Shown one piece after another: positions 1 to 64,000 of a stretch of DNA of 64,000 nt (the first letter of the stretch is position 1; the number at the start of each line of letters is the position of its first letter). The position numbers were made by a program, and so were the translations under genes. Location of the stretch: the NCBI GenBank assembly GCA_020438215.1, contig JAGQUX010000002.1:62001-126000 (forward strand), read 5' to 3'. The DNA is from Armatimonadota bacterium (GTDB lineage: Bacteria; Armatimonadota; Fimbriimonadia; Fimbriimonadales; Fimbriimonadaceae). The notes beneath the pieces are model-generated. The model made no database searches, was not told the origin of the DNA, and saw only the letters and a list, made by a program, of their open reading frames with translations.

Positions 1-1
1 T

Positions 2-613
2 TTTGCCGCTTGGGGCCTGACTTCTGGTAGTACCAAGTCAACCAAGCCGGAAGAGAAATGGCTGGAAGATCAACTTATCACCGAAGTAGGTGAGTTTGAG
101 TTGGTCAACCCGATGGACGATAACCCTAAGATCAGCTACAAGATGGATGAGAGTTCTTATGAAGCCTTGGAACCGATCGGGATGGCCTGCCAACGCATGA
201 GCGATGATCGTGGGCGACTCTATGATGTTGTCATCATCGCCGCTGACTCGATGAAAGCTCTCCACGATCAAACGGTGTGTTTCCGAGCGCAAGGCTACGA
301 GCTGTATTCCGACGAAATCAAGCCAATTCAAAGCGATGTCCGGGGCCAATACCCCGCGATCTTCTCAACAATTCGTCGAGATGGCGGCCCGATGATCAAC
401 GCGATTTTGGCTTTCCGATCTCCGCGCGGAATGGTGACCTACAACCGCGCGAAAGTCGATTTCTTCTTGTATCAATTGCAAAAGGGTCAACCTGGTCGAG
501 GATTCAGTTACCGATTTATGGGACTGGATGAGACCATTACAATGGAAGACCTTGAATTTTTTGCTCGCAACTATATGGACAAGTTGTACGAAGAGTCGGA
601 AGGTAAAGTCTAA
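2..613 (+). CDS. EpsI-like exosortase-associated protein, 5' truncated
   Basis: The reading frame is open from base 2, so the N-terminus lies outside the window. The visible 203 residues resemble the soluble EpsI/DUF3485 domain that accompanies exosortases in exopolysaccharide loci. The best clue is the HDQTVCFRAQGYEL stretch, comparable to the H-x-P-x-V-C-...-G-W block of EpsI, followed by a strand with AILAFRSPRG and an aromatic-rich C-terminal half (VDFFLYQLQ, FSYRFMG). No membrane segment is visible. It ends 73 bases before a flippase gene on the same strand and belongs to the exopolysaccharide locus by context. An internal TTG at 101 could be mistaken for a start, but the frame continues upstream with protein-like sequence. 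The family assignment is moderate only; an unrelated secreted protein cannot be excluded. Confidence 0.5.
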   Translation, partial: FAAWGLTSGSTKSTKPEEKWLEDQLITEVGEFELVNPMDDNPKISYKMDESSYEALEPIGMACQRMSDDRGRLYDVVIIAADSMKALHDQTVCFRAQGYELYSDEIKPIQSDVRGQYPAIFSTIRRDGGPMINAILAFRSPRGMVTYNRAKVDFFLYQLQKGQPGRGFSYRFMGLDETITMEDLEFFARNYMDKLYEESEGKV

Positions 614-686
614 ATCCTGGACTTGATCCGTCCGAATTGGAAAGAGGGGCTCGGCAAACTGTCGATCCCCTTTTCTTATCATCGCT

Positions 687-2048
687 ATGAGCCACTCCGC
701 TGAGCCTGAAATGACGCACGAGCAGAAAATTGCTCAGTTGCGTTCGCAAAGTGTTCGGAAGTCGATGAAAGTCTCCTTGCTCAGCAAGACGATGGGTGCG
801 CTTATCCAGTTGATTGGACTTCCCATTGCGGCGCATCACTTAGGAAAACTGTATGGTGTCTATGGCCCCCTCGCGAGTCTGATGCTCGTCGTTGGGACAG
901 TGAACTTGGGGGTTGGCCCCGGGCTCTCACAACGGCTTTCCGGGTTGGTGCTCAAAGATCAAGAGGAGGAGGAGCGTCAATGGTTCTCGAATGCGTTTTA
1001 TCTCACTCTTTGGGCTCTGATCTTGATACTTATCATCGGCCTCGTCGTTGCTCTGTTCGTTCCGATTGACCGCATTCTAGGCAACGACTTTGTTGGTTAT
1101 CGTTCTGAGGGTAAGGCGGGTTTGATAGCAGTTGTTGTTCTGGGGTGTATCCAGAATCTGTTTTCAGCCTTTGATGGCGCATACATCGGGCTGCTGGAAG
1201 ACTATAAGGTTCGGTTTTACAATGCGATTGGATATGGTCTGTCACTGCTGGCTTTGGTGATCGTGCCTTTCTTCCCGAAGAGCCTGCCGCTTATGCTCTT
1301 TGCGGTCTTTGGAACAGCGTTCCTGCCGAAGCTGATCTCCTCATATCGATTGATGATGGTGGAGCGTCCGTATTTGCGGCCGCGTTGGGCGGATTTCGCG
1401 AAGGAGAAGTTCTCCGACCTCATCTCTTCGAATATGGCTTTTACGCTTTGCCAGATGGGTGATTTGGGAATCACTTCTTTGGGGATCATTTTGGTAGCGA
1501 ACCTTGGTGGTACGGAGGCAAGTGAGAAGGCTACGAACGTCATTTACTACCTCACAGTTTTGGCGACCGTTCAGACAATGATTACCGGGTCGGTTTGGCC
1601 GGCAATGAGCAATGCCTGGCGGCAAGGCGACATCGCATGGTTTAAGCGTGTATTTCGCAAAGCCGTTTTGATATTGCTTGGGGCGGGAACAGTTTTCGCT
1701 CTTGGGTTAGCAACCGTCGGCGAGCCAGTTATCGGCTACATTTTCAAGAATCGTGGGCCGCTGGATGGTGCAACAACCGCCTGGATGGGCGTAGCCGTTA
1801 TTATCACCTTTATCGAGATGATGCTCGTGAGTGTGTTCATGTCCATCGGAAAGTTGTGGGATGCGGCGGGGGCGTCGCTAACTCGTGGGTTGCTCGGACT
1901 GGTACTTGCCGGATTCCTTTATCGAGCGATGGGAATGCCCGGCTTTGTAATTGGGATCATCGTTGCCCGTTCGCTGAGCCTGGGTTGGATGTGGATGCGG
2001 TACCAGAAGCACCTCTCACTGGCAGAAACAAATCAGTCTGTTGGCTGA
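687..2048 (+). CDS. Polysaccharide flippase (Wzx/MurJ-like, MOP superfamily)
   Basis: A 453-residue inner-membrane protein with about twelve hydrophobic segments, beginning near residue 30 after a short charged N-terminal tail. The pattern LLSKTMGALIQLIGLPIAAHHLG and the following glycine-rich second helix are typical of Wzx O-unit flippases, which move lipid-linked oligosaccharide repeat units across the cytoplasmic membrane. The ATG at 687 is used because only a short acidic/polar tail separates it from the first helix. It sits in an exopolysaccharide locus with an O-antigen-ligase-like gene directly opposite; the two 3' ends overlap by 16 bases. The substrate cannot be read from the sequence. 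A MATE-type exporter is less likely given the neighbours. Confidence 0.8.
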   Translation: MSHSAEPEMTHEQKIAQLRSQSVRKSMKVSLLSKTMGALIQLIGLPIAAHHLGKLYGVYGPLASLMLVVGTVNLGVGPGLSQRLSGLVLKDQEEEERQWFSNAFYLTLWALILILIIGLVVALFVPIDRILGNDFVGYRSEGKAGLIAVVVLGCIQNLFSAFDGAYIGLLEDYKVRFYNAIGYGLSLLALVIVPFFPKSLPLMLFAVFGTAFLPKLISSYRLMMVERPYLRPRWADFAKEKFSDLISSNMAFTLCQMGDLGITSLGIILVANLGGTEASEKATNVIYYLTVLATVQTMITGSVWPAMSNAWRQGDIAWFKRVFRKAVLILLGAGTVFALGLATVGEPVIGYIFKNRGPLDGATTAWMGVAVIITFIEMMLVSVFMSIGKLWDAAGASLTRGLLGLVLAGFLYRAMGMPGFVIGIIVARSLSLGWMWMRYQKHLSLAETNQSVG

Positions 2049-3385
2049 TTATCTGCAGCGTGCTTCTCAGAGAAATTCACCAATAAAGCTGAATGGTTGA
2101 ATCGATCAATGGACTCTTGCGAGTTGCGCCCCATAATGGCAAGTTCGGCTGTCGCCGCGACACAGAATCCGCAGATCAAGAACGTCGCGTTCGAGAGAAT
2201 ATCGGAAAGGTGGAACAGGTCAGTTGCTTCTGCAACGGATCGGAAAAAGAGCAGAACCAACAGGGCAAGGCTGATTCGCCCCATATGCCTGACCTTATCA
2301 TCCTGTGCAAATTTGTAAACGCGGTAAGACGTGACCGACACCGCCATGAAGAAGAAGAGATAAAGCGAGAGCCCAACGATCCCGGTTTCGGTGCCGTATT
2401 TCGCAACAAAGTTATCGACCTGGAAGCCCGCATTATATCCATAGCCGACAATAGGCGATTTTTTGAATTCGTCGTAGGCGTATTGGAGTTTAGTTACACG
2501 TCCAGCCGTGGGGTCTGTTGTGTTGGTTCGTTCAATGATCGATTTGACCGGCGCGAACTCCGACAGAGCAGGGGCAAGAGCTAAGAAGGCAATGAATCCG
2601 ACGCCAAGTACAAGGAAACTGGCGAGAATGGTTTTGCCGGCGTTGCGTCCTAATCCCAGCACCCAATAAATAAAGAGCGCGATGAACAGCGCGGCCAATG
2701 TCGTACGAGATTGCGTGAGCAAGAGGATGTAGAGGGCAACGCCCCCGCCGAAGAATCGGCTGGGAAGTTTGAGCGTTTTTGTACAAACGACAAACACCAT
2801 CAGAACCCCGGCGTAGATCGAAACTGTGTTCGGGTGGAGCCAATCAGGAGCTGCAAACCGTCCACCGGATAAGCCGAAACCACGGCTTTGGGCAAAGATC
2901 GCCGTTGCCACCAAGATGACGACGGTTCCTCGGTAGATCCATTTTGTCGCTATCTTGAGGAGTTGTTCGTGGTTTGCAACAAGGGTTCGGGGCAGGATGA
3001 TAAACATCGCTACGTTCCGAATCAAGAGGAAGACGGTGAAACCAATCGAGTTGAGGTAGCCAATTCGACCGCCAAAGAACTGATTCGGAATCCCAAATAG
3101 CCCTGAAACAGTGACAACAAACAGAAGGATATCGACGGCAAGGAATGGAAAGCGTGAACGTCCGAGCGACTCAATCCAGAAGGTGAGAAGCATCAGTATG
3201 AGCCACATTCCGCCCCAGACAAAGTACGCTTTGTCGTTGAGCATCTTGTTCGCAAGAATCATCTGCGAAATGGGGAGGAAGAAGAAAACGATCGACATCC
3301 AAATCTCAATAAGCCGCTCGGACTTAGCGGGTGCACCCCACTGCCCTTTGACATAAGGCGGGTTGAAGAGATTTGAATTAGCCAT
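2033..3385 (-). CDS. O-antigen ligase / polymerase-like membrane protein
   Basis: A 450-residue polytopic protein with about eleven membrane segments and a larger periplasmic loop (LSEFAPVKSIIERTNTTDPTAGRVTKLQYAYDEFKKSPIVGYG). This loop matches the Wzy_C/RfaL architecture, in which the R-x3-L-x3-A-x3-F-x2-P-x2-G-x-G block (here from R.TKLQYAYDEFKKSP to VGYGYN) is the hallmark. Members either polymerise O-units or transfer glycan to a lipid or protein acceptor, with undecaprenyl-linked substrates at the periplasmic face. The gene lies 44 bases downstream of the Wzz/Wzc-type gene on the same strand, so co-transcription is likely. Ligase and polymerase cannot be told apart from sequence. Confidence 0.8.
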   Translation of the reverse strand: MANSNLFNPPYVKGQWGAPAKSERLIEIWMSIVFFFLPISQMILANKMLNDKAYFVWGGMWLILMLLTFWIESLGRSRFPFLAVDILLFVVTVSGLFGIPNQFFGGRIGYLNSIGFTVFLLIRNVAMFIILPRTLVANHEQLLKIATKWIYRGTVVILVATAIFAQSRGFGLSGGRFAAPDWLHPNTVSIYAGVLMVFVVCTKTLKLPSRFFGGGVALYILLLTQSRTTLAALFIALFIYWVLGLGRNAGKTILASFLVLGVGFIAFLALAPALSEFAPVKSIIERTNTTDPTAGRVTKLQYAYDEFKKSPIVGYGYNAGFQVDNFVAKYGTETGIVGLSLYLFFFMAVSVTSYRVYKFAQDDKVRHMGRISLALLVLLFFRSVAEATDLFHLSDILSNATFLICGFCVAATAELAIMGRNSQESIDRFNHSALLVNFSEKHAADNQPTD

Positions 3386-3429
3386 GGTGAAAAGTGTGTG
3401 AGGAGCGAACCTCGCTCCTCACGTTTTCT

Positions 3430-5511
3430 TTAGGCGTTGTCCAGACGAGCCTGTTTGACTTTCAGGCGGTTGTGGACGATACCAGCGAATCGCGGGGAAG
3501 CGGCGCGGAGGAGTCCGACTGCATCGGCGAATTCGGCTTTGCTAGATTTGCCAAGGTGCATGACCAAGGCGGCGGCATCGACGTTTGGTGCGAGGGATGG
3601 CGTATCTGCCAAGCCTAGAGTTGGGCAGGTATCGAAGAGAACCATGTCGCTTCGATTTTCCAGATCCTTGATCAAGGCCTTCATCCGTGGGGAGCCAAGT
3701 GCTTCCACAGCGTTGGCCGGAGTTGTCCCCGCGGAGATCACCATGAGATTCGGAACTGCAGTTTCTTGGATGACATCATCGACATTCGCACTGCCAAGTA
3801 GAACATCACCGATACCCGGTTGCGGTTCTTTGCCGAACAATGTATGAGTGGATGGGTTGCGGAAGTTGGTGTCAACCAAGATTGTCTTTTGTCCGTTAAG
3901 GGCAAAAGCAACTGCCAGGTTTGAGACAACGACAGTTTTTCCTTCGCCTTTCTTGGTGCTAGTGAGCAAAAGACTCTTGATCGGCTTGTCATCAGATAGG
4001 AATCCAATCACGGAGCGCAGGACACGATAGCTTTCGAACGCCACCGATGTTTGCGGATCGGTAATAAGTGCGTTACGGCTACCCGGTCGCTCGGGGATGC
4101 GAGCAAGGACATCGCTATGGGAGAGTGCGTAAGCATCTTCCACACTATTGACCTTGTCTTGCAGAGAGTCTCGAGTCAGAGCAAAAATCACTGCCAGCGC
4201 AAAGGAAAGCAAACCAGCAAGAACCATGTTGATCATCCAGTTCGGACGGGTTTGTTGCGGGAAGCTAACCTGGGTCAAGCTGTTGACCGGGCTTCGCATT
4301 TCGTTATCGCGTAGGCTAAATCGATCCTTGAATTGGTTGAGCGTGGTGAGCGATTCGCGGTGAGTCAGGATGCGTCGCTCAATGTCAGCCTGTTGTGCAG
4401 AAAGACCAGCCAAAGCGTTGACTCGGTTTTGACGGTCAGCGACCAATCGACTAAGGGATTGAGCTCGTTGCGCTGATGCAGATCGCTCAGCTTTTGCTTC
4501 ACTAATTCGCCGAACCAAAGCGTCGTATTCAGGATTGGATTCCTTGTACTCGGCATTGATTTCTTTCTCCATATCCGCGATCTGCTTTTTCTGTGCGGCA
4601 ATTTGGTTGTCAATTTCTTTGACTTGCGGCGCATCGGCAAGATAGCGAGTGGTGAGTTGCTCACGCTGAACTTCAAGTGCGGCGAGGGTTGCGCGGTTGC
4701 GGAGAAGTTCGTCTTTGTTTGCTTGGACAAGGACTCGAGTTCGCTCTGCCGGTGTGCGTGCAAGTTCCGCTTCTAGCTGAGATTGGGCAGCAACAGCGGC
4801 GGCTTCACGGCTTTCCGCGTCAGCGAGAGATTGCTCAAGGGTCGCGGCGGTGTTGAGTCGATATTGCAGTTCTGAGTTGCTATCGACAACGCTGTTTTGT
4901 TGTTTGAAGCCAGCGTAGTCACTTTCTGCTTGGTTGAGAGCGGCTTGCTCTTCACCGATTCGGCTATCCAAGAATTGCACACCGCGCTGAACACGCTCTT
5001 GCTTGAGGCCATTCAGGTAGTCGGCGAAAACTTGCGGGTAGTTGCCGGCGACGGTTGCTGCTTGCTCATCATCAGCACCTTCAGCAACAACGATGTAAAC
5101 GTTAGAATCTTTCTTTTGCCGAATGGTGATCTTTGGCAAATCTTCAAGGTCGGCGAGTGTGCGAGGCTGCGGAATGTTGCTTGCCTCTAGAACCTTGAAG
5201 AAAATGTCCTGAGATTGCAAGAGTTCCAACTGAGTGGCCATGGAGTAGCTGGAACCAGGGACGGTCAAACCTTCGAGGATGTTATCGGGAGTTGCGTTAA
5301 CACCGTTCGGGGATGGACCTTCAATCAAAACTTCGGTGAGTGCCGCGTACGATTTCGGCATCAACAGTGAGACTCCCACACCGATCAAAAGACCGATGAT
5401 GAGAGTTGACCAGAAAACGCCTTTGTTCCGGGCGATTGTTCGGGTCAATTCACCGATAGTGAGAACCCCAGCTTGGGGTGAATCTTGAATCTTGCTTACT
5501 GTGCTGGCCAT
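3430..5511 (-). CDS. Wzz/Wzc-type polysaccharide chain-length protein with BY-kinase-like ATPase domain
   Basis: A 693-residue fusion. Residues about 30-60 form the first membrane helix, followed by a Wzz-like periplasmic segment with a long coiled coil (about 190-410), a second helix near 435 and a cytosolic ATPase domain from about 500. Walker A is TSTKKGEGKT. Walker A' is ILVDTNFRNP, where the usual second Asp is Asn. Walker B is MVLFDTCPT. BY-kinases control chain length and export of capsule or exopolysaccharide, cycling through phosphorylation of a C-terminal tyrosine cluster. This protein ends in KVKQARLDNA with no tyrosines, so classical autophosphorylation looks impossible. Start: ATG at 5511 with GGAG about 7 bases upstream. 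Divergence from the kinase consensus makes true kinase activity uncertain. Confidence 0.85.
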   Translation of the reverse strand: MASTVSKIQDSPQAGVLTIGELTRTIARNKGVFWSTLIIGLLIGVGVSLLMPKSYAALTEVLIEGPSPNGVNATPDNILEGLTVPGSSYSMATQLELLQSQDIFFKVLEASNIPQPRTLADLEDLPKITIRQKKDSNVYIVVAEGADDEQAATVAGNYPQVFADYLNGLKQERVQRGVQFLDSRIGEEQAALNQAESDYAGFKQQNSVVDSNSELQYRLNTAATLEQSLADAESREAAAVAAQSQLEAELARTPAERTRVLVQANKDELLRNRATLAALEVQREQLTTRYLADAPQVKEIDNQIAAQKKQIADMEKEINAEYKESNPEYDALVRRISEAKAERSASAQRAQSLSRLVADRQNRVNALAGLSAQQADIERRILTHRESLTTLNQFKDRFSLRDNEMRSPVNSLTQVSFPQQTRPNWMINMVLAGLLSFALAVIFALTRDSLQDKVNSVEDAYALSHSDVLARIPERPGSRNALITDPQTSVAFESYRVLRSVIGFLSDDKPIKSLLLTSTKKGEGKTVVVSNLAVAFALNGQKTILVDTNFRNPSTHTLFGKEPQPGIGDVLLGSANVDDVIQETAVPNLMVISAGTTPANAVEALGSPRMKALIKDLENRSDMVLFDTCPTLGLADTPSLAPNVDAAALVMHLGKSSKAEFADAVGLLRAASPRFAGIVHNRLKVKQARLDNA

Positions 5512-5554
5512 TCTTGCTCCAGTTAGTTACGGCACACTCTGTCCGTAGGGGTGG

Positions 5555-5560
5555 ATTGTA
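5555..5560 (-). promoter_or_regulatory. Candidate -10 element for the Wzz/Wzc-type gene
   Basis: On the minus strand the sequence reads CAGGTACAATCC, giving TACAAT as a -10 hexamer about 44 bases before the ATG at 5511. No good -35 hexamer is visible at 16-18 bases. This would separate transcription of the ligase/Wzc pair from the upstream manC gene. Inferred by eye only. Confidence 0.35.
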
Positions 5561-5658
5561 CCTGGCAATGAACTCGGATTGACCCGCAATTGCCCCCAAT
5601 CCCCGCTAGATTTTCGGGTGTTTTTGTGGTTTTCCCCCCTCGAATATTGAGGTTTGGC

Positions 5659-6708
5659 TTATTCCAAGAATTTTTTGACTTCTTGAGCGCGATCTTTTGG
5701 GCAAACGAGCACCGCTTCTGGAGTCACTACAACGACAAGATCATCGACTCCGAGAAGACAAACTTCGGCGTCGGATCGGTCGACATAGACGACGTTGTTG
5801 TTCGCTTCTATCGCTCGACTTTTCCCGAGAGCGACGTTGCCGGAGTTATCAGCTGGGTAGGTGCGCTCAATTGAATCCCAGGCTCCCAAATCATCCCAGG
5901 TGAATGTCGCTTCGACGACCATCACTTTGCGGGCTTTTTCCATCAGGGCAAAGTCGATGGAGATGCTAGGCAATTCTGCAAATGCGTTTTCGGCGGCCTC
6001 TGTGTCGCCTTGGGACAGATGCCCCGCGATTTCCCGAGTAATGCGAGCCATTTCCGGTTGAGCGAGTTCCATTTCCGCCATAAACGTGGCGAGGGTGTAG
6101 AAGAACATCCCTGAATTCCAGAGGAAGTTGCCAGCAGAGATGAATTGCTCGGCTGTATCGCGATCAGGTTTTTCTCGAAATCGAATGACATCGAATGCCT
6201 TGCCGTTAGCATCACCGACTTCGATGTAGCCGTAGCCAGTCTCGGGGCGATCTGGGCGAATCCCGATGGTGACAATAGCCCCGTGTTCTTCCGCGGTTTC
6301 CATTGCATTGAGAACCGTTTTGGTGAACTCGGCTTCCGGGTCAATGCGCTGATCGGCGGTCAAGACGGCGATAGTGGTATCTGCCCAATCGGTCGGATTT
6401 TGTGCGATGACATTGGCGGCTACCCAGATCAAACAGCCAGACGTATTGCGCTTGTGGGGTTCAGCGGTCACTTGTTCCGGCTTGAGGTTTGAGCAGGCAG
6501 ATTGTGAGGTTGCCTGAAGAGGTTTGCCCGTGGCAATGTGGGTGCATTCCAGTCCAACAATGCTCGCGGCTCTCTCGACGGACTGCTCAAGGAGGGTTGC
6601 GTCGGGTGATGCGAGTTTGAGGAATTGCTTAGGGCGTTCGTTGGTGCTGACGGGCCAGAATCGTTGCCCCGATCCCCCCGCCATGATGAACGCAAGGCGC
6701 TTCGCCAT
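5659..6708 (-). CDS. manC: Mannose-1-phosphate guanylyltransferase (GDP-mannose pyrophosphorylase)
   Basis: A 349-residue nucleotidyltransferase that makes GDP-mannose from mannose-1-phosphate and GTP in the cytosol. The N-terminus carries the signature FIMAGGSGQRFWPVST followed by RPKQFL, the substrate-binding EKP motif appears in FREKPDRDT, and WNSGMFFY is the conserved active-site loop. The length matches the monofunctional enzyme; the C-terminal phosphomannose isomerase (cupin) domain of bifunctional ManC/AlgA proteins (about 470 residues) is missing. Its start codon shares one base with the upstream lipoprotein stop (TAATG), which suggests translational coupling. The product would feed the glycan locus here and the GDP-mannose 3,5-epimerase-like gene at 29.8 kb. 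Confidence 0.9.
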   Translation of the reverse strand: MAKRLAFIMAGGSGQRFWPVSTNERPKQFLKLASPDATLLEQSVERAASIVGLECTHIATGKPLQATSQSACSNLKPEQVTAEPHKRNTSGCLIWVAANVIAQNPTDWADTTIAVLTADQRIDPEAEFTKTVLNAMETAEEHGAIVTIGIRPDRPETGYGYIEVGDANGKAFDVIRFREKPDRDTAEQFISAGNFLWNSGMFFYTLATFMAEMELAQPEMARITREIAGHLSQGDTEAAENAFAELPSISIDFALMEKARKVMVVEATFTWDDLGAWDSIERTYPADNSGNVALGKSRAIEANNNVVYVDRSDAEVCLLGVDDLVVVVTPEAVLVCPKDRAQEVKKFLE

Positions 6709-7076
6709 TATTCGGTCACCCGCGTGAATGCCCCGGAAATGAATCCGCCACCAGTCAGGATGATTTGCTTATCTGACTTCCAAGAGAGTTCGACAGTCTG
6801 CTCTTTGGCCATGTCGCCCATGTTGCCGAACATTCCTGGAAGCCCTTGAAGCTGGAAGTCGCTCATGGTGAGGCGCGGGCCTTCTTGCTTCCATTTTCCG
6901 ACGGCGTTGACGGTGACCCCTTGTGACATCGTCATGTTCATAGTTTGATCGCCGAGGAACTCGATTTCCAGCGGGAGAATGTCAGATTTCCATTTGCCAA
7001 CAAGTGTTTGCTTTTTGCATCCCACCATCGTGAATAGGAGGATGCCAATCAGGGCAAAATTGAACCAGCGGGGCAT
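6708..7076 (-). CDS. Small lipoprotein, function unknown
   Basis: A 122-residue protein with a lipoprotein signal peptide: hydrophobic segment FALIGILLFT and lipobox MVGC, with Cys20 as the predicted acylation site, then KKQTLVGKWKSD. The mature part alternates beta-like stretches with two W-containing repeats (LVGKWKSD and AVGKWKQE) and resembles the lipocalin-like 'kwklk' small domains seen in many secreted proteins. This resemblance is weak and gives no function. The stop overlaps the manC start by one base, so the two are probably co-transcribed. The nth gene begins 23 bases away on the opposite strand, so the divergent promoters must be very compact. Confidence 0.7.
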   Translation of the reverse strand: MPRWFNFALIGILLFTMVGCKKQTLVGKWKSDILPLEIEFLGDQTMNMTMSQGVTVNAVGKWKQEGPRLTMSDFQLQGLPGMFGNMGDMAKEQTVELSWKSDKQIILTGGGFISGAFTRVTE

Positions 7077-7099
7077 ATGGGGAGTGTATCCTGACTTAC

Positions 7100-7864
7100 A
7101 TGAAAACAGGCGGGCGGTCAGGCCGAAAACAGGTAAGAAAGCCGCGTCTGTCGTTTGAACTTGGAGAGTTGCTGGATCGCTTAGAGGTGGTTTATGGGCG
7201 ATCCCGATATATCAATCGCTTTGATCCGATGGAGGAACTCGTCAGTTGCATCCTCAGCCAGAACACCGCGGATGCGAATTCGTTTCCATCGTTCATTCGC
7301 TTGAGGGCGGCAGTTCCCGACTGGGCGGAGATGGAGTTGATGCCTGTCGAAGAGTTAGAGCTTCTCATCAAGAAAGCGGGCTTGGCGAAGCAAAAAGCAA
7401 GGTCGATTCAGGCAGCTTTAGGGGCGATTCGTGAGAAGTTTGGGATGTATTCGCTGGATGATCTCAGGAATTGGGAGGTTGAACAAGCGCGAGACTGGCT
7501 GACGACAATCCCTGGAGTCGGCCCAAAGACAGCCTCGATTGTTCTTTGTTTTGCACTCGGCCGAGATACTGTGCCGGTTGACACTCATATCCACCGGGTG
7601 GGGAAGCGGCTTGGGATTTTCTCAGAGGGGATGGATGCAAATCGGGCTCATGAAGTGATGGATTTGCTCGTAGAGCCAGGGCAAGGGTTTCGGATACATA
7701 ACACCTTGATCCAACATGGGCGACAAACTTGCATGGCCCCGATTCCGAATTGTGCGGCGTGCGTGATTCGGGATGATTGCCGCTGGTTCAAGCGGGTTGG
7801 GCCAGAAAAGCTTCGAGAGCAAATGCGGAAAAAGCGAACGGGAGGAAAACGTGTTTCGGGATGA
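7100..7864 (+). CDS. nth: Endonuclease III-like DNA glycosylase/AP lyase
   Basis: A 254-residue base-excision repair enzyme of the HhH-GPD superfamily. The helix-hairpin-helix motif IPGVGPKTA carries the catalytic Lys (about residue 149), and the catalytic Asp lies in VDTHIHRVGKRLG. The C-terminal iron-sulfur ligands follow the Nth spacing: CMAPIPNCAACVIRDDC is C-x6-C-x2-C-x5-C. It is about 40 residues longer than E. coli Nth because of basic extensions at both ends. The ATG at 7100 starts just after a divergent lipoprotein gene. The 3' end overlaps the start of glnE by 14 bases. Substrate choice (oxidised pyrimidines or other lesions) cannot be read from this, but the Lys/Asp pair indicates a bifunctional glycosylase/lyase. 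Confidence 0.9.
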   Translation: MKTGGRSGRKQVRKPRLSFELGELLDRLEVVYGRSRYINRFDPMEELVSCILSQNTADANSFPSFIRLRAAVPDWAEMELMPVEELELLIKKAGLAKQKARSIQAALGAIREKFGMYSLDDLRNWEVEQARDWLTTIPGVGPKTASIVLCFALGRDTVPVDTHIHRVGKRLGIFSEGMDANRAHEVMDLLVEPGQGFRIHNTLIQHGRQTCMAPIPNCAACVIRDDCRWFKRVGPEKLREQMRKKRTGGKRVSG

Positions 7865-10451
7865 AGAGGCGGTTGAGCGGATCATTATTCGGTTAGAGAA
7901 GAAGTGCTTCCGCTCAGTTGGCGATTTTGTCAAGCCACTGTTTGAGAATCAGGTGTTTGCCGATGACGGCTTGGCTCGCTTTGCACGAATCGTCGAAGCC
8001 CAGGCAACACCCGGGAATCTGATTTCGGCGATGGAGATGAATCCGCTGATGGCGCGGATTGCCGCCGATCTGATCTCTTATTCTCCGCAGCTGTCCAACC
8101 TTCTCGTTCAGAACCCGGAGATGATGTCGGTACTGCTAGATCCACAACAGATGGAGCATCAGCTTGATGTCGCTGATGTCATGGCAGAAGGGGAACGTTT
8201 GCTCCTGAATTCGATCAGTTATGCCCATAAACTTGATCGTATCCGGTATCTGAAGCAGTTGGTAACGGTTAAGATCGCCGCACTTGATTTGGCGAATCTT
8301 CTCCCCCAGGAGCAGATTTGGAAATCACTCAATGACCTTGCAGAAGGGGTGTTGTCTCTGATTCGGACGGTGGTTTGGGAGGAGATTGCGAGTAAAGCAG
8401 AAATCGAAGTGGAATGCCCCGTTGCGATTGTGGGTATGGGTAAGTTTGGTGGTCAGGAGATTAACTATTCCTCTGATTTGGACCTTGTTTTTGTGATCCG
8501 TGATGATGCGGATGAAAGATTAGAAAAACTGGGCTTGAAATTTGCAGAAAGACTGCGTGCCGCTCTTGCCGATCACATGGGGCGCGGAGATTTGTACCGC
8601 GTGGATTTGCGGTTGAGACCTTTTGGCTCACAAGGGCCAATGGTGAGCCGAATGAAGTCGGTCGAGAACTACTATCAGAATTACGCCGAGCCGTGGGAGC
8701 ATCTGGCCATGATTCGCTCGCGGATTGTGGGGGATGTTGGTGGAATTGCGGAGCGATGGGAGGTGCTTCGTCAGTCCATAGTTTTTCGAGGGGCGCGGTC
8801 AGAAGGGGTTCTCGATAGCTTGCAGAAGATGCGGGCGCGGATCGACAACCTGACCACTCAGCAAGATCTCAAACGGGGGCCAGGCGGGATTCGAGATGTG
8901 GAGTTTCTCACTCAGACCTTCCAAATGCTGGCGGGGCACCGGGAAGAATCTCTAAAAATCAAAGGCACGATCCCTGCAGTCAATGCTCTTCGAACAGCAA
9001 GGCTCCTCCCGCCGGATGCAGCAAGCGACTTGATTGAAAGCTACCGATTCTTGCGCCAACTGGAGCACCGCTGCCAAATCATTGGCGGGCTTCAAACTCA
9101 CGAACTTCCTCCAGATGACCAGTCGCGGCTGCTCATTGCGAATTCGCTCGGCATGACCGGGGTGAGTGCCTTGATGACGACGATTGATCACCACCGGACA
9201 AGGACGCGGCGATGGTATGAGGAAGGGTATCGCTTTTCGTCCACGCCGAAGGAAGAAGGGAATCCGATTGTTCGGGATTGGCTTTCCGCTTTACCGGGCA
9301 AGGATCAGTTTTTTGCCAGTCTTGTCAGAAACCGCGAAAGCGCGGAAATGGCGGAGAGGATTGTTCGATTTGCCCCGGCTCTGATTCCTTCGCTTAAATC
9401 GAGTGTCTTTCTGACGGAGCAAGTTTTCTCTGGAGAAATTTTGGATTCGAGCATTGCGTCCGATCGTTTCGCTGGTTTTGCAAAGAACTGGGATGCCCTG
9501 CTGTTTGCGAAATCGGTGAGGAACGGTTGGGCATTGGAATGCCTCCGGTTTGTGCTCGGTAGAGAAGATTTGGGTTGTGGGCTCGCGGCTCACTATGATG
9601 CGGCGATCGAGGCAATGCGGTTACATTTCTGCCCAGAAGTTGATCTGGTTGGGCTGGGAAGCTATGCTGCGAACGATCTCAGTCCGGATTCGGATCTCGA
9701 TTTGATCGCCTTTGTCCCGAACGAGAGTGAGCGAGAAAAGAATGAAAAGGGGGTTCTGGATCTCATGCGCTTTGTTAAGGAACTTCGGAATCTTTCTGCT
9801 CCGATTGATCTGGATTTCCGATTACGCCCGGAAGGGCGAAAGGGACGGCTGACTGTTAGTGGGCAAGGGTTCCGAAACTATGTGCTGAGCTCGATGGAGA
9901 CCTGGGAGAGATTTGCTTTGGCTCGATCGCGGGGGATTGGAGAGTCTGATTTTGGTCAGGGTCTTTGCCGGGAGGCGGCTTACTCTCCGCCGCTGACAAA
10001 GGAGCAAATCCTGCAACTCAAGAAAATGAAGTCAAGGATTGAAAATGAGCGTGTGAATCCACTTGTTCGGTCGCGGCATTTGAAGCTTGGAACTGGCACC
10101 TTGGATGACTTGGCTTGGGCTGTGCAAATCCGTCTCTTCGCCGCGCAAGTTACAGATGCACCAGGTGATCTTGCCTCTCGAATCAAGATACTCCAGGCAA
10201 AAAATCGCATGACTCAAGATCAAGGTGACCTATTGTCGCGGGCTCATGTGCATCTGAGTCAGTTGCGGGCACGTCTCTTCTTTATCGGGGTGCCCGATGT
10301 GATTCTGCCCGAAGACCCGGCAAAGCTGGAATTGGTTGCTGAGGGGATGGGGTATGAGTCAGGTGAGGCGCTTTTAGCGGAGTATTCAGACTTGACGCGT
10401 GCAGTGAGATCAATATTGGAAGAATCGTGGGAGATTGCCTTGTCCTTATGA
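7851..10451 (+). CDS. glnE: GlnE-type glutamine synthetase adenylyltransferase/deadenylase
   Basis: An 866-residue protein with the two nucleotidyltransferase domains of GlnE. The N-terminal domain has GMGKFGGQEINYSSDLDLVF, the family signature, at about residue 195. The C-terminal domain has GLGSYAANDLSPDSDLDLIA near residue 600, where the usual GKLGGRE block has diverged but the SDLDL metal ligands remain. GlnE adenylylates and deadenylylates glutamine synthetase in response to nitrogen status. The start is taken as GTG 7851, preceded by GGAGGA at 7841-7846; the longer frame upstream would overlap nth with no ribosome site. The stop overlaps the plsY start (ATGA). Whether the divergent second domain still adenylylates is open. 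Confidence 0.88.
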   Translation: MFRDEEAVERIIIRLEKKCFRSVGDFVKPLFENQVFADDGLARFARIVEAQATPGNLISAMEMNPLMARIAADLISYSPQLSNLLVQNPEMMSVLLDPQQMEHQLDVADVMAEGERLLLNSISYAHKLDRIRYLKQLVTVKIAALDLANLLPQEQIWKSLNDLAEGVLSLIRTVVWEEIASKAEIEVECPVAIVGMGKFGGQEINYSSDLDLVFVIRDDADERLEKLGLKFAERLRAALADHMGRGDLYRVDLRLRPFGSQGPMVSRMKSVENYYQNYAEPWEHLAMIRSRIVGDVGGIAERWEVLRQSIVFRGARSEGVLDSLQKMRARIDNLTTQQDLKRGPGGIRDVEFLTQTFQMLAGHREESLKIKGTIPAVNALRTARLLPPDAASDLIESYRFLRQLEHRCQIIGGLQTHELPPDDQSRLLIANSLGMTGVSALMTTIDHHRTRTRRWYEEGYRFSSTPKEEGNPIVRDWLSALPGKDQFFASLVRNRESAEMAERIVRFAPALIPSLKSSVFLTEQVFSGEILDSSIASDRFAGFAKNWDALLFAKSVRNGWALECLRFVLGREDLGCGLAAHYDAAIEAMRLHFCPEVDLVGLGSYAANDLSPDSDLDLIAFVPNESEREKNEKGVLDLMRFVKELRNLSAPIDLDFRLRPEGRKGRLTVSGQGFRNYVLSSMETWERFALARSRGIGESDFGQGLCREAAYSPPLTKEQILQLKKMKSRIENERVNPLVRSRHLKLGTGTLDDLAWAVQIRLFAAQVTDAPGDLASRIKILQAKNRMTQDQGDLLSRAHVHLSQLRARLFFIGVPDVILPEDPAKLELVAEGMGYESGEALLAEYSDLTRAVRSILEESWEIALSL

Positions 10452-11068
10452 ACGGCTGGCTATTGATTCCACTTTCGATTCTGATTGGGTCGATTCCGTT
10501 TGGGCTCATCGTTGCGCGTTTGAAAGGCGTCGATATTCTCAAAGAAGGGAGCGGAAATATCGGGGCAACCAATGTTGGGCGGGTGATTGGCAAAGGGCCA
10601 GCGTTTGCGGTTCTGCTCCTTGATGCGTTGAAAGGCTTTGTCCCGGCTTTCTTCTTCCCGATGCTGATGACCGGAACTTGGAATGGAGTCCCTGCTGAAC
10701 AAATGGCGGGCATTTTTGGTGTGAGCGCGGCGGCTGGTCATATTTTCAGTCCATTCTTGAAATTCAAAGGTGGGAAAGGGATTGCGACAGGTCTTGGGCT
10801 TTTGCTCGGGAGTTCGCCGATTGTTGCCGGACTTGCGCTGGGGACATTCATTCTTGTTGTTGCGGTTTCGCGCATTGTGAGTTTGGCTTCGGTCGCCGCA
10901 GTAGTGGCGATGGTGGCTTCCGCTGTCTTTCTTGATCTATCAACACCGTTTGTACTTGCGTACACAGTGCTTGCTTTGCTCGTGATCTTTGCTCATCGCG
11001 GCAATATCCAAAAGCTTGTTAAGGGCGAAGAAAAGAAATTCTCATTCAAGAAATCGGGCGGAGAGTAG
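10448..11068 (+). CDS. plsY: Acyl-phosphate glycerol-3-phosphate acyltransferase
   Basis: A 206-residue inner-membrane enzyme that transfers an acyl group from acyl-phosphate to glycerol-3-phosphate, the first step of phospholipid synthesis in most bacteria. The three PlsY motifs are visible: SIPFGLIVARLKGVDI, GSGNIGATNVGR and the later GHIFSPFLKFKGGKGIATG. Five to seven membrane helices fit the family. The ATG at 10448 overlaps the glnE stop (ATGA) and gives the usual PlsY N-terminus; a GTG seven codons upstream is possible but unlikely. The basic tail (KGEEKKFSFKKSGGE) ends one base before the next gene. It heads a run of envelope genes (zinc-ribbon membrane protein, lptF/G-like, lptD-like). 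Confidence 0.93.
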   Translation: MNGWLLIPLSILIGSIPFGLIVARLKGVDILKEGSGNIGATNVGRVIGKGPAFAVLLLDALKGFVPAFFFPMLMTGTWNGVPAEQMAGIFGVSAAAGHIFSPFLKFKGGKGIATGLGLLLGSSPIVAGLALGTFILVVAVSRIVSLASVAAVVAMVASAVFLDLSTPFVLAYTVLALLVIFAHRGNIQKLVKGEEKKFSFKKSGGE

Positions 11069-11069
11069 C

Positions 11070-11864
11070 GTGCTGATCGAGCGGTTTCTTGCAAACCCGA
11101 TCCTCGCACTTTTGGGTGTTGCGTGCTGGATTCCCATTGCGATTGGTGTAATCGGGTTGATCCAGTGGATGGTGATGCAGGAAATCGATACTCTCAGCGG
11201 GATTGCCGGTGTTGGGCTTTTGCTCTGGGCCGGATTCCTGGCGGTGAACCCTCCGAACCCCATGATCGGCTATGCGACGATTGCGGTCGTCTTCATGGGA
11301 GTTATGTTTGCCGCGCCGTATCTAAGGCGAGCTAAGCAACGCGCCATGGATGCATTGGACATGGAGCAACTCGAACGCGTTTACGATAAGTTAAGGTTTC
11401 AGCCTGAAAACCATGCCATGCGATTCAAATGCGCTGAGCTTTTGATGCGGCGCGGACTCCATGCTGAGGCGATTGCACTTGCGGATAAGGCACTCCAAAA
11501 TCTTCCCAAGTCCGCTTATGCCGACGAGCATAAAGTTGTCCAGAAATGGAAGATGACCTGCGGAGTGAACTGGCAGAAAGCGGTGCGGTGTCCTTATTGT
11601 GGAGTGGAAAACGAGCCGGGCGAATTGGTGTGCTGGTCGTGCCGGCATGAGTATCTCATCACGCTGGCGCGGCGTGGCTGGGTGCCGATGGAGGTTGGTC
11701 GTCGGGTGGTGACCAGTTTGATTCTCGTTTTGGGGATGGGGATCACGGTTTGGGCGATCCCGTATGCCCCGCTTCCTGATGCGATGAAAGTTGGCTTGAT
11801 TCTGCTATTGGTCGGTTTTGGGGTCTGGTCGCTGGTAAAAACTCTGAAGGAGTTGAAAGGGTGA
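11070..11864 (+). CDS. Membrane protein with TPR-like helices and a zinc ribbon, unknown function
   Basis: A 264-residue protein I do not recognise as a named family. Three hydrophobic segments cover about residues 8-75. A soluble helical region (about 90-155) includes a TPR-like pair (FKCAELLMRRGLHAEAIALADKAL). Then comes a zinc ribbon with C-x2-C-x10-C-x2-C spacing (CPYCGVENEPGELVCWSC), and two more membrane segments end the protein. The GTG at 11070 directly follows the plsY stop. The 3' end overlaps the LptF/G-like start (GTGA), so it is embedded in an envelope-lipid operon and may act in outer-membrane biogenesis. That role is inference from position only. Confidence 0.65.
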   Translation: MLIERFLANPILALLGVACWIPIAIGVIGLIQWMVMQEIDTLSGIAGVGLLLWAGFLAVNPPNPMIGYATIAVVFMGVMFAAPYLRRAKQRAMDALDMEQLERVYDKLRFQPENHAMRFKCAELLMRRGLHAEAIALADKALQNLPKSAYADEHKVVQKWKMTCGVNWQKAVRCPYCGVENEPGELVCWSCRHEYLITLARRGWVPMEVGRRVVTSLILVLGMGITVWAIPYAPLPDAMKVGLILLLVGFGVWSLVKTLKELKG

Positions 11865-12934
11865 AGCGCCTTGATCGTTATGTGATTCGTGAACTGTTCG
11901 TGCCAACGTTCACGGGTACGGCGATTATCGCCCTGCTCTTTGCCGCGAATGAGCTGATCAATGCTTTTCAGCAATTGAACATTCAACAAGTTCCGGGAAT
12001 GGCGATAGCCCAACTCGTTTTGTTGCGGGTGCCGCTGTGGCTATCTTTTACTTTCCCGCTGGGGATTGCTCTGGGGTCGGCACTCGCGGTCTCACGTTTG
12101 GTGCGGGAAGGTGAACTGACAGCAATTCGGAGTGCGGGGGTTTCCGTACGTCGAGCTTTGCTCGGGGTATGGATAACGGCGATTTTGTTCGCGGTTGGTT
12201 CGTACTTGATCGGTGAATATGTCACTCCTCAAGCAGGGAAGAAGCACGCTCAGCTGAGCGCGGAGGCGTTTATTGTCAGTAGCCGCCCCACCTTCCAGAG
12301 CAACGTAACCTTCCGGTTGCCGCCTTACATGGTGTTCATCCGCGAGATACGGCGGATCGGCGACGACAAGCTGGCACTCAACGATGTCGTGCTGGTTGAG
12401 ATGTCGGGGCCGCGAGAGGTTGCCGTGTTTCGTGCTGAAACAGGTAACTATGTAGGGGGAAAATGGAACTTTTCTAATCCCAAAGTCTGGATGTGGCAGG
12501 GTGATAACTTGGTCGAGATTGCACGTCCGGCTGAGGTCGAATTGAACCAAGAGATTGATATTGCCGGGTTCTTTGAATCACAAAGGCCGGAGCACGTTAC
12601 GATAGAAGAACTCAAGAAGCGGATTGTGACGGGGAAGAAGGCGGGACTCAATGTTAATGAGCTGGAGATGCAGTTGCAATCGCGGTATGCATTGCCCGTT
12701 TCCTGTGTGATTTTTGCTATGCTGAGCGTGGTTTTGGCATTCCGATTCTCCAAGGCAAGCGCATTCCAAGGGCTCATGCTCAGCTTCTCAATGGCGCTGA
12801 TTTATTACAACGTCCACGTTGTTGCCATCACGATTTTTGGCCCGAACCGGTGGGTTCCGGCGGTGCTGGCTCCTTGGCTTCCGGTTGCGGCGTTTGCGAT
12901 TGCAGCTTTCATCGGGATGTGGAGGCTGGAATGA
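11861..12934 (+). CDS. LptF/LptG family lipopolysaccharide export permease
   Basis: A 357-residue permease of the YjgP/YjgQ (LptF/LptG) family. It opens with the family's typical LDRYVIRELFVPTF block before the first helix, has three N-terminal membrane helices, a periplasmic beta-jellyroll region (about residues 125-245, from QLSAEAFIVSSRPTF onward) and three C-terminal helices. The protein forms the inner-membrane part of the machine that pulls LPS out of the membrane with the LptB ATPase. Only one copy is present here, so the partner permease and LptB must lie elsewhere. The GTG start at 11861 overlaps the previous gene, and the stop overlaps the lptD-like ATG. F and G cannot be told apart by eye. 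Confidence 0.88.
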   Translation: MKRLDRYVIRELFVPTFTGTAIIALLFAANELINAFQQLNIQQVPGMAIAQLVLLRVPLWLSFTFPLGIALGSALAVSRLVREGELTAIRSAGVSVRRALLGVWITAILFAVGSYLIGEYVTPQAGKKHAQLSAEAFIVSSRPTFQSNVTFRLPPYMVFIREIRRIGDDKLALNDVVLVEMSGPREVAVFRAETGNYVGGKWNFSNPKVWMWQGDNLVEIARPAEVELNQEIDIAGFFESQRPEHVTIEELKKRIVTGKKAGLNVNELEMQLQSRYALPVSCVIFAMLSVVLAFRFSKASAFQGLMLSFSMALIYYNVHVVAITIFGPNRWVPAVLAPWLPVAAFAIAAFIGMWRLE

Positions 12935-15159
12935 GGGCTTTGGTTCTTCCTCTTGTTTTGCTGAGTGGAGTTGCTTACGGGCAAGATCACCTGCAGAACG
13001 AGTCTCCGCTACTCCAACAGAATCAGGGAGGCGTGCTGCCGGGTGGCGATCCCGGGCTTTCTCAGGAGTTGCAAGTCAAAGCGGGCAAGTTCCGAATTGT
13101 TGGTGATAAGTCGGTTTGGGAAAACGGTGTTGAACTGATCTACCGTGGCTACAAAATGACCGGCGATCGAATCGAGGCCGATTCCAAACGCGAATACTTT
13201 GAAATCACGAATGGACGGGTTGTTGGAAGTACGGAAGTTGCGAACGGTGAATTTGTAACGGTCAATTTCAAAACAGAAACTTATACTTTTCGTGGCGGAA
13301 AAGCAACTATTGTTCCTGAACGCACAAACGGATTGACAACCGGGCCATTCTATTCTTCCGCTGGTTCTGGCTCGCTGGAGACAACGCACTATCACGTCGA
13401 GAACGGGAATTTGACTCCTTGCGATTTGGAGCATCCGCATATCAATTTTGCCGTTGGATCTGCGGATGTTGTGCCGGGCAAGAGCCTGAAAATGAAGAAT
13501 GTAAAGTTTCAGGTTGGAGGACGGACAATCCTCGATATCCCGAACCTGTACATCCCTCTTTTGAACGACCGCCCTCGGTATTTGCCCGAAGTAGGGCAGT
13601 CACAGGATGAAGGCTACTATCTCAAGTCTCGCTATGTCGTGCCAATGAAGGGGGATGACAACTTGGATACACGTCTTGATCTCATGACGCGCTTGGGCGT
13701 TGGGATTGGCGGTGACTACAACTACTCCACCGATGCGATGGTGGGGGCTGTTGGTGTTTATTCCATCATCGGGCCGGGGAATACGCAGGTCGGCAAGGTT
13801 CAGCACCGCCAGCAGATCGGTTCCGGACAACTGACATTGGACGCAAACGTTAATCGAAACAACTATCTGACCGCGCCGAACACAACGATTTTCAATGGAC
13901 GAAGCCAGTATTCAATCAGCAATGGATCGGGGCTGACGAACTTTGGCTACTCGCGCAATAGCTCGGATATCGGGCAGTTTTCGAGTTTGTCAGAGAGCTT
14001 CTCGTTCTCGGATAGCCGGGCAACACAGGGCGGATTTCGCTCCGATTTGAGCGTTAACCAAAACCGCTCAGCGAGCAAATCGGCAGGAACGACACTCTCG
14101 GAAAGTGATCGAATCGATGTTCGATATATGGGATCGCAAGAGATGCGTTCGCTCCGTGCTGAGCTTTTGTATCAGCGCAGCATCCCGGTCGGGGCAACCA
14201 CGAACTTTACACGGGGGAGTGACATCACGCCGCTTTTGACTCTGCGGAGCGACACGGGCAAGATGTTTGGCAATTCAATTGGTCGGAGTTGGCCGGTGAA
14301 CTTTGCCGCATCGTTCGGTCAGTTGCAAGATCCTGGCTTGACCGAACCGGTAACGCGAACAACTTTCGAAGCCAATGCTCGCCGCTCGGAGCGACTCAGC
14401 ACCAAGACCACCCTCAACTGGGATGGGCGTTTTTCGCAGGGGGTAACCAGCGATGACACTGCTCAGTATGTGATTGGGTACGGGGCAAACCTGGCCCATC
14501 AATTCGGGCGAAATTCGGATTTGCGGCTGGATTACCGACGGCTTCGGCAGTTTGGCTTCTCTCCCTTGGCGATTGACCGCATCGGTCGCAACGATGCGAT
14601 GAACCTGAATATGAATCTTGGGATGGGGCGAGGCTGGACGGCAACCGCGAGCACGGGCTATGACTTCCGGTTGGGCTCAACAGGGCAGGTTCCTTGGCAA
14701 CTGGTGAATGTTCTTTCGCAGTATCGGAGCGGCAATTCGCGGTTCCAATTCGGAGCGGTGTACGACACTTTCAATCAGAATTGGAGCACTCTGCGGGCGG
14801 ATTCACTCTTCTCAATCGGCGATACAGATATCGCCGCTGCGGTTCGTTATGATGGTCGGCGATCTGTTTGGTCGGCGGCGAGCTTGCAAGTAGAGGGATT
14901 CAAAGCCGGACGGCTCAGCACTGATTTTCTGCTGAGTTACAACGGATACAGCAAACAGTTTGATGCTCAGCAGTATGTGTTCACCTATGATATGCACTGC
15001 ACCGAGGCAGTTCTGGAGTTCACCGATTTCAAAGCGGGATTCCGGAGTGGACGCCAGATTGCGTTCTATTTCCGCATCAAGGCGTTGCCATTTGGTCGAG
15101 ATTTTGGGCTTGGTCGGCAAGGTCAGGCGATTGGTGGCGTAGGCGGGTTTGGCCGCTAG
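12931..15159 (+). CDS. lptD: LptD/OstA-like outer-membrane LPS assembly protein
   Basis: A 742-residue exported protein: signal peptide MRALVLPLVLLSGVAYG, then an OstA-like beta-jellyroll (about residues 45-150; VWENGVELIYRGYKMTGDRI resembles the repeat that binds LPS), a linker with TPCDLEHPHINF typical of the LptD plug, and a long C-terminal region of alternating beta strands and polar loops typical of an outer-membrane barrel. Start: ATG 12931, which overlaps the LptF/G stop (ATGA) and gives a good signal peptide; the frame further upstream lies within that gene. The cysteine pairs of E. coli LptD are not conserved, as is usual outside Proteobacteria. Together with the permease this marks a diderm cell envelope. 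Confidence 0.85.
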   Translation: MRALVLPLVLLSGVAYGQDHLQNESPLLQQNQGGVLPGGDPGLSQELQVKAGKFRIVGDKSVWENGVELIYRGYKMTGDRIEADSKREYFEITNGRVVGSTEVANGEFVTVNFKTETYTFRGGKATIVPERTNGLTTGPFYSSAGSGSLETTHYHVENGNLTPCDLEHPHINFAVGSADVVPGKSLKMKNVKFQVGGRTILDIPNLYIPLLNDRPRYLPEVGQSQDEGYYLKSRYVVPMKGDDNLDTRLDLMTRLGVGIGGDYNYSTDAMVGAVGVYSIIGPGNTQVGKVQHRQQIGSGQLTLDANVNRNNYLTAPNTTIFNGRSQYSISNGSGLTNFGYSRNSSDIGQFSSLSESFSFSDSRATQGGFRSDLSVNQNRSASKSAGTTLSESDRIDVRYMGSQEMRSLRAELLYQRSIPVGATTNFTRGSDITPLLTLRSDTGKMFGNSIGRSWPVNFAASFGQLQDPGLTEPVTRTTFEANARRSERLSTKTTLNWDGRFSQGVTSDDTAQYVIGYGANLAHQFGRNSDLRLDYRRLRQFGFSPLAIDRIGRNDAMNLNMNLGMGRGWTATASTGYDFRLGSTGQVPWQLVNVLSQYRSGNSRFQFGAVYDTFNQNWSTLRADSLFSIGDTDIAAAVRYDGRRSVWSAASLQVEGFKAGRLSTDFLLSYNGYSKQFDAQQYVFTYDMHCTEAVLEFTDFKAGFRSGRQIAFYFRIKALPFGRDFGLGRQGQAIGGVGGFGR

Positions 15160-15174
15160 GCGACATAATAGGCC

Positions 15175-17148
15175 ATGCTCGGATTCCTGCTCATTCTCGC
15201 GTTCTGCGCGGTGGTGGCTCTCGCTTTCTTTGGGGTGATGTCCCGATTGAAGTCGGATTGGGATCCGGCGGAACAGCTGGGCTGGAGCGGCTTGATTGGA
15301 CTCGGTTCGGTGGGGTTGGTGACGTTGTTTGTTGGCTTACTTCCGAACGGCTTACGTTGGGGATTTGCCGCGATTGTTGTGGCGGTTCTAGGAATCGGTA
15401 CGGCAACGTTCAAATCGTGGGATCGGAGTCTGCTGAAATTCGATGGGCGGAAGAATCTAGGGGTAGTTGCTCTCTTTGGGTTATTGCTGTTGTTTCCGCT
15501 CGTGGCTTCTTTGAGTCCAAGCACAACGATGGATTGGGATTCGATTGCCTATCATCTGGCGGTTCCGAAGATGTGGCTCCAGGATGGACAAATCCACAAG
15601 GTGCTTAATCTACATCACAGTAATTTTCCATTTTCGATAGATAACTTATACATATGGGGTCTCGCGCTTGGGGGTGAAGCGGGAGCGAAGGCGTTCTCAT
15701 TTGCAATCTTGGTATTTGGTGTGTTGGCGGTTTATGGCACGGCGCGGCGTTGTTTTCCTGATTCACAATTTGCGGGTTTGGCGGCAGGTCTGATCTTTGC
15801 CGGATCACCGGTTGTGCTCTGGGAATCGGGCACGGCATACATTGATGTCGCGCATGGCCTGTACGCAGGATTAGGTGTCTTCGCCCTGGGTGAGTTCCTG
15901 CTCAAAACCCAGCGGGAAGAAGCGGTTGAGAAATCGCTTTGGCTTGCGGTGCTGGGTTTGGGTTTCGCCGCGGGAACCAAATACACGGGGCTCCAAGCGA
16001 TCTTTGCCGCCGCGTTGGTAGCGTTCCTGTTCCTGATTCGAACTCCGAAAGTGGCGATTAAAACGGCTTTGGTGGTTGGAGTTGGGGCGTTCCTGGTGGC
16101 ATCCCCTTGGTACATCAAGACAACGGTTTACACGGGCAATCCGGTCTATCCGTTCTTCTACGACAAGTTGGGCGGCGAGAACTGGGGGGAATGGCATTCG
16201 GAAATTTATCAGGATGAGCAGCGGTCTTTTGGGGTGGCTCCGGGTCAGCCGCGAAACTTTGCTGACATCGGTCATGCGGTGTTGGGGCTTGTTTATCAGC
16301 CGGGGCGATATGTAAACCCAGGGCAGACGGCGGGGGCTGGTTTCCCGACCGGGGCGGTTGGGTTTGCCGCGATGGTCGCTCTGTTTGCCGGGGCGGCGAT
16401 GGGAGGCTCAGATCGCCGGGTGAAGTTCTCTCTCGCTTGGTGCGGGATGATCCTGCTGATGTGGTTCGTGCTCAGTCAGCAGAGCCGTTACTTGACCATG
16501 ATCGTGGTTCCTGCGGCTCTGATTGCGCCGAGTTTGATGCGGGATAAGAACTGGCGATACGGTGCGCTGGCGGTAGCAGGAGTTCAATGCTTTTACACTC
16601 TGTTCATGCTACAGAAGATGCAGCTCACGACCCAGCTCAAGGTTCTTACTGGGCAAATCGAGCGTGATGCGTATGTCGCCGCTAGCACTCCTTTTGCAGA
16701 GTCCGCGAAGGTATTGAACGCAAACCCCGCTTATACAAAAATCGCTTTATATGAAGAAGTTTTTGGGTTTTATTTGGATAAATCGTATATCTGGGCGAAC
16801 CCTGGGCATGGCACCGCTGCGCCATGCCTGGAAGCGGAAAACGGTGCGGATTACGCCGATAAGATGAAAGCTCTCGGCTATGACACGGTCTACCTCAATC
16901 GGCAGTTTTGGCCACGGAGGGATGAGAACTCTACGCCGGAAAATCTGGCCGCGTGGACAGCCACAACTGACCGATGGATGGAAGCGGCTGGTCTGATCCC
17001 GGGTGAGGCTTACTCACCCGAAGAGATCGAAGTCATGAAGACCGATCCAAACTTGTACTATCGCTATCTGCTTGCCGATGCAGTGCGGTCTGGCAGGCTG
17101 ATTCCTCAGGAAGAGGTTGGACCAGGGATCATCATTACAATTAACTAG
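15175..17148 (+). CDS. GT39-like polytopic glycosyltransferase
   Basis: A 657-residue inner-membrane protein with about eleven hydrophobic segments and a short soluble C-terminal domain. The first periplasmic loop has MDWDSIAYHLAVPKMW, matching the GT39/ArnT (PMT_2) pattern in which an acidic residue in the first loop is catalytic. A short HHSNFPFSIDNLY block follows, also typical. Such enzymes transfer sugars from polyprenyl-phosphate donors to lipid A, protein or glycans. It begins 15 bases after the LptD-like gene. The 3' end shares a CTAG quartet with the convergent gene. Codons around 16803-16830 contain a long palindrome inside the coding sequence. The acceptor is unknown. Confidence 0.75.
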   Translation: MLGFLLILAFCAVVALAFFGVMSRLKSDWDPAEQLGWSGLIGLGSVGLVTLFVGLLPNGLRWGFAAIVVAVLGIGTATFKSWDRSLLKFDGRKNLGVVALFGLLLLFPLVASLSPSTTMDWDSIAYHLAVPKMWLQDGQIHKVLNLHHSNFPFSIDNLYIWGLALGGEAGAKAFSFAILVFGVLAVYGTARRCFPDSQFAGLAAGLIFAGSPVVLWESGTAYIDVAHGLYAGLGVFALGEFLLKTQREEAVEKSLWLAVLGLGFAAGTKYTGLQAIFAAALVAFLFLIRTPKVAIKTALVVGVGAFLVASPWYIKTTVYTGNPVYPFFYDKLGGENWGEWHSEIYQDEQRSFGVAPGQPRNFADIGHAVLGLVYQPGRYVNPGQTAGAGFPTGAVGFAAMVALFAGAAMGGSDRRVKFSLAWCGMILLMWFVLSQQSRYLTMIVVPAALIAPSLMRDKNWRYGALAVAGVQCFYTLFMLQKMQLTTQLKVLTGQIERDAYVAASTPFAESAKVLNANPAYTKIALYEEVFGFYLDKSYIWANPGHGTAAPCLEAENGADYADKMKALGYDTVYLNRQFWPRRDENSTPENLAAWTATTDRWMEAAGLIPGEAYSPEEIEVMKTDPNLYYRYLLADAVRSGRLIPQEEVGPGIIITIN

Positions 17149-18116
17149 CGACCGATCATCCCGCCAAGACCGGGGATCATCTTCATCTGGGATTGGATGA
17201 GAAGCTTAGCGAGAGCAGCGTAACCCTTGGTTTTGTCCCACAAGTTTTGGCTGAACTGAACCGTGTTATCCCAGAGAGCCGAGGCGTGATCCATCAGAGT
17301 CACAGGCTTCTGCGGTTGAGGTTTGGCAACTCTTGGTTCTTCCTTGAGTTTCAGAGTCAGCTCTTGTTTCAGAACTCGTTCGGTTTTCTCTTTGGAATCA
17401 AAATCGGTTGCCTCAGATTTGGCAACGTTCTTCATCTTGACGTAAGTGAAGATGCCGCGCTTGGTGTCAAAGTTGGCTTCACCGGTGCCGGTCATGTGGG
17501 TGGTCACTTCGCGGACGGCATCCTCTTTCGGGACAACTTCCATTGAGTCGTTTTCCAGCACCGTGTAATCCTGCTTGATTGCGATTTTGACGGGCAGAGT
17601 GTCGCCGCTCAGCTCACCGAACGAGCAAGTGTAAGTCATATCTGCCCCGTCAAACGACTTCTTGAACTGCCACTCTTCACCCGCTTTGAGTTCCTTTTCC
17701 GAGAAGATGATAGGGAGGAAAGTGATGTCCGGGAAACGTTTGACATCGAGCCCGGGGAGGCGAACAGGAGGCTTTTTATCGGGAGCGGTGTTCTTGACAA
17801 TCTCGCCGCGAGGGGTGAACGTGATGCTCGATTTCGGGAAGACGTCGGTCACCATATCGAGGGTGAGCGGGAGCTTGCCGCCATTGAACGCCATCTCGAA
17901 TTTGGTGATTTCTGTTGAGGCAGACATGTTGCCATTCTCGCCGCCGAGTTCACCCTTCACCTTCACGACCATATCAATGTCAGCGGTGCCTTCGTTGCCG
18001 CCAAGGATGGGAAGGAACCCATCAAAGATCATTTTGAAGTCGTAGCTCAGATCGGTAGTGGGTTTGATCTGATAGGTGGCGGGAGCCAGTGCGATTGCGG
18101 CGACGAATGTGAGCAT
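17145..18116 (-). CDS. Secreted protein of unknown function
   Basis: A 323-residue protein with a short signal-like N-terminus (MLTFVAAIALAPA) and a mostly beta-rich body. The pattern of strands, with EITKFEMAFNGGKLPLTLDM and later GTGEANFDTKRGIFTYVKMK, is similar to DUF6263-type secreted proteins, in which an averaged 'threshold' property is built from repeated strands. This is weak. The C-terminal 60 residues become helical and basic (DNTVQFSQNLWDKTKGYAALAKLL). It is transcribed after the AI-2E-type gene with a 38-base gap. Its last four bases form CTAG, shared with the stop of the convergent GT39-like gene. Confidence 0.55.
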   Translation of the reverse strand: MLTFVAAIALAPATYQIKPTTDLSYDFKMIFDGFLPILGGNEGTADIDMVVKVKGELGGENGNMSASTEITKFEMAFNGGKLPLTLDMVTDVFPKSSITFTPRGEIVKNTAPDKKPPVRLPGLDVKRFPDITFLPIIFSEKELKAGEEWQFKKSFDGADMTYTCSFGELSGDTLPVKIAIKQDYTVLENDSMEVVPKEDAVREVTTHMTGTGEANFDTKRGIFTYVKMKNVAKSEATDFDSKEKTERVLKQELTLKLKEEPRVAKPQPQKPVTLMDHASALWDNTVQFSQNLWDKTKGYAALAKLLIQSQMKMIPGLGGMIGR

Positions 18117-18154
18117 GTGTTCTTGGGTTTGACGCTTATTGAGCGGAAATAGTT

Positions 18155-19360
18155 TTAGTCGGTGGACTGATGGCGAAGGGGGACGGCGGGCAGCCTGAGC
18201 TTCTTCTTACCGTCGCGGTTAGTGATGTTGAGGATGCGTTCGAGTGAAATCTTGACGACGCCGGCGACGGGGTAGGCGAGCATCATGCCGGGGAGCCCAG
18301 CGAGCGCTCCGCCACAGAACACCACGAACATCCCCACAAACGGGTGGAGCTTGACGGATTTACCTACCACGCGCGGGGTGACAAGCATGTCCCAAGTGGT
18401 GGTGATGGTGAAGAAAACGAGCGCAAGGATGACGGCAAAAATCCATGAGTTGCCGACCTCGAAAAACATGTTCTTATGAACTCCGCTGAATCCAGTGACC
18501 AGGAAAAGAGTGATCAGGCTGAGGATGCCACCCAGGTTCGGGATGATATAGAGACATCCAGCGACGATTGCAATGAGGTAGCTGTACGGCGCACCCAGCA
18601 ATCCCAACACGATGGCGAGGGTTGCCATGTACATCGAGATATTGATAATGAGGCCACGGAGATAGCTTTGGAAGACTCCGCCAATGTCTTCAAGCATATC
18701 GAGAATGCCCGCGCGGATAGACGGGGGAATCCAGTTGCGGAATCTCTGCCGGAAGTTGGGGAGATCCATCATCAGGAAGATGACGAAGATGGGGGTGAAT
18801 CCGAGGAGAACCACTTGCGAAGCCGCCATCCCAAGGAAATTGACGATTCCGTTGAAGATGTTGCGGGCAGTGCTGGCAAAGTCTTCGCGGTAAGGGGTGA
18901 TGTACTGCTCGGCAAAGGCGCGGCGAGTGACCGGAAGCCCAACCTGCTCAAGTTGAGGACGGTACTTTTCAAGGTAGCCATCAACGGTACCGAGCGGGCC
19001 TCGCTCTTGGGCGCGAACGGCGGGGTTCCACCGGACAAATACATTATCGTTAGCCGTATCTTTGGCGATGTCAGTGGAGAGGTCTTGAACTTGAACGCGG
19101 AGCTGATTGATTTGATTGGCGATTCGAGGGAACGCCCAGAATCCGATGAGGGCTGTTCCGCCAAAGAATGCAAAGGTGATGATCCCGACGGCGATTGGGC
19201 GTTTGACTTTGGCTTTGCCGAGAGCCTGAACAACTGGCTCAAGAAGGACGGCAATTAGCCACGCAAGAACGAACGGGGCCAATACGCCCCGTACCATGTA
19301 GAGAAAGCCAAGGGTGACGACTACAAGCGTCACCCAAACTGCGATTCGCCATCCAGACAC
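18155..19360 (-). CDS. AI-2E family transporter (PF01594-type)
   Basis: A 401-residue membrane protein with the layout of the AI-2E exporter family: two N-terminal helices (VWVTLVVVTLGFLYMVRGVLAPFVLAWLIAVLLEPVV), a helical cytosolic domain (about 85-170), and then five or six helices ending with GAPYSYLIAIVAGCLYIIPNLGG and a final amphipathic stretch. P-Y-x3-L-x8-I-P-x2-G is the characteristic block. Members export autoinducer-2, act as sodium/proton antiporters or export other small molecules, so the substrate cannot be read. Start: GTG at 19360. It belongs to a minus-strand run with YtxH, a coiled-coil membrane protein and mnmA. Confidence 0.85.
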   Translation of the reverse strand: MSGWRIAVWVTLVVVTLGFLYMVRGVLAPFVLAWLIAVLLEPVVQALGKAKVKRPIAVGIITFAFFGGTALIGFWAFPRIANQINQLRVQVQDLSTDIAKDTANDNVFVRWNPAVRAQERGPLGTVDGYLEKYRPQLEQVGLPVTRRAFAEQYITPYREDFASTARNIFNGIVNFLGMAASQVVLLGFTPIFVIFLMMDLPNFRQRFRNWIPPSIRAGILDMLEDIGGVFQSYLRGLIINISMYMATLAIVLGLLGAPYSYLIAIVAGCLYIIPNLGGILSLITLFLVTGFSGVHKNMFFEVGNSWIFAVILALVFFTITTTWDMLVTPRVVGKSVKLHPFVGMFVVFCGGALAGLPGMMLAYPVAGVVKISLERILNITNRDGKKKLRLPAVPLRHQSTD

Positions 19361-19384
19361 GTGATTTGTGCCTTGCGCGGAGGG

Positions 19385-19618
19385 TTAGGCTCCGGCTTCT
19401 TCGGAATCAACGGCAGCGACTTTTCGCTTTGCTCGTTGTTCGGCAATCCAATCTTCCGACTTGTCTTTGATTTCTTTCAGTCGGGAGCCAAGTTCTTCTC
19501 GAGTTTCTTCTCCTGCTTTAGGAGCAAAGAGGATGCCCGCGAGAGCACCGAGGAGAGCACCGAGTCCAAAGCCGGCAAGCAAATAAACCAATGAATTTCG
19601 ATCGTCTGAGCTACTCAT
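19385..19618 (-). CDS. YtxH-domain small membrane protein
   Basis: A 77-residue protein with one membrane helix (YLLAGFGLGALLGALAGILFAPKAG) followed by the YtxH signature G-x-L-F-A-P-K-x-G-x-E-x-R and a charged amphipathic tail (EELGSRLKEIKDKSEDWI). The YtxH family occurs in general-stress operons of Firmicutes and in many other phyla; its biochemical role is unknown. It overlaps the following gene by 8 bases and lies 24 bases from the AI-2E-type gene, so it is probably translated from the same transcript. The family call is firm, the function is not. Confidence 0.8.
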   Translation of the reverse strand: MSSSDDRNSLVYLLAGFGLGALLGALAGILFAPKAGEETREELGSRLKEIKDKSEDWIAEQRAKRKVAAVDSEEAGA

Positions 19619-19967
19619 TTCGTTTTCCAGTTTTAGAAGGCAAAGATTTTGTCTTCCTATTCTTTAAGTATGCCTGAATTAGGCGTGACCCTAAGAGTCC
19701 GAGGGCAGAAGCTAAGCCACTTTTTTTGAACTTTGCCAACGATTCGTGGACAAGAGCAAGCGGGTCGTTGTTGCGAGACTCTAGTTCAGCTTGAATACGA
19801 GACAATTTTGCTTCTTGTTGCGAGATCCTGTTTTCTAGGTTCGAAATTTGCAAGCTGGTGGAAACGATAGTTTTCTTCAGTTTCGAAATTTGCACCGAAA
19901 GCATTACGATTCCGACAAGGAGTAGGCCAATCAGAAGGATCAAGAAGACGATAAGTGCGGGGGGCAT
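19611..19967 (-). CDS. Single-helix membrane protein with coiled coil
   Basis: A 118-residue protein with an N-terminal membrane anchor (ALIVFLILLIGLLLVGIVMLSV), a heptad-rich coiled coil (about residues 27-65, ISKLKKTIVSTSLQISNLEN) and a basic C-terminus (KNRKTKSLPSKTGKRNE). I do not recognise a family. Its start codon shares one base with the mnmA stop (TAATG), and its stop overlaps the YtxH gene, so it is translationally tied to both. The combination of a coiled-coil anchor and a YtxH protein suggests a membrane-associated structural role, but this is speculation from context. Confidence 0.6.
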   Translation of the reverse strand: MPPALIVFLILLIGLLLVGIVMLSVQISKLKKTIVSTSLQISNLENRISQQEAKLSRIQAELESRNNDPLALVHESLAKFKKSGLASALGLLGSRLIQAYLKNRKTKSLPSKTGKRNE

Positions 19968-21046
19968 TAGACGATGGTTCCTCCCATGACAACAGTTTGG
20001 CCCTTATATGCCACCGCGATCTGTCCGGGTGTGACGGCACGGACAGGTTCATCGAAAACGATGGTGGGCTGGGGAAAGGCGTAGAGCATGGCCGGTTTTG
20101 GTACCATGTTATAGCGGATTTTAGCCATGACTTTCATTGGGGCGGCGGACTGGAGATATCCGCTCCAGGTGACATCGGTGATCGTGACTTCCCGTTGTTT
20201 GAGATCGTCATCTTCACCCACGATGACACGATTAGTTTTGGGTTCCAGCCCAATAACATAGAGCGGGCGTCCCGTTGCTACTCCGATGCCGCGACGTTGC
20301 CCTACAGTGAAATCAGCAACACCTCCGTGGGTGCCAATGACTTCGCCCTCGGTATTTACGATTTCGCCTTCTTGGAAGACTTCGGGGCGGTTCTTGCGGA
20401 GGAACGCTTTGTACCCACCTGCCTCGGAAACAAAACAGATTTCTTGCGAATCCGGTTTGTTATAAACCGGGAGTCCGGCTTGCTTCGCCATCGCCCGGGT
20501 GATGGCTTTATCACCGAGTTCTCCTAATGGGAACCACACTTTGGAAAGTTGCTCTTGAGTCATTCCGTAAAGGACGTAGCTTTGATCCTTGTTTCCGCCG
20601 AGTGATCGCATCAGCCGCCAGCGGTTAGAGGCTCCGTGGTGCCGGATTCGGGCGTAGTGCCCGGTGGCGAGGATGTCACATCCGAGTTCCTCAGCCTTGT
20701 TGAGCATCGCATCGAACTTCACCTTCTTGTTGCAGGTGACGCAAGGGTTGGGGGTGCGACCGGCGGTGTATTCCTCAATGAACTCGTCGATGACGGTTTC
20801 TTTGAAAGCATCTTTGAAATTGATGACGTAGTGCGGGATATCAAGAATCCGGGCAACGCGGCGTGCATCCTCAACTGCACCCAGCGAGCAACATCCTGCA
20901 TGGCGTGGATCTTTTTGGCTTTCTTGCCAAATTTGCATCGTTACGCCAATGACTTCGTAGCCCCGCTTTTTGAGAATGTACGGGACTACACTGCTATCTA
21001 CGCCGCCGGACATGGCGACGCATACGGTCGGTTTCTTACCTGCCAC
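19967..21046 (-). CDS. mnmA: tRNA-specific 2-thiouridylase
   Basis: A 359-residue enzyme that thiolates U34 of tRNA-Lys, -Glu and -Gln. The PP-loop SGGVDSSV sits at residues 14-21, after AM. The catalytic cysteine pair is in NPCVTCN (about 102) and QEICFV (about 200), as in E. coli MnmA. The C-terminal part has the GQRRGIGVA and ITDVTWSG blocks of the family. The 359 residues match the usual length. The stop overlaps the coiled-coil gene start by one base, and its own start overlaps the end of the VKOR-DsbA gene by 11 bases. Confidence 0.96.
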   Translation of the reverse strand: MAGKKPTVCVAMSGGVDSSVVPYILKKRGYEVIGVTMQIWQESQKDPRHAGCCSLGAVEDARRVARILDIPHYVINFKDAFKETVIDEFIEEYTAGRTPNPCVTCNKKVKFDAMLNKAEELGCDILATGHYARIRHHGASNRWRLMRSLGGNKDQSYVLYGMTQEQLSKVWFPLGELGDKAITRAMAKQAGLPVYNKPDSQEICFVSEAGGYKAFLRKNRPEVFQEGEIVNTEGEVIGTHGGVADFTVGQRRGIGVATGRPLYVIGLEPKTNRVIVGEDDDLKQREVTITDVTWSGYLQSAAPMKVMAKIRYNMVPKPAMLYAFPQPTIVFDEPVRAVTPGQIAVAYKGQTVVMGGTIV

Positions 21047-22163
21047 TGTCTAAGAGCTTCTTTGCCGATGGAGTTTTGAGATATGGTTCAATCTCTTTCC
21101 AAGTGATGGAGCGCGGTGTCTTTCCTCGCTCGATGAGAGTGAAATTCGGGGTTGTGTCGATCTTCAAGACTTCAGTTGCGAAAGTGAAGTCTTCATTGAT
21201 GAGGTGGATGAGTCGATCATCTTCCTGCTCATTCATTTGGGCTTGGAACTCGTCCATATCAAAACCGAGCTCTCGCGCAATGCCGGAGATGCCTTCTAGT
21301 TTTTTGATGCGGTTCGTATTCGTTTCCGCAAATGCCGCACGATAGAAATCCCAGAATTTGCCTTTGCTTGCCGCGTACTCCGATGCCATCGCCATCTTGA
21401 TGCTGGTTTCGTGTCCGGGAAGATTGTAAAGCGGGAAGTTCCGGTGAGCAATTCTCAGTCCGGGATACTTTTGCGCGAGGTTGTAAAAGTCGATTGCGTG
21501 CGTTCGACAACCGGGACAGTTAAAGTCAGCGATTTGGACGATCGTGATTCCAGCGTTGTCCGGGCCAAGCATCTTTTCTTTGCTCGGGAAGATTGTGGTG
21601 TCTTCAACTTCTGTGTAGACCTTGGTTTCGGACTTGGCCATCCCGCTCCCAACAATGCCGATTCCACCGAGTGCCAGAACAAAGAGTGCTCCGGCAAGAG
21701 GGAGAACCTTGGGGCTCGGCAGTGCTTCTTCAGGTGACTTTGCACCAACAATTCCGTGAGCAACGACCATCAAAACCATGATGCCGGCGGAGGTCATGCA
21801 CCAATCGCATTTTGCTCCGAGTGCGTTGAGAGAAACGATCTGGAGGAACACACTGTATGCCGCACCTACGATGGAAAAGAGCAGGCCAATCACAGCGGTG
21901 CTTCGCCATTTGTCTCCAGTAGTGGAGAATCTATATCCTGCCAGCGCGGCGAGGAAAATGTATCCGGCTAAACCGAGATACGCGATGGGAATCCCGCCGA
22001 TCTGGGAGAAAACTGAACTCGTGACGGTTTCACAGCCTGTTTGAGTGGAACACGGCACGACAGTATGGGTGAGGTGGCTATAAGAAAGCACCCCAGCAAC
22101 AAAAATTCCGATAAATGCTAGCACCATCGTAATGCGATTGGCGAGATGAGGATTCACTTTCAA
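21036..22163 (-). CDS. VKOR-DsbA fusion (disulfide bond formation)
   Basis: A 375-residue fusion. The first 150 residues form a vitamin K epoxide reductase domain with four membrane helices, a loop cysteine pair (PCSTQTGCETV) and the active-site CDWC. The rest is a periplasmic thioredoxin-fold domain with a CPGC motif (ADFNCPGCRTH) and a cis-Pro in TTPNFTL. VKOR re-oxidises DsbA-like thiol oxidases with quinone, so the fusion can introduce disulfides in secreted proteins by itself. It could serve the cysteine-containing pseudopilins and LptD-like barrel found in this window. The ATG at 22163 is the only good start. A signal anchor is supplied by helix one. Confidence 0.9.
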   Translation of the reverse strand: MKVNPHLANRITMVLAFIGIFVAGVLSYSHLTHTVVPCSTQTGCETVTSSVFSQIGGIPIAYLGLAGYIFLAALAGYRFSTTGDKWRSTAVIGLLFSIVGAAYSVFLQIVSLNALGAKCDWCMTSAGIMVLMVVAHGIVGAKSPEEALPSPKVLPLAGALFVLALGGIGIVGSGMAKSETKVYTEVEDTTIFPSKEKMLGPDNAGITIVQIADFNCPGCRTHAIDFYNLAQKYPGLRIAHRNFPLYNLPGHETSIKMAMASEYAASKGKFWDFYRAAFAETNTNRIKKLEGISGIARELGFDMDEFQAQMNEQEDDRLIHLINEDFTFATEVLKIDTTPNFTLIERGKTPRSITWKEIEPYLKTPSAKKLLDSGR

Positions 22164-22249
22164 AGTATACGTTTTTAGGAGGCAAATGATTCCGGACCGG
22201 ATGAGTTGCTAGTAGTGATGCCGGTGTCACATCTGCGTTGAAGCGAGGC

Positions 22250-22258
22250 TGGTACCAT
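22250..22258 (+). promoter_or_regulatory. Extended -10 for miaB
   Basis: TGGTACCAT matches the extended -10 form TGn-TATAAT with TACCAT as the hexamer. It ends 19 bases before the miaB ATG, so the mRNA leader would be about 13 bases. No -35 match is visible 16-18 bases upstream. Similar TGGTA elements precede thrS (36311). Confidence 0.4.
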
Positions 22259-22277
22259 TTGAGTTCGCGCTGAACCC

Positions 22278-23669
22278 ATGGGAAACGTTACGTTTGTTTC
22301 GCCTGATTCTCGCCCCAAGCCAGGCAGCAAGGGGACGGTTCGTGGCACCTACTTCATCCAGACTTGGGGGTGCCAGATGAACGAAGAAGATAGTGAACAG
22401 ATGGCTCTCTACCTTCGAGATATGGGTTTTCAGCCTGCATCAAGCTGGCGCGATGCTGAGGTCGTTCTCCTCAACACTTGCTCTGTGCGTAGAAAGCCGG
22501 AAGATAAGGCCCTCAGCTTCCTGGGTGAGCTAGTGCCGATCAAAGAAGCCCGCCCGAATATGGTGATCGGGGTTGCTGGGTGCATGGCCCAGATTAAAGC
22601 GGATTACATTCGCCAGCGCAATCCTCATGTTGATTTTGTAATTGGAACCGCGCAGGTCAGCAAGATTCCCGAGATGGTGGATGCGGCTCTGCACACTAAG
22701 CGATTCCGAAAGCGGATGGATTTGCCGGAGCGCAAAGGCGCGGTGGTCACCGACATTCCTCAGCGGAATCTGGAGCGACACAGCAAGCTCAAAGCGTTTG
22801 TACCGATTCAATACGGGTGCGACAAGTTCTGCACGTTCTGCATTGTTCCAAGCACCCGAGGTCGAGAACGCAGTCGTCCAACCGAGCATATCGTTCAAGA
22901 AGTGCGGCGCCTGGTCGAACTCGGTACGAAAGAGGTCACGTTGCTCGGGCAGACAGTGAATTCCTATGGGAAGAATCTGGCAGAAGGGCGGGTTCCGTTT
23001 GCTCAGCTTTTGCAACTCCTGAGTGGGATTCCGGGGTTGGAGCGGATTCGTTACACATCACCCTATCCCCGCGATTTCAAGAGTGATTTGATTGATGTGA
23101 TTCGCGATGTTCCGCAAGTCGTGGAGTATTGCCATATGCCGCTCCAGGCCGGCAGCGATTCTGAGTTGAAGCGGATGAAGCGGCTTTACACCCGCGAGTC
23201 TTTCCGTAAAATTGTGCAAGAATTGCGAGCTAAGATTCCCGATATCGGAATCACGACCGACATGATCGTTGGCTTTCCGGGTGAGACCGAAGAGGAGTTT
23301 GAAGAGACTCTGGATGCGATGCGGGAGTTTCGATTCGATGGGGCGTACATGTTCCGCTATTCGCCGCGCCCAGGCACACCCGCCGCGCTAGAGGAACAGA
23401 TTCCTTTGCAGGTTGGTAAGGATCGCTTGAACAAACTGATCGATGTGCAAACCGAGATCGTGATGGAGATCAACGAAGCGCAGATCGGGAAGGAGTTCGA
23501 GGTTTTGGTGGAGGGAGCTTCGCCGAAAGATCCGGGGGTCTTGCAGGGGTATTCGCGGTGCTTCCGGATGATGCACTTTGCTGGGGATGCCGACCGCTAT
23601 CGCGGTGAACTCGTCACCGTACGGGCGACGCAGGCTTACAAGTGGGGCCTGAGCGGCGAGATTGTTTAG
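22278..23669 (+). CDS. miaB: tRNA-2-methylthio-N6-dimethylallyladenosine synthase
   Basis: A 463-residue methylthiotransferase that adds the methylthio group to i6A37 of tRNA. Three conserved cysteines of the N-terminal UPF0004 domain are seen in TWGCQMNEEDSE, LLNTCSVRRK and VAGCMAQ. The radical SAM motif CDKFCTFC (C-x3-C-x2-C) sits at about residue 182, followed by PSTRGRERSR. A TRAM domain closes the protein (EFEVLVEGASPKDPGVLQGYSR). The ATG at 22278 gives a short N-terminal leader typical of the family. The last bases form TTAG, shared with the convergent aldehyde dehydrogenase stop. Confidence 0.96.
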   Translation: MGNVTFVSPDSRPKPGSKGTVRGTYFIQTWGCQMNEEDSEQMALYLRDMGFQPASSWRDAEVVLLNTCSVRRKPEDKALSFLGELVPIKEARPNMVIGVAGCMAQIKADYIRQRNPHVDFVIGTAQVSKIPEMVDAALHTKRFRKRMDLPERKGAVVTDIPQRNLERHSKLKAFVPIQYGCDKFCTFCIVPSTRGRERSRPTEHIVQEVRRLVELGTKEVTLLGQTVNSYGKNLAEGRVPFAQLLQLLSGIPGLERIRYTSPYPRDFKSDLIDVIRDVPQVVEYCHMPLQAGSDSELKRMKRLYTRESFRKIVQELRAKIPDIGITTDMIVGFPGETEEEFEETLDAMREFRFDGAYMFRYSPRPGTPAALEEQIPLQVGKDRLNKLIDVQTEIVMEINEAQIGKEFEVLVEGASPKDPGVLQGYSRCFRMMHFAGDADRYRGELVTVRATQAYKWGLSGEIV

Positions 23670-25093
23670 CTTCGGATAATCGCCTTCGGTTCCGTCATTT
23701 CTTGCATCGTGTAGATGATCCCTTCGCGCCCATAGCCGGAGTTTTTGACTCCGCCGTACGGCATGGCATCAAACCGGAAGCTAGGAGCATCGTTCACGAT
23801 GAGTCCACCACACTCAATCTCTTGGTAGAAGCGATCCACCTGTCCTTGATCCGCAGAAAAAACGGCGTGGTGAATCCCGAACTCAGACGCATTGATCCAA
23901 TCAATTGCTTCTTGGTCCGTGGAATACCGGTTGAGGGTTGCGACCGGGCCGAAAACCTCTTGACATCCGAGGCGCATCTTTCGGGTGACTCCTTCGATGA
24001 GAACTGGTTCAATCACTCGCCCGGTGCGTTGCCCGCCAGCGAGGACGGTTGTGCCCTGGGATTCGGCTTCGTCAATCCACTCCATGATGCGGTCGGCACT
24101 GTCGTCGTTGATGACCGGCCCACAAATGACGCTTTCATCGGTGGGGTTGCCGGTGGGGCAGTTGTTTGTTGCTTCTATTAGTAGTTCCTTAGCTTGTTCG
24201 CAGAGGGAATCGTGAACAAGGATGTGCTGGGTGGAGATGCAGATTTGCCCCGCATATCCGAACGCGCTCGGCATGAGCTTCTTGATAGCGTGGTCAAGAT
24301 CAGTGGTTTCAGTCAGGATAGCGGTGGCATCGCCTCCGAGTTCCAGCGCAACTTTCTTGCGAGGGAGTTTTTCTTTCAGCATCCACCCGACTTTCGGGGA
24401 GCCAGTGAAAGACAGCATCTTGATGCGGGGATCAAGAGCGGCTTTTTCGGCGAGGGCGGGTACGCAATTGATGACATTGACAACGCCATCCGGGCACCCC
24501 GATTCTTTGATGATTCGCCCAAGAAGAAGCGTACTGAGCGTGCCAGTGCTCGGGGCTTTGACCACTACGGTGTTGCCAGTTGCGAGTGCGGGAGCAATCT
24601 TGTGAGCGGCGAGGTTGTAAGGCCAGTTGTACGGGACGATGGCTAGGATTGGCCCGAGCGGAAACCGTGTGACTTTGCAGGTTTGCCCCGAGTATCGCGG
24701 ATCGTAGCTAAGATCGATGTTTTGGGGTTCCTGGTTGAGGGCTTCCTTTGCGGCAAGTTCAAAAGTCAGGGCGAGGCGGGTGACTTCAGCGCGGGAGAAG
24801 GTGATCGGCTTACCGACTTCTACGGTGAGAAGTTGGGCGAGATCTTCGGCCCGATCACGAATGTTTTGGGCAATGCGGTTAAGCAAATCTGCGCGGAATT
24901 GTGGGCTTGAAAATCGGTATTCCTCAAAAGCAGTTTCGGCGGCATCAATCGCCGCATCGACTTCGCTCCATCCGGCTTCGGCAGCGGTTCCAACCAATGC
25001 ACCATCGTATGGAGCGTAGTGTTGGGTTTTACCCACGCATTGATCACACGCCCCGCCGATAAAGACGCCGTTGATCAGGAGTTCCGCATGCAT
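23666..25093 (-). CDS. Aldehyde dehydrogenase, GAPN-like
   Basis: A 475-residue ALDH superfamily member. The active-site Glu is in VALELGGDATAIL and the nucleophilic Cys in GYAGQICISTQHILV. The substrate-binding PYNWPYNL and the cofactor motif FTGSPKVG are also present. The overall sequence most resembles non-phosphorylating glyceraldehyde-3-phosphate dehydrogenases and phosphonoacetaldehyde-type members (PWQLG/AYGGxKxSGxGREG pattern as PYGGVKNSGYGREG near the end), but the substrate is not decidable by eye. It starts at 25093 with ATG, about 60 bases from the pyrF promoter on the opposite strand. Confidence 0.85.
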   Translation of the reverse strand: MHAELLINGVFIGGACDQCVGKTQHYAPYDGALVGTAAEAGWSEVDAAIDAAETAFEEYRFSSPQFRADLLNRIAQNIRDRAEDLAQLLTVEVGKPITFSRAEVTRLALTFELAAKEALNQEPQNIDLSYDPRYSGQTCKVTRFPLGPILAIVPYNWPYNLAAHKIAPALATGNTVVVKAPSTGTLSTLLLGRIIKESGCPDGVVNVINCVPALAEKAALDPRIKMLSFTGSPKVGWMLKEKLPRKKVALELGGDATAILTETTDLDHAIKKLMPSAFGYAGQICISTQHILVHDSLCEQAKELLIEATNNCPTGNPTDESVICGPVINDDSADRIMEWIDEAESQGTTVLAGGQRTGRVIEPVLIEGVTRKMRLGCQEVFGPVATLNRYSTDQEAIDWINASEFGIHHAVFSADQGQVDRFYQEIECGGLIVNDAPSFRFDAMPYGGVKNSGYGREGIIYTMQEMTEPKAIIRS

Positions 25094-25151
25094 GATATGG
25101 GCATTTTTGCACGGATTTGAACCTGTTGTTCAAAAGGCTTAGATCACGAAT

Positions 25152-25180
25152 TTGTTGATTTGTGAAATTGTCGCTATACT
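25152..25180 (+). promoter_or_regulatory. Promoter of pyrF
   Basis: TTGTTG (25152-25157) and TATACT (25175-25180) are separated by 17 bases. The predicted start of transcription (about 25187) is only some five bases before the pyrF ATG at 25192, and no Shine-Dalgarno sequence is seen, so the mRNA would be leaderless or nearly so. Confidence 0.6.
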
Positions 25181-25191
25181 AAGATTTTGAC

Positions 25192-25908
25192 ATGCAAGAT
25201 CAGATGAAACACAAGATCATTTGCGCTATTGATACTGGGGATTTAGATGAGGCGACGAGTATCGTTCGCCGGTTGGCTCCGTATGCCGGGGCATTCAAAA
25301 TTGGTCACGGATTGACTCTGCCACACGGCTTGGATGTGATTGATCGCCTGAATGATGCGGGAGCAGAGCGCATCTTTTTGGATATGAAATTCCATGACAT
25401 CCCGAGCAGCGTTGCGATTGGAGTTCGCGAAGCGGCGAAGAAAGGTGTCTGGATGCTAACGCTTCACCTTGCGGGTGGCCCTGCCATGATTACGGCGGCG
25501 GTCGAAGAAGCACAAGAACATGCAATGGTAGTGAGGCCGATGCTTGTTGGTGTGAGTGTGCTGACCAGCATGAATGAAAATGACTTGCGTGACTGGAACG
25601 GCGTCAGTCGCTCGATACCTGAGCAGATGGTGGCACTCAGTGAGCGGGGCGTAAATCTCGGACTGGATGGGGTGGTTTGTAGCGTCCACGAAGCGGCGGC
25701 GATCCGCAAAGTAGTAGGGCATGGTGTGATCGTGACTCCGGGAATTCGCTCGGTAAAAGGTGAATCGCATGACCAAAATCGAATTGGTGATGGCAGAGAT
25801 GCTCTGGATGCAGGCGCGGACTACATGGTCATTGGGCGCGCACTCACGAATGCCGCCGATCCTGAGCAAGCGATACGCGATCTGCGTTTGATGGAACCTG
25901 TTGCCTGA
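25192..25908 (+). CDS. pyrF: Orotidine 5'-phosphate decarboxylase
   Basis: A 238-residue enzyme of the last step of UMP synthesis. The catalytic motif is LDMKFHDIPSSV, with the D-x-K-x2-D arrangement near residue 64. The phosphate-binding end has VTPGIRSV and YMVIGRALTNAADP. The N-terminus IICAIDTGDLDEA holds the first conserved Asp. ATG 25192 is preferred; an alternative ATG three codons later is possible. The promoter is unusually close to the start. Its 3' end overlaps the mutY start by 8 bases; both are on the same strand. Confidence 0.95.
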   Translation: MQDQMKHKIICAIDTGDLDEATSIVRRLAPYAGAFKIGHGLTLPHGLDVIDRLNDAGAERIFLDMKFHDIPSSVAIGVREAAKKGVWMLTLHLAGGPAMITAAVEEAQEHAMVVRPMLVGVSVLTSMNENDLRDWNGVSRSIPEQMVALSERGVNLGLDGVVCSVHEAAAIRKVVGHGVIVTPGIRSVKGESHDQNRIGDGRDALDAGADYMVIGRALTNAADPEQAIRDLRLMEPVA

Positions 25909-26914
25909 TTTTCAGCGCAATTTGCTGACTTGGTACGAAGCTCATCGGCGTGATTTGCCGTGGCGAAGCTCGTCCGATCCTTACTCTGTTTGGGTGAGTG
26001 AGATCATGCTTCAGCAAACGACAGTCGCCGCTGTGATCCCCTTTTTTGAGCGGTGGATGGCGCGTTTCCCGAAGGTTGAGGTGTTGGCGGCTGCGTCGGA
26101 AGACGAGGTTCTCACTTATTGGCAGGGGTTGGGTTATTATTCGCGAGCGCGAAACATTCATCAAGCAGCGGAGATGATTACCGACCACGGTTGGCCTGAC
26201 TCGGTCGAAGGCTTGCGTGCTTTGCCGGGAATCGGAGCCTATACGGCGGGGGCTGTCGGTTCGATTGCTTTTGGTTGGGATGTCCCGCTCGTGGACGGCA
26301 ACGTTGAGCGTGTGTTTGCACGCCTGACTGTTTGCTATGAGTCAGGTTCGAAGCTGAATCGGCTCGCTTGGGATTGGGCACACGGGGTTTTAGCTAAAGG
26401 TCACGCCGGGGATTGGAATCAAGCGTTGATGGAATTAGGGGCGACCGTTTGCCGCCCGGTGAATCCCTCGTGCGTAGATTGTCCTGTTTCTAACTCGTGT
26501 TTTGCTTTTGCTTCGGACTTGGTAAATGAGCTTCCCGTACCTAAGAAGAAGACCGAGTGGGTTGAGCTTCGGCACATCGTGGTTGTTCCGATTTGTGAAG
26601 GGAAGTTTGGGGTGAGGCGAGTTCCTGAGGGGCGGTGGTGGCAAGGGATGTGGGAGTTCCCTCGGGAAGAGGATTCTGTTCCCGGTTTGGATGAGCTGGC
26701 GGGCTTGTTGGGTTCGGGCTGGGAGGAACTAGGGAAGATCAAGCATGTTGTCACTAAGCATAAGATCACGGTGCGGGTTTTTATTGTTCGATTGGAATCG
26801 GAAGTCAGTGGGTTGGAATGGGTGGCTCCAGAGGATTTGGATGGACTGGCGCTCCCCGCTCCGACGGCGAAGATTGCACGGATGCTATACGGCGAATTAG
26901 GTTTGCTTGTTTAG
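25901..26914 (+). CDS. mutY: A/G-specific adenine glycosylase
   Basis: A 337-residue DNA repair glycosylase that removes adenine opposite 8-oxoguanine. The N-terminal catalytic domain carries WVSEIMLQQTTVAAVIPFFERW with the catalytic Glu, the helix-hairpin-helix LPGIGAYTAGAVGSIAFG and the VDGNVERV Asp. Iron-sulfur ligands are CRPVNPSCVDCPVSNSC (C-x6-C-x2-C-x5-C). The C-terminal Nudix-like domain (about 225-330) recognises 8-oxoG. The TTG at 25901 is the only plausible start because the pyrF stop lies just downstream of it. Together with nth at 7.1 kb it provides two iron-sulfur glycosylases in this segment. Confidence 0.94.
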   Translation: MPDFQRNLLTWYEAHRRDLPWRSSSDPYSVWVSEIMLQQTTVAAVIPFFERWMARFPKVEVLAAASEDEVLTYWQGLGYYSRARNIHQAAEMITDHGWPDSVEGLRALPGIGAYTAGAVGSIAFGWDVPLVDGNVERVFARLTVCYESGSKLNRLAWDWAHGVLAKGHAGDWNQALMELGATVCRPVNPSCVDCPVSNSCFAFASDLVNELPVPKKKTEWVELRHIVVVPICEGKFGVRRVPEGRWWQGMWEFPREEDSVPGLDELAGLLGSGWEELGKIKHVVTKHKITVRVFIVRLESEVSGLEWVAPEDLDGLALPAPTAKIARMLYGELGLLV

Positions 26915-27255
26915 CCACTCATAGTTGCTCATTTCCCATGTTTCTGCATCACACTGGTTTCACCAGTGCCACTTAAAAGGTCTCTCCTCCCAAAGATTGG
27001 GAGGAGGTTAGGAGGAGGGTTGAGAGCGAGATAAGGGTGCTTAGCGTGTTCAACTCTCACCTCAATCCTCTCCCGATCTTCGGGAGAGGAGGATTTCATT
27101 GCCTTGTCCAAGTGCCGCGCTCTGGTATGAAAAGACTGGTTTCACCAGTGCCACGCGGTCGAAGGAGGAGGATTTGGAAGCACTGGTTTCACCAGTGCCA
27201 CTCATTGCAGTGCGTGCAATTGAAAATTGTCCAGAGGTAAGGTGAAGTCATTCTT
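26915..27255. repeat. Intergenic region rich in palindromic repeats (BIME-like)
   Basis: No gene is seen here. The region holds three copies of the short palindrome CACTGGTTTCACCAGTG, each followed by CCAC (26952-26968; a copy with GACTGG at 27135-27154; 27181-27201), and between the first two an inverted pair of larger hairpin units. One unit is CTCCTCCCAA-AGA-TTGGGAGGAG at 26984-27006; the other is CCTCTCCCGA-TCT-TCGGGAGAGG at 27067-27089. The same set recurs at 29.5-29.7 kb. Confidence 0.8.
26984..27089. repeat. BIME-like inverted pair, copy A
   Basis: Two inverted hairpin units: CTCCTCCCAA-AGA-TTGGGAGGAG (26984-27006) and CCTCTCCCGA-TCT-TCGGGAGAGG (27067-27089), with loops about 83 bases apart. 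Between them are AGGAGGAGGGTTGAGAG and its inverted counterpart CTCTCACCTCAATCC. The pair at 29565-29671 has the same orientation and an 84-base spacing. Confidence 0.75.
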
Positions 27256-28212
27256 ATGAGATATCGACGGTTAGGAAAGAGTGGAGTCAAAGTCAGTGAG
27301 ATTGCCTTGGGCGGATGGCTGACGCAGGGGCGGACGATCACCGATGACATGACGAACTCGATTGTCCATCGCGCTTTTGATCTCGGAGTGAATTTCTTTG
27401 ATACTGCCGATGTTTACAACATGGGTGAAGCGGAAATTAGCCTCGCCAAGGCGATCAAAGATCTGCGCCGCGATCATTTGTTCCTAGCGACCAAGTGCTA
27501 CTGGCCAATGTCCGATCATGTGAACGACCGGGGCTTGAGCCGCAAGCATATTGTCGAATCCGTGAACCACAGTCTGCGGCGATTACGAACTGATTATGTT
27601 GACCTTTTTCAGTTCCACCGTTTTGATCCCGATGTGCCGATGGAAGAAATGGTGCGGGCGATTGACGACCTGATTCGCCAAGGAAAAGTTTTGTATTGGG
27701 GTGTGAGCTGCTGGTCGGCCGGGCAGATCATGGATGCGTGGCATACAGCGGGCGATTATCTGGCTAGCAAACCGGTGAGCAATCAGCCGCCATACAATAT
27801 GTTCCAGCGCGATATTGAGCGAGATGTGATCTCGACTTGCGATCAACTAGGGATGGGGCAGGTTGTGTTTTCTCCACTGGCGCAGGGTGTTCTGACAGGG
27901 AAATACAAACCGGGCGGCTCAATGCCGGAAGGCTCTCGCGGTGCGGATGAGAAGTCGAATCAGTTCATGCAGAAGGATCTGGAAGAAGCCAAACTCCGCC
28001 AAGTGGAGGAGATGGGCAAAATTGCTGACCGGCTTGGGATATCTATGGCTCAGTTGGCTTTGCGGTGGTGTTTGCGACAAGACAATCTGAGCTCTGTGAT
28101 TGTCGGGGCAACCAAGGTTTCTCAGATTGAGGAAACCGTCAAAGCGGGCGAGATTGATGTGCCTTGCGAAGTCTGGGATGAAATCGAGAAGATTCTGAAT
28201 CCAGAGGCCTAG
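27256..28212 (+). CDS. Aldo/keto reductase, Kv-beta-subunit-like
   Basis: A 318-residue NADPH-dependent oxidoreductase of the AKR superfamily (TIM barrel). The catalytic tetrad is visible as Asp and Tyr in FFDTADVYNMGEAE, Lys in LATKCYW, and His in QFHRFDPD. The later block with SPLAQGVLTGKY and the NADPH-binding GATKVSQIEE complete the pattern, closest to the Kv-beta/YghZ-like branch (R-x-L-G-x-S-G-x-x-V-S at the start). The physiological substrate is unknown. The 3' end shares CTAG with the convergent GT4 gene. The upstream region carries REP-like repeats. Confidence 0.92.
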   Translation: MRYRRLGKSGVKVSEIALGGWLTQGRTITDDMTNSIVHRAFDLGVNFFDTADVYNMGEAEISLAKAIKDLRRDHLFLATKCYWPMSDHVNDRGLSRKHIVESVNHSLRRLRTDYVDLFQFHRFDPDVPMEEMVRAIDDLIRQGKVLYWGVSCWSAGQIMDAWHTAGDYLASKPVSNQPPYNMFQRDIERDVISTCDQLGMGQVVFSPLAQGVLTGKYKPGGSMPEGSRGADEKSNQFMQKDLEEAKLRQVEEMGKIADRLGISMAQLALRWCLRQDNLSSVIVGATKVSQIEETVKAGEIDVPCEVWDEIEKILNPEA

Positions 28213-29417
28213 CCGCCGTGAGCCGCGCGGACTTCGTGGAAGACAGCTTCAAACCGTTTGGTTATGCCATCAATATCAAAGGTGGCTTCCGCGTAGTTCC
28301 GTGCGTTTTTGCCCATTTGTAACGCTCGCTCCGGGTTGCTAGCGATCTGATCGGCACCAGTTACGAAGGCTTCTTTGTCTGTCGGAGGAACGACGATGCC
28401 TGCCTCTTCGCGATCGACAATCTTGGAAGCGAGGTTTTCTGGCGGGACGGCCATTAGGATTGGGCGTGCGGCACAGAGATAGCTGAGCACCTTGCTCGGC
28501 ACACTAAAGACGCCGGCATCGGGCTCTAGGATCGCCATGAGCGCATCGGCAGAGGCGAGAACATCGGGCAAATCCTCGAACGGCTGGAACGGCATCAGCA
28601 GGAGATTGTCAAGCCCAAGCTCTTCCTTCTTTTTCTTGAGATAATCTTGCCCTTGCCCCTGGGAGATGACAATGGTTCTCACCTTTTGGTTGGTTTTGAA
28701 ATGTTCAGCCACTCCCACCAAAAGGTCAGGATTGTGCTTCATGCCGAGAGTGCCGGAGTAAATGAAGTTGGTTGTGTTTTCGAGTTCGTGGCGAACCGCC
28801 CATTTGTTTCCGCGAAGGCGAACCGGCATCTCTTCGAGTGGAGCCCAGTTTTCGATGACATGAACGGGCTTGCTCGTTTTGGGGATGTGGTTCTTGAAAT
28901 CTTCGGCAATAAGCACGATGCCATCGCTGCGGCGGAGCAGTTGGTGCTCCAATGACTTCATGTAGCGACCAGCAGTTCCACCAACCAGCGATCCGAGTTT
29001 TTCGGGGAGGATGCGTGCGGCCGCTTCTCCGAAAAGGTCTTGCACCCAGAAAACGAAGGATGCTCCGGTTGCTTCGGAGTAATTGAGGAGGGCGTTGTTC
29101 ACACGGAGGGGTGTGTTCGCGCTGAGGATGACATCGGGGCGAAACTTCTCGACAACTTCAACAAGCTTAGCGGCATAGGCAGGGTCTTCTTTGAAAAAGA
29201 CTTTCTTGAAATTCGATTTTTCGATGATGTAGCCGAGGTCGACGGGGGTGACATCGAAGCTTGCTGGGTCGCTGGAAGTTTTCTTGAGTGCGCCTTGGGG
29301 AGTGGTGCTGAGGGATGCGCAGAAAGTGTGGAGCACCTCGTGCCCTCGTTTGGCTAGGCTGCGGCTGAGCTGGACTTGGAACGGGTGTCCGGCGTAATCG
29401 TGAACAAGAATCCTCAT
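28209..29417 (-). CDS. GT4-family glycosyltransferase (WcaI-like)
   Basis: A 402-residue GT-B fold glycosyltransferase. The N-terminal Rossmann domain starts MRILVHDYAGHPFQVQLSRSL, with HPFQVQ matching the loop of WcaI/WbuB-like enzymes. The C-terminal domain has FIYSGTLGMKHNPDLL, a nucleotide-sugar binding region, and ILEPDAGVFSVPSKVLSYLCAARP, which is the E-x7-E-like GT4 motif. It likely adds a sugar to an exopolysaccharide or glycolipid. Start: ATG at 29417. It lies next to the GDP-mannose 3,5-epimerase-like gene (same strand, separated by a repeat region), so a GDP-mannose-derived donor is plausible but unproven. Confidence 0.85.
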   Translation of the reverse strand: MRILVHDYAGHPFQVQLSRSLAKRGHEVLHTFCASLSTTPQGALKKTSSDPASFDVTPVDLGYIIEKSNFKKVFFKEDPAYAAKLVEVVEKFRPDVILSANTPLRVNNALLNYSEATGASFVFWVQDLFGEAAARILPEKLGSLVGGTAGRYMKSLEHQLLRRSDGIVLIAEDFKNHIPKTSKPVHVIENWAPLEEMPVRLRGNKWAVRHELENTTNFIYSGTLGMKHNPDLLVGVAEHFKTNQKVRTIVISQGQGQDYLKKKKEELGLDNLLLMPFQPFEDLPDVLASADALMAILEPDAGVFSVPSKVLSYLCAARPILMAVPPENLASKIVDREEAGIVVPPTDKEAFVTGADQIASNPERALQMGKNARNYAEATFDIDGITKRFEAVFHEVRAAHGG

Positions 29418-29564
29418 GGCGCGGGGAAATTATTCCATGAATAGGGTTTTTGATGCTGGGTGAAGGGGGTAACTGTTTGGTGATCATCCCTCACCTCAGT
29501 CCTCTCCCGGTCTTCGGGAAAGGATGAAGTCACTGGCTTTGCCAGTGCCATATGGTTTGCGTTT

Positions 29565-29671
29565 CTCCTCCCAAAGATTGGGAGGAGGTCAGGAGGAGGG
29601 TTGAGAGTGAGATCAATGTGTTTTGGGGTGATCAACCCTCACCTCAATCCTCTCCCGATCTTCGGGAGAGG
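29565..29671. repeat. BIME-like inverted pair, copy B
   Basis: Hairpins CTCCTCCCAA-AGA-TTGGGAGGAG (29565-29587) and CCTCTCCCGA-TCT-TCGGGAGAGG (29649-29671), oriented and spaced as in copy A. The intervening bases differ much more than the stems, as in interspersed REP elements moved by a RAYT-type transposase. No such transposase gene is present in this window. Confidence 0.75.
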
Positions 29672-29747
29672 AGGAAATCGCTGCACCGTCGGTATTGCAC
29701 AGTTAACACCAAGCAACACTGGTTGCACCAGTGCCACACAAAACAAG

Positions 29748-29772
29748 AGCCTGGAGGATTTATCTCCAGGCT
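29748..29772 (-). terminator. Terminator after the epimerase gene
   Basis: AGCCTGGAG (29748-29756) pairs perfectly with CTCCAGGCT (29764-29772) around a seven-base loop. On the minus strand it is followed by CTTGTTTTG, a weak T-tract, which fits termination of the epimerase mRNA before the repeat region. Confidence 0.6.
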
Positions 29773-29795
29773 ATTCTTTATTAGACAGATTTGAT

Positions 29796-30779
29796 TTAGA
29801 CGGTTGCTTTCGCGGTCATCTGATCGTAGATCCAGGCGTAGGTTTTTTCCATACCTTCGCGGAGGGAAATGTTCGGAGCCCAGTCCAGTTCTTTCTTGAT
29901 CAGCGTGTTGTCAGAAGATCGACCGCGGACGCCTTTCGGTGCATCCAGCTTGTAGTGGCGATCAAGTGTGATGCCAGCAATGTCTTCAACAATACTCACC
30001 AATTGGTTGATGGAAACCATTTCGTCGGAACCGAGGTTGATCGGGAAATCGATGTGGGATTCCATGATCTTGTCGATGCCGTTGGTGCAGTCATCAATGT
30101 ACATGAACGATCGAGTTTGTTCGCCGTCGCCCCAAATTTCGATGTTGTGATCGCCGGTCAGCTTTGCATTGATGACCTTGCGGCACATCGCGGCAGGAGC
30201 TTTTTCACGACCACCGTCATATGTTCCGAACGGTCCGTAGACGTTGTGGAACCGAGCCACGCGGCAAGTGATGTTGAAATCTTCTTCGAAGTGGCGGCAC
30301 ATGCGCTCAGAGAAAAGCTTTTCCCAGCCGTAGCCATCTTCAGCAAGAGCAGGATAAGCATCCTCTTCTTTGAGGCCAGGGTTGTTGACGTCTTGTTGCT
30401 TTTCACCGTTGTAAACACAGGCCGAAGATGCATAGAAGAAGCGGCTGACATCAGCATGTCGAGCGGCTTCCAGCATGTGGGTGTTGATGAGAACGGAGAG
30501 CATACAAAGGGCCTTGTTATTTTCGATGAAGCCCATGCCGCCCATATCGGCAGCGAGGTTGTAAACCCAGTCCACGCCTTTGACAGCGTCATTGCAATTT
30601 TCGAGGTATTGCAGGTCGCTGACGCGGTTATCTGCATAGTCGTGAACCTGATACCACTGGTCGTAAGGCTTTTTGTCGATGGCGACAATTTCCTTTGCGC
30701 CTTTGTTCTTCAAATATTCGACCAGGTGTCCACCGATGAATCCCCCGGCACCGGTGACCAAAACTTTTCCATCTGTCAT
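29796..30779 (-). CDS. GDP-mannose 3,5-epimerase-like SDR enzyme
   Basis: A 327-residue short-chain dehydrogenase of the extended SDR class. The NAD motif is VTGAGGFIGGHLVEYL. The stretches NLAADMGGMGFI, SSACVYNGE, RFHNVYGPFGT, GGREKAPAAMCRK, RSFMYIDDC and NLGSDEMVSI closely track plant GDP-mannose 3,5-epimerase, including the catalytic Cys (SSACVY) and Lys (REKAP). The Tyr-x3-Lys pair is YGWEK. The enzyme would convert GDP-D-mannose to GDP-L-galactose and/or GDP-L-gulose. Start: ATG at 30779, because it opens directly on the NAD motif; an alternative start is at 30839. The call rests on motif recall, not on a search. Confidence 0.8.
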   Translation of the reverse strand: MTDGKVLVTGAGGFIGGHLVEYLKNKGAKEIVAIDKKPYDQWYQVHDYADNRVSDLQYLENCNDAVKGVDWVYNLAADMGGMGFIENNKALCMLSVLINTHMLEAARHADVSRFFYASSACVYNGEKQQDVNNPGLKEEDAYPALAEDGYGWEKLFSERMCRHFEEDFNITCRVARFHNVYGPFGTYDGGREKAPAAMCRKVINAKLTGDHNIEIWGDGEQTRSFMYIDDCTNGIDKIMESHIDFPINLGSDEMVSINQLVSIVEDIAGITLDRHYKLDAPKGVRGRSSDNTLIKKELDWAPNISLREGMEKTYAWIYDQMTAKATV

Positions 30780-30993
30780 TTTATTGATGCTACCTTTGAT
30801 AGTTTGTGATTCTTGAGCCTGGATCATCCTGATCGGCAACGCGAAATCACGGCGATGATGACTTCCTAGGCTTCAAGAACCGTGCCAATTGTCTCGTTGG
30901 ACTTGGCACTACTAGGCTCAACGTTTGAGTTAAGCCAGTTGTTCCTATTCGACGTTAATGTTCGGTGAATTGTTGCCTTGAGCTTATGCTTGC

Positions 30994-32343
30994 TTAGTGG
31001 GCTTGGGTCAATTCGAACTTTTCGTGCAGAAGCTGAACCGCTCGCCTGAGCTCCGATTCTGGGATCAAGACGCTCAGCGAGTAGTCGCTGTCCGAGGTTT
31101 GGAGGACAGGAATCTGCGCATCGTGGAGAAGGCTGAGAACTTCCCAGTACACGCCCGGTTGTTGCAGATATTGATACGCCACTACCGAAACAAGAGTGCA
31201 ACCTTCCGTCACGCTGACGGGAACAGTTTTGATGTCTCCGAGCGGGCTAAGAAGCTCAAGCTGAGTCTCGAAGGCTTGGCTGGGCTTATCGCTGGATTGG
31301 ACGATGTAGATCGTCGTCTCTGGCTTTTGGAAAGGCAGGACGAGCGCATCGAGCATGTCTTGGACGGCAGGGAACTCATCACGAGCGACGGCAAAACCGA
31401 TGGAGTTCACCCCGATGTTTGTGAGATAAAGATTGACTCTGTACTTCGCGAATGTCGCGTAGAGCTTGGCTTCGACTTCCAGGCGGTGTTCGGGAGTAAC
31501 GCTGGCGAGATTGACGCTGAGATAAACCAACTTGCCCGTGTGAGAAACGCCGGTCACGCGTCGTCCCGGGAGGTCTTTACCAGGGACGATCTCGGTGCCA
31601 ATTTCCTCGCTGAAAGTGCTCTTGACCCAAAGCGGGATGGAAAATTTCATCGCTATCTCGGCGGCGCGGGGATGAACAACTTTCGCCCCAAGGTGGGCGA
31701 TTTCCGCCACCTCATCGTAGGTGACTTTGCGGAGCGTGGGAGCCTCTTTCACAAAGTCGGGGTCGGCAGTTTTGACGCCATCAACATCGGTATAGATTTC
31801 GACCGCGTCAGCATTGAGGGCAGCGCCAAGTGCACAGGCGGTGGTATCTGATCCACCACGCCCAAGTGTGGTGAGCTCGGCACCAGGAAGTTGACCTTCC
31901 ACCCAAACACCTTGGAAGCCGCAGACGACGGGCACGAATCCTCGCTTGATCGATTCGACGATGGCGACAGGGTGAATGCCAAGGATGCGGGCGTTACCGT
32001 AGACCCCATCTGTGCGGATTCCGGCTTGGCCACCACGAAAGCTCATGGAGGGGCAGCCGAGTCCCTTGAGGAGGGTGGCAAAGATGACACTGGACATGAT
32101 CTCGCCGCAGGAGATCATGAGATCCATTTCGCGCGGCTCGGGCTTGGTGGTGGGATCAACGCTGAGTAGGACATCACCGAGTGTATCGGTGGCGTATGGT
32201 TCGCCCCGACGACCGATTGCGCTGACGACAACTACTGGCTCGTAGCCTTGCTCCTTGGCGGAAAGCACTTTGAGGGCCGCTTGCATCCGAGCTTCGGGGG
32301 TGCGAACGCTGGTACCGCCGAACTTCATCACTTTGATTTTCAT
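30994..32343 (-). CDS. lysC: Aspartate kinase
   Basis: A 449-residue aspartokinase, the first step of lysine, methionine, threonine and diaminopimelate synthesis. The kinase signature VMKFGGTSV is at residues 5-13, and the aspartate-binding GRGGSDTTACALG follows near 165. The last 180 residues form two ACT-like domains (VSVTEGCTLVSVVAY; PVLQTSDSDYSLSVLI), the usual feedback site. It overlaps an upstream ACT-domain protein by four bases (ATGA), implying coupled translation. This three-gene run (MATE, ACT protein, kinase) has no lysine riboswitch that I can see. Feedback ligand cannot be predicted. Confidence 0.92.
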   Translation of the reverse strand: MKIKVMKFGGTSVRTPEARMQAALKVLSAKEQGYEPVVVVSAIGRRGEPYATDTLGDVLLSVDPTTKPEPREMDLMISCGEIMSSVIFATLLKGLGCPSMSFRGGQAGIRTDGVYGNARILGIHPVAIVESIKRGFVPVVCGFQGVWVEGQLPGAELTTLGRGGSDTTACALGAALNADAVEIYTDVDGVKTADPDFVKEAPTLRKVTYDEVAEIAHLGAKVVHPRAAEIAMKFSIPLWVKSTFSEEIGTEIVPGKDLPGRRVTGVSHTGKLVYLSVNLASVTPEHRLEVEAKLYATFAKYRVNLYLTNIGVNSIGFAVARDEFPAVQDMLDALVLPFQKPETTIYIVQSSDKPSQAFETQLELLSPLGDIKTVPVSVTEGCTLVSVVAYQYLQQPGVYWEVLSLLHDAQIPVLQTSDSDYSLSVLIPESELRRAVQLLHEKFELTQAH

Positions 32344-32891
32344 TCGGCGCTCTCCTTCATAATTCCGTCACGGAGAGCGGCTTCGGCGCGTTTAGCGTCG
32401 TCAAAGTTCATGACCATGAGCAGACGGTCGTGCATATCACCGAGGTGGTCGATTTTGGCCCCGCTGGCAATGACTTCGGAGACAATCCGGGCGACGAGGC
32501 CCTCTTCGTCGCGCATGTTCACGGCGTGGACCGTAAGAACTGCTTCGTTTGGCCGGACTTCTGCGTTGATATTGAGCTTGTCAAGCGTGAATTTTGCGTT
32601 GTCATGCTCTGCGCCTGGGATGATAAAGCTCAGGCCGTCGCGGGTAATTTTGACGAAGTCGATGCTGATCTTCGCGTTCTTTATCGCATCCAAAACTCCG
32701 AGACGGGAAGCCATTAAGGGCTCTGAGAGATTCAGGACATGGACGCCCGAAAAGCCGGATCGAATTTCGATGTGGTTGATGCCTCGGGCTTTTTCAAATT
32801 CGACTTCGATGGAGGGTTGGGCATCCGCATCCGCGATAATTTCGCGTCGGAATGCCTCTTTCAGATCGGTTTCGGCGTCGTTGTGTCTCAC
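32340..32891 (-). CDS. ACT-domain protein coupled to aspartate kinase
   Basis: A 183-residue protein without a kinase domain. Its last 160 residues look like a pair of ACT folds: IEIRSGFSGVHVLNLSEPLM.SRLGVLDAIKNAKISIDFVKI followed by LTVHAVNMRDEEGLVARIVSEVIASGAKIDHLGDM. The second resembles the C-terminal ACT domain of aspartokinases and related proteins. It overlaps lysC by four bases, so it could be a free regulatory subunit. Such separate ACT subunits are known in some two-subunit aspartokinases, but those arise by an internal start within the same gene; here the protein is encoded separately upstream. The function is inferred. Confidence 0.6.
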   Translation of the reverse strand: MRHNDAETDLKEAFRREIIADADAQPSIEVEFEKARGINHIEIRSGFSGVHVLNLSEPLMASRLGVLDAIKNAKISIDFVKITRDGLSFIIPGAEHDNAKFTLDKLNINAEVRPNEAVLTVHAVNMRDEEGLVARIVSEVIASGAKIDHLGDMHDRLLMVMNFDDAKRAEAALRDGIMKESAE

Positions 32892-32930
32892 CTGATTTGA
32901 AGGTTATTATGCGGGAATTTGAATAGGGGC

Positions 32931-34391
32931 TCACGCCCTTGCCGTCTTCCATGCTCCGCGCTTCCATAGATAAACCGAGCCAAGCCCCGCCACCGCTTGG
33001 GTGATTGCCATCGCCATCCAGCAACCTCGCGAACCCATGTTGAGCCCATGCTCAAAAGTGATGAAGTACAGATTCACGCTGGAGAGGGCGAGAAACGCAG
33101 CCAGGGGAACACGAATCCCCCACATGGTGATGAGGGTTAGCCAGAAAGGAGAGCGCGTATCGCCTGCCCCTTGCTGAGCTCCAACCAGAACCATGTTGTA
33201 GCCAAAGAATACTTCCGTCACGGCGATGTGTTTAAGGAAGAGGGCGCACTCAGCGGCGTATGCGGGTTGCTCGCCCATAAGGGCATTGGTGATTTGCGGG
33301 GCGAATACATAAATCACCACCGCCATCACGAGCGACACGATTCCCGCTTGGTGAGCCGCGATCCATCCCAATTTGCTGGCTCGATCTGGGTTGCGTGCGC
33401 CGAGGCTTTGTCCAACAAGGGCACTTGCGGCGATCGCCAGCCCAAAGGAAGGCATGAAGGCGAGAGATTCAACGCTGAAACCAGGGCGTAAAGCACCGAT
33501 AGCAACATCACCGTTTGGTACTTGGGTGAGGATGTAGGTGAACATCATCATGCTGGTGACGCGAGTGAAAGACATCAGGGCGGCGGGGCCAGCCAGACGC
33601 CCAATTCGGGCTGACCAATCTAGCCCAGGGAGCTTGATGTTATAAACCTTGCCCAGTGGGGTGCGAATGCAATAGAAGAGATAAACCAGTGCGGCAATCC
33701 AACCGGAGATGACGAGCGCCCAAGCGGCTCCATTTAGGCCAAGATTCGCACCAGGGAGAGTCATGGTCAGCCCGAAGGGGTGAACTGTTCTGGTGGGGAA
33801 GATCAGCAGGAAATTCAGGATGATGTGGAGGATGATCTGCGCACCACTAATGACCATTGGTGACTTGGTGTCGCCAATCCCGCGCAGAGAACCAGCCAGG
33901 GTTTGAATGACAAATACGGCGGGGAGGAAGAGCCCGACAATCTGCAGATAGTTGATCATTAGATCGCGTGCGGCAGGGGCATCCTTGGGGACGAATGCGG
34001 TCGCAGCAATCGGGGCGAGAAGCGGAGCGACAAAAGCAAGTAGGAATCCTGCCACCACCGCGAAGCCGAGGCATTTGCGGTTGCCTTCCTTGACTTCATC
34101 CATGTCTCCTGCTCCGAATGCCCGACTGACAATCGCAGTAGCGGCAACACCGAGCGCCATGCTCATGGACACCAAAAGGAAAAGCGTGGTGGTCGAGCTA
34201 CCAATAGCAGTGAGAGCGTTTCGTCCGATGTGTTGGATGAAATTGGTGTCCAGCAAGGAGTTGATGGTCTGCAGAAAGTTGAGCGTGACAGCGGGCCAGG
34301 CAAGCTTCCAGATGACTTTGAGCGGGTTTTCCGCTATGGCATCAGGTTGGGGCTCGGTGGATTCTTCGGGGGTGGCCTCGTTAACGGACAC
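32931..34391 (-). CDS. MATE family efflux transporter
   Basis: A 486-residue membrane protein with twelve helices in two similar halves. The family pattern begins KVIWKLAWPAVTLNFLQTINSLLDTNFIQHIG, and the second half has an equivalent GPAALMSFTRVTSMMMFTYIL. MATE proteins export drugs or metabolites in exchange for sodium or protons. The substrate is unknown. It precedes the ACT-domain gene by 39 bases on the same strand. Start: ATG at 34391. A flippase role like that of MurJ is unlikely since the pattern is that of the NorM/DinF type. Confidence 0.88.
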   Translation of the reverse strand: MSVNEATPEESTEPQPDAIAENPLKVIWKLAWPAVTLNFLQTINSLLDTNFIQHIGRNALTAIGSSTTTLFLLVSMSMALGVAATAIVSRAFGAGDMDEVKEGNRKCLGFAVVAGFLLAFVAPLLAPIAATAFVPKDAPAARDLMINYLQIVGLFLPAVFVIQTLAGSLRGIGDTKSPMVISGAQIILHIILNFLLIFPTRTVHPFGLTMTLPGANLGLNGAAWALVISGWIAALVYLFYCIRTPLGKVYNIKLPGLDWSARIGRLAGPAALMSFTRVTSMMMFTYILTQVPNGDVAIGALRPGFSVESLAFMPSFGLAIAASALVGQSLGARNPDRASKLGWIAAHQAGIVSLVMAVVIYVFAPQITNALMGEQPAYAAECALFLKHIAVTEVFFGYNMVLVGAQQGAGDTRSPFWLTLITMWGIRVPLAAFLALSSVNLYFITFEHGLNMGSRGCWMAMAITQAVAGLGSVYLWKRGAWKTARA

Positions 34392-34446
34392 GAAAAATCA
34401 GTTTAGCCATGTACGATTCACGCGGATAGGGCGGTAAAGTCCGGTG

Positions 34447-35103
34447 ATGCAGTACGAAATTTTGTACCAGCCAGAGTTTTCTGTTGTGAAGATCATGCTT
34501 GAGGCGAATGAACAGATTCGCGCCGAGAGCGGAGCAATGATGTCGATGACGCCGAACATTGACGTTCAAAGCAAGGTGCCTGGCGGTATCGGCAAGATGA
34601 TTGGTCGCATGGTGGCGGGTGAAAGTGCTTTCCAGACCACATTCACGGCTCAAGGTGGGGCCGGAGAAGTCATCTTGGCACCTGGTTTTCCCGGTGATAT
34701 TGTTGCCGTGGATGCTTCTCAGCCGTTGATGGTGACCGGTGGAGCTTATCTGGCCGGCGACATCAATCTGCAAATGGAAACGATCACCAGCTTGAAAGGA
34801 TTCGTTGGCGGTGAAGGTCTATTCATGCTCAAAATTTTCGGGCAAGGTTTGCTTCTTTTAGGTTCATACGGTGCAATCCATGCGGTGCAGTTAGCTCCTG
34901 GTCAAAGCTACATTGTGGATACGGGGCACTTGGTTGCGTTTACTGCGAGCATGGGCTTTAACATCAAAAAGGCGGCAAAAGGATTGATGTCTACAATCAC
35001 CAGCGGCGAAGGCTTGGTTGCGGAGATGACGGGGCCAGGGATTGTCTACACCCAAACACGAACTGTCTCTGCACTTGCGGCGGCAATGCCGGTTCGACGC
35101 TAA
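34447..35103 (+). CDS. AIM24/TIGR00266 family protein
   Basis: A 218-residue protein of the AIM24 family. Typical stretches are AESGAMMSMTPNIDVQSKVPGGI, the glycine-rich FQTTFTAQGGAGEVILAPGFPGDI and LLLLGSYGAIHAVQLAPGQSYIVDTGHLVAFTASMGF. The fold is a double-stranded beta helix. The function in bacteria is unknown, although mitochondrial AIM24 is linked to inner membrane organisation. ATG 34447 is preferred to a GTG one codon upstream. The following hypothetical gene begins six bases after the stop. Confidence 0.85.
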   Translation: MQYEILYQPEFSVVKIMLEANEQIRAESGAMMSMTPNIDVQSKVPGGIGKMIGRMVAGESAFQTTFTAQGGAGEVILAPGFPGDIVAVDASQPLMVTGGAYLAGDINLQMETITSLKGFVGGEGLFMLKIFGQGLLLLGSYGAIHAVQLAPGQSYIVDTGHLVAFTASMGFNIKKAAKGLMSTITSGEGLVAEMTGPGIVYTQTRTVSALAAAMPVRR

Positions 35104-35109
35104 GCAAAC

Positions 35110-35502
35110 ATGCTCTGGCGTGAGCATTACAATACGACTCGCAAGACCGTCGGCCAACTGGATTGGTCGGCGGTCAATCTGTTTGGGGAGCCTGTGTCGG
35201 ATGTTGAGGTCGTCCTTGGGGGATTTGCCTTGGAGCATCTCGTCAAGATTGAGGTCTGGCGGAGGTTGTTCGAATCCGAGCGACCAGATGTGAATCTGTT
35301 CTGTGGACTGATTGGCACTTTTGATTTGGACGAACTTGGGTTATTCGTGCCTCCGAGCTGGCACGGCAAGTACGGCATTCTTGCGGGAGAGTTTTCAATG
35401 ATTGAGCCGCAGGCACCCTTCTGCTGGCATCAAAAAAGTGGCGAAGCCTGGATTGGCCTCGCCACGGAAGATGCTTGGGATGAGGTTCTTGCGATCCTCT
35501 AG
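35110..35502 (+). CDS. Hypothetical protein
   Basis: A 130-residue soluble protein with no signal peptide or membrane segment. The composition is rich in Trp and Leu (WREHYNTTRKTVGQLDWSAVN, WRRLFESERPDVNLFCG, WHGKYGILAGEFSM), suggesting a compact alpha/beta fold. I do not recognise a family. It starts six bases after the AIM24-like gene and so is probably co-transcribed. The last four bases (CTAG) are shared with the convergent gene. Confidence 0.55.
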   Translation: MLWREHYNTTRKTVGQLDWSAVNLFGEPVSDVEVVLGGFALEHLVKIEVWRRLFESERPDVNLFCGLIGTFDLDELGLFVPPSWHGKYGILAGEFSMIEPQAPFCWHQKSGEAWIGLATEDAWDEVLAIL

Positions 35503-36269
35503 CCGCCGCTGGCTAGCTGGATCGCGGTTGCGCGAGATCCTGCTGGCGGTGTGAAAGTGAAATCTGTGGAGGGCACGAGTGTTCCATGTTGAAAGGTCGC
35601 CGACCACTGGGTGTAGTAACCCGACTTGACGCCAGATCCGTTTTCGTTGAAATCAATTGCGGTGATTCGCGTTGTTCCCGGCACGGGAGTGCTGATGTTG
35701 TAGGTTGTTTGGGAGACCCGAGGGGTGTTTGCATTGGCAATGATTTGGGTAGATGATGTCAAAACGTTGCTGAGAGGCTGCCACGGCCGCCAGCGAGATT
35801 GCATTGATCCCGTGCCAATTCGACGAACCTCGTTGGCTTCCACCATCGTTTGGGTGAGGACACCGTAGGAACCCGGTACGGCCCGCTTGAACATCATCAA
35901 AATGGCTTGCTCAGGGGTTTGCCCGGTGGGGACTTGCGTGTATGCCCAACTCCAATAAGAGTTTTTCTCGGCGTCGTAGTTCCAGAGGAATGTTCCATCA
36001 GCAACCACTCGATTCAAAAGTGTGGTGTTGCGGTAGGTGAGGAATTCAAGATACGGCACGCCGGCGGTTGTCCGCATAAAACTGACCCGCGCCCACAGAT
36101 TCGTGAGGGTGGAGCCATCGTTTTCGTTTCCGCTAATCACGATCGAATATTGATCGGTGTAGCCAAGATCACTCAAGGCCGGAGCCATCATAGCCCGAGC
36201 CGCCGCAAGCTGAGCATTTGCTCCTGCTGCGAGCGAGAGTGCCAAAACCGGAATCAGTACCTTTCGCAT
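35499..36269 (-). CDS. Secreted protein, possibly LolA/DUF2092-like
   Basis: A 256-residue protein with a clear Sec signal peptide (MRKVLIPVLALSLAAGANA). The body alternates beta strands, with a Trp/Tyr-rich hairpin (DGTFLWNYDAEKNSYWSWAYTQV) that resembles the open beta sheet of LolA-like periplasmic carriers and DUF2092 proteins. A C-terminal VPSTDFTFTPPAGSRA stretch also fits those families. The resemblance is weak, so this is a hint only. It probably resides in the periplasm. The gene is divergent from thrS, and its stop shares CTAG with the convergent hypothetical gene. Confidence 0.55.
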   Translation of the reverse strand: MRKVLIPVLALSLAAGANAQLAAARAMMAPALSDLGYTDQYSIVISGNENDGSTLTNLWARVSFMRTTAGVPYLEFLTYRNTTLLNRVVADGTFLWNYDAEKNSYWSWAYTQVPTGQTPEQAILMMFKRAVPGSYGVLTQTMVEANEVRRIGTGSMQSRWRPWQPLSNVLTSSTQIIANANTPRVSQTTYNISTPVPGTTRITAIDFNENGSGVKSGYYTQWSATFQHGTLVPSTDFTFTPPAGSRATAIQLASGG

Positions 36270-36310
36270 ACCGATGTATTAGACCTCACCTGGGATAGAA
36301 AAGTTCCGAC

Positions 36311-36319
36311 TGGTATCCT
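36311..36319 (+). promoter_or_regulatory. Extended -10 for thrS
   Basis: TGGTATCCT fits an extended -10 (TGn followed by TATCCT) about 43 bases before the thrS ATG. No -35 hexamer is seen. A good ribosome-binding site (GGGAGGT) lies at 36348-36354. The short leader (about 35 bases) leaves no room for a T-box. Confidence 0.4.
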
Positions 36320-36361
36320 TGAGGTTCACAACCTATTCCCATTGTCCGGGAGGTACCCCTT

Positions 36362-38227
36362 ATGAATAAGGCTGAATACGAACAAAGTGAACTCTATAAA
36401 TTGCGGCACTCCGCCGCCCACCTCATGGCTCAGGCTGTGACGGAACTCTTCCCCGGAGTCGCTCTTGCCATCGGGCCACCGATTGAAAACGGCTTCTACT
36501 ACGACATCGACTTTCCTGAACCTCTACGTGAGGAAGATCTGACCAAGATCGAAAAGAAGATGCGTGAGCTTTCTAACCTCAAACAGCCAATTGTCCGGCG
36601 TGAGGCGAAGGATCGTGCGGACGCAGAGAAGATCATTCGTGAAGAGTGCTCACTGGGGCAACCCAATGGGGTTGTCAAATACAAATTGGAACTTCTGGAA
36701 GATATTCCCGAAGGCGATCCGATCTCGTTTTACGAGCAACAGGCAACCGATAAGCAAGGCAATGAGCATATGTTCATTGATCTTTGCCGCGGGCCACACA
36801 TCCCCGATACTGGCACCATCAAGCACTTCAAATTGATGTCTTTGGCGGGCGCATATTGGCGCGGCAATGTCAAGAATAAGCAGCTCACCCGGATTTACGG
36901 AACGGCGTTCGAGACCAAGGAAGAGCTCGAACTCTATCTCCATAATTTGGAAGAAGCCAAGAAGCGCGATCACCGTAAGCTGGGCCGCGAGCTTGGGCTT
37001 TTTATGTTTAGCGATAAGGTCGGACCAGGTTTGCCGCTTTGGTTGCCAAAAGGCGCGGTTCTGCGCGACACGCTCAGCGACTTCCTGAAGTCGGAACAAC
37101 TTCATCGCGGATATGAGCCGGTCGTTACGCCTAACATTGCGAGTAAGCGATTGTATGAGAAGTCCGGCCACATCTTGACCTACAAGGAAAAGATGTTCCC
37201 GTTCATGGAGGACGATGAGAAAGAGACGTTCATCCTCAAGCCGATGAACTGTCCATTCCATATCGAAATATATAGCTCTACGCTCAGAAGTTACCGTGAT
37301 CTTCCTGTTCGCTATGCGGAATTTGGGACGGTTTATCGTTATGAGCAGAGCGGGGAACTCGCCGGAATGCTTCGAGTTCGCGGTTTTACGCAAGACGATG
37401 CCCACCTCTTTGTCACGCCTGATCAACTGCTACCGGAATTCAAAGGCGTTGTTGATCTGATGATGACGGTACTCAAGAAGCTTGGTCTGGATGACTACCG
37501 CGTCCGAGTGGGAACCCGCGACCCGGATGATACGAAGTATGTCGGTCACCAGGATAACTGGGATCGTTCGGAAAAAGCGATTCTCCAGGCTTGCGATGAA
37601 CTTGGGCTTGCCTATGAAATCTCCGCCGGTGATGCCGCGTTCTACGGGCCAAAGCTTGACCTGATCATCAAGGATGCGCTGGGTCGTGAATGGCAGATGG
37701 GAACGGTTCAGGTTGACTATAACTTGCCGGAGCGATTCGAGCTGGAATACATCGGCGAAGATAGCAAGCCGCACCGCCCGATCATGATTCACCGCGCGCC
37801 ATTCGGTTCGCTGGAGCGAATGATTGGTTTGCTGACCGAGCAGTATGCGGGAGCATTTCCGTTGTGGCTATCTCCGGTTCAAGTGGCGATTCTATCGATT
37901 GCGGATCGGCACGTGGCTTATGCCAAGTCGATTGCCGAAGCCCTCTGTGGTTTTGAGCGAGACATTCATCTTGAGGATGAGCAAGTTCCGTTCACGCCGG
38001 TGGAGGCAACCGATCTTGGCCTGCGAGTGACGATTGATGATTCTCGGCAGACGCTCGGCAAGAAGATCCGCGAAACGCAAAGGCTCAAGGTGCCTTACAT
38101 GCTGATTGTCGGTGATAAAGATGCGGAAGCGGGCACGGTGGGTGTCCGGAGCCGCGAAGATGGTGACCTCGGCGCAATGACGGTGCCCGAGTTCATCAAA
38201 ATGGTTCGCGAAAAGCTGAATTCCTAG
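36362..38227 (+). CDS. thrS: Threonyl-tRNA synthetase lacking the TGS domain
   Basis: A 621-residue class II synthetase. The editing (N2) domain starts almost at once with RHSAAHLMAQAV at residue 15; in E. coli this block begins near residue 70, after the TGS domain, which is absent here. An in-frame TGA at 36320-36322 shows the frame does not extend upstream. The editing residues are kept (HSAAH, and LCRGPHIP). The catalytic core has MNCPFHIEIYS (zinc Cys), RVRGFTQDDAHLF (motif 2) and IHRAPFGSLERMIGLL (motif 3). The anticodon domain includes PYMLIVGDKDAEAGTVGVR. Start: ATG 36362 with GGGAGGT upstream. The last bases (CTAG) are shared with the convergent gene. Confidence 0.96.
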   Translation: MNKAEYEQSELYKLRHSAAHLMAQAVTELFPGVALAIGPPIENGFYYDIDFPEPLREEDLTKIEKKMRELSNLKQPIVRREAKDRADAEKIIREECSLGQPNGVVKYKLELLEDIPEGDPISFYEQQATDKQGNEHMFIDLCRGPHIPDTGTIKHFKLMSLAGAYWRGNVKNKQLTRIYGTAFETKEELELYLHNLEEAKKRDHRKLGRELGLFMFSDKVGPGLPLWLPKGAVLRDTLSDFLKSEQLHRGYEPVVTPNIASKRLYEKSGHILTYKEKMFPFMEDDEKETFILKPMNCPFHIEIYSSTLRSYRDLPVRYAEFGTVYRYEQSGELAGMLRVRGFTQDDAHLFVTPDQLLPEFKGVVDLMMTVLKKLGLDDYRVRVGTRDPDDTKYVGHQDNWDRSEKAILQACDELGLAYEISAGDAAFYGPKLDLIIKDALGREWQMGTVQVDYNLPERFELEYIGEDSKPHRPIMIHRAPFGSLERMIGLLTEQYAGAFPLWLSPVQVAILSIADRHVAYAKSIAEALCGFERDIHLEDEQVPFTPVEATDLGLRVTIDDSRQTLGKKIRETQRLKVPYMLIVGDKDAEAGTVGVRSREDGDLGAMTVPEFIKMVREKLNS

Positions 38228-39042
38228 TTCGGCTTTGTGCGGTTGAGTGGTCCGGCATCCGGTTGGGTGCCGGGCCACAACCATTCTATTTTGCCAGTTA
38301 GATCGGACATACCGATCCATGTGCCACTGTTGTCGCTTCGTTGCCCTTGGAAGAGGAAAGATTCTCCGCTCGGTGTGAAGGTTGCCTCTGTCGCGTTGGG
38401 GATTGAATGCGGCTCTGAGGGTTTGGTGAGATCAATCAAGTAGACGACTTTTGAATCCGGCTTTTCGGGTTGAACGCTGGTTGTGGAGAGTAAGAGAAGA
38501 TTCGGATTCGCGGGGGAAATTTGGAATCGGTCGCCCCAACTAAAGGTCGCCGTTGGGGGCAGGATATCGGCATATGCCCATTTGCGAACGAGAGCACCAT
38601 CAAGTGTCAGTTCTTGAAGTTCGCGGATTGTTGGCCAGAGGATGTGTCCCTGGGGAGACCATTCCGCTCGGAAGCCATCGTTGAATGCGGTTTTTGGTGG
38701 ATTTGGGGAGATGTAAGCCGGCGTCCAGGAGTTCCCGGTGAAGTTGCTGAACAAGATGTCGTTGTTGGGGCCGAGCGATGGGAATCTCCCCGCATCGGCG
38801 AGGGTGGTGGCTTGCCCTGTCTTAAGCGTGATTGTTACGAACTTGGAGGATGCTCCAGCAAGCGTCCGCATGAAGATGGATTCTCCATCAGCGGAGATGC
38901 GCGGCTCGCTCCCATCTCGAACAAATGTTGTCTGGTTTGTTTTGGTGTTTCGGATCGCCACAACGCCCTGCGGCGAAACGTAAGCAACGCGCTCAGGAAG
39001 GGTGGATTGCTGGGAGACCATGGAGAGGATTGCCGGGATCAT
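38224..39042 (-). CDS. TolB-like beta-propeller protein
   Basis: A 272-residue protein made of repeated four-stranded blades. Examples are VAYVSPQGVVAIRNTKTN, PRISADGESIFMRTL and RAEWSPQGHILWPT, similar to the TolB/WD40-like PD40 repeats of periplasmic propellers. The N-terminus (MIPAILSMVSQQS) is only weakly signal-like, so secretion is possible but not certain. The role is unknown. It opposes thrS and shares its last four bases. Because no usual family motif is seen beyond the blade pattern, the confidence is limited. Confidence 0.6.
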   Translation of the reverse strand: MIPAILSMVSQQSTLPERVAYVSPQGVVAIRNTKTNQTTFVRDGSEPRISADGESIFMRTLAGASSKFVTITLKTGQATTLADAGRFPSLGPNNDILFSNFTGNSWTPAYISPNPPKTAFNDGFRAEWSPQGHILWPTIRELQELTLDGALVRKWAYADILPPTATFSWGDRFQISPANPNLLLLSTTSVQPEKPDSKVVYLIDLTKPSEPHSIPNATEATFTPSGESFLFQGQRSDNSGTWIGMSDLTGKIEWLWPGTQPDAGPLNRTKPN

Positions 39043-39110
39043 AACAAAAGTCCATTTTATCTGGCAATGTTGTTGGATTTTTGCGAAAGACGTGGAATAA
39101 GAACCTTGTT

Positions 39111-39431
39111 ATGCGGTCGCGGAAGGCATTTACCTTGGTGGAAATCATGATTGTGGTTCTCATCATTGGGGTTATCCTGACCATTGCGGTGCCCGGTTGG
39201 ATGAGGATTCGATTGAAATCTCAGGAAACTAACTGCGCCAAACAACGCAAGGCTTTGGATGATGCAAAACAGTATTGGGCTCAAGATACGGGTCAATCAG
39301 CAGGGGCAACGCCAACAATGGCGGATATCGTTCCGACGTATCTAAAGCGAGAGCCGAAGTGTCCGGGGAGTGGTACTTACACTCTCGGGGCTTTTGATGC
39401 TGACACCGACTGTTCTGTTCACGGTCACTAG
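39111..39431 (+). CDS. Prepilin-like protein of the GspG/ComGC type
   Basis: A 106-residue pseudopilin with the leader MRSRKA and processing site before FTLVEIMIVVLIIGVILTIA, a class III signal peptide cut and N-methylated by a prepilin peptidase. The mature N-terminal helix leads into a short globular part with three cysteines that ends DTDCSVHGH, which resembles a calcium- or disulfide-stabilised pseudopilin of the type II secretion or competence kind. ATG 39111 gives the short positively charged leader; a TTG at 39081 is also in frame. Unlike the large pilins at 41-55 kb it has no lipoprotein partner. The stop is 10 bases from the convergent permease gene. Confidence 0.85.
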   Translation: MRSRKAFTLVEIMIVVLIIGVILTIAVPGWMRIRLKSQETNCAKQRKALDDAKQYWAQDTGQSAGATPTMADIVPTYLKREPKCPGSGTYTLGAFDADTDCSVHGH

Positions 39432-39441
39432 TCTTCCGCGA

Positions 39442-40629
39442 CTATTCCAATCTGAGCGCCTCCACAGGATGGAGGCGTGATGCTTTTAAGGCAGGCAGTA
39501 ATCCGAAGATTGTTCCGGTGCCGACCCCGACGCCGAAAGCAAGGAGCACCGTTCCTGGTGTGAGGAGCGGCTTGATTGCCGTCGTGTTTGCCAGGACGAT
39601 GATGACGACAATGCTGATGAGTAGACCTGCAATCACTCCCCCAACGCCGATGATCAGGGCTTCGATCAGGAATTGAAGGAAGATATCGCGTTTGGTTGCG
39701 CCGGTTGCTTTTCGGATACCGATTTCCTTGGTTCGCTCACCGACGGACATCAGCATGATCGCCATGATTCCAATCCCCCCGACAAAGAGGGCGATGCTGG
39801 TCAAGCCGATGACGAGAGTGCCGAGAATCCCCATAACTTGAAAGATCATTTTGAGAAGGTCTTCTTGGGTGAGGACAGAAAACTGTTGTTTGGAAAGGCT
39901 TTTGGCAAGCACGCTTTCGATGCTGGCGATGAGGGACTCGGGGTTGTAGTCAGGCTCGGTTTCTATGAAGATTCGGTCGATTTGGACGTTGTCTTGGGTG
40001 CTCTGGATGGTTGATAGGGGAATGTAGGCGACATTCGAGAGGCTCTGCATACTGAAAGGGCTTTGCTCTTGGCCTTTGTCTTCGGTGACTCCGATGATCT
40101 CAAATTCCTCACCATTGATCGTGACTGATTGGCTCGCCGCGTTTTCATCTGGGAAGAGGCTGGATTTGGCTACGCCGCCTAGCACACACACTTTCTTGCC
40201 ATCCTCTGTCGATGTGAATGGAGTTCCTTCGACAAAGTCAAGCTGGTGCATTTGGAACCAGTTGCTGTCCACAGCAATGACAAGAGGGAATGCTTCGTTT
40301 TCGCCGCGGGTGACCCCGCCGCCAGCAAAGCTGAATTTTGCGAGATTTTTAACGCCCGGAAGGGTGCTGATTTGCTCGGCGTGGGTTTCGGTGAGGTAGC
40401 TCTTACCCATCATGTTAGGGTTGAATCCGCCAAGGGAGACTTGCCCAGGAACAATGATGAGCATGTTCGCGCCGAGATCATCAACTTGGCTGGTGATGTC
40501 TTTTTGTACGCCAAGCCCAATACTGATGAGGAGAATAATGGCTACGGAGGCGATCGCGACGCCAATGGCGCTCAATACAGCGCGTTGCCAATGTTCGGTA
40601 AGGCTCCGCACAGCCGCCTGAAAACTCAT
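39442..40629 (-). CDS. MacB-like ABC transporter permease
   Basis: A 395-residue permease of the FtsX/MacB family. An N-terminal membrane helix (RAVLSAIGVAIASVAIILLISIG) is followed by a large periplasmic domain (about residues 45-250), then three C-terminal helices with the family motif (GGIGIMAIMLMSVGERTKEIGIRKATGA). These proteins use an ATPase partner to drive export of peptides, lipoproteins or toxins across the envelope. The ATPase is not adjacent and must be elsewhere. The start at 40629 gives a typical short N-terminus. Its product could affect lipoprotein export, but nothing here proves that. Confidence 0.88.
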   Translation of the reverse strand: MSFQAAVRSLTEHWQRAVLSAIGVAIASVAIILLISIGLGVQKDITSQVDDLGANMLIIVPGQVSLGGFNPNMMGKSYLTETHAEQISTLPGVKNLAKFSFAGGGVTRGENEAFPLVIAVDSNWFQMHQLDFVEGTPFTSTEDGKKVCVLGGVAKSSLFPDENAASQSVTINGEEFEIIGVTEDKGQEQSPFSMQSLSNVAYIPLSTIQSTQDNVQIDRIFIETEPDYNPESLIASIESVLAKSLSKQQFSVLTQEDLLKMIFQVMGILGTLVIGLTSIALFVGGIGIMAIMLMSVGERTKEIGIRKATGATKRDIFLQFLIEALIIGVGGVIAGLLISIVVIIVLANTTAIKPLLTPGTVLLAFGVGVGTGTIFGLLPALKASRLHPVEALRLE

Positions 40630-40696
40630 CTCAGATATTAGATTTAACCGAGTATTGGTAGCGAAGATTTCCGGAATAGTCCGATTGGCAAAAAGA

Positions 40697-40727
40697 GATC
40701 AGGGTTCCGAGAATCGGAACCCTGATC
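40697..40727 (-). terminator. Terminator after the first pilin/lipoprotein cassette
   Basis: GATCAGGGTTCCGA (40697-40710) pairs perfectly with TCGGAACCCTGATC (40714-40727), a 14-bp stem with a 3-base loop. On the minus strand it is followed by TCTTTTTGCC. It ends the transcript 20 bases after the lipoprotein stop. Confidence 0.85.
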
Positions 40728-40746
40728 ATCTTTTATCAACTGAGGC

Positions 40747-40923
40747 TTAGAGGTTGGGATCGACCGGAGTCGGTCCGCCTTTCTTAGCATTTGCTGCTTC
40801 GCCCGGAGCTGATTTTACTTCTCCGCCGTAATCCGTAGAATCGGCTTCCTTGTCACCACAGCCTACAAGGAACATGGTTCCAAAGGACATGAGAACTGTA
40901 AGGATGAGAAGAGTTTTTTTCAT
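40747..40923 (-). CDS. Small disordered lipoprotein, cassette 1
   Basis: A 58-residue lipoprotein. The signal peptide MKKTLLILTVLMSFGTMFLVGC ends with the lipobox LVGC and is followed by GDKEADSTDYGG and a Gly/Ala/Pro-rich tail. Nothing in the mature part looks folded. The start is taken as ATG 40923, seven bases after the pilin stop; an earlier frame start would overlap the pilin. The gene is probably expressed with the preceding pilin. Three other pilins in this window have a similar partner (46639, 47898, 52879). The CGxK residues after the cysteine recur in three of four. Confidence 0.75.
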   Translation of the reverse strand: MKKTLLILTVLMSFGTMFLVGCGDKEADSTDYGGEVKSAPGEAANAKKGGPTPVDPNL

Positions 40924-40930
40924 GTTCTGT

Positions 40931-41884
40931 CTAGCCACCACCGAAGTCGCATTCAGTGTTGTCGTAGTTGAAGTCACTATCTGGTCGGTAGTAACCAGGA
41001 TAGAAGATTCCAGGCTTGGTTCCGCCCGGTTGGACGCAGTCGGTCATCCAGTATGCATCGCCTCGATCTGGGTAAGCAGGATCGAAAGCAGACCATGGGT
41101 TGGAGTTGACGTTTTCTGCGTAGTTTGGCCACAGAGGAGCATTCAGGTTGATAACCTTAGCTGAGGAGTCGGTGTGGGTGAAGACCATGCCACGGCCATA
41201 TTGCCATGTCGAGGTGTTCGAACCGAGGCCCCACCAAACGTAACCGTATTGACCGCCGCCATACAAACCAGATTCACTCGGAAGTGCGGTTGGGTTGAAT
41301 CGGCAGGATGCGCCAAAACAGTCGAGGGTTGGGCTGGAGATAGCGAGACCGATGAGGTTTTGCTTCCAAGAAGTACCACTGAACAGCGGAGCTCGGGATA
41401 CGTTAGCAACTGCAGTTGCGCTGTATGCGTGGAGCATACCGTTGTAAGCCATGTGGATCTTAGCTGGGCCAGGCATACCTGGAGCTTGTGCAACGCCGTA
41501 GCTGTAGTCAGGAAGACCTGCACCTTGGTACAGTTCCGTATTCTTCATGTATGGCTGGATCGCATTCATGACCATAACCTTTTCTTCGGAAAGTCGAGGA
41601 TCGACGTTTCGAGAAGCAGAGGTTGTCCAACCTGCAGGAACAGCTGCGAGGGAGTTAGGAACCCAAGCTGCTCCGCTAAAGCGCATGGCCAGCGGGAATG
41701 TATCGTCGTAGTCAGCAATGTAGATCTGAACCGAAGTACCAGATTGCTTAAAGTTTGAGAGAGTTTGCGTTTTCTTCGCGGCGAGTTTCGCTTGAGCGAA
41801 CACCGGGAAGAGAATCGCCGCCAGGATCGCGATGATCGCAATCACCACGAGCAGCTCGATGAGTGTAAAAGCACGTTTCATCAT
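40931..41884 (-). CDS. DUF1559-style prepilin-like protein, cassette 1
   Basis: A 317-residue protein with an N-terminal class III signal (MMKRA, then [17 protein letters not shown]), followed by [16 protein letters not shown], the block shared by all large pilins in this window. The IYIADYDDTFP motif lies near residue 53. The C-terminal region has HTDSSAKVIN, apparently the counterpart of the H-x-DG-x-V-x-F motif of DUF1559, then a tail ending YYRPDSDF. It is presumably exported, processed at the membrane, and assembled or displayed at the surface. Two start codons (41884, 41881) are adjacent. Its ribosome site lies in a hairpin (see 41896-41908). A lipoprotein gene follows. Confidence 0.85.
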   Translation of the reverse strand: MMKRAFTLIELLVVIAIIAILAAILFPVFAQAKLAAKKTQTLSNFKQSGTSVQIYIADYDDTFPLAMRFSGAAWVPNSLAAVPAGWTTSASRNVDPRLSEEKVMVMNAIQPYMKNTELYQGAGLPDYSYGVAQAPGMPGPAKIHMAYNGMLHAYSATAVANVSRAPLFSGTSWKQNLIGLAISSPTLDCFGASCRFNPTALPSESGLYGGGQYGYVWWGLGSNTSTWQYGRGMVFTHTDSSAKVINLNAPLWPNYAENVNSNPWSAFDPAYPDRGDAYWMTDCVQPGGTKPGIFYPGYYRPDSDFNYDNTECDFGGG

Positions 41885-41895
41885 GAGTCAATTCT

Positions 41896-41929
41896 CCTCC
41901 AAAGGAGGTCGGGAGTCCGGAAACCGGAC
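41896..41929 (-). promoter_or_regulatory. Leader hairpins in front of pilin 1, one covering the ribosome site
   Basis: On the minus strand GTCCGG-TTT-CCGGAC (41915-41929 on the plus strand) is followed by CCTCC-TTT-GGAGG (41896-41908). The second stem includes the GGAGG of the Shine-Dalgarno sequence, which lies about 12 bases from the ATG. The leader therefore can form two perfect short hairpins, one of which masks the ribosome-binding site. Confidence 0.5.
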
Positions 41930-41942
41930 ATTCCTTATCGGC

Positions 41943-41948
41943 AGTATA
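41943..41948 (-). promoter_or_regulatory. Candidate -10 for pilin 1
   Basis: The minus strand reads TCGGCTATACTGCC; TATACT is a good -10 hexamer about 60 bases before the pilin start. There is no convincing -35. Transcription would start near 41936, giving a leader of about 50 bases that contains the two hairpins at 41896-41929. Further upstream, up to the helicase gene stop at 42163, I see only an imperfect CTGTTCC...GGAAC inverted repeat (41991-42012). Confidence 0.4.
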
Positions 41949-42162
41949 GCCGAAAAGTCCCGAAATTGTATGACGCAAAATCAAAAAAACCTGTTCCGAA
42001 ATGTTCAGGAACTCGTGTTTTTTGCTAAATACAGCAATTTTGTCACCGAGTATGCGGTGAATCTGGATGATATGTTCCAGATTCAAATATCGCCCGAATG
42101 GTGATAGACGGCGTATCGGATGTGCACAGGAATAACTTTCTTATGACAGGCTTGGAATTGTT

Positions 42163-43500
42163 TCAGGACAATTCGGCGAGACCAGTAGATTGAGCAAATT
42201 CCACCACCCGCGGCGAAACCAGGACATCACTGATCTCCACCGGGCGCACAAGGGATAAACCGTTCAAAGTCCGCACCCGGGAAAGTGCAACGTAGGTTTG
42301 CCCATTGGAAAATGCGGCTCGATCGAGGTCGAGAATCATTCGATCAAAAGTGAGCCCTTGGGATTTATGAATCGTGACTGCCCAGGCGAGCTTGAGAGGA
42401 TATTGGATGAACTCTCCGACCGGCTCTTCGATAATCCGTCTTCGGTCACGATCCCATTGATAACGAATCTTTTGCCAAGACTCTTTCGTGACATCAACAA
42501 GTTTGCCGTTTGCAAGGCGGACATGGATCTTGTCGTCGCCGAAAGATTCCACGGTTCCGATTGAGCCGTTCACCCAGGTTTTGCCATTGCGAACGAACAT
42601 CACCTGCGCTCCCGGTTTGAGCTGGATCACAAGGTCGGTGGGGAGGTCAGAGCCGAAATCGCCTATGACTTTTCCTTCGAAAAACTGAGCAGGTGCAGGA
42701 ATCATCGCCATCTCGCGGAGATTGATCGTTGTGGCTCGGGCGTTGGTGGCGGTGAGGGTAATCACCGGGCCGCCGGAGACATCTGCGCCGACGCGGTTAT
42801 TAATAAAGTCAAGTTGCTCGCAGTTTCCACCCCGGATTTGGTTGAGCGCCCACAGAAACTCTTGGTCGTGCATCTGGCGATGTACGGTAGAGAGTTCATA
42901 GATTTCCGCGCCCATATTGCGGATGACGCGCGCATCAAAGAAGTAGGGGCTGGGATAGTATTCGTTCAGCATCTCGGCTTCGGCTTGCCCCCGAACGATT
43001 GGTTCAAGTTGCCACGGGTCACCAAATGCAACAACGGAGACCCCACCAAAGGGACGCTCATCCTCCCTGTTCATCCGGAGGGAGTAGTCCATTGCATCGA
43101 GGAGGTCAGCGCGCACCATACTGATCTCATCAATAACAAGCACGTCAATTTGATTGAAAAGCCTGCGCTTGCGGGAACCGGGTGCAAAGATTGTAATGCG
43201 CTCAGATTCCGGCTCTAGAGGTGCTGGGGGGAGTTGAAACAGTGAGTGGATGGTCTGCCCGCCGACATTAACAGCGGCGAGCCCGGTTGGGGCCACGATC
43301 ACTTTCTTGAGCGGTGTCTCCTTTACAAATTTGCGGAGAAGTGTGGATTTTCCTGTCCCAGCGCGTCCGGTGATGAAATAGAAAGCACCGACACCCGCAC
43401 TCTTAGGAAAACGAGCGTAGATGTCTTCTTGATCGGGAGAAAGTACGAGTTCCTGGTTCAGAGCAGGGGTGTGCGCGGTAACGGGCAACTGCTCTGACAT
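42163..43500 (-). CDS. PIF1-like helicase
   Basis: A 445-residue SF1B helicase. Walker A is ITGRAGTGKSTLLR (about residue 43), motif Ia APTGLAAVNVGGQTIHSLF, Walker B LVIDEISMVRADLLDAMD, and the motif GDPWQLEPI and the C-terminal TIHKSQGLTFDRMI are all PIF1/RecD-like. The enzyme likely unwinds DNA in the 5'-3' direction; PIF1-like proteins act at G-quadruplexes and stalled forks. It is shorter than eukaryotic PIF1, as in other bacteria. A small TMEM175-like gene lies upstream on the same strand. Start: ATG at 43500. Confidence 0.88.
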   Translation of the reverse strand: MSEQLPVTAHTPALNQELVLSPDQEDIYARFPKSAGVGAFYFITGRAGTGKSTLLRKFVKETPLKKVIVAPTGLAAVNVGGQTIHSLFQLPPAPLEPESERITIFAPGSRKRRLFNQIDVLVIDEISMVRADLLDAMDYSLRMNREDERPFGGVSVVAFGDPWQLEPIVRGQAEAEMLNEYYPSPYFFDARVIRNMGAEIYELSTVHRQMHDQEFLWALNQIRGGNCEQLDFINNRVGADVSGGPVITLTATNARATTINLREMAMIPAPAQFFEGKVIGDFGSDLPTDLVIQLKPGAQVMFVRNGKTWVNGSIGTVESFGDDKIHVRLANGKLVDVTKESWQKIRYQWDRDRRRIIEEPVGEFIQYPLKLAWAVTIHKSQGLTFDRMILDLDRAAFSNGQTYVALSRVRTLNGLSLVRPVEISDVLVSPRVVEFAQSTGLAELS

Positions 43501-43524
43501 AGGTTCAGAATACCAGACAGATGT

Positions 43525-44100
43525 TTAGTCGCTCATCATAGACTCGATTCGTCGATCTGGAGCAAACCACATCACGGCAACAGCAATGTAAATCCCAATT
43601 GCGAGCCAATGGTTGAACCAGCAAATACCCACCGCAACGAAGTAAGCAATGACCGAAGCTTTGCCTTTGTAATCTCTCCCGACAGCTCGGGCAAGGATGT
43701 GATCCGCATCGTGGCTCTTAATAATAGAGCGTTCGAGAATGAAGTATGCGATTCCCGCGAGAAGTAGATTGATCCCATAAACTGCGGCAGTGATCTGTGC
43801 GAAATCATTTTCACCCATGAACCCTGTGGTGAATGGAATCAAAGAAAGCCAAAACAAAAGGTGGAGATTTGCCCAGAGGATCTTGCCGTTGACTTTCTCC
43901 ACTGTATGGAGCATGTGGTGATGGTTGTTCCAATAGATCCCCAGGAACACAAAACTGAGAACATAGCTGAGAAAGACAGGCAATATCCCTTTAAGGGCAT
44001 CCCAAGTTGCTTCGTGTGGCACCTTCATTTCCAGCACCATGATGGTGATGATAATGGCGAGCACACCGTCGGAAAAAGCTTCCAAACGATTTTTGAACAT
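43525..44100 (-). CDS. TMEM175-like potassium channel (DUF1211)
   Basis: A 191-residue membrane protein with the hallmark R-x3-F-S-D-G-V-x-A-I-x3-T-x2-V-L-E pattern (RLEAFSDGVLAIIITIMVLE) and about six helices with a WNNHHHMLH segment. Bacterial TMEM175 proteins are K+ selective channels formed as tetramers of this single repeat. It lies 19 bases after nuoF on the same strand and could be co-transcribed with it. A physiological link to complex I is not established by this. Confidence 0.85.
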   Translation of the reverse strand: MFKNRLEAFSDGVLAIIITIMVLEMKVPHEATWDALKGILPVFLSYVLSFVFLGIYWNNHHHMLHTVEKVNGKILWANLHLLFWLSLIPFTTGFMGENDFAQITAAVYGINLLLAGIAYFILERSIIKSHDADHILARAVGRDYKGKASVIAYFVAVGICWFNHWLAIGIYIAVAVMWFAPDRRIESMMSD

Positions 44101-44119
44101 GGCAGATTATGAACAGAAA

Positions 44120-45448
44120 CTAAGCCAAAACTGGTTGTTGCCAGCTCGGAGCTAGAGCAATCGCTTCTGGCGTATTCACCATGGATTTGCCGTGCTTGAT
44201 ATAGTATTCAAACTCTTCAGGGAAGACGCGCAGGGCGGCGGCAACCGGCCAGGCGGCGGCATCGCCTAATCCACAGAACGAGCGACCATCGATTTGCTTG
44301 GTGATGTTTTCGAGCAGTTCCATATCACCCGGCTGACCATTACCCATCACGATGCGGCGGAGGATTTGCTCCATCCACTTGGTGCCTTCTCGGCAGGGGG
44401 TGCATTTCCCGCAAGATTCGTTTGCATAGAAGAGCGATGTGCGCCAGATGAAGCTGACAATACAGGTGTGCTCGTTCAGGAACATGCATCCACCGGAGCC
44501 GACCATCGACTTGACTTCGCCCATTTCTTCGTAGCCGATGATGGCTAGCTCGACCGCTTCGGCATTGATGATCGGAACGGAGGAACCGCCCGGAACGCAG
44601 GCTTTGAGTTTGCCGCCCTTGACCCCACCAGAAAGCTCAAGCAGTTCCTTGAGCGTCGTGCCGAATTCGATTTCGAAGTTGCCGGGTTTATTAACATGTC
44701 CGGAGACCGAGAAGATTTTGGTGCCGCGACTGTTCTTGGTTGATGCGCCGAGAGTGGCATACCATTCACCGCCATTCTTGATGATGAACGGGGCGCAGGA
44801 ATAGGTTTCGACGTTGTTGATGATCGTGGGCTTATCGAACAATCCCGCAACAGTTGGGAGAGGCGCGTGAGGGAATTTGAGGCGGGGCATCCCGCGTTCA
44901 CCCATGAGCGATGACATGAGTGCGGATTCTTCCCCGCATTCGTAGGAACCTGCTCCCATGTGGATGTGCAGATCGAAATCCCAGCCAGAACCGAGAATGT
45001 TTTTGCCGAGGTAGCCCTTGGCATACGCTTCATCAATAGCGGCGCGGAGAGATCGTGCGGCATCGACGAATTCGCCGCGAATATAGATATAGCCAACATC
45101 TGCTTGAGTGGCAAAACCACCGATTGTCATCCCTTCAATGAGGAGGAAGGGGGTTTCTTCCATTAACTGCTTGTCTTTGAAAGTGCCGGGTTCGCCTTCG
45201 TCCGCGTTGCAGACCATGTAGTGGGTGGTGGATTTTTCCTTGGCAATTCCGTTCCACTTGATCCAGGTGGGGAAGCCGGCTCCACCGCGACCCCGGAGGC
45301 CAGACGCCTTGATTTCGTCGATGACGGCTTGGCGATCCATTTTCACCGCTTTTTTCAGCCCTTCGTAGCCGCCGTTCTTCAGGTAGCCGTCAAGGGTTCG
45401 GTATTCGGGTTTATCCGCGTGTTCGAAAAGCAGTTTGTACTCAGCCAT
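44120..45448 (-). CDS. nuoF: NADH-quinone oxidoreductase subunit F
   Basis: A 442-residue subunit that binds FMN, NADH and one [4Fe-4S] cluster (N3). The FMN region has SGLRGRGGAGFPTW, the NADH region YECGEESALMSSLMGERGMPRLK, and the cluster ligands CGKCTPC plus a later Cys in FCGLGD. It forms the peripheral arm with NuoE. The 442 residues match the family. It lies at the end of a dispersed nuo set; nuoE is at 48.2 kb on the same strand, separated by two pilin cassettes in the opposite direction. A possible -10 (TAGAAT) lies at 45461-45466, close to the start. Confidence 0.95.
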   Translation of the reverse strand: MAEYKLLFEHADKPEYRTLDGYLKNGGYEGLKKAVKMDRQAVIDEIKASGLRGRGGAGFPTWIKWNGIAKEKSTTHYMVCNADEGEPGTFKDKQLMEETPFLLIEGMTIGGFATQADVGYIYIRGEFVDAARSLRAAIDEAYAKGYLGKNILGSGWDFDLHIHMGAGSYECGEESALMSSLMGERGMPRLKFPHAPLPTVAGLFDKPTIINNVETYSCAPFIIKNGGEWYATLGASTKNSRGTKIFSVSGHVNKPGNFEIEFGTTLKELLELSGGVKGGKLKACVPGGSSVPIINAEAVELAIIGYEEMGEVKSMVGSGGCMFLNEHTCIVSFIWRTSLFYANESCGKCTPCREGTKWMEQILRRIVMGNGQPGDMELLENITKQIDGRSFCGLGDAAAWPVAAALRVFPEEFEYYIKHGKSMVNTPEAIALAPSWQQPVLA

Positions 45449-45692
45449 GGCCGCTTTTTGATTCTACTCAGGTTGTCGCGATCTGGTGTGGATTTGGGGC
45501 TAGAGTTCAAATGTCCTCACCAACCGCTGACTTTTCGAGAAATTTGGGAGACACTTTCACGAATTAGAGCACGCGCAAAGAACATGAACTCTCAATACGA
45601 GTTCCACGAATTTCAACGAGTTTTTGAAGCATGACGATTGTGCCGCAGGAGACTATCGACGCCGTGTAGCAATGTTGAACGGTACGTTTTCT

Positions 45693-45716
45693 GGGCTGCA
45701 AATTGCTCCGCAGCCC
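45693..45716 (+). promoter_or_regulatory. Leader hairpin of pilin 2
   Basis: GGGCTGC (45693-45699) pairs with GCAGCCC (45710-45716) with a 10-base loop, 20 bases before the pilin 2 ATG. The ribosome site GGGAG (45726-45730) lies between the hairpin and the ATG. The 288-base gap between nuoF and this gene has no other feature I can support. Confidence 0.4.
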
Positions 45717-45736
45717 AATCGTGCCGGGAGCAATTA

Positions 45737-46633
45737 ATGAAAAGAAAAAGTGCATTTACTTTGATTGAGCTGCTCGTTGTGATCGCGATCATTGCGATCT
45801 TGGCAGCCATCCTTTTCCCGGTCTTTGCGCAAGCAAAGGTCGCGGCAAAGAAGACTCAGGACATTTCCAACCAAAAGCAGATTGGAACGGCAACTCACAT
45901 TTACATGGCGGATTACGATGATCTGATGCCGTTGGTTTTCCCTTCAACTGGAACTACCACGGAATGGCTAGGTTACGTTGATACGCCAGCAGACTGGGAT
46001 CCAACCGTTCCTGCTTCGTATCACGATGCTCGGCGGCACGCATTCCCGAACTCTGTGCAGGCTTATGTGAAGAACGGCGAGATGTTCAAATCTCCCGGCG
46101 CGAGCCTCTACAACATTCCGGGATGGGTTTATCCAGGTAATGGAACCGCAACTCTGAACAACTATTCGATGAACGGTTTGTTGACTCAGTACCCACACAC
46201 TTCAATTACCGATGTTGCGCGTCTGCGAATGATGACCACCGTTTACGGAAATCGAAACTGGAATGGCGCAATGCGACCTGGCCCGCGACTATGGTGCCAA
46301 AACGCTGGAACCTGCCGATTCGTCCCTTCGAGCCCAACCTGTAATGGTGCAGCTCGCAACGGCGAATGGAGTGAAATTAGCAACCCTGGCGGAGCTTCGA
46401 TGTGGCTCTTCGGTCAAGGCGTTAATGCGGTTTATGCCGATTCCCACGCGAAGTTCAATAAGGTCGCTGGCGGCGCGACAAATGCTTCCGATTTCCGCAC
46501 AGACTTCTGGGCGGTCTATCAAGCGAACGGTGTGCCGAGCTGGAACGAATGGCAAGATACTAACTTCTGCCACACGCTCCTGTTCCAACCGGACTTTGAC
46601 TTCCAAAACTTTGGCACCCCGGTGCTCTTCTAG
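45737..46633 (+). CDS. DUF1559-style prepilin-like protein, cassette 2
   Basis: A 298-residue pilin-like protein: leader MKRKSA, then [17 protein letters not shown] and [16 protein letters not shown]. The motif [11 protein letters not shown] follows, and [13 protein letters not shown] stands where DUF1559 has its H-x9-DG block. The tail ends LLFQPDFDF. It is oriented opposite to the nuo genes and sits between nuoF and nuoE. The ATG at 45737 gives the standard short leader; longer upstream frame was rejected because it lacks sense. A lipoprotein gene follows after two bases. The role of these proteins is unknown; surface structure is inferred from class III processing. Confidence 0.85.
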
Positions 46634-46635
46634 CT

Positions 46636-46839
46636 ATGGCAAAGAAGAGCTGGTTATTGGTGACATTGCTCGTAGTTGGAGCCTTTGGATTCCTTGCTGG
46701 CTGTGGCCAGAAGGATGAAGGCGGCGAATACAACGAGCCGGCCCCATCCGAGTATCAAAAGTCGGAAGACGCGCCGAATAGCAACGGTCGCTCACGTGGC
46801 GGAGACGACATGTCTGGTGCCACCAAAGGCGAAGGCTAG
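46636..46839 (+). CDS. Small disordered lipoprotein, cassette 2
   Basis: A 67-residue lipoprotein, signal peptide ending LLVVGAFGFLAGC (lipobox LAGC) then GQKDEGGEYNEP and a polar low-complexity tail. Only two bases separate it from the pilin 2 stop, so the pair is surely co-transcribed. The mature part contains no Cys beyond the acylated one and appears unfolded. It resembles the partner lipoproteins of cassettes 1, 3 and 4 mainly in size, position, the CGxK-like start and acidic/glycine-rich composition. Confidence 0.8.
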   Translation: MAKKSWLLVTLLVVGAFGFLAGCGQKDEGGEYNEPAPSEYQKSEDAPNSNGRSRGGDDMSGATKGEG

Positions 46840-46860
46840 TTAGGCCAGATTCAAGAAAAT

Positions 46861-46889
46861 CGGCGACCTGCAGTTTTGCTTGGTCGCCG
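46861..46889 (+). terminator. Hairpin after cassette 2
   Basis: CGGCGACC (46861-46868) pairs with GGTCGCCG (46882-46889) around a 13-base loop, 22 bases after the lipoprotein stop. It is followed by AATTAATTTC, with only a weak T-tract, so termination may be partial. Confidence 0.5.
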
Positions 46890-46929
46890 AATTAATTTCA
46901 CAAATCCAAGATTTTGTGACGACTCTCGC

Positions 46930-46935
46930 TATAAT
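46930..46935 (+). promoter_or_regulatory. -10 element of pilin 3
   Basis: TATAAT in the context CTCGCTATAATGATT, 34 bases before the pilin 3 ATG. The context resembles that of the pyrF promoter (GTCGCTATACT). A -35 match is poor. The transcript would begin near 46942 with the hairpin GCCAA-GTTTTTT-TTGGC (46942-46958), close to its 5' end and adjacent to the ribosome site GGAG. Confidence 0.5.
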
Positions 46936-46969
46936 GATTTAGCCAAGTTTTTTTGGCGGAGCATTTATT

Positions 46970-47908
46970 ATGCGAAAACGTGCATTTACTTTGATTGAGT
47001 TGCTTGTGGTCATCGCGATCATCGCGATTCTCGCGGCAATTCTTTTCCCCGTCTTTGCTCAAGCAAAGGTCGCAGCTAAGAAAACCCAGTCAATCAGTAA
47101 CTTGAAGCAGGTCGGAACGAGCTTCATTATTTATACTGCTGACTACGACGATAATTTCCCGAGCGCATATTCTCACCGTTCTCAAACATACTACGGTGGT
47201 GGGCCATACGGTGTTTGGGCAGGATATGGTGGTGCCTATCCCACGGGATGGTGTAACAACGGTTTTTACCGAGACGATGAAGACTATTACCTTTGGGCGA
47301 ATAGCACAGAGCCGTATCGCAAGAATCCGCAGATCACTGAATTCGCCGGAACACCAGATGAACCGCGAGCCTCGTTCACGACGCAGCGAGCCAACGCTCC
47401 TGGACCGAACGACATTACTATGGGGATGAACGGACTTCTACACACATTCCCAACAACATCCGTCAGCGCACAATCCACAACACCATTACTCTGGCCCGTT
47501 CACGGCAGCGCACAACATGAAGGGATTGCGTACTCCAGTCCTTACTTAGCTTGTTTCAACTCGAACAACTCAAGCTGTATGTTCAACCCGAATGCTGGCC
47601 CGCAAGGACAGACAAGCGGGTTGATGAGTGGAGCACTTTGGTACACGGATCGCGGTGGTGATTTCAGCTACTGGATCTACGGTAAGGGCTATCCGATTGT
47701 ACGAACTGACACATCAGTCCGTGTTCTGAACAATCTGGGTTCTCCGAGCCAATCTGTTGGAAACAACAACCCGTTTGGTGACCCGTTCGCAACATATGAT
47801 TCGACGGGTATCGAGTGGAGTTTCTATCCATGCTATGCGCCAGGTCAAACAACTGGTGTTCGGTACTGGTGCTTCTTCCGCCCAGATCGGGATGAATATG
47901 GCAACTAG
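46970..47908 (+). CDS. DUF1559-style prepilin-like protein, cassette 3
   Basis: A 312-residue pilin-like protein: leader MRKRA, then [17 protein letters not shown] and [16 protein letters not shown]. The [10 protein letters not shown] motif and a tyrosine/glycine-rich stretch ([19 protein letters not shown]) follow. Where DUF1559 has its H-x9-DG block this protein has [14 protein letters not shown]. The tail ends [17 protein letters not shown]. The stop overlaps the start of the following lipoprotein gene. It is oriented away from nuoF and towards nuoE, both of which are on the opposite strand. Confidence 0.85.
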
Positions 47909-48131
47909 GAAGCTCTTGCTTTTGTTTGCGGCTCTGTTCTCGATGGCGATTGTCATCGGTTGCGGCCCAAAAGAAGATGAAGGGCCATCTGCAGCCGAAC
48001 AAAAAGCAAATCTGGATCCTGCCGTAGGTGAGCCGGTTGGAGCGGGGACATCACCTGCTGCCGGTGAAGATCCGAATCTTGGCGCATCGAAAGGTGGTGC
48101 TAACGAAGTCGGTGATCGCGGCGGTCGGTAG
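47898..48131 (+). CDS. Small disordered lipoprotein, cassette 3
   Basis: A 77-residue lipoprotein. The signal [22 protein letters not shown] ends with lipobox VIGC, followed by [13 protein letters not shown] and a Gly/Ala/Pro-rich tail. It overlaps the pilin 3 stop by 11 bases, consistent with translational coupling. ATG 47898 is used; another ATG six bases upstream is equally possible. The longer in-frame extension into the pilin gene is rejected because a cleavable signal starts here. A strong terminator follows. Confidence 0.8.
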
Positions 48132-48152
48132 TCTGACCAACTCGTAAAAAAT

Positions 48153-48182
48153 TCCCCCTTGGATTTCCAAGGGGGATTTTTT
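48153..48182. terminator. Bidirectional terminator between cassette 3 and nuoE
   Basis: TCCCCCTTGGA (48153-48163) pairs perfectly with TCCAAGGGGGA (48166-48176), followed by six T on the plus strand. On the minus strand the hairpin is followed by AATTTTTTACG. It can therefore end both the pilin 3/lipoprotein transcript and the nuoE transcript. Confidence 0.9.
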
Positions 48183-48197
48183 GCGCTACAAGCTGGG

Positions 48198-48809
48198 TCA
48201 ATCTTTGCCGTTGAGCAAGTGGACTTTCACGATTTCATCAGCCAGCTTGACGACAGTGGACTCTTCCTTTCGGAGTTCGTCGAGCATTTTATCAACATAA
48301 GCATAGTCAACCGGGCCGTGATATTGGTCGCCAACTTGAAGAAGCGGTGCGCGGTCGCAAGCATCCAGGCATTCCACTTCGTGGAGGGTGAACATTCCAT
48401 CGGATGTGGTTTCGCCGTAATCCACGCCGAGCTTTTCTTTCAGGTAATCCCCAATCCGGTATGCGCCGCACATGTGGCAGCTGAGGCAGGTGCAGACTTC
48501 GATCATGTGGCGACCAACCGCGTGATCGGTGTTGTACATCGAGTAGTAAGTCGCAACGCCTTCTACTTCGGCGTAAGATCGCCCGAGGCGATGAGCCACT
48601 TCAGCGATAGCCTCGGCGGTGAGGGTGCCACCGTATTCGCGCTGAGCCATCCACAAACCGGGCAGAACCAACGCCTTCAGGTTGGGATAGTGGCTTTTGA
48701 GAGCTTCGAGTTGCTGCACCGCCTTCTCCGAAAACTTAAGTTCGAGTTCTTCGGGGCGCGGGGCGCGGGGTCGCTCGTTTACGGCACCTAGTTGAATGAG
48801 ATCGCTCAT
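48198..48809 (-). CDS. nuoE: NADH-quinone oxidoreductase subunit E
   Basis: A 203-residue thioredoxin-fold subunit with a [2Fe-2S] cluster (N1a). The ligands are in EVCTCLSCHMCGA (C-x4-C; two further Cys) and VECLDACDRAP (C-x3-C). The N-terminal helical part (LKSHYPNLKALVLPGLWMAQREYGG) and the LGRSYAEVEGVATYYSMY block are typical. It works with NuoF in NADH oxidation. The gene is isolated between cassette 3 and an unrelated secreted protein gene, rather than next to nuoD or nuoF as usual. A TAGAAT (48821-48826) upstream may be its -10. Confidence 0.93.
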   Translation of the reverse strand: MSDLIQLGAVNERPRAPRPEELELKFSEKAVQQLEALKSHYPNLKALVLPGLWMAQREYGGTLTAEAIAEVAHRLGRSYAEVEGVATYYSMYNTDHAVGRHMIEVCTCLSCHMCGAYRIGDYLKEKLGVDYGETTSDGMFTLHEVECLDACDRAPLLQVGDQYHGPVDYAYVDKMLDELRKEESTVVKLADEIVKVHLLNGKD

Positions 48810-48896
48810 CGCTTCTGTCTATTCTACTGAATTCTTTTGAATTGATGAGGGGCGCATTGATCGTAACTCCCGGCAAATTTGCGCGTTCCAAATCAT

Positions 48897-49805
48897 ATGA
48901 TTGCGACGATTGCTTTGTCAGCTGCCCTGCTCAACCAAGCCGGGGGGAACGAATTACTTGGGCGACAGGTTTATCTGCCGTTTGGAACCCAGATTACGGT
49001 GAACGGTGAGGAGCGGAAGCTCCATGAGCCGCGAATTTGGACGGTAGTGGGGCAGATCAAGAGTGGCTTTCGATTGGTGGCTGATAATCCCGCTACGGTC
49101 GCGTATCTGAATGCACCGTTTCAGACGATGCTTCCAGTCAAGAACGAGGAAGACGGCTGGTGGAATGACTACATCGGAGAGATCTTTTGGTTGTACGACG
49201 CAAGCTACAACAATCAATTGAACCTCCCAGCGGACGACCCGGAATCTATGAGGATGAGCCGGCGTCGTGTGCGAATTGAAGCGGCAATCCCTATCGCGGG
49301 GGATGCTCCAGCCGGGCAAGGAGATATGCACTCCGAAGTCTTTCATCAAGTGGCAAGCGGAGACAAGGTGATCTTCCTGTTTTCGCTGATGAATGTGCAG
49401 ACTCCCGAATACGTCATCGGTGAGCGGGATGGCTACCTGAGTGAAGACTACGTGGATTACGGTGAAGTTGGCCCGCTTGCTGGGTTGAATCATCAGTGGG
49501 ATTGCCCGCTGGGCGAAATCATGTCGCTCGGTGAGTGGGATGCAGGGCGGTATTTTTCAAAGCGATCGCTCCAATCTGATTTGGGAATGAGTGAAGAAGC
49601 GTTTGACAAGCTGTATTCCGGCGGTCCAAAGAAAGGGATGAGTAAGCGGGAGCTAGCTTGGCTGATCGGCTGGCCAACCGGCAAGTTCAGTACAGATCAG
49701 GCGATGAAACAGGACAAGTGGATTTACAAAAACTCCGTTTGGGATCAGGTGTACTACTGCGAACGCGGGAAGCTGGCTCGGTGGTCAGTCAAGCGGATGA
49801 ACTAG
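48897..49805 (+). CDS. Secreted protein, function unknown
   Basis: A 302-residue protein with a short signal-like N-terminus (MIATIALSAALLNQAGG). A TTG six codons upstream would add a basic residue and could be the true start. The body is rich in aromatic and acidic residues, with WWNDYIGEIFWLYDAS, and then a region with GYLSEDYVDYGEVGP. The C-terminal part (LAWLIGWPTGKFSTDQAMKQDKWIYKNSVWDQVYYC) resembles the SmpA/OmlA-like fold used for outer-membrane assembly and for beta-lactamase inhibitors, where a G-W-P-x-G pattern is common. This is a weak resemblance. It sits between nuoE and the acetyltransferase; its last four bases (CTAG) are shared. Confidence 0.6.
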   Translation: MIATIALSAALLNQAGGNELLGRQVYLPFGTQITVNGEERKLHEPRIWTVVGQIKSGFRLVADNPATVAYLNAPFQTMLPVKNEEDGWWNDYIGEIFWLYDASYNNQLNLPADDPESMRMSRRRVRIEAAIPIAGDAPAGQGDMHSEVFHQVASGDKVIFLFSLMNVQTPEYVIGERDGYLSEDYVDYGEVGPLAGLNHQWDCPLGEIMSLGEWDAGRYFSKRSLQSDLGMSEEAFDKLYSGGPKKGMSKRELAWLIGWPTGKFSTDQAMKQDKWIYKNSVWDQVYYCERGKLARWSVKRMN

Positions 49806-50317
49806 CCACTTGCGAGAGCATCCAGGTCATCGAAGGCGAGCAGGATGTCGGGGTAGGGTTTGCCTTCGAAGGTGAAAGTGCCTTCGCTGATTTGCCGCCC
49901 ACCTAGACGTTCGTAAAGTGCAAGTGTGCGAACGTTATCCTTGAACACTTCGATCATCATTCCGGTGTGTTCTTGTTTTTGAGCGAGCCTCGCACAGGCC
50001 CGGATCAGCTTTGTACCGTGCCCCTGCCCGAAGTAGTCCGGGTGGCAGTAAAGGCTGGAAATCAGGTTCTTGTGTGGCCAGTCGATTGATCGAGGGAAAG
50101 GGAGCCAGAGCGCGTAGGCAGCAGTCACTCCTTCCGCTTCAGAAAGCAGGAAGTGTGCCCCCTCGGAGATGTGGTTACGGGTTTTCTCCTCCCACTGGGA
50201 ATGGTTGAGGTTATCCAGAACAACCTGAGGGATGAAGTGGATGTAGGCCGCCTTCCATGCCGCGATGTGGACTTCGGCAATGCGGGAGGCGTCTTCGGAG
50301 GTGGCAGGGCGAATCAC
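49802..50317 (-). CDS. GNAT-family N-acetyltransferase
   Basis: A 171-residue acetyltransferase. The start is GTG 50317, one base after the nuoD stop, giving VIRPATSEDASRIAEVHIAAWKAAY, the normal opening of the family. The acetyl-CoA loop (motif A) is LYCHPDYFGQGHGTKLIRA, a Q/R-x2-G-x-G/A variant. The last part has ALYERLGGRQISEG (motif B). The substrate is unknown. An upstream frame extension would run through the end of nuoD and is rejected. It is probably co-transcribed with nuoD, an odd neighbour for a complex I gene. Confidence 0.82.
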   Translation of the reverse strand: MIRPATSEDASRIAEVHIAAWKAAYIHFIPQVVLDNLNHSQWEEKTRNHISEGAHFLLSEAEGVTAAYALWLPFPRSIDWPHKNLISSLYCHPDYFGQGHGTKLIRACARLAQKQEHTGMMIEVFKDNVRTLALYERLGGRQISEGTFTFEGKPYPDILLAFDDLDALASG

Positions 50318-50318
50318 T

Positions 50319-51533
50319 TTATCGGTCGATTTCGCCGAGCACGATATCCAGTGAACCGATGATAGCAATCACGTCGGCGATCAGGCGACCGACGGACATG
50401 ACTTCCAGTGCTTTGAGGTTCATGAAGCTGGATGGGCGTTCGTGCCAACGATACGGGCGGTTTGTGCCGTCTCCAACCACATAAAAGCCGAGTTCACCTT
50501 TCGAGCCCTCAATGCCTGCATAGGCTTCGCCAGCCGGAGCGCGGAACCCTTCTGTATACAGCTTGAAGTGGTGGATGACCCCTTCCATGCTGGTGTCGAG
50601 TTCGTGGCGCGGTGGAGGAGCAATCTTGCGATCCAGCGTGTTGTAGGGGCCGCTGGGGAGACCATCAATGGCTTGACGAAGAATCTTGCAGGATTCCTTC
50701 ATCTCCTGAATACGAACGAGGAACCGGTCGTAGACATCGCCATGTTGTCCAACAGGGATGTTGAAATCAAAATCTTCGTAGCTACAGTACGGCTGATCTT
50801 TGCGGAGATCGAATGGAACGCCTGATGCGCGGGCAATTGGGCCAGAACAGCCAAGTTCAAGAGCTTCTTTGCCGGTGATTGCGCCCACACCGATCGTGCG
50901 CTCTTTCCAGATTGGGTTATTGACCAGGAGATCTTCGACAACCGCGAGTTCTTTCTCAAATGTATCAAGGAACTTGCGGAGCTTGACTTCAAAGCCAGCA
51001 GGAATGTCACCGCGGAGACCGCCGGGAACAATCCAAGAAGGCATCATGCGGACTCCGGAGAACATCTCGAACATGTCGAGGATCATCTCGCGTTGCTGCA
51101 TGATATAGAAAAATGGGGTCATCGCGCCGAGGTCAAGGGCGCTGGTTCCAAGCCAAACACAGTGCGAAGCAATGCGGCTAAGTTCGGCTAGGATAACGCG
51201 GAGGTATTGGCCGCGTTTGGGGACTTCGCAGTCCAAAAGCTTCTCAACGGCGAGGGCATGAGCGAGGTTGTTGCCGTTGGCATTGAGGTAATCCATGCGG
51301 TCGGTCATGACAACGCACTTGTGATAAGTTTGATATTCGGCTTCCTTTTCCATCCCCGTGTGGAGGTAGCCGATCACGCACTGCGCCTTGATAATGGTTT
51401 CGCCTTCGAGCTCGCAGATGACGCGGAGAACACCGTGGGTCGAGGGGTGCTGTGGCCCCATATTGACGACCATAGTGTTTTCGCCCGTTTTCTCGAAAAT
51501 CGTTTCGGTGCTGGGGATGAAGGTTTGGCTCAT
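50319..51533 (-). CDS. nuoD: NADH-quinone oxidoreductase subunit D
   Basis: A 404-residue subunit (49 kDa homologue) that helps form the quinone site. Recognisable blocks are MGPQHPSTHGVLR near the start, GYLHTGMEKEAEYQTY and RMDYLNANGNNLA, the GLRGDIPAGFEVKL region, and the C-terminal DIVLGEIDR ending in DR as in other NuoD proteins. The family length is about 400. Start: ATG at 51533. In typical operons nuoC precedes it; here three pilin genes and a lipoprotein gene intervene. A terminator (51601-51621) and a candidate promoter (51556-51583) lie upstream. Confidence 0.95.
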   Translation of the reverse strand: MSQTFIPSTETIFEKTGENTMVVNMGPQHPSTHGVLRVICELEGETIIKAQCVIGYLHTGMEKEAEYQTYHKCVVMTDRMDYLNANGNNLAHALAVEKLLDCEVPKRGQYLRVILAELSRIASHCVWLGTSALDLGAMTPFFYIMQQREMILDMFEMFSGVRMMPSWIVPGGLRGDIPAGFEVKLRKFLDTFEKELAVVEDLLVNNPIWKERTIGVGAITGKEALELGCSGPIARASGVPFDLRKDQPYCSYEDFDFNIPVGQHGDVYDRFLVRIQEMKESCKILRQAIDGLPSGPYNTLDRKIAPPPRHELDTSMEGVIHHFKLYTEGFRAPAGEAYAGIEGSKGELGFYVVGDGTNRPYRWHERPSSFMNLKALEVMSVGRLIADVIAIIGSLDIVLGEIDR

Positions 51534-51555
51534 GACCGGGGGCTAGTTTACACCT

Positions 51556-51583
51556 ATTATTCAAGGCTTGCGTGGGAGTTCAA
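51556..51583 (-). promoter_or_regulatory. Candidate promoter for nuoD
   Basis: On the minus strand TTGAAC (51578-51583) is followed after 16 bases by AATAAT (51556-51561). It lies just downstream of the pilin 4 terminator and would start transcription near 51549, 16 bases before the nuoD ATG. This would let nuoD be expressed independently of the pilin genes. Predicted by eye. Confidence 0.45.
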
Positions 51584-51600
51584 TCTAGCTTCAAAAAAAT

Positions 51601-51621
51601 CAGCCCGCACAAGGCGGGCTG
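51601..51621 (-). terminator. Terminator after pilin 4
   Basis: CAGCCCGC (51601-51608) pairs with GCGGGCTG (51614-51621) around ACAAG. On the minus strand it is followed by ATTTTTTTGAAG, a seven-T tract. It closes the pilin 4 transcript before nuoD. Confidence 0.9.
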
Positions 51622-51648
51622 ATGAGTTGCTGGAGACCAATCTGAGAC

Positions 51649-52566
51649 TTACTGTCGTCGATCTGGTCGGAAGAAGCAGACGTATCGGGAACCTGCGGTG
51701 CTCAGAGGAGCTGTATCACAATTGTCGTCCGTTGTTGCCCAATAGCTGAATCCCGTTGTAGTGATTCGAGCATAAGGGTCGGTTGCTGCTGTTTGGTGGA
51801 CGCTAGGATCGATCGCGGTACCTGCTCGTTGGAACTTGGTAGAGCTATCAGTTCGAGCGATGATGACTCCGCCGCCACCACTTTGGCGACCGTCACCATA
51901 TGTCCAAACCTTGGTGCCAAGGAGGAAGAACGCAGAGTGGTTCGCGCCGGTTGATGCTCCAGTTTGAGGGTGACCAGCCGGGTTGAAGACACACGGGCCG
52001 GTGCTATCACATCGCAGGGATGGGTTTGACATGGATCGTCCCGGGATGAACTGGTTGCCGCCGCCGGTCCAGAACATCGGTACGGTGGATTGCTGAACAA
52101 CTGCCGTTGCAGAGTAGTTACTGAGCAGACCATTGAAGGTAATCCCAACAGGTGCAGCATAGGTACCGGAAGGAGTACCAATGAATCCAGCGGCAGATTG
52201 ACCAGGTGCATTCATCATTTCCCAGTTTTTGATGTAGGGCTGAATTGCTTCTGCCCACGCTGACTTGATCTGACTTTGAATGACGGGATCTTCCCAGCCA
52301 TCAAGGACTGCAGTTGCGGGAGCTGGATGCAATGTTGACCACCTGTGAGTGTTATCCGCTCGTACTGACCAGCCGTTTGGCATCAGGTCGTCGTAGTCCG
52401 CCATGTAAATCATGTTAGCGGTACCAACTTGCTTGAGATTTGAGATTCCCTGAGTCTTCTTGGCCGCAAGTTTGGCTTGAGCGAAAACAGGGAAAAGAAT
52501 TGCCGCGAGGATTGCGATGATCGCAATAACGACAAGCAGTTCAATGAGTGTAAATGCTTTTTTCAT
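51649..52566 (-). CDS. DUF1559-style prepilin-like protein, pilin 4 (no lipoprotein partner)
   Basis: A 305-residue pilin-like protein: leader MKKA, then [17 protein letters not shown] and [55 protein letters not shown] and a cysteine pair near CDSTGPCVFNP follow. VIIARTDSSTKFQRAG stands in place of the H-x9-DG block, and the C-terminus is YVCFFRPDRRQ. It is the most divergent of the three adjacent pilins on this strand. No lipoprotein gene follows; a terminator comes next and then nuoD. The leader can form CAGAAAT-ACTAC-ATTTCTG (52582-52600). Confidence 0.85.
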   Translation of the reverse strand: MKKAFTLIELLVVIAIIAILAAILFPVFAQAKLAAKKTQGISNLKQVGTANMIYMADYDDLMPNGWSVRADNTHRWSTLHPAPATAVLDGWEDPVIQSQIKSAWAEAIQPYIKNWEMMNAPGQSAAGFIGTPSGTYAAPVGITFNGLLSNYSATAVVQQSTVPMFWTGGGNQFIPGRSMSNPSLRCDSTGPCVFNPAGHPQTGASTGANHSAFFLLGTKVWTYGDGRQSGGGGVIIARTDSSTKFQRAGTAIDPSVHQTAATDPYARITTTGFSYWATTDDNCDTAPLSTAGSRYVCFFRPDRRQ

Positions 52567-52878
52567 AATAGCTGTTTACGCCAGAAATGTAGTATTTCTG
52601 TGCGTAATCCTGTAAACACAATCAGGGAAATCAAGGTTAGATTTCCGATTGTAAAGGCTAATACGAGCCGAGGAGAGTGACACAATCCGGAATCTATGGG
52701 TCAAAAAGGGGGAACAAGTATTTACAAGGAGGTTCCATTTAAAAAAGAGGCCGAAAGGGGATGGTGTCGCAACTTAAAAAGTAGGACCTTCTCTTCAATT
52801 TTGAAGAGAAGGTCGCTTGGTCAGTGGCTATGCCAAATTAGAAAGCGCGTCGTGACAAGAAAATTCTCTGCTTACTAA
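52567..52878. other. Region between pilin 4 and lipoprotein 4
   Basis: A 312-base gap with no gene. It contains the leader hairpin of pilin 4 (52582-52600), the motif GTATTTCTGTG (52592-52602) that also occurs upstream of pilin 5 (54145-54154), and the strong terminator of lipoprotein 4 at 52785-52814. I see nothing else that I can support. Confidence 0.6.
52785..52814 (-). terminator. Terminator after lipoprotein 4
   Basis: GACCTTCTCTTCAA (52785-52798) pairs perfectly with TTGAAGAGAAGGTC (52801-52814) with a two-base loop. On the minus strand it is followed by CTACTTTTTAAG. The stem is 14 bp and ends the pilin 5/lipoprotein 4 transcript. Confidence 0.9.
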
Positions 52879-53082
52879 TTAGGGGCCAGTTTGTACGCTG
52901 TCAGCGGAACCGCCACCTGCGCCGCCAACGCTGTCTGGGCTTTCGAGCCCTTCGACTTGGCTGGAGTCAACGGTGTCTTTGTTCATTTCGAGGGTTTCGG
53001 TTTTATCTCCACCGGAGCAACCTGCGATGAATACGGTGCCCAATGCGAGCAGCGCGCTGATGAGTAATAGAACGTTCTTCAT
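52879..53082 (-). CDS. Small disordered lipoprotein, cassette 4
   Basis: A 67-residue lipoprotein. The signal MKNVLLLISALLALGTVFIAGC ends with lipobox IAGC and is followed by SGGDKTETLEMNKDTVD, then a Ser/Gly/Asp-rich tail. The start is ATG 53082, with AGGA about ten bases upstream; a longer frame that runs into pilin 5 is rejected. It follows pilin 5 by 79 bases, a gap that holds a stem-loop (53106-53144) which could attenuate its expression. It lacks the CGxK of the other three but keeps GGDK after the cysteine. Confidence 0.78.
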   Translation of the reverse strand: MKNVLLLISALLALGTVFIAGCSGGDKTETLEMNKDTVDSSQVEGLESPDSVGGAGGGSADSVQTGP

Positions 53083-53105
53083 ATTTCTTATCCTGATAAA
53101 AGGAG

Positions 53106-53144
53106 ATGTCTCCGTGAGTAACTTTCGGTTACCCACAGAGACAT
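53106..53144 (-). terminator. Intercistronic stem-loop between pilin 5 and lipoprotein 4
   Basis: ATGTCTC (53106-53112) pairs with GAGACAT (53138-53144), then GTG with CAC and GTAAC with GTTAC, around the loop TTTCG, with two single mismatches. On the minus strand it is followed by CTCCTTTTATC. It may be a leaky terminator or an mRNA-stabilising element giving more pilin than lipoprotein. The role is inferred. Confidence 0.5.
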
Positions 53145-53161
53145 TTTGACAGATTTTTTGA

Positions 53162-54088
53162 TTATTGTCGTCGGTCTGGTCGGAAGAAGCAGACGTATCG
53201 GGATGCGCCAACGTTCAAAGGAGCGGTGTCGCAGTTGTCATCCGAGGTTGCCCAGTAGGAGAATCCGATACCATCGGTAGCAACCAATGCGTATGGGTCG
53301 GTAGCTGCGGTTTGGTGAACTGCAGGGTCTACAGCAGTCCCCATGCGCAGGAACTTGGTGGAGCTATCTGTTCGAGTAACAATGTTTCCACCGCCTCCAG
53401 CTGCGCTGTCGCGGTTGTCACCGTATGCCCAGACTTTTCCGCCCAGCGTAAAGAACGCGGAGTGGTTGTTAGCAGTGCCGCCTTGTGGGTGTCCGGATGG
53501 GTTGAACACACATGTTGCAACCGCGAGGTCACATCGCAGGGACGGGTTGGAGAAAGATCGGCCGTTAAGCTTCAGTTCACCGGTGCCGGTCCAGAACATC
53601 GGAACAGTGGATTGTTGAACAACCGCGGTTGCCGAATAGTTGCTGAGCAGGCCGTTGAAGGTGATACCAGTTTGAGCGGCGTAGGTTCCAGAAGGAGTAC
53701 CTGCGAATGCGTTCAACGTTTGGCCAGGAGCGTTAAGAAGCTCCCAGTTCTTCATGTACGGTTGGATCGCTTCAGCCCATGCCGATTTGACTTGGCTTTG
53801 GATGATTGGATCTTCCCAGCCATCAAGAACTGCGGTGGACGGAGCCGGGTGGATGGTGTTCCATCGGTGGCTGTTGTCGCTTCGTCGAGACCAGCCGTTT
53901 GGCATCAGGTCATCGTAGTCCGCCATGTAGATGAGGTTGGAAGTACCGGTTTGCTTGGTATTCGAAATGCCTTGGGTTTTCTTTGCTGCAAGCTTGGCTT
54001 GAGCGAAAACAGGGAACAGGATTGCTGCGAGGATTGCGATGATCGCAATAACCACGAGCAGTTCGATCAATGTAAATGCTTTTTTCAT
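53162..54088 (-). CDS. DUF1559-style prepilin-like protein, pilin 5 (cassette 4)
   Basis: A 308-residue pilin-like protein: leader MKKA, then [17 protein letters not shown]. The mature region has [74 protein letters not shown] and the end YVCFFRPDRRQ. It is closely similar to pilin 6 and shares with it 98 identical bases at the 3' end (53160-53257). The two conserved cysteines (LRCDLAVATCVF) could form a disulfide. A lipoprotein gene follows after a stem-loop. The function is unknown. Confidence 0.86.
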   Translation of the reverse strand: MKKAFTLIELLVVIAIIAILAAILFPVFAQAKLAAKKTQGISNTKQTGTSNLIYMADYDDLMPNGWSRRSDNSHRWNTIHPAPSTAVLDGWEDPIIQSQVKSAWAEAIQPYMKNWELLNAPGQTLNAFAGTPSGTYAAQTGITFNGLLSNYSATAVVQQSTVPMFWTGTGELKLNGRSFSNPSLRCDLAVATCVFNPSGHPQGGTANNHSAFFTLGGKVWAYGDNRDSAAGGGGNIVTRTDSSTKFLRMGTAVDPAVHQTAATDPYALVATDGIGFSYWATSDDNCDTAPLNVGASRYVCFFRPDRRQ

Positions 54089-54399
54089 GATTGCATCTTC
54101 TTGTTTCCGGTTGGAAGCGTGAGCTTCTCATACAGAGACAGGAGTATTTCTGTGATTGGCTAATGCCGAATTACAGTGCTATCACTATACGGGCCATTGG
54201 GACTTCATGCTGTTCCTAAAAAATTTGAAAAATTCGGGAACAAGAAATTAGAAGGAAGAGGGATCAGCAAAATGAGGAGAAAGACGGAGAGTGGGAAGCA
54301 GTTGCTTCTGGGTCTTTATGCCTGTTCCAGAGACACTTTGAAAAATGAAAAGCCCCAGGGAAATCCCTGGGGCTAGTGCTTATTCGACTCGATCGACGA
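54089..54399. other. Region between pilin 5 and pilin 6
   Basis: A 311-base gap without a gene. It contains a short leader hairpin (GAAGC-GTGA-GCTTC, 54114-54127), the motif GTATTTCTGTG (54145-54154), a possible minus-strand -10 TATAGT (54184-54189), an inverted repeat TGTTCC...GGAACA (54211-54216 and 54237-54242) and the pilin 6 terminator at 54351-54374. Confidence 0.6.
54351..54374 (-). terminator. Terminator after pilin 6
   Basis: AGCCCCAGGG (54351-54360) pairs perfectly with CCCTGGGGCT (54365-54374) around AAAT. On the minus strand it is followed by TTTTCATTTTTC. It ends the pilin 6 transcript, so pilin 6 and pilin 5 are separate units. Confidence 0.88.
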
Positions 54400-55329
54400 T
54401 TATTGTCGTCGGTCTGGTCGGAAGAAGCAGACGTATCGGGATGCGCCAACGTTCAAAGGAGCGGTGTCGCAGTTGTCATCCGAGGTTGCCCAGTATGCAA
54501 AGCCGATACCGTCAGCGGTGACGTATGCATAAGGATCTTTGTCCGCGGTTTGGTGAGTTGCCGGTTGAATGGCGGTACCCATGCGCAGGAACTTGGTGGA
54601 GCTGTCACATCGAGTAACGATGTTTCCGCCGCCGCCAGCAGAGCTGTCTCGGTTGTCGCCGTATGCCCAAACTTTGTTTCCACCAAGGGTGTAGAACGCG
54701 GAGTGGTTGTTAGCAGCGCCGCCTTGTGGGTGACCGGATGGGTTGAACACACAAGTTGCAACGGAGAGGTCGCATCGCAGAGCTGGGTTGGAGAAGGATC
54801 GACCATTCATCATGGTGTCACCGAAGCCGGTCCAGAACATCGGAACAGTGGATTGTTGAACAACCGCAGTTGCCGAGTAGTTGCTGAGGAGACCATTGAA
54901 GAGGATACCGACCTTAGCTGCGTAGGTTCCGGAAGGAGTTCCGAAGAAGCCGCTGAGGTTTTGACCAGGAGCGTTCATCATTTCCCAGTTCTTCATGTAC
55001 GGTTGGATCGCTTCAGCCCAAGCTGCTTTGACTTGGCTTTGGATGATAGGATCTTCCCAACCATCGAGGACTGCGGTTGCCGGAGCCGGGTGGATGGTGT
55101 TGTAGCGGTGAGAGTTGTCACTGCGTCGGGACCAGCCGTTTGGCATCAGGTCATCGTAGTCCGCCATGTAGATGAGGTTAGCGGTACCAGTTTGCTTGGT
55201 ATTCGAAATCCCTTGAGTCTTCTTTGCTGCAAGCTTAGCTTGAGCGAACACCGGGAACAGAATTGCAGCGAGGATTGCGATGATCGCAATAACCACGAGC
55301 AGTTCGATCAATGTAAATGCTTTTTTCAT
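54400..55329 (-). CDS. DUF1559-style prepilin-like protein, pilin 6 (no lipoprotein partner)
   Basis: A 309-residue paralogue of pilin 5: leader MKKA, the same mature helix, [74 protein letters not shown] (an extra Cys) and the end YVCFFRPDRRQ. The first 130 bases and the last 98 bases are nearly or fully identical to pilin 5, suggesting duplication or gene conversion. It lies between nuoC (upstream) and pilin 5. A terminator closes the gene with no lipoprotein. A long open frame on the opposite strand is a codon shadow. Confidence 0.86.
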   Translation of the reverse strand: MKKAFTLIELLVVIAIIAILAAILFPVFAQAKLAAKKTQGISNTKQTGTANLIYMADYDDLMPNGWSRRSDNSHRYNTIHPAPATAVLDGWEDPIIQSQVKAAWAEAIQPYMKNWEMMNAPGQNLSGFFGTPSGTYAAKVGILFNGLLSNYSATAVVQQSTVPMFWTGFGDTMMNGRSFSNPALRCDLSVATCVFNPSGHPQGGAANNHSAFYTLGGNKVWAYGDNRDSSAGGGGNIVTRCDSSTKFLRMGTAIQPATHQTADKDPYAYVTADGIGFAYWATSDDNCDTAPLNVGASRYVCFFRPDRRQ

Positions 55330-55463
55330 GATTGCTTGACCTTTGAATAATTTGAAAGCGAGATCACCTTCAAATCCTGTTCAAGAAATTATTCGTTTTT
55401 TCCGGAACAGGACTTCTGAACCTGTGAGGTGCAAAAACTGTGCCGAAACGGGACGAATAACCT

Positions 55464-55492
55464 ATTCTACAGGATGGATTGTTGTCGGGCAA
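55464..55492 (-). promoter_or_regulatory. Candidate promoter for pilin 6
   Basis: On the minus strand TTGCCC (55487-55492) and TAGAAT (55464-55469) are 17 bases apart. Transcription would begin near 55457, giving a long leader (about 128 bases) that includes the CCTGTTC/GAACAGG inverted repeat. This leader could fold and is a possible site of regulation. Confidence 0.45.
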
Positions 55493-55517
55493 GTGATGTT
55501 CCGGCGAATATTCCACA

Positions 55518-55640
55518 AACCGAAAATTTGAACTGGGAGGCAGTTCAGTTAGACATCTTGAAATAGGCCTTTTGGCCTAACAAGTTGTAGATTTGAGCCT
55601 GACTCGCTAGTTCCCACTAACTTGGGAACCGAAAATTTGA
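55518..55640. repeat. Hairpin-rich block between 14-bp direct repeats
   Basis: AACCGAAAATTTGA occurs at 55518-55531 and again at 55627-55640, enclosing 95 bases. The enclosed block holds GAACTG-GGAGG-CAGTTC (55530-55546), TAGGCC-TTTT-GGCCTA (55564-55579) and GTTCCCA-...-TGGGAAC (55610-55629). Direct repeats of this kind can mark target duplication by a small element or a local duplication. Confidence 0.6.
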
Positions 55641-55654
55641 GCCGAATTGCTCAC

Positions 55655-56254
55655 TCAGCGTTTGCTGATCTCAGAAGAGCCAGTTTTTCCTTCGAAGGAT
55701 TCGCCTGCATGGGGAACCTGAAGGTCTTCGATCGCCGGGCCGGTAGTGCGCTCGTGGAAAACAACGTCTTCTCCACCCAGAGGAAACTCTTTGCGGAGCG
55801 GGTAGCCAACCCACGTATCCGGGAGGAGGAAGCGCATTCCTTTCGGTTCAGGATTGCCCTCAAAGGGAATACCGTAGAGGTCTTGGATTTCGCGCTCGGG
55901 ATATTCGGCGCCGAGGAACATGTGCTTGATGGATGGGATGAATTCACCATCGTTCGCACTGACCTTAACAAAAATCCGGCGATTGGAAGATGTTGAGTAG
56001 AGGTTGTAAACGACTTCAAAGCGACCAGGCAGGTCGCGCTCGTGGTTCCAGGTGCTGTAATCCACTCCCACACATTCAACAAAGTAGTCGTAGTTGAGTT
56101 TCGGATTCTCTTTTAAATAGGAGATCACATCAACAACATCTTTTCGGTCGATGCAGATGAAAGTTTGCCCGCGGAATTCTTTGACTTTGATGATCTTGGA
56201 TTTGAAGCGATCTGAAATCGCTTTGACATCTGGGTTGGCGGTTTCGGTGGGCAT
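55655..56254 (-). CDS. nuoC: NADH-quinone oxidoreductase subunit C
   Basis: A 199-residue hydrophilic subunit (30 kDa homologue). The signature block EYPEREIQDLYGIPFEGNPEP is followed by FLLPDTWVGYPLRKEFPLGGED, the family hallmark. It joins the peripheral arm near NuoD. The start at 56254 lies two bases after the nuoA stop, so NuoB, which normally lies between NuoA and NuoC, is missing here. The next nuo gene (nuoD) is 4.1 kb away, after three pilins and a lipoprotein. Confidence 0.95.
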   Translation of the reverse strand: MPTETANPDVKAISDRFKSKIIKVKEFRGQTFICIDRKDVVDVISYLKENPKLNYDYFVECVGVDYSTWNHERDLPGRFEVVYNLYSTSSNRRIFVKVSANDGEFIPSIKHMFLGAEYPEREIQDLYGIPFEGNPEPKGMRFLLPDTWVGYPLRKEFPLGGEDVVFHERTTGPAIEDLQVPHAGESFEGKTGSSEISKR

Positions 56255-56256
56255 GA

Positions 56257-56718
56257 TTAGAGAGCCTCCGCAGTTGATTCGCCCGCAGCGTTGGAGGAAC
56301 TCAGGATATTGCCGCTTGATTCCAGCTTTTCCGGAGCGAGGGATGTGGATTCATCCCAATCAATTGCTCCGACGCGCATGGCGTAAACATCTCCGAGAAT
56401 CCAGAGAAGGAAATAAATACCAAGAGCAACGCCCGTGAACAGCTTGAATTCCGGGCTGGAGGTTTTGAAAACGGAGATCCAGCTCCATAGGAAGACAACT
56501 TCGACATCGAAGAGGACAAAAAGGATGGCGACGAGATAGAACTTGATCGGGAACCTGATGTTGGCTTCACCAGCGGGAGCAACGCCACATTCGTAAGGGG
56601 CTTGCTTGTAGCTAGTGATTCGCTTTGGGCCAAGAACCCAACTGAGGGTGACCATGGCGGTGCAGACAACTGCCGCCAAACCCATGAGCATCAGGATCGG
56701 GATGAACTCGCCGAACAT
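56257..56718 (-). CDS. nuoA: NADH-quinone oxidoreductase subunit A
   Basis: A 153-residue membrane subunit with three helices. The typical YKQAPYECGVAPAGEANIRFPIKFYLVAILFVLFDVEVVFLWSW stretch contains the E-C-G motif and the conserved Asp-Val-Glu in the second helix. The C-terminus has a hydrophilic extension (AIDWDESTSLAPEKLESSGN...) of about 35 residues that most NuoA proteins lack. It starts at 56718 and lies 52 bases from trpD on the opposite strand, so both promoters must fit in that gap. Confidence 0.93.
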   Translation of the reverse strand: MFGEFIPILMLMGLAAVVCTAMVTLSWVLGPKRITSYKQAPYECGVAPAGEANIRFPIKFYLVAILFVLFDVEVVFLWSWISVFKTSSPEFKLFTGVALGIYFLLWILGDVYAMRVGAIDWDESTSLAPEKLESSGNILSSSNAAGESTAEAL

Positions 56719-56770
56719 GGTGTGATCTTACCACCGGGGTTTGGGGTCTGCTAGTAAACTTGAGACTGTT

Positions 56771-57775
56771 ATGACCGTCGAGCAGGCACTGCGTAAAGTT
56801 TTGGATGGGGGAGATCTCACAAAAGAGGAGGCGAATCAAGCACTTTCTCACTTGATGATTGGGGAAACGCATCACGGTTTGATTGGTGGATTTTTGGTGG
56901 CGATGGCCTCAAAGGGGGTGACAGGACAGGAGCTTGCTGGCTTTGCTGATTGTATGCGCCGCCATGCTGTTTCCTACGATTTTGGCGTGGATGGTTTGGT
57001 TGACACTTGCGGGACTGGCGGCGGACGCGAGTCTTTTAATATGTCTTCTGCGGCGGCGATATTGGCGGCGGCTTGTGGAGCCAAGGTTGCTAAGCATGGA
57101 AATCGTGCGGTGACGAGCCATTGCGGAAGCGCAGACGTTTTGGAAGCGCTTGGCATCCCGCTAGAACTCAGTTTCGAAGAGCAAAAACGGCGACTGAACG
57201 AGTTTGGGCTGGCATTCTTGTTTGCTCCGCACCATCATCCGGCGGTACGGCATGTTGCTCCGGTTCGGAAAGCTTTGGGAGTCAGGACGTTCTTTAACTT
57301 GCTTGGCCCGCTTGCAAACCCGGCGGGAGCAAAACGAATGATGATCGGGGTTTTTGATGTTGCCGCAATGCGCCCGATGGCGGAGGCTCTTGCTGAGTTA
57401 GGGGCAGAGCACGCGTTCGTCGTTCACGGCACGGATGGAATGGATGAAATTTCTCCGTGCGTGGACACCTTATATATAGAGGTAAAGGATGGACAACTGA
57501 GCGAAGGTGGGTGGAAGCCCTCGGATTTTGGATTGAGCGACGTTGACTATTCTGCGCTTGAATCGGGGAGTACCGTGCAGGAAAACGCGGAAATCTTGAA
57601 GGAATCTGTTTCTAATGCCAGTAGCCGGCGGCTCGATGCGATTATCCCGAATGTGGCGGTGACCTTGATGCTGGCTGGTTTGGTGGATTCTCCTTTGGTG
57701 GGCGCGGAGATGGCCCGGCAGGCAGTTCAAGATGGGAAGGGTGCGGCCCTGATTTCCGCTTTGGCGGGCGAATGA
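56771..57775 (+). CDS. trpD: Anthranilate phosphoribosyltransferase
   Basis: A 334-residue enzyme that joins anthranilate and PRPP in tryptophan synthesis. The PRPP loop VDTCGTGGGRESFNMSS and the KHGNRAVTSHCGSADVLEALG motif are present. The ATG at 56771 gives the normal N-terminus (MTVEQALRKVLDGGDLT); an earlier frame is possible but less likely. The stop overlaps the trpC start (ATGA). The trpD-trpC-trpF order suggests a partial trp operon; trpE, trpB and trpA are not in this window. No leader peptide or attenuator is seen in the short upstream gap. Confidence 0.95.
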   Translation: MTVEQALRKVLDGGDLTKEEANQALSHLMIGETHHGLIGGFLVAMASKGVTGQELAGFADCMRRHAVSYDFGVDGLVDTCGTGGGRESFNMSSAAAILAAACGAKVAKHGNRAVTSHCGSADVLEALGIPLELSFEEQKRRLNEFGLAFLFAPHHHPAVRHVAPVRKALGVRTFFNLLGPLANPAGAKRMMIGVFDVAAMRPMAEALAELGAEHAFVVHGTDGMDEISPCVDTLYIEVKDGQLSEGGWKPSDFGLSDVDYSALESGSTVQENAEILKESVSNASSRRLDAIIPNVAVTLMLAGLVDSPLVGAEMARQAVQDGKGAALISALAGE

Positions 57776-58560
57776 ACATCCTCGACAAGATCTTTGCTTA
57801 TAAACGGGAAGTCGCTGACGCTAAAAAGTCGTCCGGAATTCTATGCGAACTGAAAGTCATGGCGCGAGACTGCTCACCAACTCGCGGGTTTGCCAACGCC
57901 TTAGCTAAATCCGAGCACCGTCCCAGCCTGATTGCCGAGGTAAAAAAAGCGAGTCCGGTCAAGGGCATGATACGCGAGGATTTCGATCCGGAGGAGATTG
58001 CAAAGGCATATTGCGATGCGGGCGTTGATTGTTTGAGTGTTCTCACAGATGTCAAATTTTTTCAGGGTTCCGTCGAAAACTTAAAGATTTCACGCGAATC
58101 TAGCGGGTTGCCAGTGCTGCGGAAAGACTTTACCGTTGACGAATTGGATATCTACGAGGCGCGGGTGATGGGGGCGGACGCAATCCTCCTCATCGTTTAT
58201 GGGTTGAGCGATCAACAGCTCAGTGAATACCGAGAGTTGGGAGAATCGCTGGGGATGGACGTGCTGGTCGAAGCGCATACCGAAGAAGAGGGCGAGCGAG
58301 CCTTGGCGACAGGCGCAAAACTGCTCGGATTCAACAATCGCGATTTGACGACCTTCGAGACCAGCCTTCATGTTGCCGAGCAGGTGATTCCGAAGTTTGC
58401 GGATCGGGCGCACGTTGTGAGCGAAAGCGCAATGAAGAGTTTTGAGGACATCGAGCGGGTTTCTAAGGCGGGAGCGCGGTCGGTTTTGATTGGGACAGCG
58501 TTCTGCAAAGCTCCCGATGTCGGGGCAAAAGTGCGCGAGGTAATGGGTTGGTCTTCGTAA
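57772..58560 (+). CDS. trpC: Indole-3-glycerol phosphate synthase
   Basis: A 262-residue TIM-barrel enzyme that closes the indole ring. The conserved block SLIAEVKKASPVKGMI and the later VLRKDFTVDELDIYEARVMGADAILLI, GFNNRDLTTFETSL and VVSESAMKSFEDIERV are diagnostic. It overlaps trpD by four bases and trpF by 13 bases, so the three are co-translated. The length is normal for the monofunctional enzyme. Confidence 0.96.
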   Translation: MNILDKIFAYKREVADAKKSSGILCELKVMARDCSPTRGFANALAKSEHRPSLIAEVKKASPVKGMIREDFDPEEIAKAYCDAGVDCLSVLTDVKFFQGSVENLKISRESSGLPVLRKDFTVDELDIYEARVMGADAILLIVYGLSDQQLSEYRELGESLGMDVLVEAHTEEEGERALATGAKLLGFNNRDLTTFETSLHVAEQVIPKFADRAHVVSESAMKSFEDIERVSKAGARSVLIGTAFCKAPDVGAKVREVMGWSS

Positions 58561-59144
58561 AAGTTTGCGGATTGATGAACGCCTCCGATGCGCTCTATGC
58601 CGAGGAATGTGGGGCGGATGCACTTGGCTTTGTGATGCAATCACAGAGTAAGCGATATGTAAAAGATTTTGATTCCATAGTTGCTGAATTGTCTAATGTT
58701 GAGGCGAGGAAAGTTGCGGTGATGGGGAGCTACTCAGAAGACAAGGTGGCGCGGATGCCGGCCGGATTCTTCACTGATGTTCAGGCGATATTGCCTCTCC
58801 AACCGATTGTGACGATTCCCGTTTTTCGCCCACGGCCTGGCTCGGATATTCAGTTGGCGGTTGAAGAGACAAAGGGTCTAGAAACGGTTCTCCTCGACCC
58901 CTTTTCTGAAGGAGCAGAAGGCGGCACTGGCCACACACTCGATTGGGGGTGGGCGAAAGAATTCGTGGAAGCTTTCGCAGGGAAGGTGATTTTAGCTGGT
59001 GGGCTGAATCAGGGGAATGTAGCGGAAGCAATCAAGCAAGTGCAGCCATGGGGCGTGGATGCATGTAGCGGCACCGAAAGCGCACCGGGCATCAAAGATC
59101 GCGCGAAAATCAAAGGGTTTATCGACACCGCAAAAGGCTGGTAA
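58548..59144 (+). CDS. trpF: Phosphoribosylanthranilate isomerase
   Basis: A 198-residue TIM-barrel enzyme. The catalytic Cys is in VKVCGLMNASDA, and the catalytic Asp in VLLDPFSEGAEGGTGHTLDW, with the phosphate-binding GGTG. The end block VDACSGTESAPGIKDRAKIKGFI also fits. The start is TTG 58548 because no ATG or GTG is in frame at the right place; the gene overlaps trpC by 13 bases. It isomerises PRA to CdRP between the trpD and trpC steps. Confidence 0.93.
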   Translation: MVFVKVCGLMNASDALYAEECGADALGFVMQSQSKRYVKDFDSIVAELSNVEARKVAVMGSYSEDKVARMPAGFFTDVQAILPLQPIVTIPVFRPRPGSDIQLAVEETKGLETVLLDPFSEGAEGGTGHTLDWGWAKEFVEAFAGKVILAGGLNQGNVAEAIKQVQPWGVDACSGTESAPGIKDRAKIKGFIDTAKGW

Positions 59145-59280
59145 TTTTGCCGGGATAGGCTCAGGATAAGTCCTAAGTCGCTGGCTTGAAAAAATTCTCG
59201 AACATTCTTGGCACGATTTTTGTCAGATGTGCGTTGAAACAAGCTATGCCTTATCCCGATGACTGGGTTCATTTCATCGG

Positions 59281-59286
59281 TATAAT
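59281..59286 (+). promoter_or_regulatory. -10 element of the ABC exporter operon
   Basis: TATAAT (59281-59286) in ATCGGTATAATCGGC lies 34 bases before the TTG start at 59320. A partial -35 (ATGACT, 59259-59264) is 16 bases upstream. A GGAGG ribosome site is at 59305-59309. Confidence 0.5.
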
Positions 59287-59319
59287 CGGCGAGCAATTTT
59301 ACTTGGAGGCGACCCTCTC

Positions 59320-60312
59320 TTGAGCCTAGCCATAGAAACAATCAATCTTCAAAAGACCTATAAATCACGTGGAGGCGGATCAATCGGCGTTGTGAACAAC
59401 CTGGATCTTCAGGTTGAACGCGGCGAGATTTTCGGCTTCCTTGGCCCCAATGGTGCCGGGAAAACGACAACGATTAAGATCCTGCTTGGAATCATTTATC
59501 CAACGTCCGGCGTTGCAAAAGTGCTGGATAAGGATGCTGGAGATCTTGAAGCCCACAAGAAGCTTTCTTATCTGCCGGAAAAGCCGTACTACTACGAGCA
59601 CATGACCGGCCTGGAAATCATGCGGTTCTACGCAAGTCTGTTCGGAATCAAAGACCGGGCGCACTGCGAGAGTCTTCTAGAGCGCGTGAACCTGACCAAT
59701 GATATGAACCGCCCAATTTCGCAGTATTCCAAAGGGATGCAGCAACGGGTTGGTTTGGCTCAAAGTCTTCTCAATGACCCCGAACTGCTCTTCCTTGATG
59801 AGCCGACCGGTGGTCTTGACCCGATTGCTCACATCGAAATTCGCGACTTGATTCTCAAGTTCCGCGAAGAAGGGCGAACGGTTTTCATCTCCTCGCACGA
59901 GCTTTCCGACGTTGAACGCATCTGCGACCGAGTGGCGATCATCAATAAGGGTGAAATCGTTGCTCAGGGTCGACTGGATGACCTTCTGGCCGGTGGCCGA
60001 ATTGAAGTCACCGCCGACAACGCCTCGGAAGAGATCGCGGCCAAACTCCGCACCGATGACCGAACGGTTTCGCTTGGTCACGGTCGCTTGATTTTGGAAA
60101 TGAGCGATTCTGAAGATACTGGTGCAGTCATCGATGCTCTGCGAAGTGGTGGTTCTGAAATCGTTAGCGTGATCCCACGCAAGAAGCGATTGGAAGACCT
60201 CTTTATCGAGTCGGTTGCTTCGGATAACCAACTCAAGGGTCGCAAGATGAGCAAGATGACGGGAGAATCCACTGAGCCAGAAGCTACCAATGAAGAGGAG
60301 GCAGGTTCGTGA
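59320..60312 (+). CDS. ABC transporter ATP-binding protein
   Basis: A 330-residue ATPase. Walker A is LGPNGAGKTTTIKILLG, the signature YSKGMQQRVGLAQSLL, and Walker B ELLFLDEPTGGLDP. The C-terminal 100 residues form an additional small domain with RTVSLGHGRLILEMSDSED, as in ABC-2 exporters of the GldA/DrrA type. The TTG start at 59320 is supported by GGAGG 11 bases upstream. The stop overlaps the permease start (GTGA). Substrate unknown. Confidence 0.9.
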   Translation: MSLAIETINLQKTYKSRGGGSIGVVNNLDLQVERGEIFGFLGPNGAGKTTTIKILLGIIYPTSGVAKVLDKDAGDLEAHKKLSYLPEKPYYYEHMTGLEIMRFYASLFGIKDRAHCESLLERVNLTNDMNRPISQYSKGMQQRVGLAQSLLNDPELLFLDEPTGGLDPIAHIEIRDLILKFREEGRTVFISSHELSDVERICDRVAIINKGEIVAQGRLDDLLAGGRIEVTADNASEEIAAKLRTDDRTVSLGHGRLILEMSDSEDTGAVIDALRSGGSEIVSVIPRKKRLEDLFIESVASDNQLKGRKMSKMTGESTEPEATNEEEAGS

Positions 60313-61100
60313 ACGTAATTCTCTCTATTGCAAAGACGACGGTTGGGGAAGCAATTCGCCGACGTGTTCTCTTGATCATCCTTTTGATCGGTGTTCTGTT
60401 CCTTGCCGTTGCTCCAGGCTTGAGCGTTTTGTCACTTCGACAAGACTTTTCGGTTTTGGCAAGCTTTACGCTCGGTGTTATCAAGCTGACCAGTGCGATC
60501 ATCGCGATCGTTTTGACCGTTTACTTGATTCCAAACGAGATTGAGCGTCGCACCATTTATACAATTCTTTCGAAACCTGTGCTCCGTTGGCAGTTCGTCA
60601 TCGGGAAGTATTTGGGTGCAGTTGCCGCCCTTGGCCTGATGATGGCGCTGATGACAGTTACTCTCGTCGCTGTCTTTGCGATCATGGGTAAAGGCGCAAG
60701 TATGGATGTCATTCTGAATTTGACCCGCGCTCCAGTGATGTTCTTTATTCAAATGAGCTTGCTGGCGGCTGTTGCGGTCTTCTTCAGCACATTCGTCCCG
60801 CCAATTACGAACTTCTTCCTCAGTGGTGGTGTGTTCATGATCGGGACAATCTTCAGCCCAGTTTTTGACTCCATTTCGTCAAACGAAAAGACATCTGGCT
60901 TGGTGAAGATGGGTGCAGGAATCATCCACGCAATCGTTCCGAATTTCGGAATGTTCAATATCGAGAACTCGGTTATCAACCAGGGTCAGCAGATCCAAAA
61001 CCCGACGTTCTTCATGCTGAAGATGCTTCTTTACGCGCTTCTCTACATCTGTGCATGTCTGTTCCTCGGCGTGATCGTGTTTGATCGCAAGGAGGTCTAA
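60309..61100 (+). CDS. ABC-2 type permease
   Basis: A 263-residue membrane protein with six helices. The first segment IAKTTVGEAIRRRVLLIILLIGVLFL and the NEIERRTIYTILSKPVLRWQFVIGKYLGA stretch are typical of ABC-2 permeases of gliding or nitrous-oxide-maturation type. GTG 60309 overlaps the ATPase stop. It probably exports a lipid, peptide or polysaccharide with the ATPase, and the following TPR protein may be a partner. Confidence 0.85.
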   Translation: MNVILSIAKTTVGEAIRRRVLLIILLIGVLFLAVAPGLSVLSLRQDFSVLASFTLGVIKLTSAIIAIVLTVYLIPNEIERRTIYTILSKPVLRWQFVIGKYLGAVAALGLMMALMTVTLVAVFAIMGKGASMDVILNLTRAPVMFFIQMSLLAAVAVFFSTFVPPITNFFLSGGVFMIGTIFSPVFDSISSNEKTSGLVKMGAGIIHAIVPNFGMFNIENSVINQGQQIQNPTFFMLKMLLYALLYICACLFLGVIVFDRKEV

Positions 61101-61105
61101 GAGAA

Positions 61106-62521
61106 ATGAAGAACAAAGGGTTACTGCTCGGTCTGGTTATCGCTTCCTTTATAGGTCAGGGAGTGGTTTCTAAGTGGGCGTTTCCGCAATGGTCGAAAGA
61201 CTATTCGCCGAACAAAGGTGACTTGTCTGGTCTCTCTGGTGACCAAATGCTGTTTGCATTGGGTGGTTTCCGAGAAATGTTGGCGGGGATTCTATGGGTT
61301 CGCGCGGACGCTTTCTTTGATCAAGGGAACTACGATGCGATCTTGCCGATGATTCGGCTGGTGACCATTCTCGACCCGCACCAGATTGACGTTTATGCAA
61401 CGGGCGTTTGGCACGTTGCTTACAACTTCACCGATGAGCAATCTCGTTCGGATCGTCGTTACCTCCCCGCGGCTCTGGCACTGGGTGCTGAAGGTGCGGA
61501 AAAGAACGATCACACCTACGAGATGTTCTTTGAAACCGGTTGGCTTTGGTATCACAAAATTGATGATAACTACGACCGAGCGGTGTATTGGTGGGAAGAA
61601 GCGCACAAGCGCGATGACATCCAGCAAGCGCGACGCAACATCTTGAGTAACGCGTACATTCGTGATGGCAAATTAGATAAAGCCATGGATATGTACAAGA
61701 CGCTCCTGGATGAAGCGGAAGCGAAGTTTGCAAAATCGGCAGAATACACAGATCGTATCCAACGTGACACGGTGGAATCGAACTACGACAACATGATTGT
61801 TCGGATGGCGCAGCGGGGTAACTTTGCTCAGCAGCGTGGCGAGTTCAATCGAGCTGATTTCAAGTATGGAACTCAACCTCCCTACGATGTTGGATTCAGC
61901 GGCCGTGTGACAGTTGTTGAACCACGTGTTATTGTTGTCGAAGGAACTTGGAATGTCCAACCTGTCGGAACACGGATTCGATTTGTACTTCGGGATACTG
62001 ACTATCCAGAAGCAATCGAAGGTGGCGCAAATTGGGATGCGAACAAGAAGGTCAATCTTGAGCCTCCAACTGGCATTACCTATCTCCAGGATGGTCTCTT
62101 TGTCAAGAACCAATCGTTCAACCGCCGGATTGATATGTCCCGCGACCCAACGATGTATCCGTTGTTGAAAAAGGACTACACGGTTGAGTTCTACTACAAC
62201 ACCCGATCGGCACCAGCGCACATGCAAGACAAATTCGGCTATAACGGCGAAGGTCTGACCGACAAAAACTTCTTGCGCACCGATGTTCGTGAAGGTCAGC
62301 GAGTTGTATATGCATCGCTGAAATTGACTCAAGATCAGTTGCTTCGAGTTGGTGAATGGAGCATGAGCGGCAAAGTTCCGGTTGTGCAAACTCCAAATTA
62401 CGTTGCCGTTGGGGAAGTGAATACAGATACGTTCTTCACCGTTCCGAGCCTGCGAGACCGAGTTTCGTTCCCAGGGGCTCCGCAACCTGACCCAAACAAG
62501 CCTCCGGTCACGGGTCAATAA
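61106..62521 (+). CDS. TPR-containing protein associated with the ABC exporter
   Basis: A 471-residue protein with an N-terminal membrane anchor or signal (GLLLGLVIASFIGQGVV). A helical region (about 65-210) contains TPR-like repeats such as ALALGAEGAEKNDHTYEMFFETGWLW and ARRNILSNAYIRDGKLDKAMDMYKTLL. The rest is beta-rich (RVTVVEPRVIVVEGTWNVQ; GQRVVYASLKLTQDQL) and ends in a Pro-rich tail. I do not recognise a family. It starts five bases after the permease stop, so it belongs to the same operon, possibly as a periplasmic adaptor. Confidence 0.65.
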   Translation: MKNKGLLLGLVIASFIGQGVVSKWAFPQWSKDYSPNKGDLSGLSGDQMLFALGGFREMLAGILWVRADAFFDQGNYDAILPMIRLVTILDPHQIDVYATGVWHVAYNFTDEQSRSDRRYLPAALALGAEGAEKNDHTYEMFFETGWLWYHKIDDNYDRAVYWWEEAHKRDDIQQARRNILSNAYIRDGKLDKAMDMYKTLLDEAEAKFAKSAEYTDRIQRDTVESNYDNMIVRMAQRGNFAQQRGEFNRADFKYGTQPPYDVGFSGRVTVVEPRVIVVEGTWNVQPVGTRIRFVLRDTDYPEAIEGGANWDANKKVNLEPPTGITYLQDGLFVKNQSFNRRIDMSRDPTMYPLLKKDYTVEFYYNTRSAPAHMQDKFGYNGEGLTDKNFLRTDVREGQRVVYASLKLTQDQLLRVGEWSMSGKVPVVQTPNYVAVGEVNTDTFFTVPSLRDRVSFPGAPQPDPNKPPVTGQ

Positions 62522-62546
62522 GATAGACTAATCACTCAGGAAAAGT

Positions 62547-62687
62547 GAGAGCGCCGTCCTGGCGGGAAGGAGAAAATCTTTCTCGCCGGGAACTGCGCGG
62601 CGAGTTCACGGTGAATTCCGCCAGGGCCGGAAGGCAGCAATGGTAAGCCGACGGATTCGGGCGACGCAATCTTCCCGGCGTTCTCGC
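62547..62687 (+). ncRNA. ffs: Signal recognition particle RNA, unusual intermediate size
   Basis: The conserved helix 8 core is visible as CCAGGGCCGGAAGGCAGCAA (62623-62642) followed by TGGTAAG, the Ffh-binding loop region. The predicted ends are GAGAGCGCCG (62547-62556) and CGGCGTTCTC (62676-62685), which pair with one wobble, followed by TTTTT. The length of about 141 bases exceeds the usual 4.5S RNA (about 100-115). The extra sequence includes local hairpins GGCGGGAAGGA/TCTTTCTCGCC and CTCGCC/GGCGAG. The 5' boundary is inferred. It lies directly upstream of dnaX, as in many bacteria. Confidence 0.85.
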
Positions 62688-62715
62688 TTTTTATGTTTTT
62701 GAGGATCAGAAATCG

Positions 62716-64000
62716 GTGTCACAACTTGCCCTTTATCGAAAGTATCGTAGCCAGACGTTTGAAGATCTGGTTGGGCAAGACCACGTCATCAAAACTCTCC
62801 GCAATTCCATTGCGTCCGGGCGGATTAGTCACGCCTACCTTTTTACTGGTCCACGCGGCACAGGCAAAACTTCGACAGCTCGCCTCTTAGCCAAAGCTCT
62901 CAACTGCACAGGTGGCCCGAGCGCAGAAATCCCTGATGATTGCCCAATTTGTGCGGAAATCAGCGCGGGAAACTGCATGGACGTGATTGAGCTGGACGCA
63001 GCGAGTGAATCCGGCGTTGATGACATTCGCGAGTCGGTGATTCAAGCGGCGGAATATCAACCCACCCACTGCCGCTACAAGGTTTATATCATTGACGAAG
63101 TCCATGACCTCTCGTCTAAGGCGTTCGATGCCTTGCTCAAGACGATTGAGGAACCGCCTGGGCACGTCATCTTTATTCTTGCGACGACGGAATACAACAA
63201 GGTTCCACCGACCATTCGATCTCGATGTCAGAAGTTTGACTTTCACCGTGGTTCGCTTGAAGATTTGATCAAACGTTTGGAGCATGTTGCTGCCCAGGAA
63301 CAAGTCGAAGCTGAGCCGGGAGCACTTTCTGCGATTGCTCGGTTGGCTGATGGCGGTTTTCGTGATGCCCTGACATTGCTGGAACAAGCGATTATCACTA
63401 GCGATGGAACCGTCACGTTGGCACATGTTTACGACCAGCTTGGTTTGGTTGCTGACGAAGCGGTTGATCAGCTGATCGGTGGGGTCGCGGAAGGCGATAC
63501 AAAGCTCATTATCACCTCGGTCGAAGAGATTTATCGGCAGGGCCGCGATCCACGCTCCATTGTTGAGAGTTTGATGCACCGTCTGAGCGATCTCACACGG
63601 GCGATGTACGAAATTTCTGTTGGCGAAGGCGTGGATAAGACGATAGAGGCGGGACTCGTAGCGACGGCGAAGCGCATCGGTGCCGATAAGTTGTTGGCAA
63701 TTCGATCTGAGCTTGCGGAGACCCATAAAGCCGTCCGAGATGTGAGTTTGCCGCGACTTTGGCTGGAAGCGAGTTTGATCCGGATTAGCCAGCTCGTAAC
63801 CGGCAAAGCACCGGTTGTTCAAGTTGCCGCTGCAGCACCTGCACCGGCACCTGCTTCCGCGACGGAGTCGAAGCCCGCACCTGTTTATAAGCCGGTCGCG
63901 AAAGATACACCTCCCGCATCGGTCACGCAACCGACAGCAGTGCGAGAACCAGCCCAACCTCAGCCGCAACCCACCCAAAAGCGAGAAGAAATCTCCATGG
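62716..64000 (+). CDS. dnaX: DNA polymerase III subunit gamma/tau, 3' truncated
   Basis: The first 428 residues of DnaX are present; the frame runs off the end of the window. It starts at GTG 62716 (SQLALYRKYRSQTFEDLVGQ). The Walker A is GPRGTGKTSTARLLA, the zinc module is NCTGGPSAEIPDDCPIC with a later Cys, Walker B is VYIIDEVHDLS, and the sensor region has ATTEYNKVPPTIRSRCQ. The AAA+ clamp-loader part ends near residue 360, and an Ala/Pro/Gln-rich linker leads toward the tau domain outside the window. The GTG has no clear ribosome site except GAGG at 62701-62704. Confidence 0.95.
   Translation, partial: MSQLALYRKYRSQTFEDLVGQDHVIKTLRNSIASGRISHAYLFTGPRGTGKTSTARLLAKALNCTGGPSAEIPDDCPICAEISAGNCMDVIELDAASESGVDDIRESVIQAAEYQPTHCRYKVYIIDEVHDLSSKAFDALLKTIEEPPGHVIFILATTEYNKVPPTIRSRCQKFDFHRGSLEDLIKRLEHVAAQEQVEAEPGALSAIARLADGGFRDALTLLEQAIITSDGTVTLAHVYDQLGLVADEAVDQLIGGVAEGDTKLIITSVEEIYRQGRDPRSIVESLMHRLSDLTRAMYEISVGEGVDKTIEAGLVATAKRIGADKLLAIRSELAETHKAVRDVSLPRLWLEASLIRISQLVTGKAPVVQVAAAAPAPAPASATESKPAPVYKPVAKDTPPASVTQPTAVREPAQPQPQPTQKREEISM

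Follow-up and report, generated by a model that had tools for sequence, protein, structure and literature searches.

A REP-like palindrome family in an Armatimonadota genome with apparent loss of its transposase

Palindromes in two intergenic gaps

Two intergenic gaps in the 64-kb window, by which we mean the whole stretch of DNA analysed here, contain five copies of a short palindrome, three in the first gap and two in the second (Table 1). The first gap separates a MutY-like gene, whose product has HhH-GPD and NUDIX domains, from an aldo/keto reductase gene, and the second has a glycosyltransferase gene on one side and an epimerase gene on the other. The palindromes had been described in an earlier note on this DNA, and all five are present. 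Four of them (copies 1, 3, 4 and 5 in Table 1) are perfect 17-mers that match CACTGGYNNNRCCAGTG exactly, whereas the second copy, which starts at 27134, has G for C at its first base, a single mismatch that breaks the outermost stem pair. The note's description of the variable parts is also borne out: the tail CCAC follows four of the five copies, the copy at 29531 having CCAT, and this same copy carries GGC/GCC arms and the loop TTT, the loops of the window copies being TTC, TTT or TGC. With up to three mismatches allowed, the window holds 12 sites against 6.5 ± 2.6 expected. Because 5 of 100 shuffles reach 12, we treat the looser sites as noise and count only copies with no mismatch or one. 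Rfam searches at the gathering threshold gave no match at the palindromes, the one match in the window being an SRP RNA elsewhere.

Table 1. Coordinates of the palindromes, composite units and flanking genes in the window
Feature	Position	Strand	Remarks
MutY-like gene	25901-26914		HhH-GPD and NUDIX domains
REP copy 1	26952..26972	-	GTGG guide + CACTGG-T-GAA-A-CCAGTG
Composite unit REP-P2G-P2A-REP	26952..27154	-	MutY-like / aldo/keto reductase gap
P2, CTCCCAAAGATTGGGAG form	26987..27003	+	
P2, CTCCCGAAGATCGGGAG form	27070..27086	-	
REP copy 2	27134..27154	-	outermost pair broken
REP copy 3	27181..27201	-	tandem to REP copy 2, 26 nt between
Aldo/keto reductase gene	27256-28212		
Glycosyltransferase gene	28209-29417	-	
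P2, degenerate	29504..29520	-	2 mismatches
REP copy 4	29531..29551	-	C-G closing pair, loop AAA, guide ATGG
Composite unit REP-P2G-P2A-REP	29531..29737	-	glycosyltransferase / epimerase gap
P2, A form	29568..29584	+	
P2, G form	29652..29668	-	
REP copy 5	29717..29737	-	loop GCA
Epimerase gene	29796-30839	-	

Both gaps also contain a second palindrome, P2 (CTCCCRAAGATYGGGAG), which has 18 exact sites in the host genome and none in seven congeners (G001 to G007). Seventeen of the 18 sites are within the REP clusters that we fetched, and the eighteenth (C64:74920) has as its REP-like neighbour only a site with two mismatches. The two palindromes combine into units of roughly 150-210 nt, usually in the order REP, P2G, about 58-71 nt, P2A, REP. 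The two window units are identical at 158 of 208 aligned columns, compared with 107 of 228 and 104 of 220 in their flanks. If one mismatch in P2 is permitted, five units are complete: the window contains two, and loci L048, L049 and L052 contain one apiece. The P2 copies are reversed in order in L055, and three REP clusters (L047, L050 and L054) are without P2. Many of the congener REPs that we read also have other palindromes as neighbours. In G005 and G006 these are of the form ATTCC...GGAAT, and in G002 of the form CTCCCC...GGGGAG. The CTCCCC form is abundant in its own right: five congeners have 20-51 places each, a sixth has 3 and G001 has 0. Structures of a comparable kind are the BIMEs and the REPs joined to unrelated stem-loops that are described for Pseudomonas (Di Nocera 2013, PMC3733652). 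The host REPs resemble these in standing beside a second, unrelated palindrome in recurring units, but the sequences differ and P2 is tied to the REP in the host genome.

We compared the first gap with the congeners through their aldo/keto reductase orthologues (63-67% identical). By tblastn, no MutY relative was found within 1.5 kb on either side in any of the seven, so that these loci gave no orthologous empty site for comparison.

Hairpin structure and genome-wide distribution

Read on the minus strand, the window copies have the form GTGG-CACTGG-Y-NNN-R-CCAGTG, that is, a guide followed by a 7-bp stem with a 3-nt loop; the CCAC tail corresponds to a 5' GTGG on the other strand, directly at the hairpin foot. 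In the three window copies that we folded, the GTGG strand adopts the 7-bp stem and 3-nt loop, and both strands of the palindrome fold almost equally. Across 37 copies counted in the host genome, a GT[AG]G guide stands directly at the hairpin foot in 32, and T at guide position 2 is invariant; over the 25 distinct rows of the alignment, 92% of the stem cells are paired. The search for REPs set out in PMC6006769 requires GTAG or GTGG at a distance of 0-2 nt from the stem, a stem length of 7-20 nt and, in short hairpins, a loop of 2-5 nt. The host copies agree with this in guide distance and in stem and loop size, and they are repeated far above chance and mostly between genes.

The host genome (2.64 Mb in 119 contigs, 99.4% complete) contains 23 exact palindrome sites, against about 0.05 expected from the base composition of the window and none for a reversed-pattern control. 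Including the CCAC tail, there are 22 exact sites and 11 with one mismatch; one of the latter (C38:3313) departs from the complete 21-nt form at three positions and was removed later. At up to three mismatches the tailed pattern matches 67 times forward and 66 times reverse, compared with 68 and 79 for the control, and since these totals do not exceed the control they are no evidence of copies. The 37 copies come from 12 sources, the window and loci L046-L056, which were fetched around matches, so that the count covers those loci and is not a genome-wide scan at three mismatches. Three singletons with three mismatches (L057, L058 and L059) are left out, L057 being among the 11 one-mismatch sites. 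One copy with three mismatches inside a called gene (L051:4267) is among the 37 and was dropped before the 36-copy alignment and the count of pair orientations. Whether taken as 23 exact sites, as 33 with the tail at no more than one mismatch or as the 37 counted, the copy number is below the level usual for REPs, which is above 100 per genome and is given as usual, not required (PMC2817692).

By simple greedy ORF calling, 30 of the 37 copies lie between ORFs, and the copies are clustered. The remaining seven are inside called ORFs. Two of these are in the window, one within a 73-aa frame and the other within a frame that runs antisense to an epimerase gene. In the genome-wide count and the mapping relative to genes, which the earlier note had put forward as checks, the palindrome is enriched beyond chance and mostly intergenic. 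Ten clusters are flanked on both sides by ORFs of 100 aa or more (with the second window gap taken by its Pfam-supported genes), and these are convergent in four cases, codirectional in six and divergent in none. Adjacent copies within 400 bp form 22 pairs, of which 15 are tandem and seven inverted with GTGG outside, whereas none has GTGG inside; the split of 7 to 0 between the inverted kinds has a two-sided chance of 0.016 if both are equally likely. The guides of REPINs likewise lie outside, although in the host tandem neighbours exceed inverted ones. REPINs are defined as inverted REP doublets (Bertels and Rainey 2011, PMC3116915).

A change on both arms in one window copy had been taken as compensatory, and as a sign of selection or mobility acting on the hairpin itself. 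Compensation is genuine at the loop-closing pair, which is T-A in 20 of the 37 copies, C-G in 14 and something else in 3. However, it is confined to that pair: no copy in the host genome has a compensated change at any of the other six, of which two vary on one side and four depart by unpaired cells only. In the 36-copy alignment (25 distinct) the covariation score was above all 500 shuffles, but the shuffles were as high as the alignment in doubly changed pairs in 447 of the 500 cases and in further pair types in 499. A version of the alignment slid by -3 scored 0.131, against 0.145 in the true register. The argument for selection is therefore weaker than stated, with one pair covarying within the genome. 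One covarying pair beside six uncompensated ones is better explained by mobile copies that began as hairpins and are now decaying than by selection on each copy. In five genomes of the genus, a tally of 57 places, which represent a few subfamilies and not independent events, gave T-A at 42, G-C at 15 and no mismatch at the fourth stem pair, and one mismatch at the loop-closing pair; mismatches were permitted by the pattern, and a double-foot place in G005 was counted once.

RAYT genes in the host and its congeners

The earlier note had proposed looking for a RAYT transposase gene, and here the outcome was negative: none was found in the host genome with PF01797, with a congener RAYT protein or above the NF047646 cutoff. 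Two matches fall below that cutoff of 80 bits. One, C22:56974-57315, scores 32 bits and is a HUH-less paralogue; the other, C30:17515-17670, scores 14.5 bits in a 48-aa frame with a stop and is chance-like. With no RAYT found, the host copies look like orphans. Because several REP clusters are close to contig ends (on C33, C43, C74 and C80), a REP-flanked RAYT could be hidden in an assembly gap. Loss of the RAYT has been suspected for genomes that have REPs and no RAYT (PMC6006769).

Three of the seven congeners (G002, G004 and G006) have RAYTs above the NF047646 cutoff, all five proteins scoring over 80 bits. In each of the three, a GTGG-CACTGG hairpin lies within about 100 nt of the open frame of one RAYT. 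This RAYT lies in G002 and G004 between inverted GTGG-CACTGGT-ttta-ACCAGTG and GTGG-CACGGGT-ttta-ACCCGTG, and in G006 it is adjoined by GTGG-CACTGGTC-tgt-GACCAGTG and relatives (CATGGGTC, CATTGGTC). A cognate RAYT flanked by the REP in the same genome is thus seen in G002 and G004, in part in G006 and not in the host. The second RAYT of G002 and that of G004 adjoin a different palindrome, of the CCCTACCATT type. The G002 gene beside the CACTGG/CACGGG pair is interrupted by a single in-frame stop inside the homologous stretch, and HUH and Y..NP motifs can be read in the congener RAYT protein A1. The hairpins at these loci differ from the host REPs, with 4-nt loops in G002 and G004 and an 8-bp stem in G006, so none of these RAYTs counts as an exact cognate.

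The exact host REP sequence is also present in two congeners, G005 (isolate BC.035) and G006 (Armatimonadetes bacterium Uphvl-Ar1; Armatimonadota according to NCBI), both identified from coordinates that match. In G005, REPs are present, one of them a double-foot REP, and no RAYT scores above the NF047646 cutoff. The pattern used found no REP in G001, G003 or G007; in G007, PF01797 matches in part, in a 59-aa frame at the end of a contig (35 bits), and nothing scores above the NF047646 cutoff. The genus offers a small series of genomes with REP and RAYT, with REP and no RAYT, and with neither, which is useful for following the fate of REPs after transposase loss. Among 61 genomes, the host and 60 relatives, the strict GTGG form occurs in three: the host, G005 and G006.

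The RAYTs beside CACTGG hairpins in the congeners resemble subclass 2.4 or group 4 as given in Table 1 of PMC6006769 in reading WQ and YIHNNP, which fit WQ / YIxNNP, and in the double-foot REP of G005. They are unlike it in their HUH motif, which is EHCH and not NH[IFV]H, and the likeness is one of motifs, not a formal classification.

Origin of the palindromes and wider distribution

We interpret the palindromes as REP elements of the REP/REPIN class, made by a RAYT/TnpA-REP that has since been lost here or lies in an assembly gap, with copies that are decaying and in part carried in larger P2 units; we put the probability of this reading at roughly 0.86. The suggestion in the earlier note that the hairpin is the target of a REP-type enzyme is well supported by the GTGG guide, the hairpin, the enrichment, the intergenic clusters and the congener RAYT loci. 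We infer that a RAYT of the congener type made the host copies and was then lost or is hidden in a gap. The GTGG-bearing strand, when single-stranded, would fold into the 7-bp hairpin with its 3-nt loop; the RAYT/TnpA-REP, an HUH enzyme with a single tyrosine, would read guide and hairpin and cut beside the hairpin, and such cutting would spread copies through intergenic DNA. Once the RAYT had gone (or if it sits in an assembly gap), the remaining copies would decay. By analogy with known systems, the enzyme probably acts on the GTGG strand and probably required a paired stem at the time of copying. This would account for the pairing kept at the variable pair as well as for the uncompensated changes that arose later. 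In the REPtrons tested in PMC8266576, TnpA-REP acts on the guide-bearing single strand; a stem mismatch lowers cutting in the perfect-stem systems of Stenotrophomonas and Marinomonas, and the E. coli enzyme needs a bulge.

The same pattern could also arise if the REP copies had spread as passengers of the REP-P2-P2 unit, by recombination or through a transposase acting on P2, a route that is compatible with their identity as REPs. The near-confinement of P2 to REP clusters, its absence from the congeners, the five complete units and the similarity of the window pair all point in this direction. However, the order within the unit is not fixed, as L055 illustrates, some REP clusters have no P2, the congeners have the same REP without P2, and RAYT genes adjoin REPs; we consider such passenger spread possible, though on balance unlikely. 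A role in RNA, with the palindromes serving as terminators or 3'-end stabilizers of flanking transcripts, would suit their location mostly in gaps that are convergent or codirectional and never divergent, and in the window two of the REP copies and one of the P2 sites do score as terminator-like. Yet only 7 such sites were counted over 3 kb, where 3.6 ± 1.8 would arise by chance, and RNA structure alone is no explanation for a GTGG guide conserved outside the stem. The uncompensated stem changes at all but one pair and the almost equal folding of both strands also speak against this role, which we judge improbable.

Short palindromes in intergenic gaps might equally be operators of a DNA-binding regulator, but none of the ten clusters is in a divergent gap, and the many tandem copies, the variable loop, the asymmetric GTGG guide and the RAYT association in congeners make operators a very improbable account. 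That the palindromes are chance occurrences has almost no probability left: matches with up to three mismatches are indeed no commoner than in the control, but for the exact copies chance is refuted by their excess over expectation and over the empty control.

The reading of the palindromes as REP elements made by a RAYT places them with the REPs that have a GT[AG]G guide and a RAYT/TnpA-REP, as these are described by Quentin 2018 (PMC6006769), Nunvar 2010 (PMC2817692) and Corneloup 2021 (PMC8266576). The likeness lies in the GTGG 5' of a 7-bp/3-nt hairpin, the intergenic clusters and the congener RAYTs beside such hairpins; the differences are the low copy number and the failure to find a RAYT in the host genome. 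The word 'armatimonad' is absent from the main text of PMC6006769 and of PMC3733652, and a narrow literature search returned no relevant report of REPs or RAYTs in Armatimonadota. The present results place a REP family and its RAYTs in this phylum. The element is of a known kind, its host has been little studied, and the apparent loss of the enzyme is informative.

A slightly looser form of the pattern is common in some Planctomycetota MAGs, to judge from the named genome contigs among the matches listed. At least 118 stretches carry it, 29 of those listed coming from one MAG (DUDC). About 30 chance matches are estimated in 257 Gb with equal base frequencies, so singletons of this pattern mean little. 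RAYT-like frames occur in 4 loci among the 118 stretches listed. Three Planctomycetota RAYTs have CACTGG hairpins nearby: on both sides of the gene and inverted in L145, on both sides in the same orientation in L230, and, in L183, upstream of the gene as two inverted copies of a variant with a 9-bp stem. Because the Planctomycetota loci were picked by the pattern, they show co-occurrence and not its rate.

We placed the RAYTs on a tree of 43 proteins, drawn from the fetched RAYT-like frames of 140 to 330 aa. Seven proteins are labelled, the four from the Armatimonadota side forming one clade (100/96) and the three from Planctomycetota another (100/99). CACKGG was rejected as the mark of a single RAYT clade, since the seven labelled proteins need two changes on the tree and none (0%) of the 200 bootstrap trees unites them. 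It could still be proposed that one RAYT lineage kept the GTGG-CAC[T/G]GG hairpin type across Armatimonadota and Planctomycetota, its enzyme constraining guide and stem over very long times, and that in the host, where the active RAYT would be gone, the remaining copies may be bound by a RAYT-like protein that lacks HUH and is conserved in the genus; we find this combination quite improbable. The near-identical stem beside Planctomycetota RAYTs makes the co-evolution of RAYT and hairpin testable over a wide distance.

The starred branches of the tree still permit one origin of CACKGG. At L214, another of the Planctomycetota loci picked by the pattern, a different REP (GTAG-GGTCCGC) is found at the RAYT-like gene.

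A HUH-less RAYT-like protein in the genus

A conserved RAYT-like protein is encoded in seven of the eight genomes of the genus, including the window's own. It has lost the HUH motif, with PEKTEM or PEATEM at that place, while the YDR motif is mostly retained (FDR in one protein). Profile comparison matched the protein to RAYTs with 95.9% probability; a Pfam scan of one member gave no match. The protein is also encoded in G001 and G003, two congeners in which the REP pattern matched nothing. We consider it a candidate domesticated RAYT.

Location of features
Feature	Location	Strand	Family
Second palindrome, CTCCCRAAGATYGGGAG	window 26987-27086 and 29504-29668; own genome (G000) genome-wide		
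Bacterial small SRP RNA gene	window 62584-62683	+	Rfam RF00169
HUH-less RAYT-like protein	locus L236:3942-4415 (G000:C22:56974-57315); also L238-L243		

Palindromes beside REPs

Within the genus, CTCCCRAAGATYGGGAG is confined to the window's species, where 17 of its 18 exact genomic sites lie in REP clusters. CTCCCC...GGGGAG palindromes take its place in most congeners. In the congeners Uphvl-Ar1 (G006) and BC.035 (G005), a repeat of the TCATTCCGGGCGTGACCCGGAATC form precedes many REP copies (loci L104-L109). REPs therefore seem to be placed beside the abundant palindrome of each species, whichever one that is.

Hairpins at a RAYT-like gene, and a REP-like stretch

A RAYT-like gene from another family of the order (L280 1500-2518) has at least seven hairpins of the CACGGGCAAC...GTTGCCCGTG type in or beside it, some with one mismatch, which carry GTGC where REPs have GTGG. 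Upstream of the aldo/keto reductase orthologue of Uphvl-Ar1, at a distance of about 1.3 kb, is a REP-like stretch with 16 of 17 bases alike (L291 195-229); this position may be coincidental.
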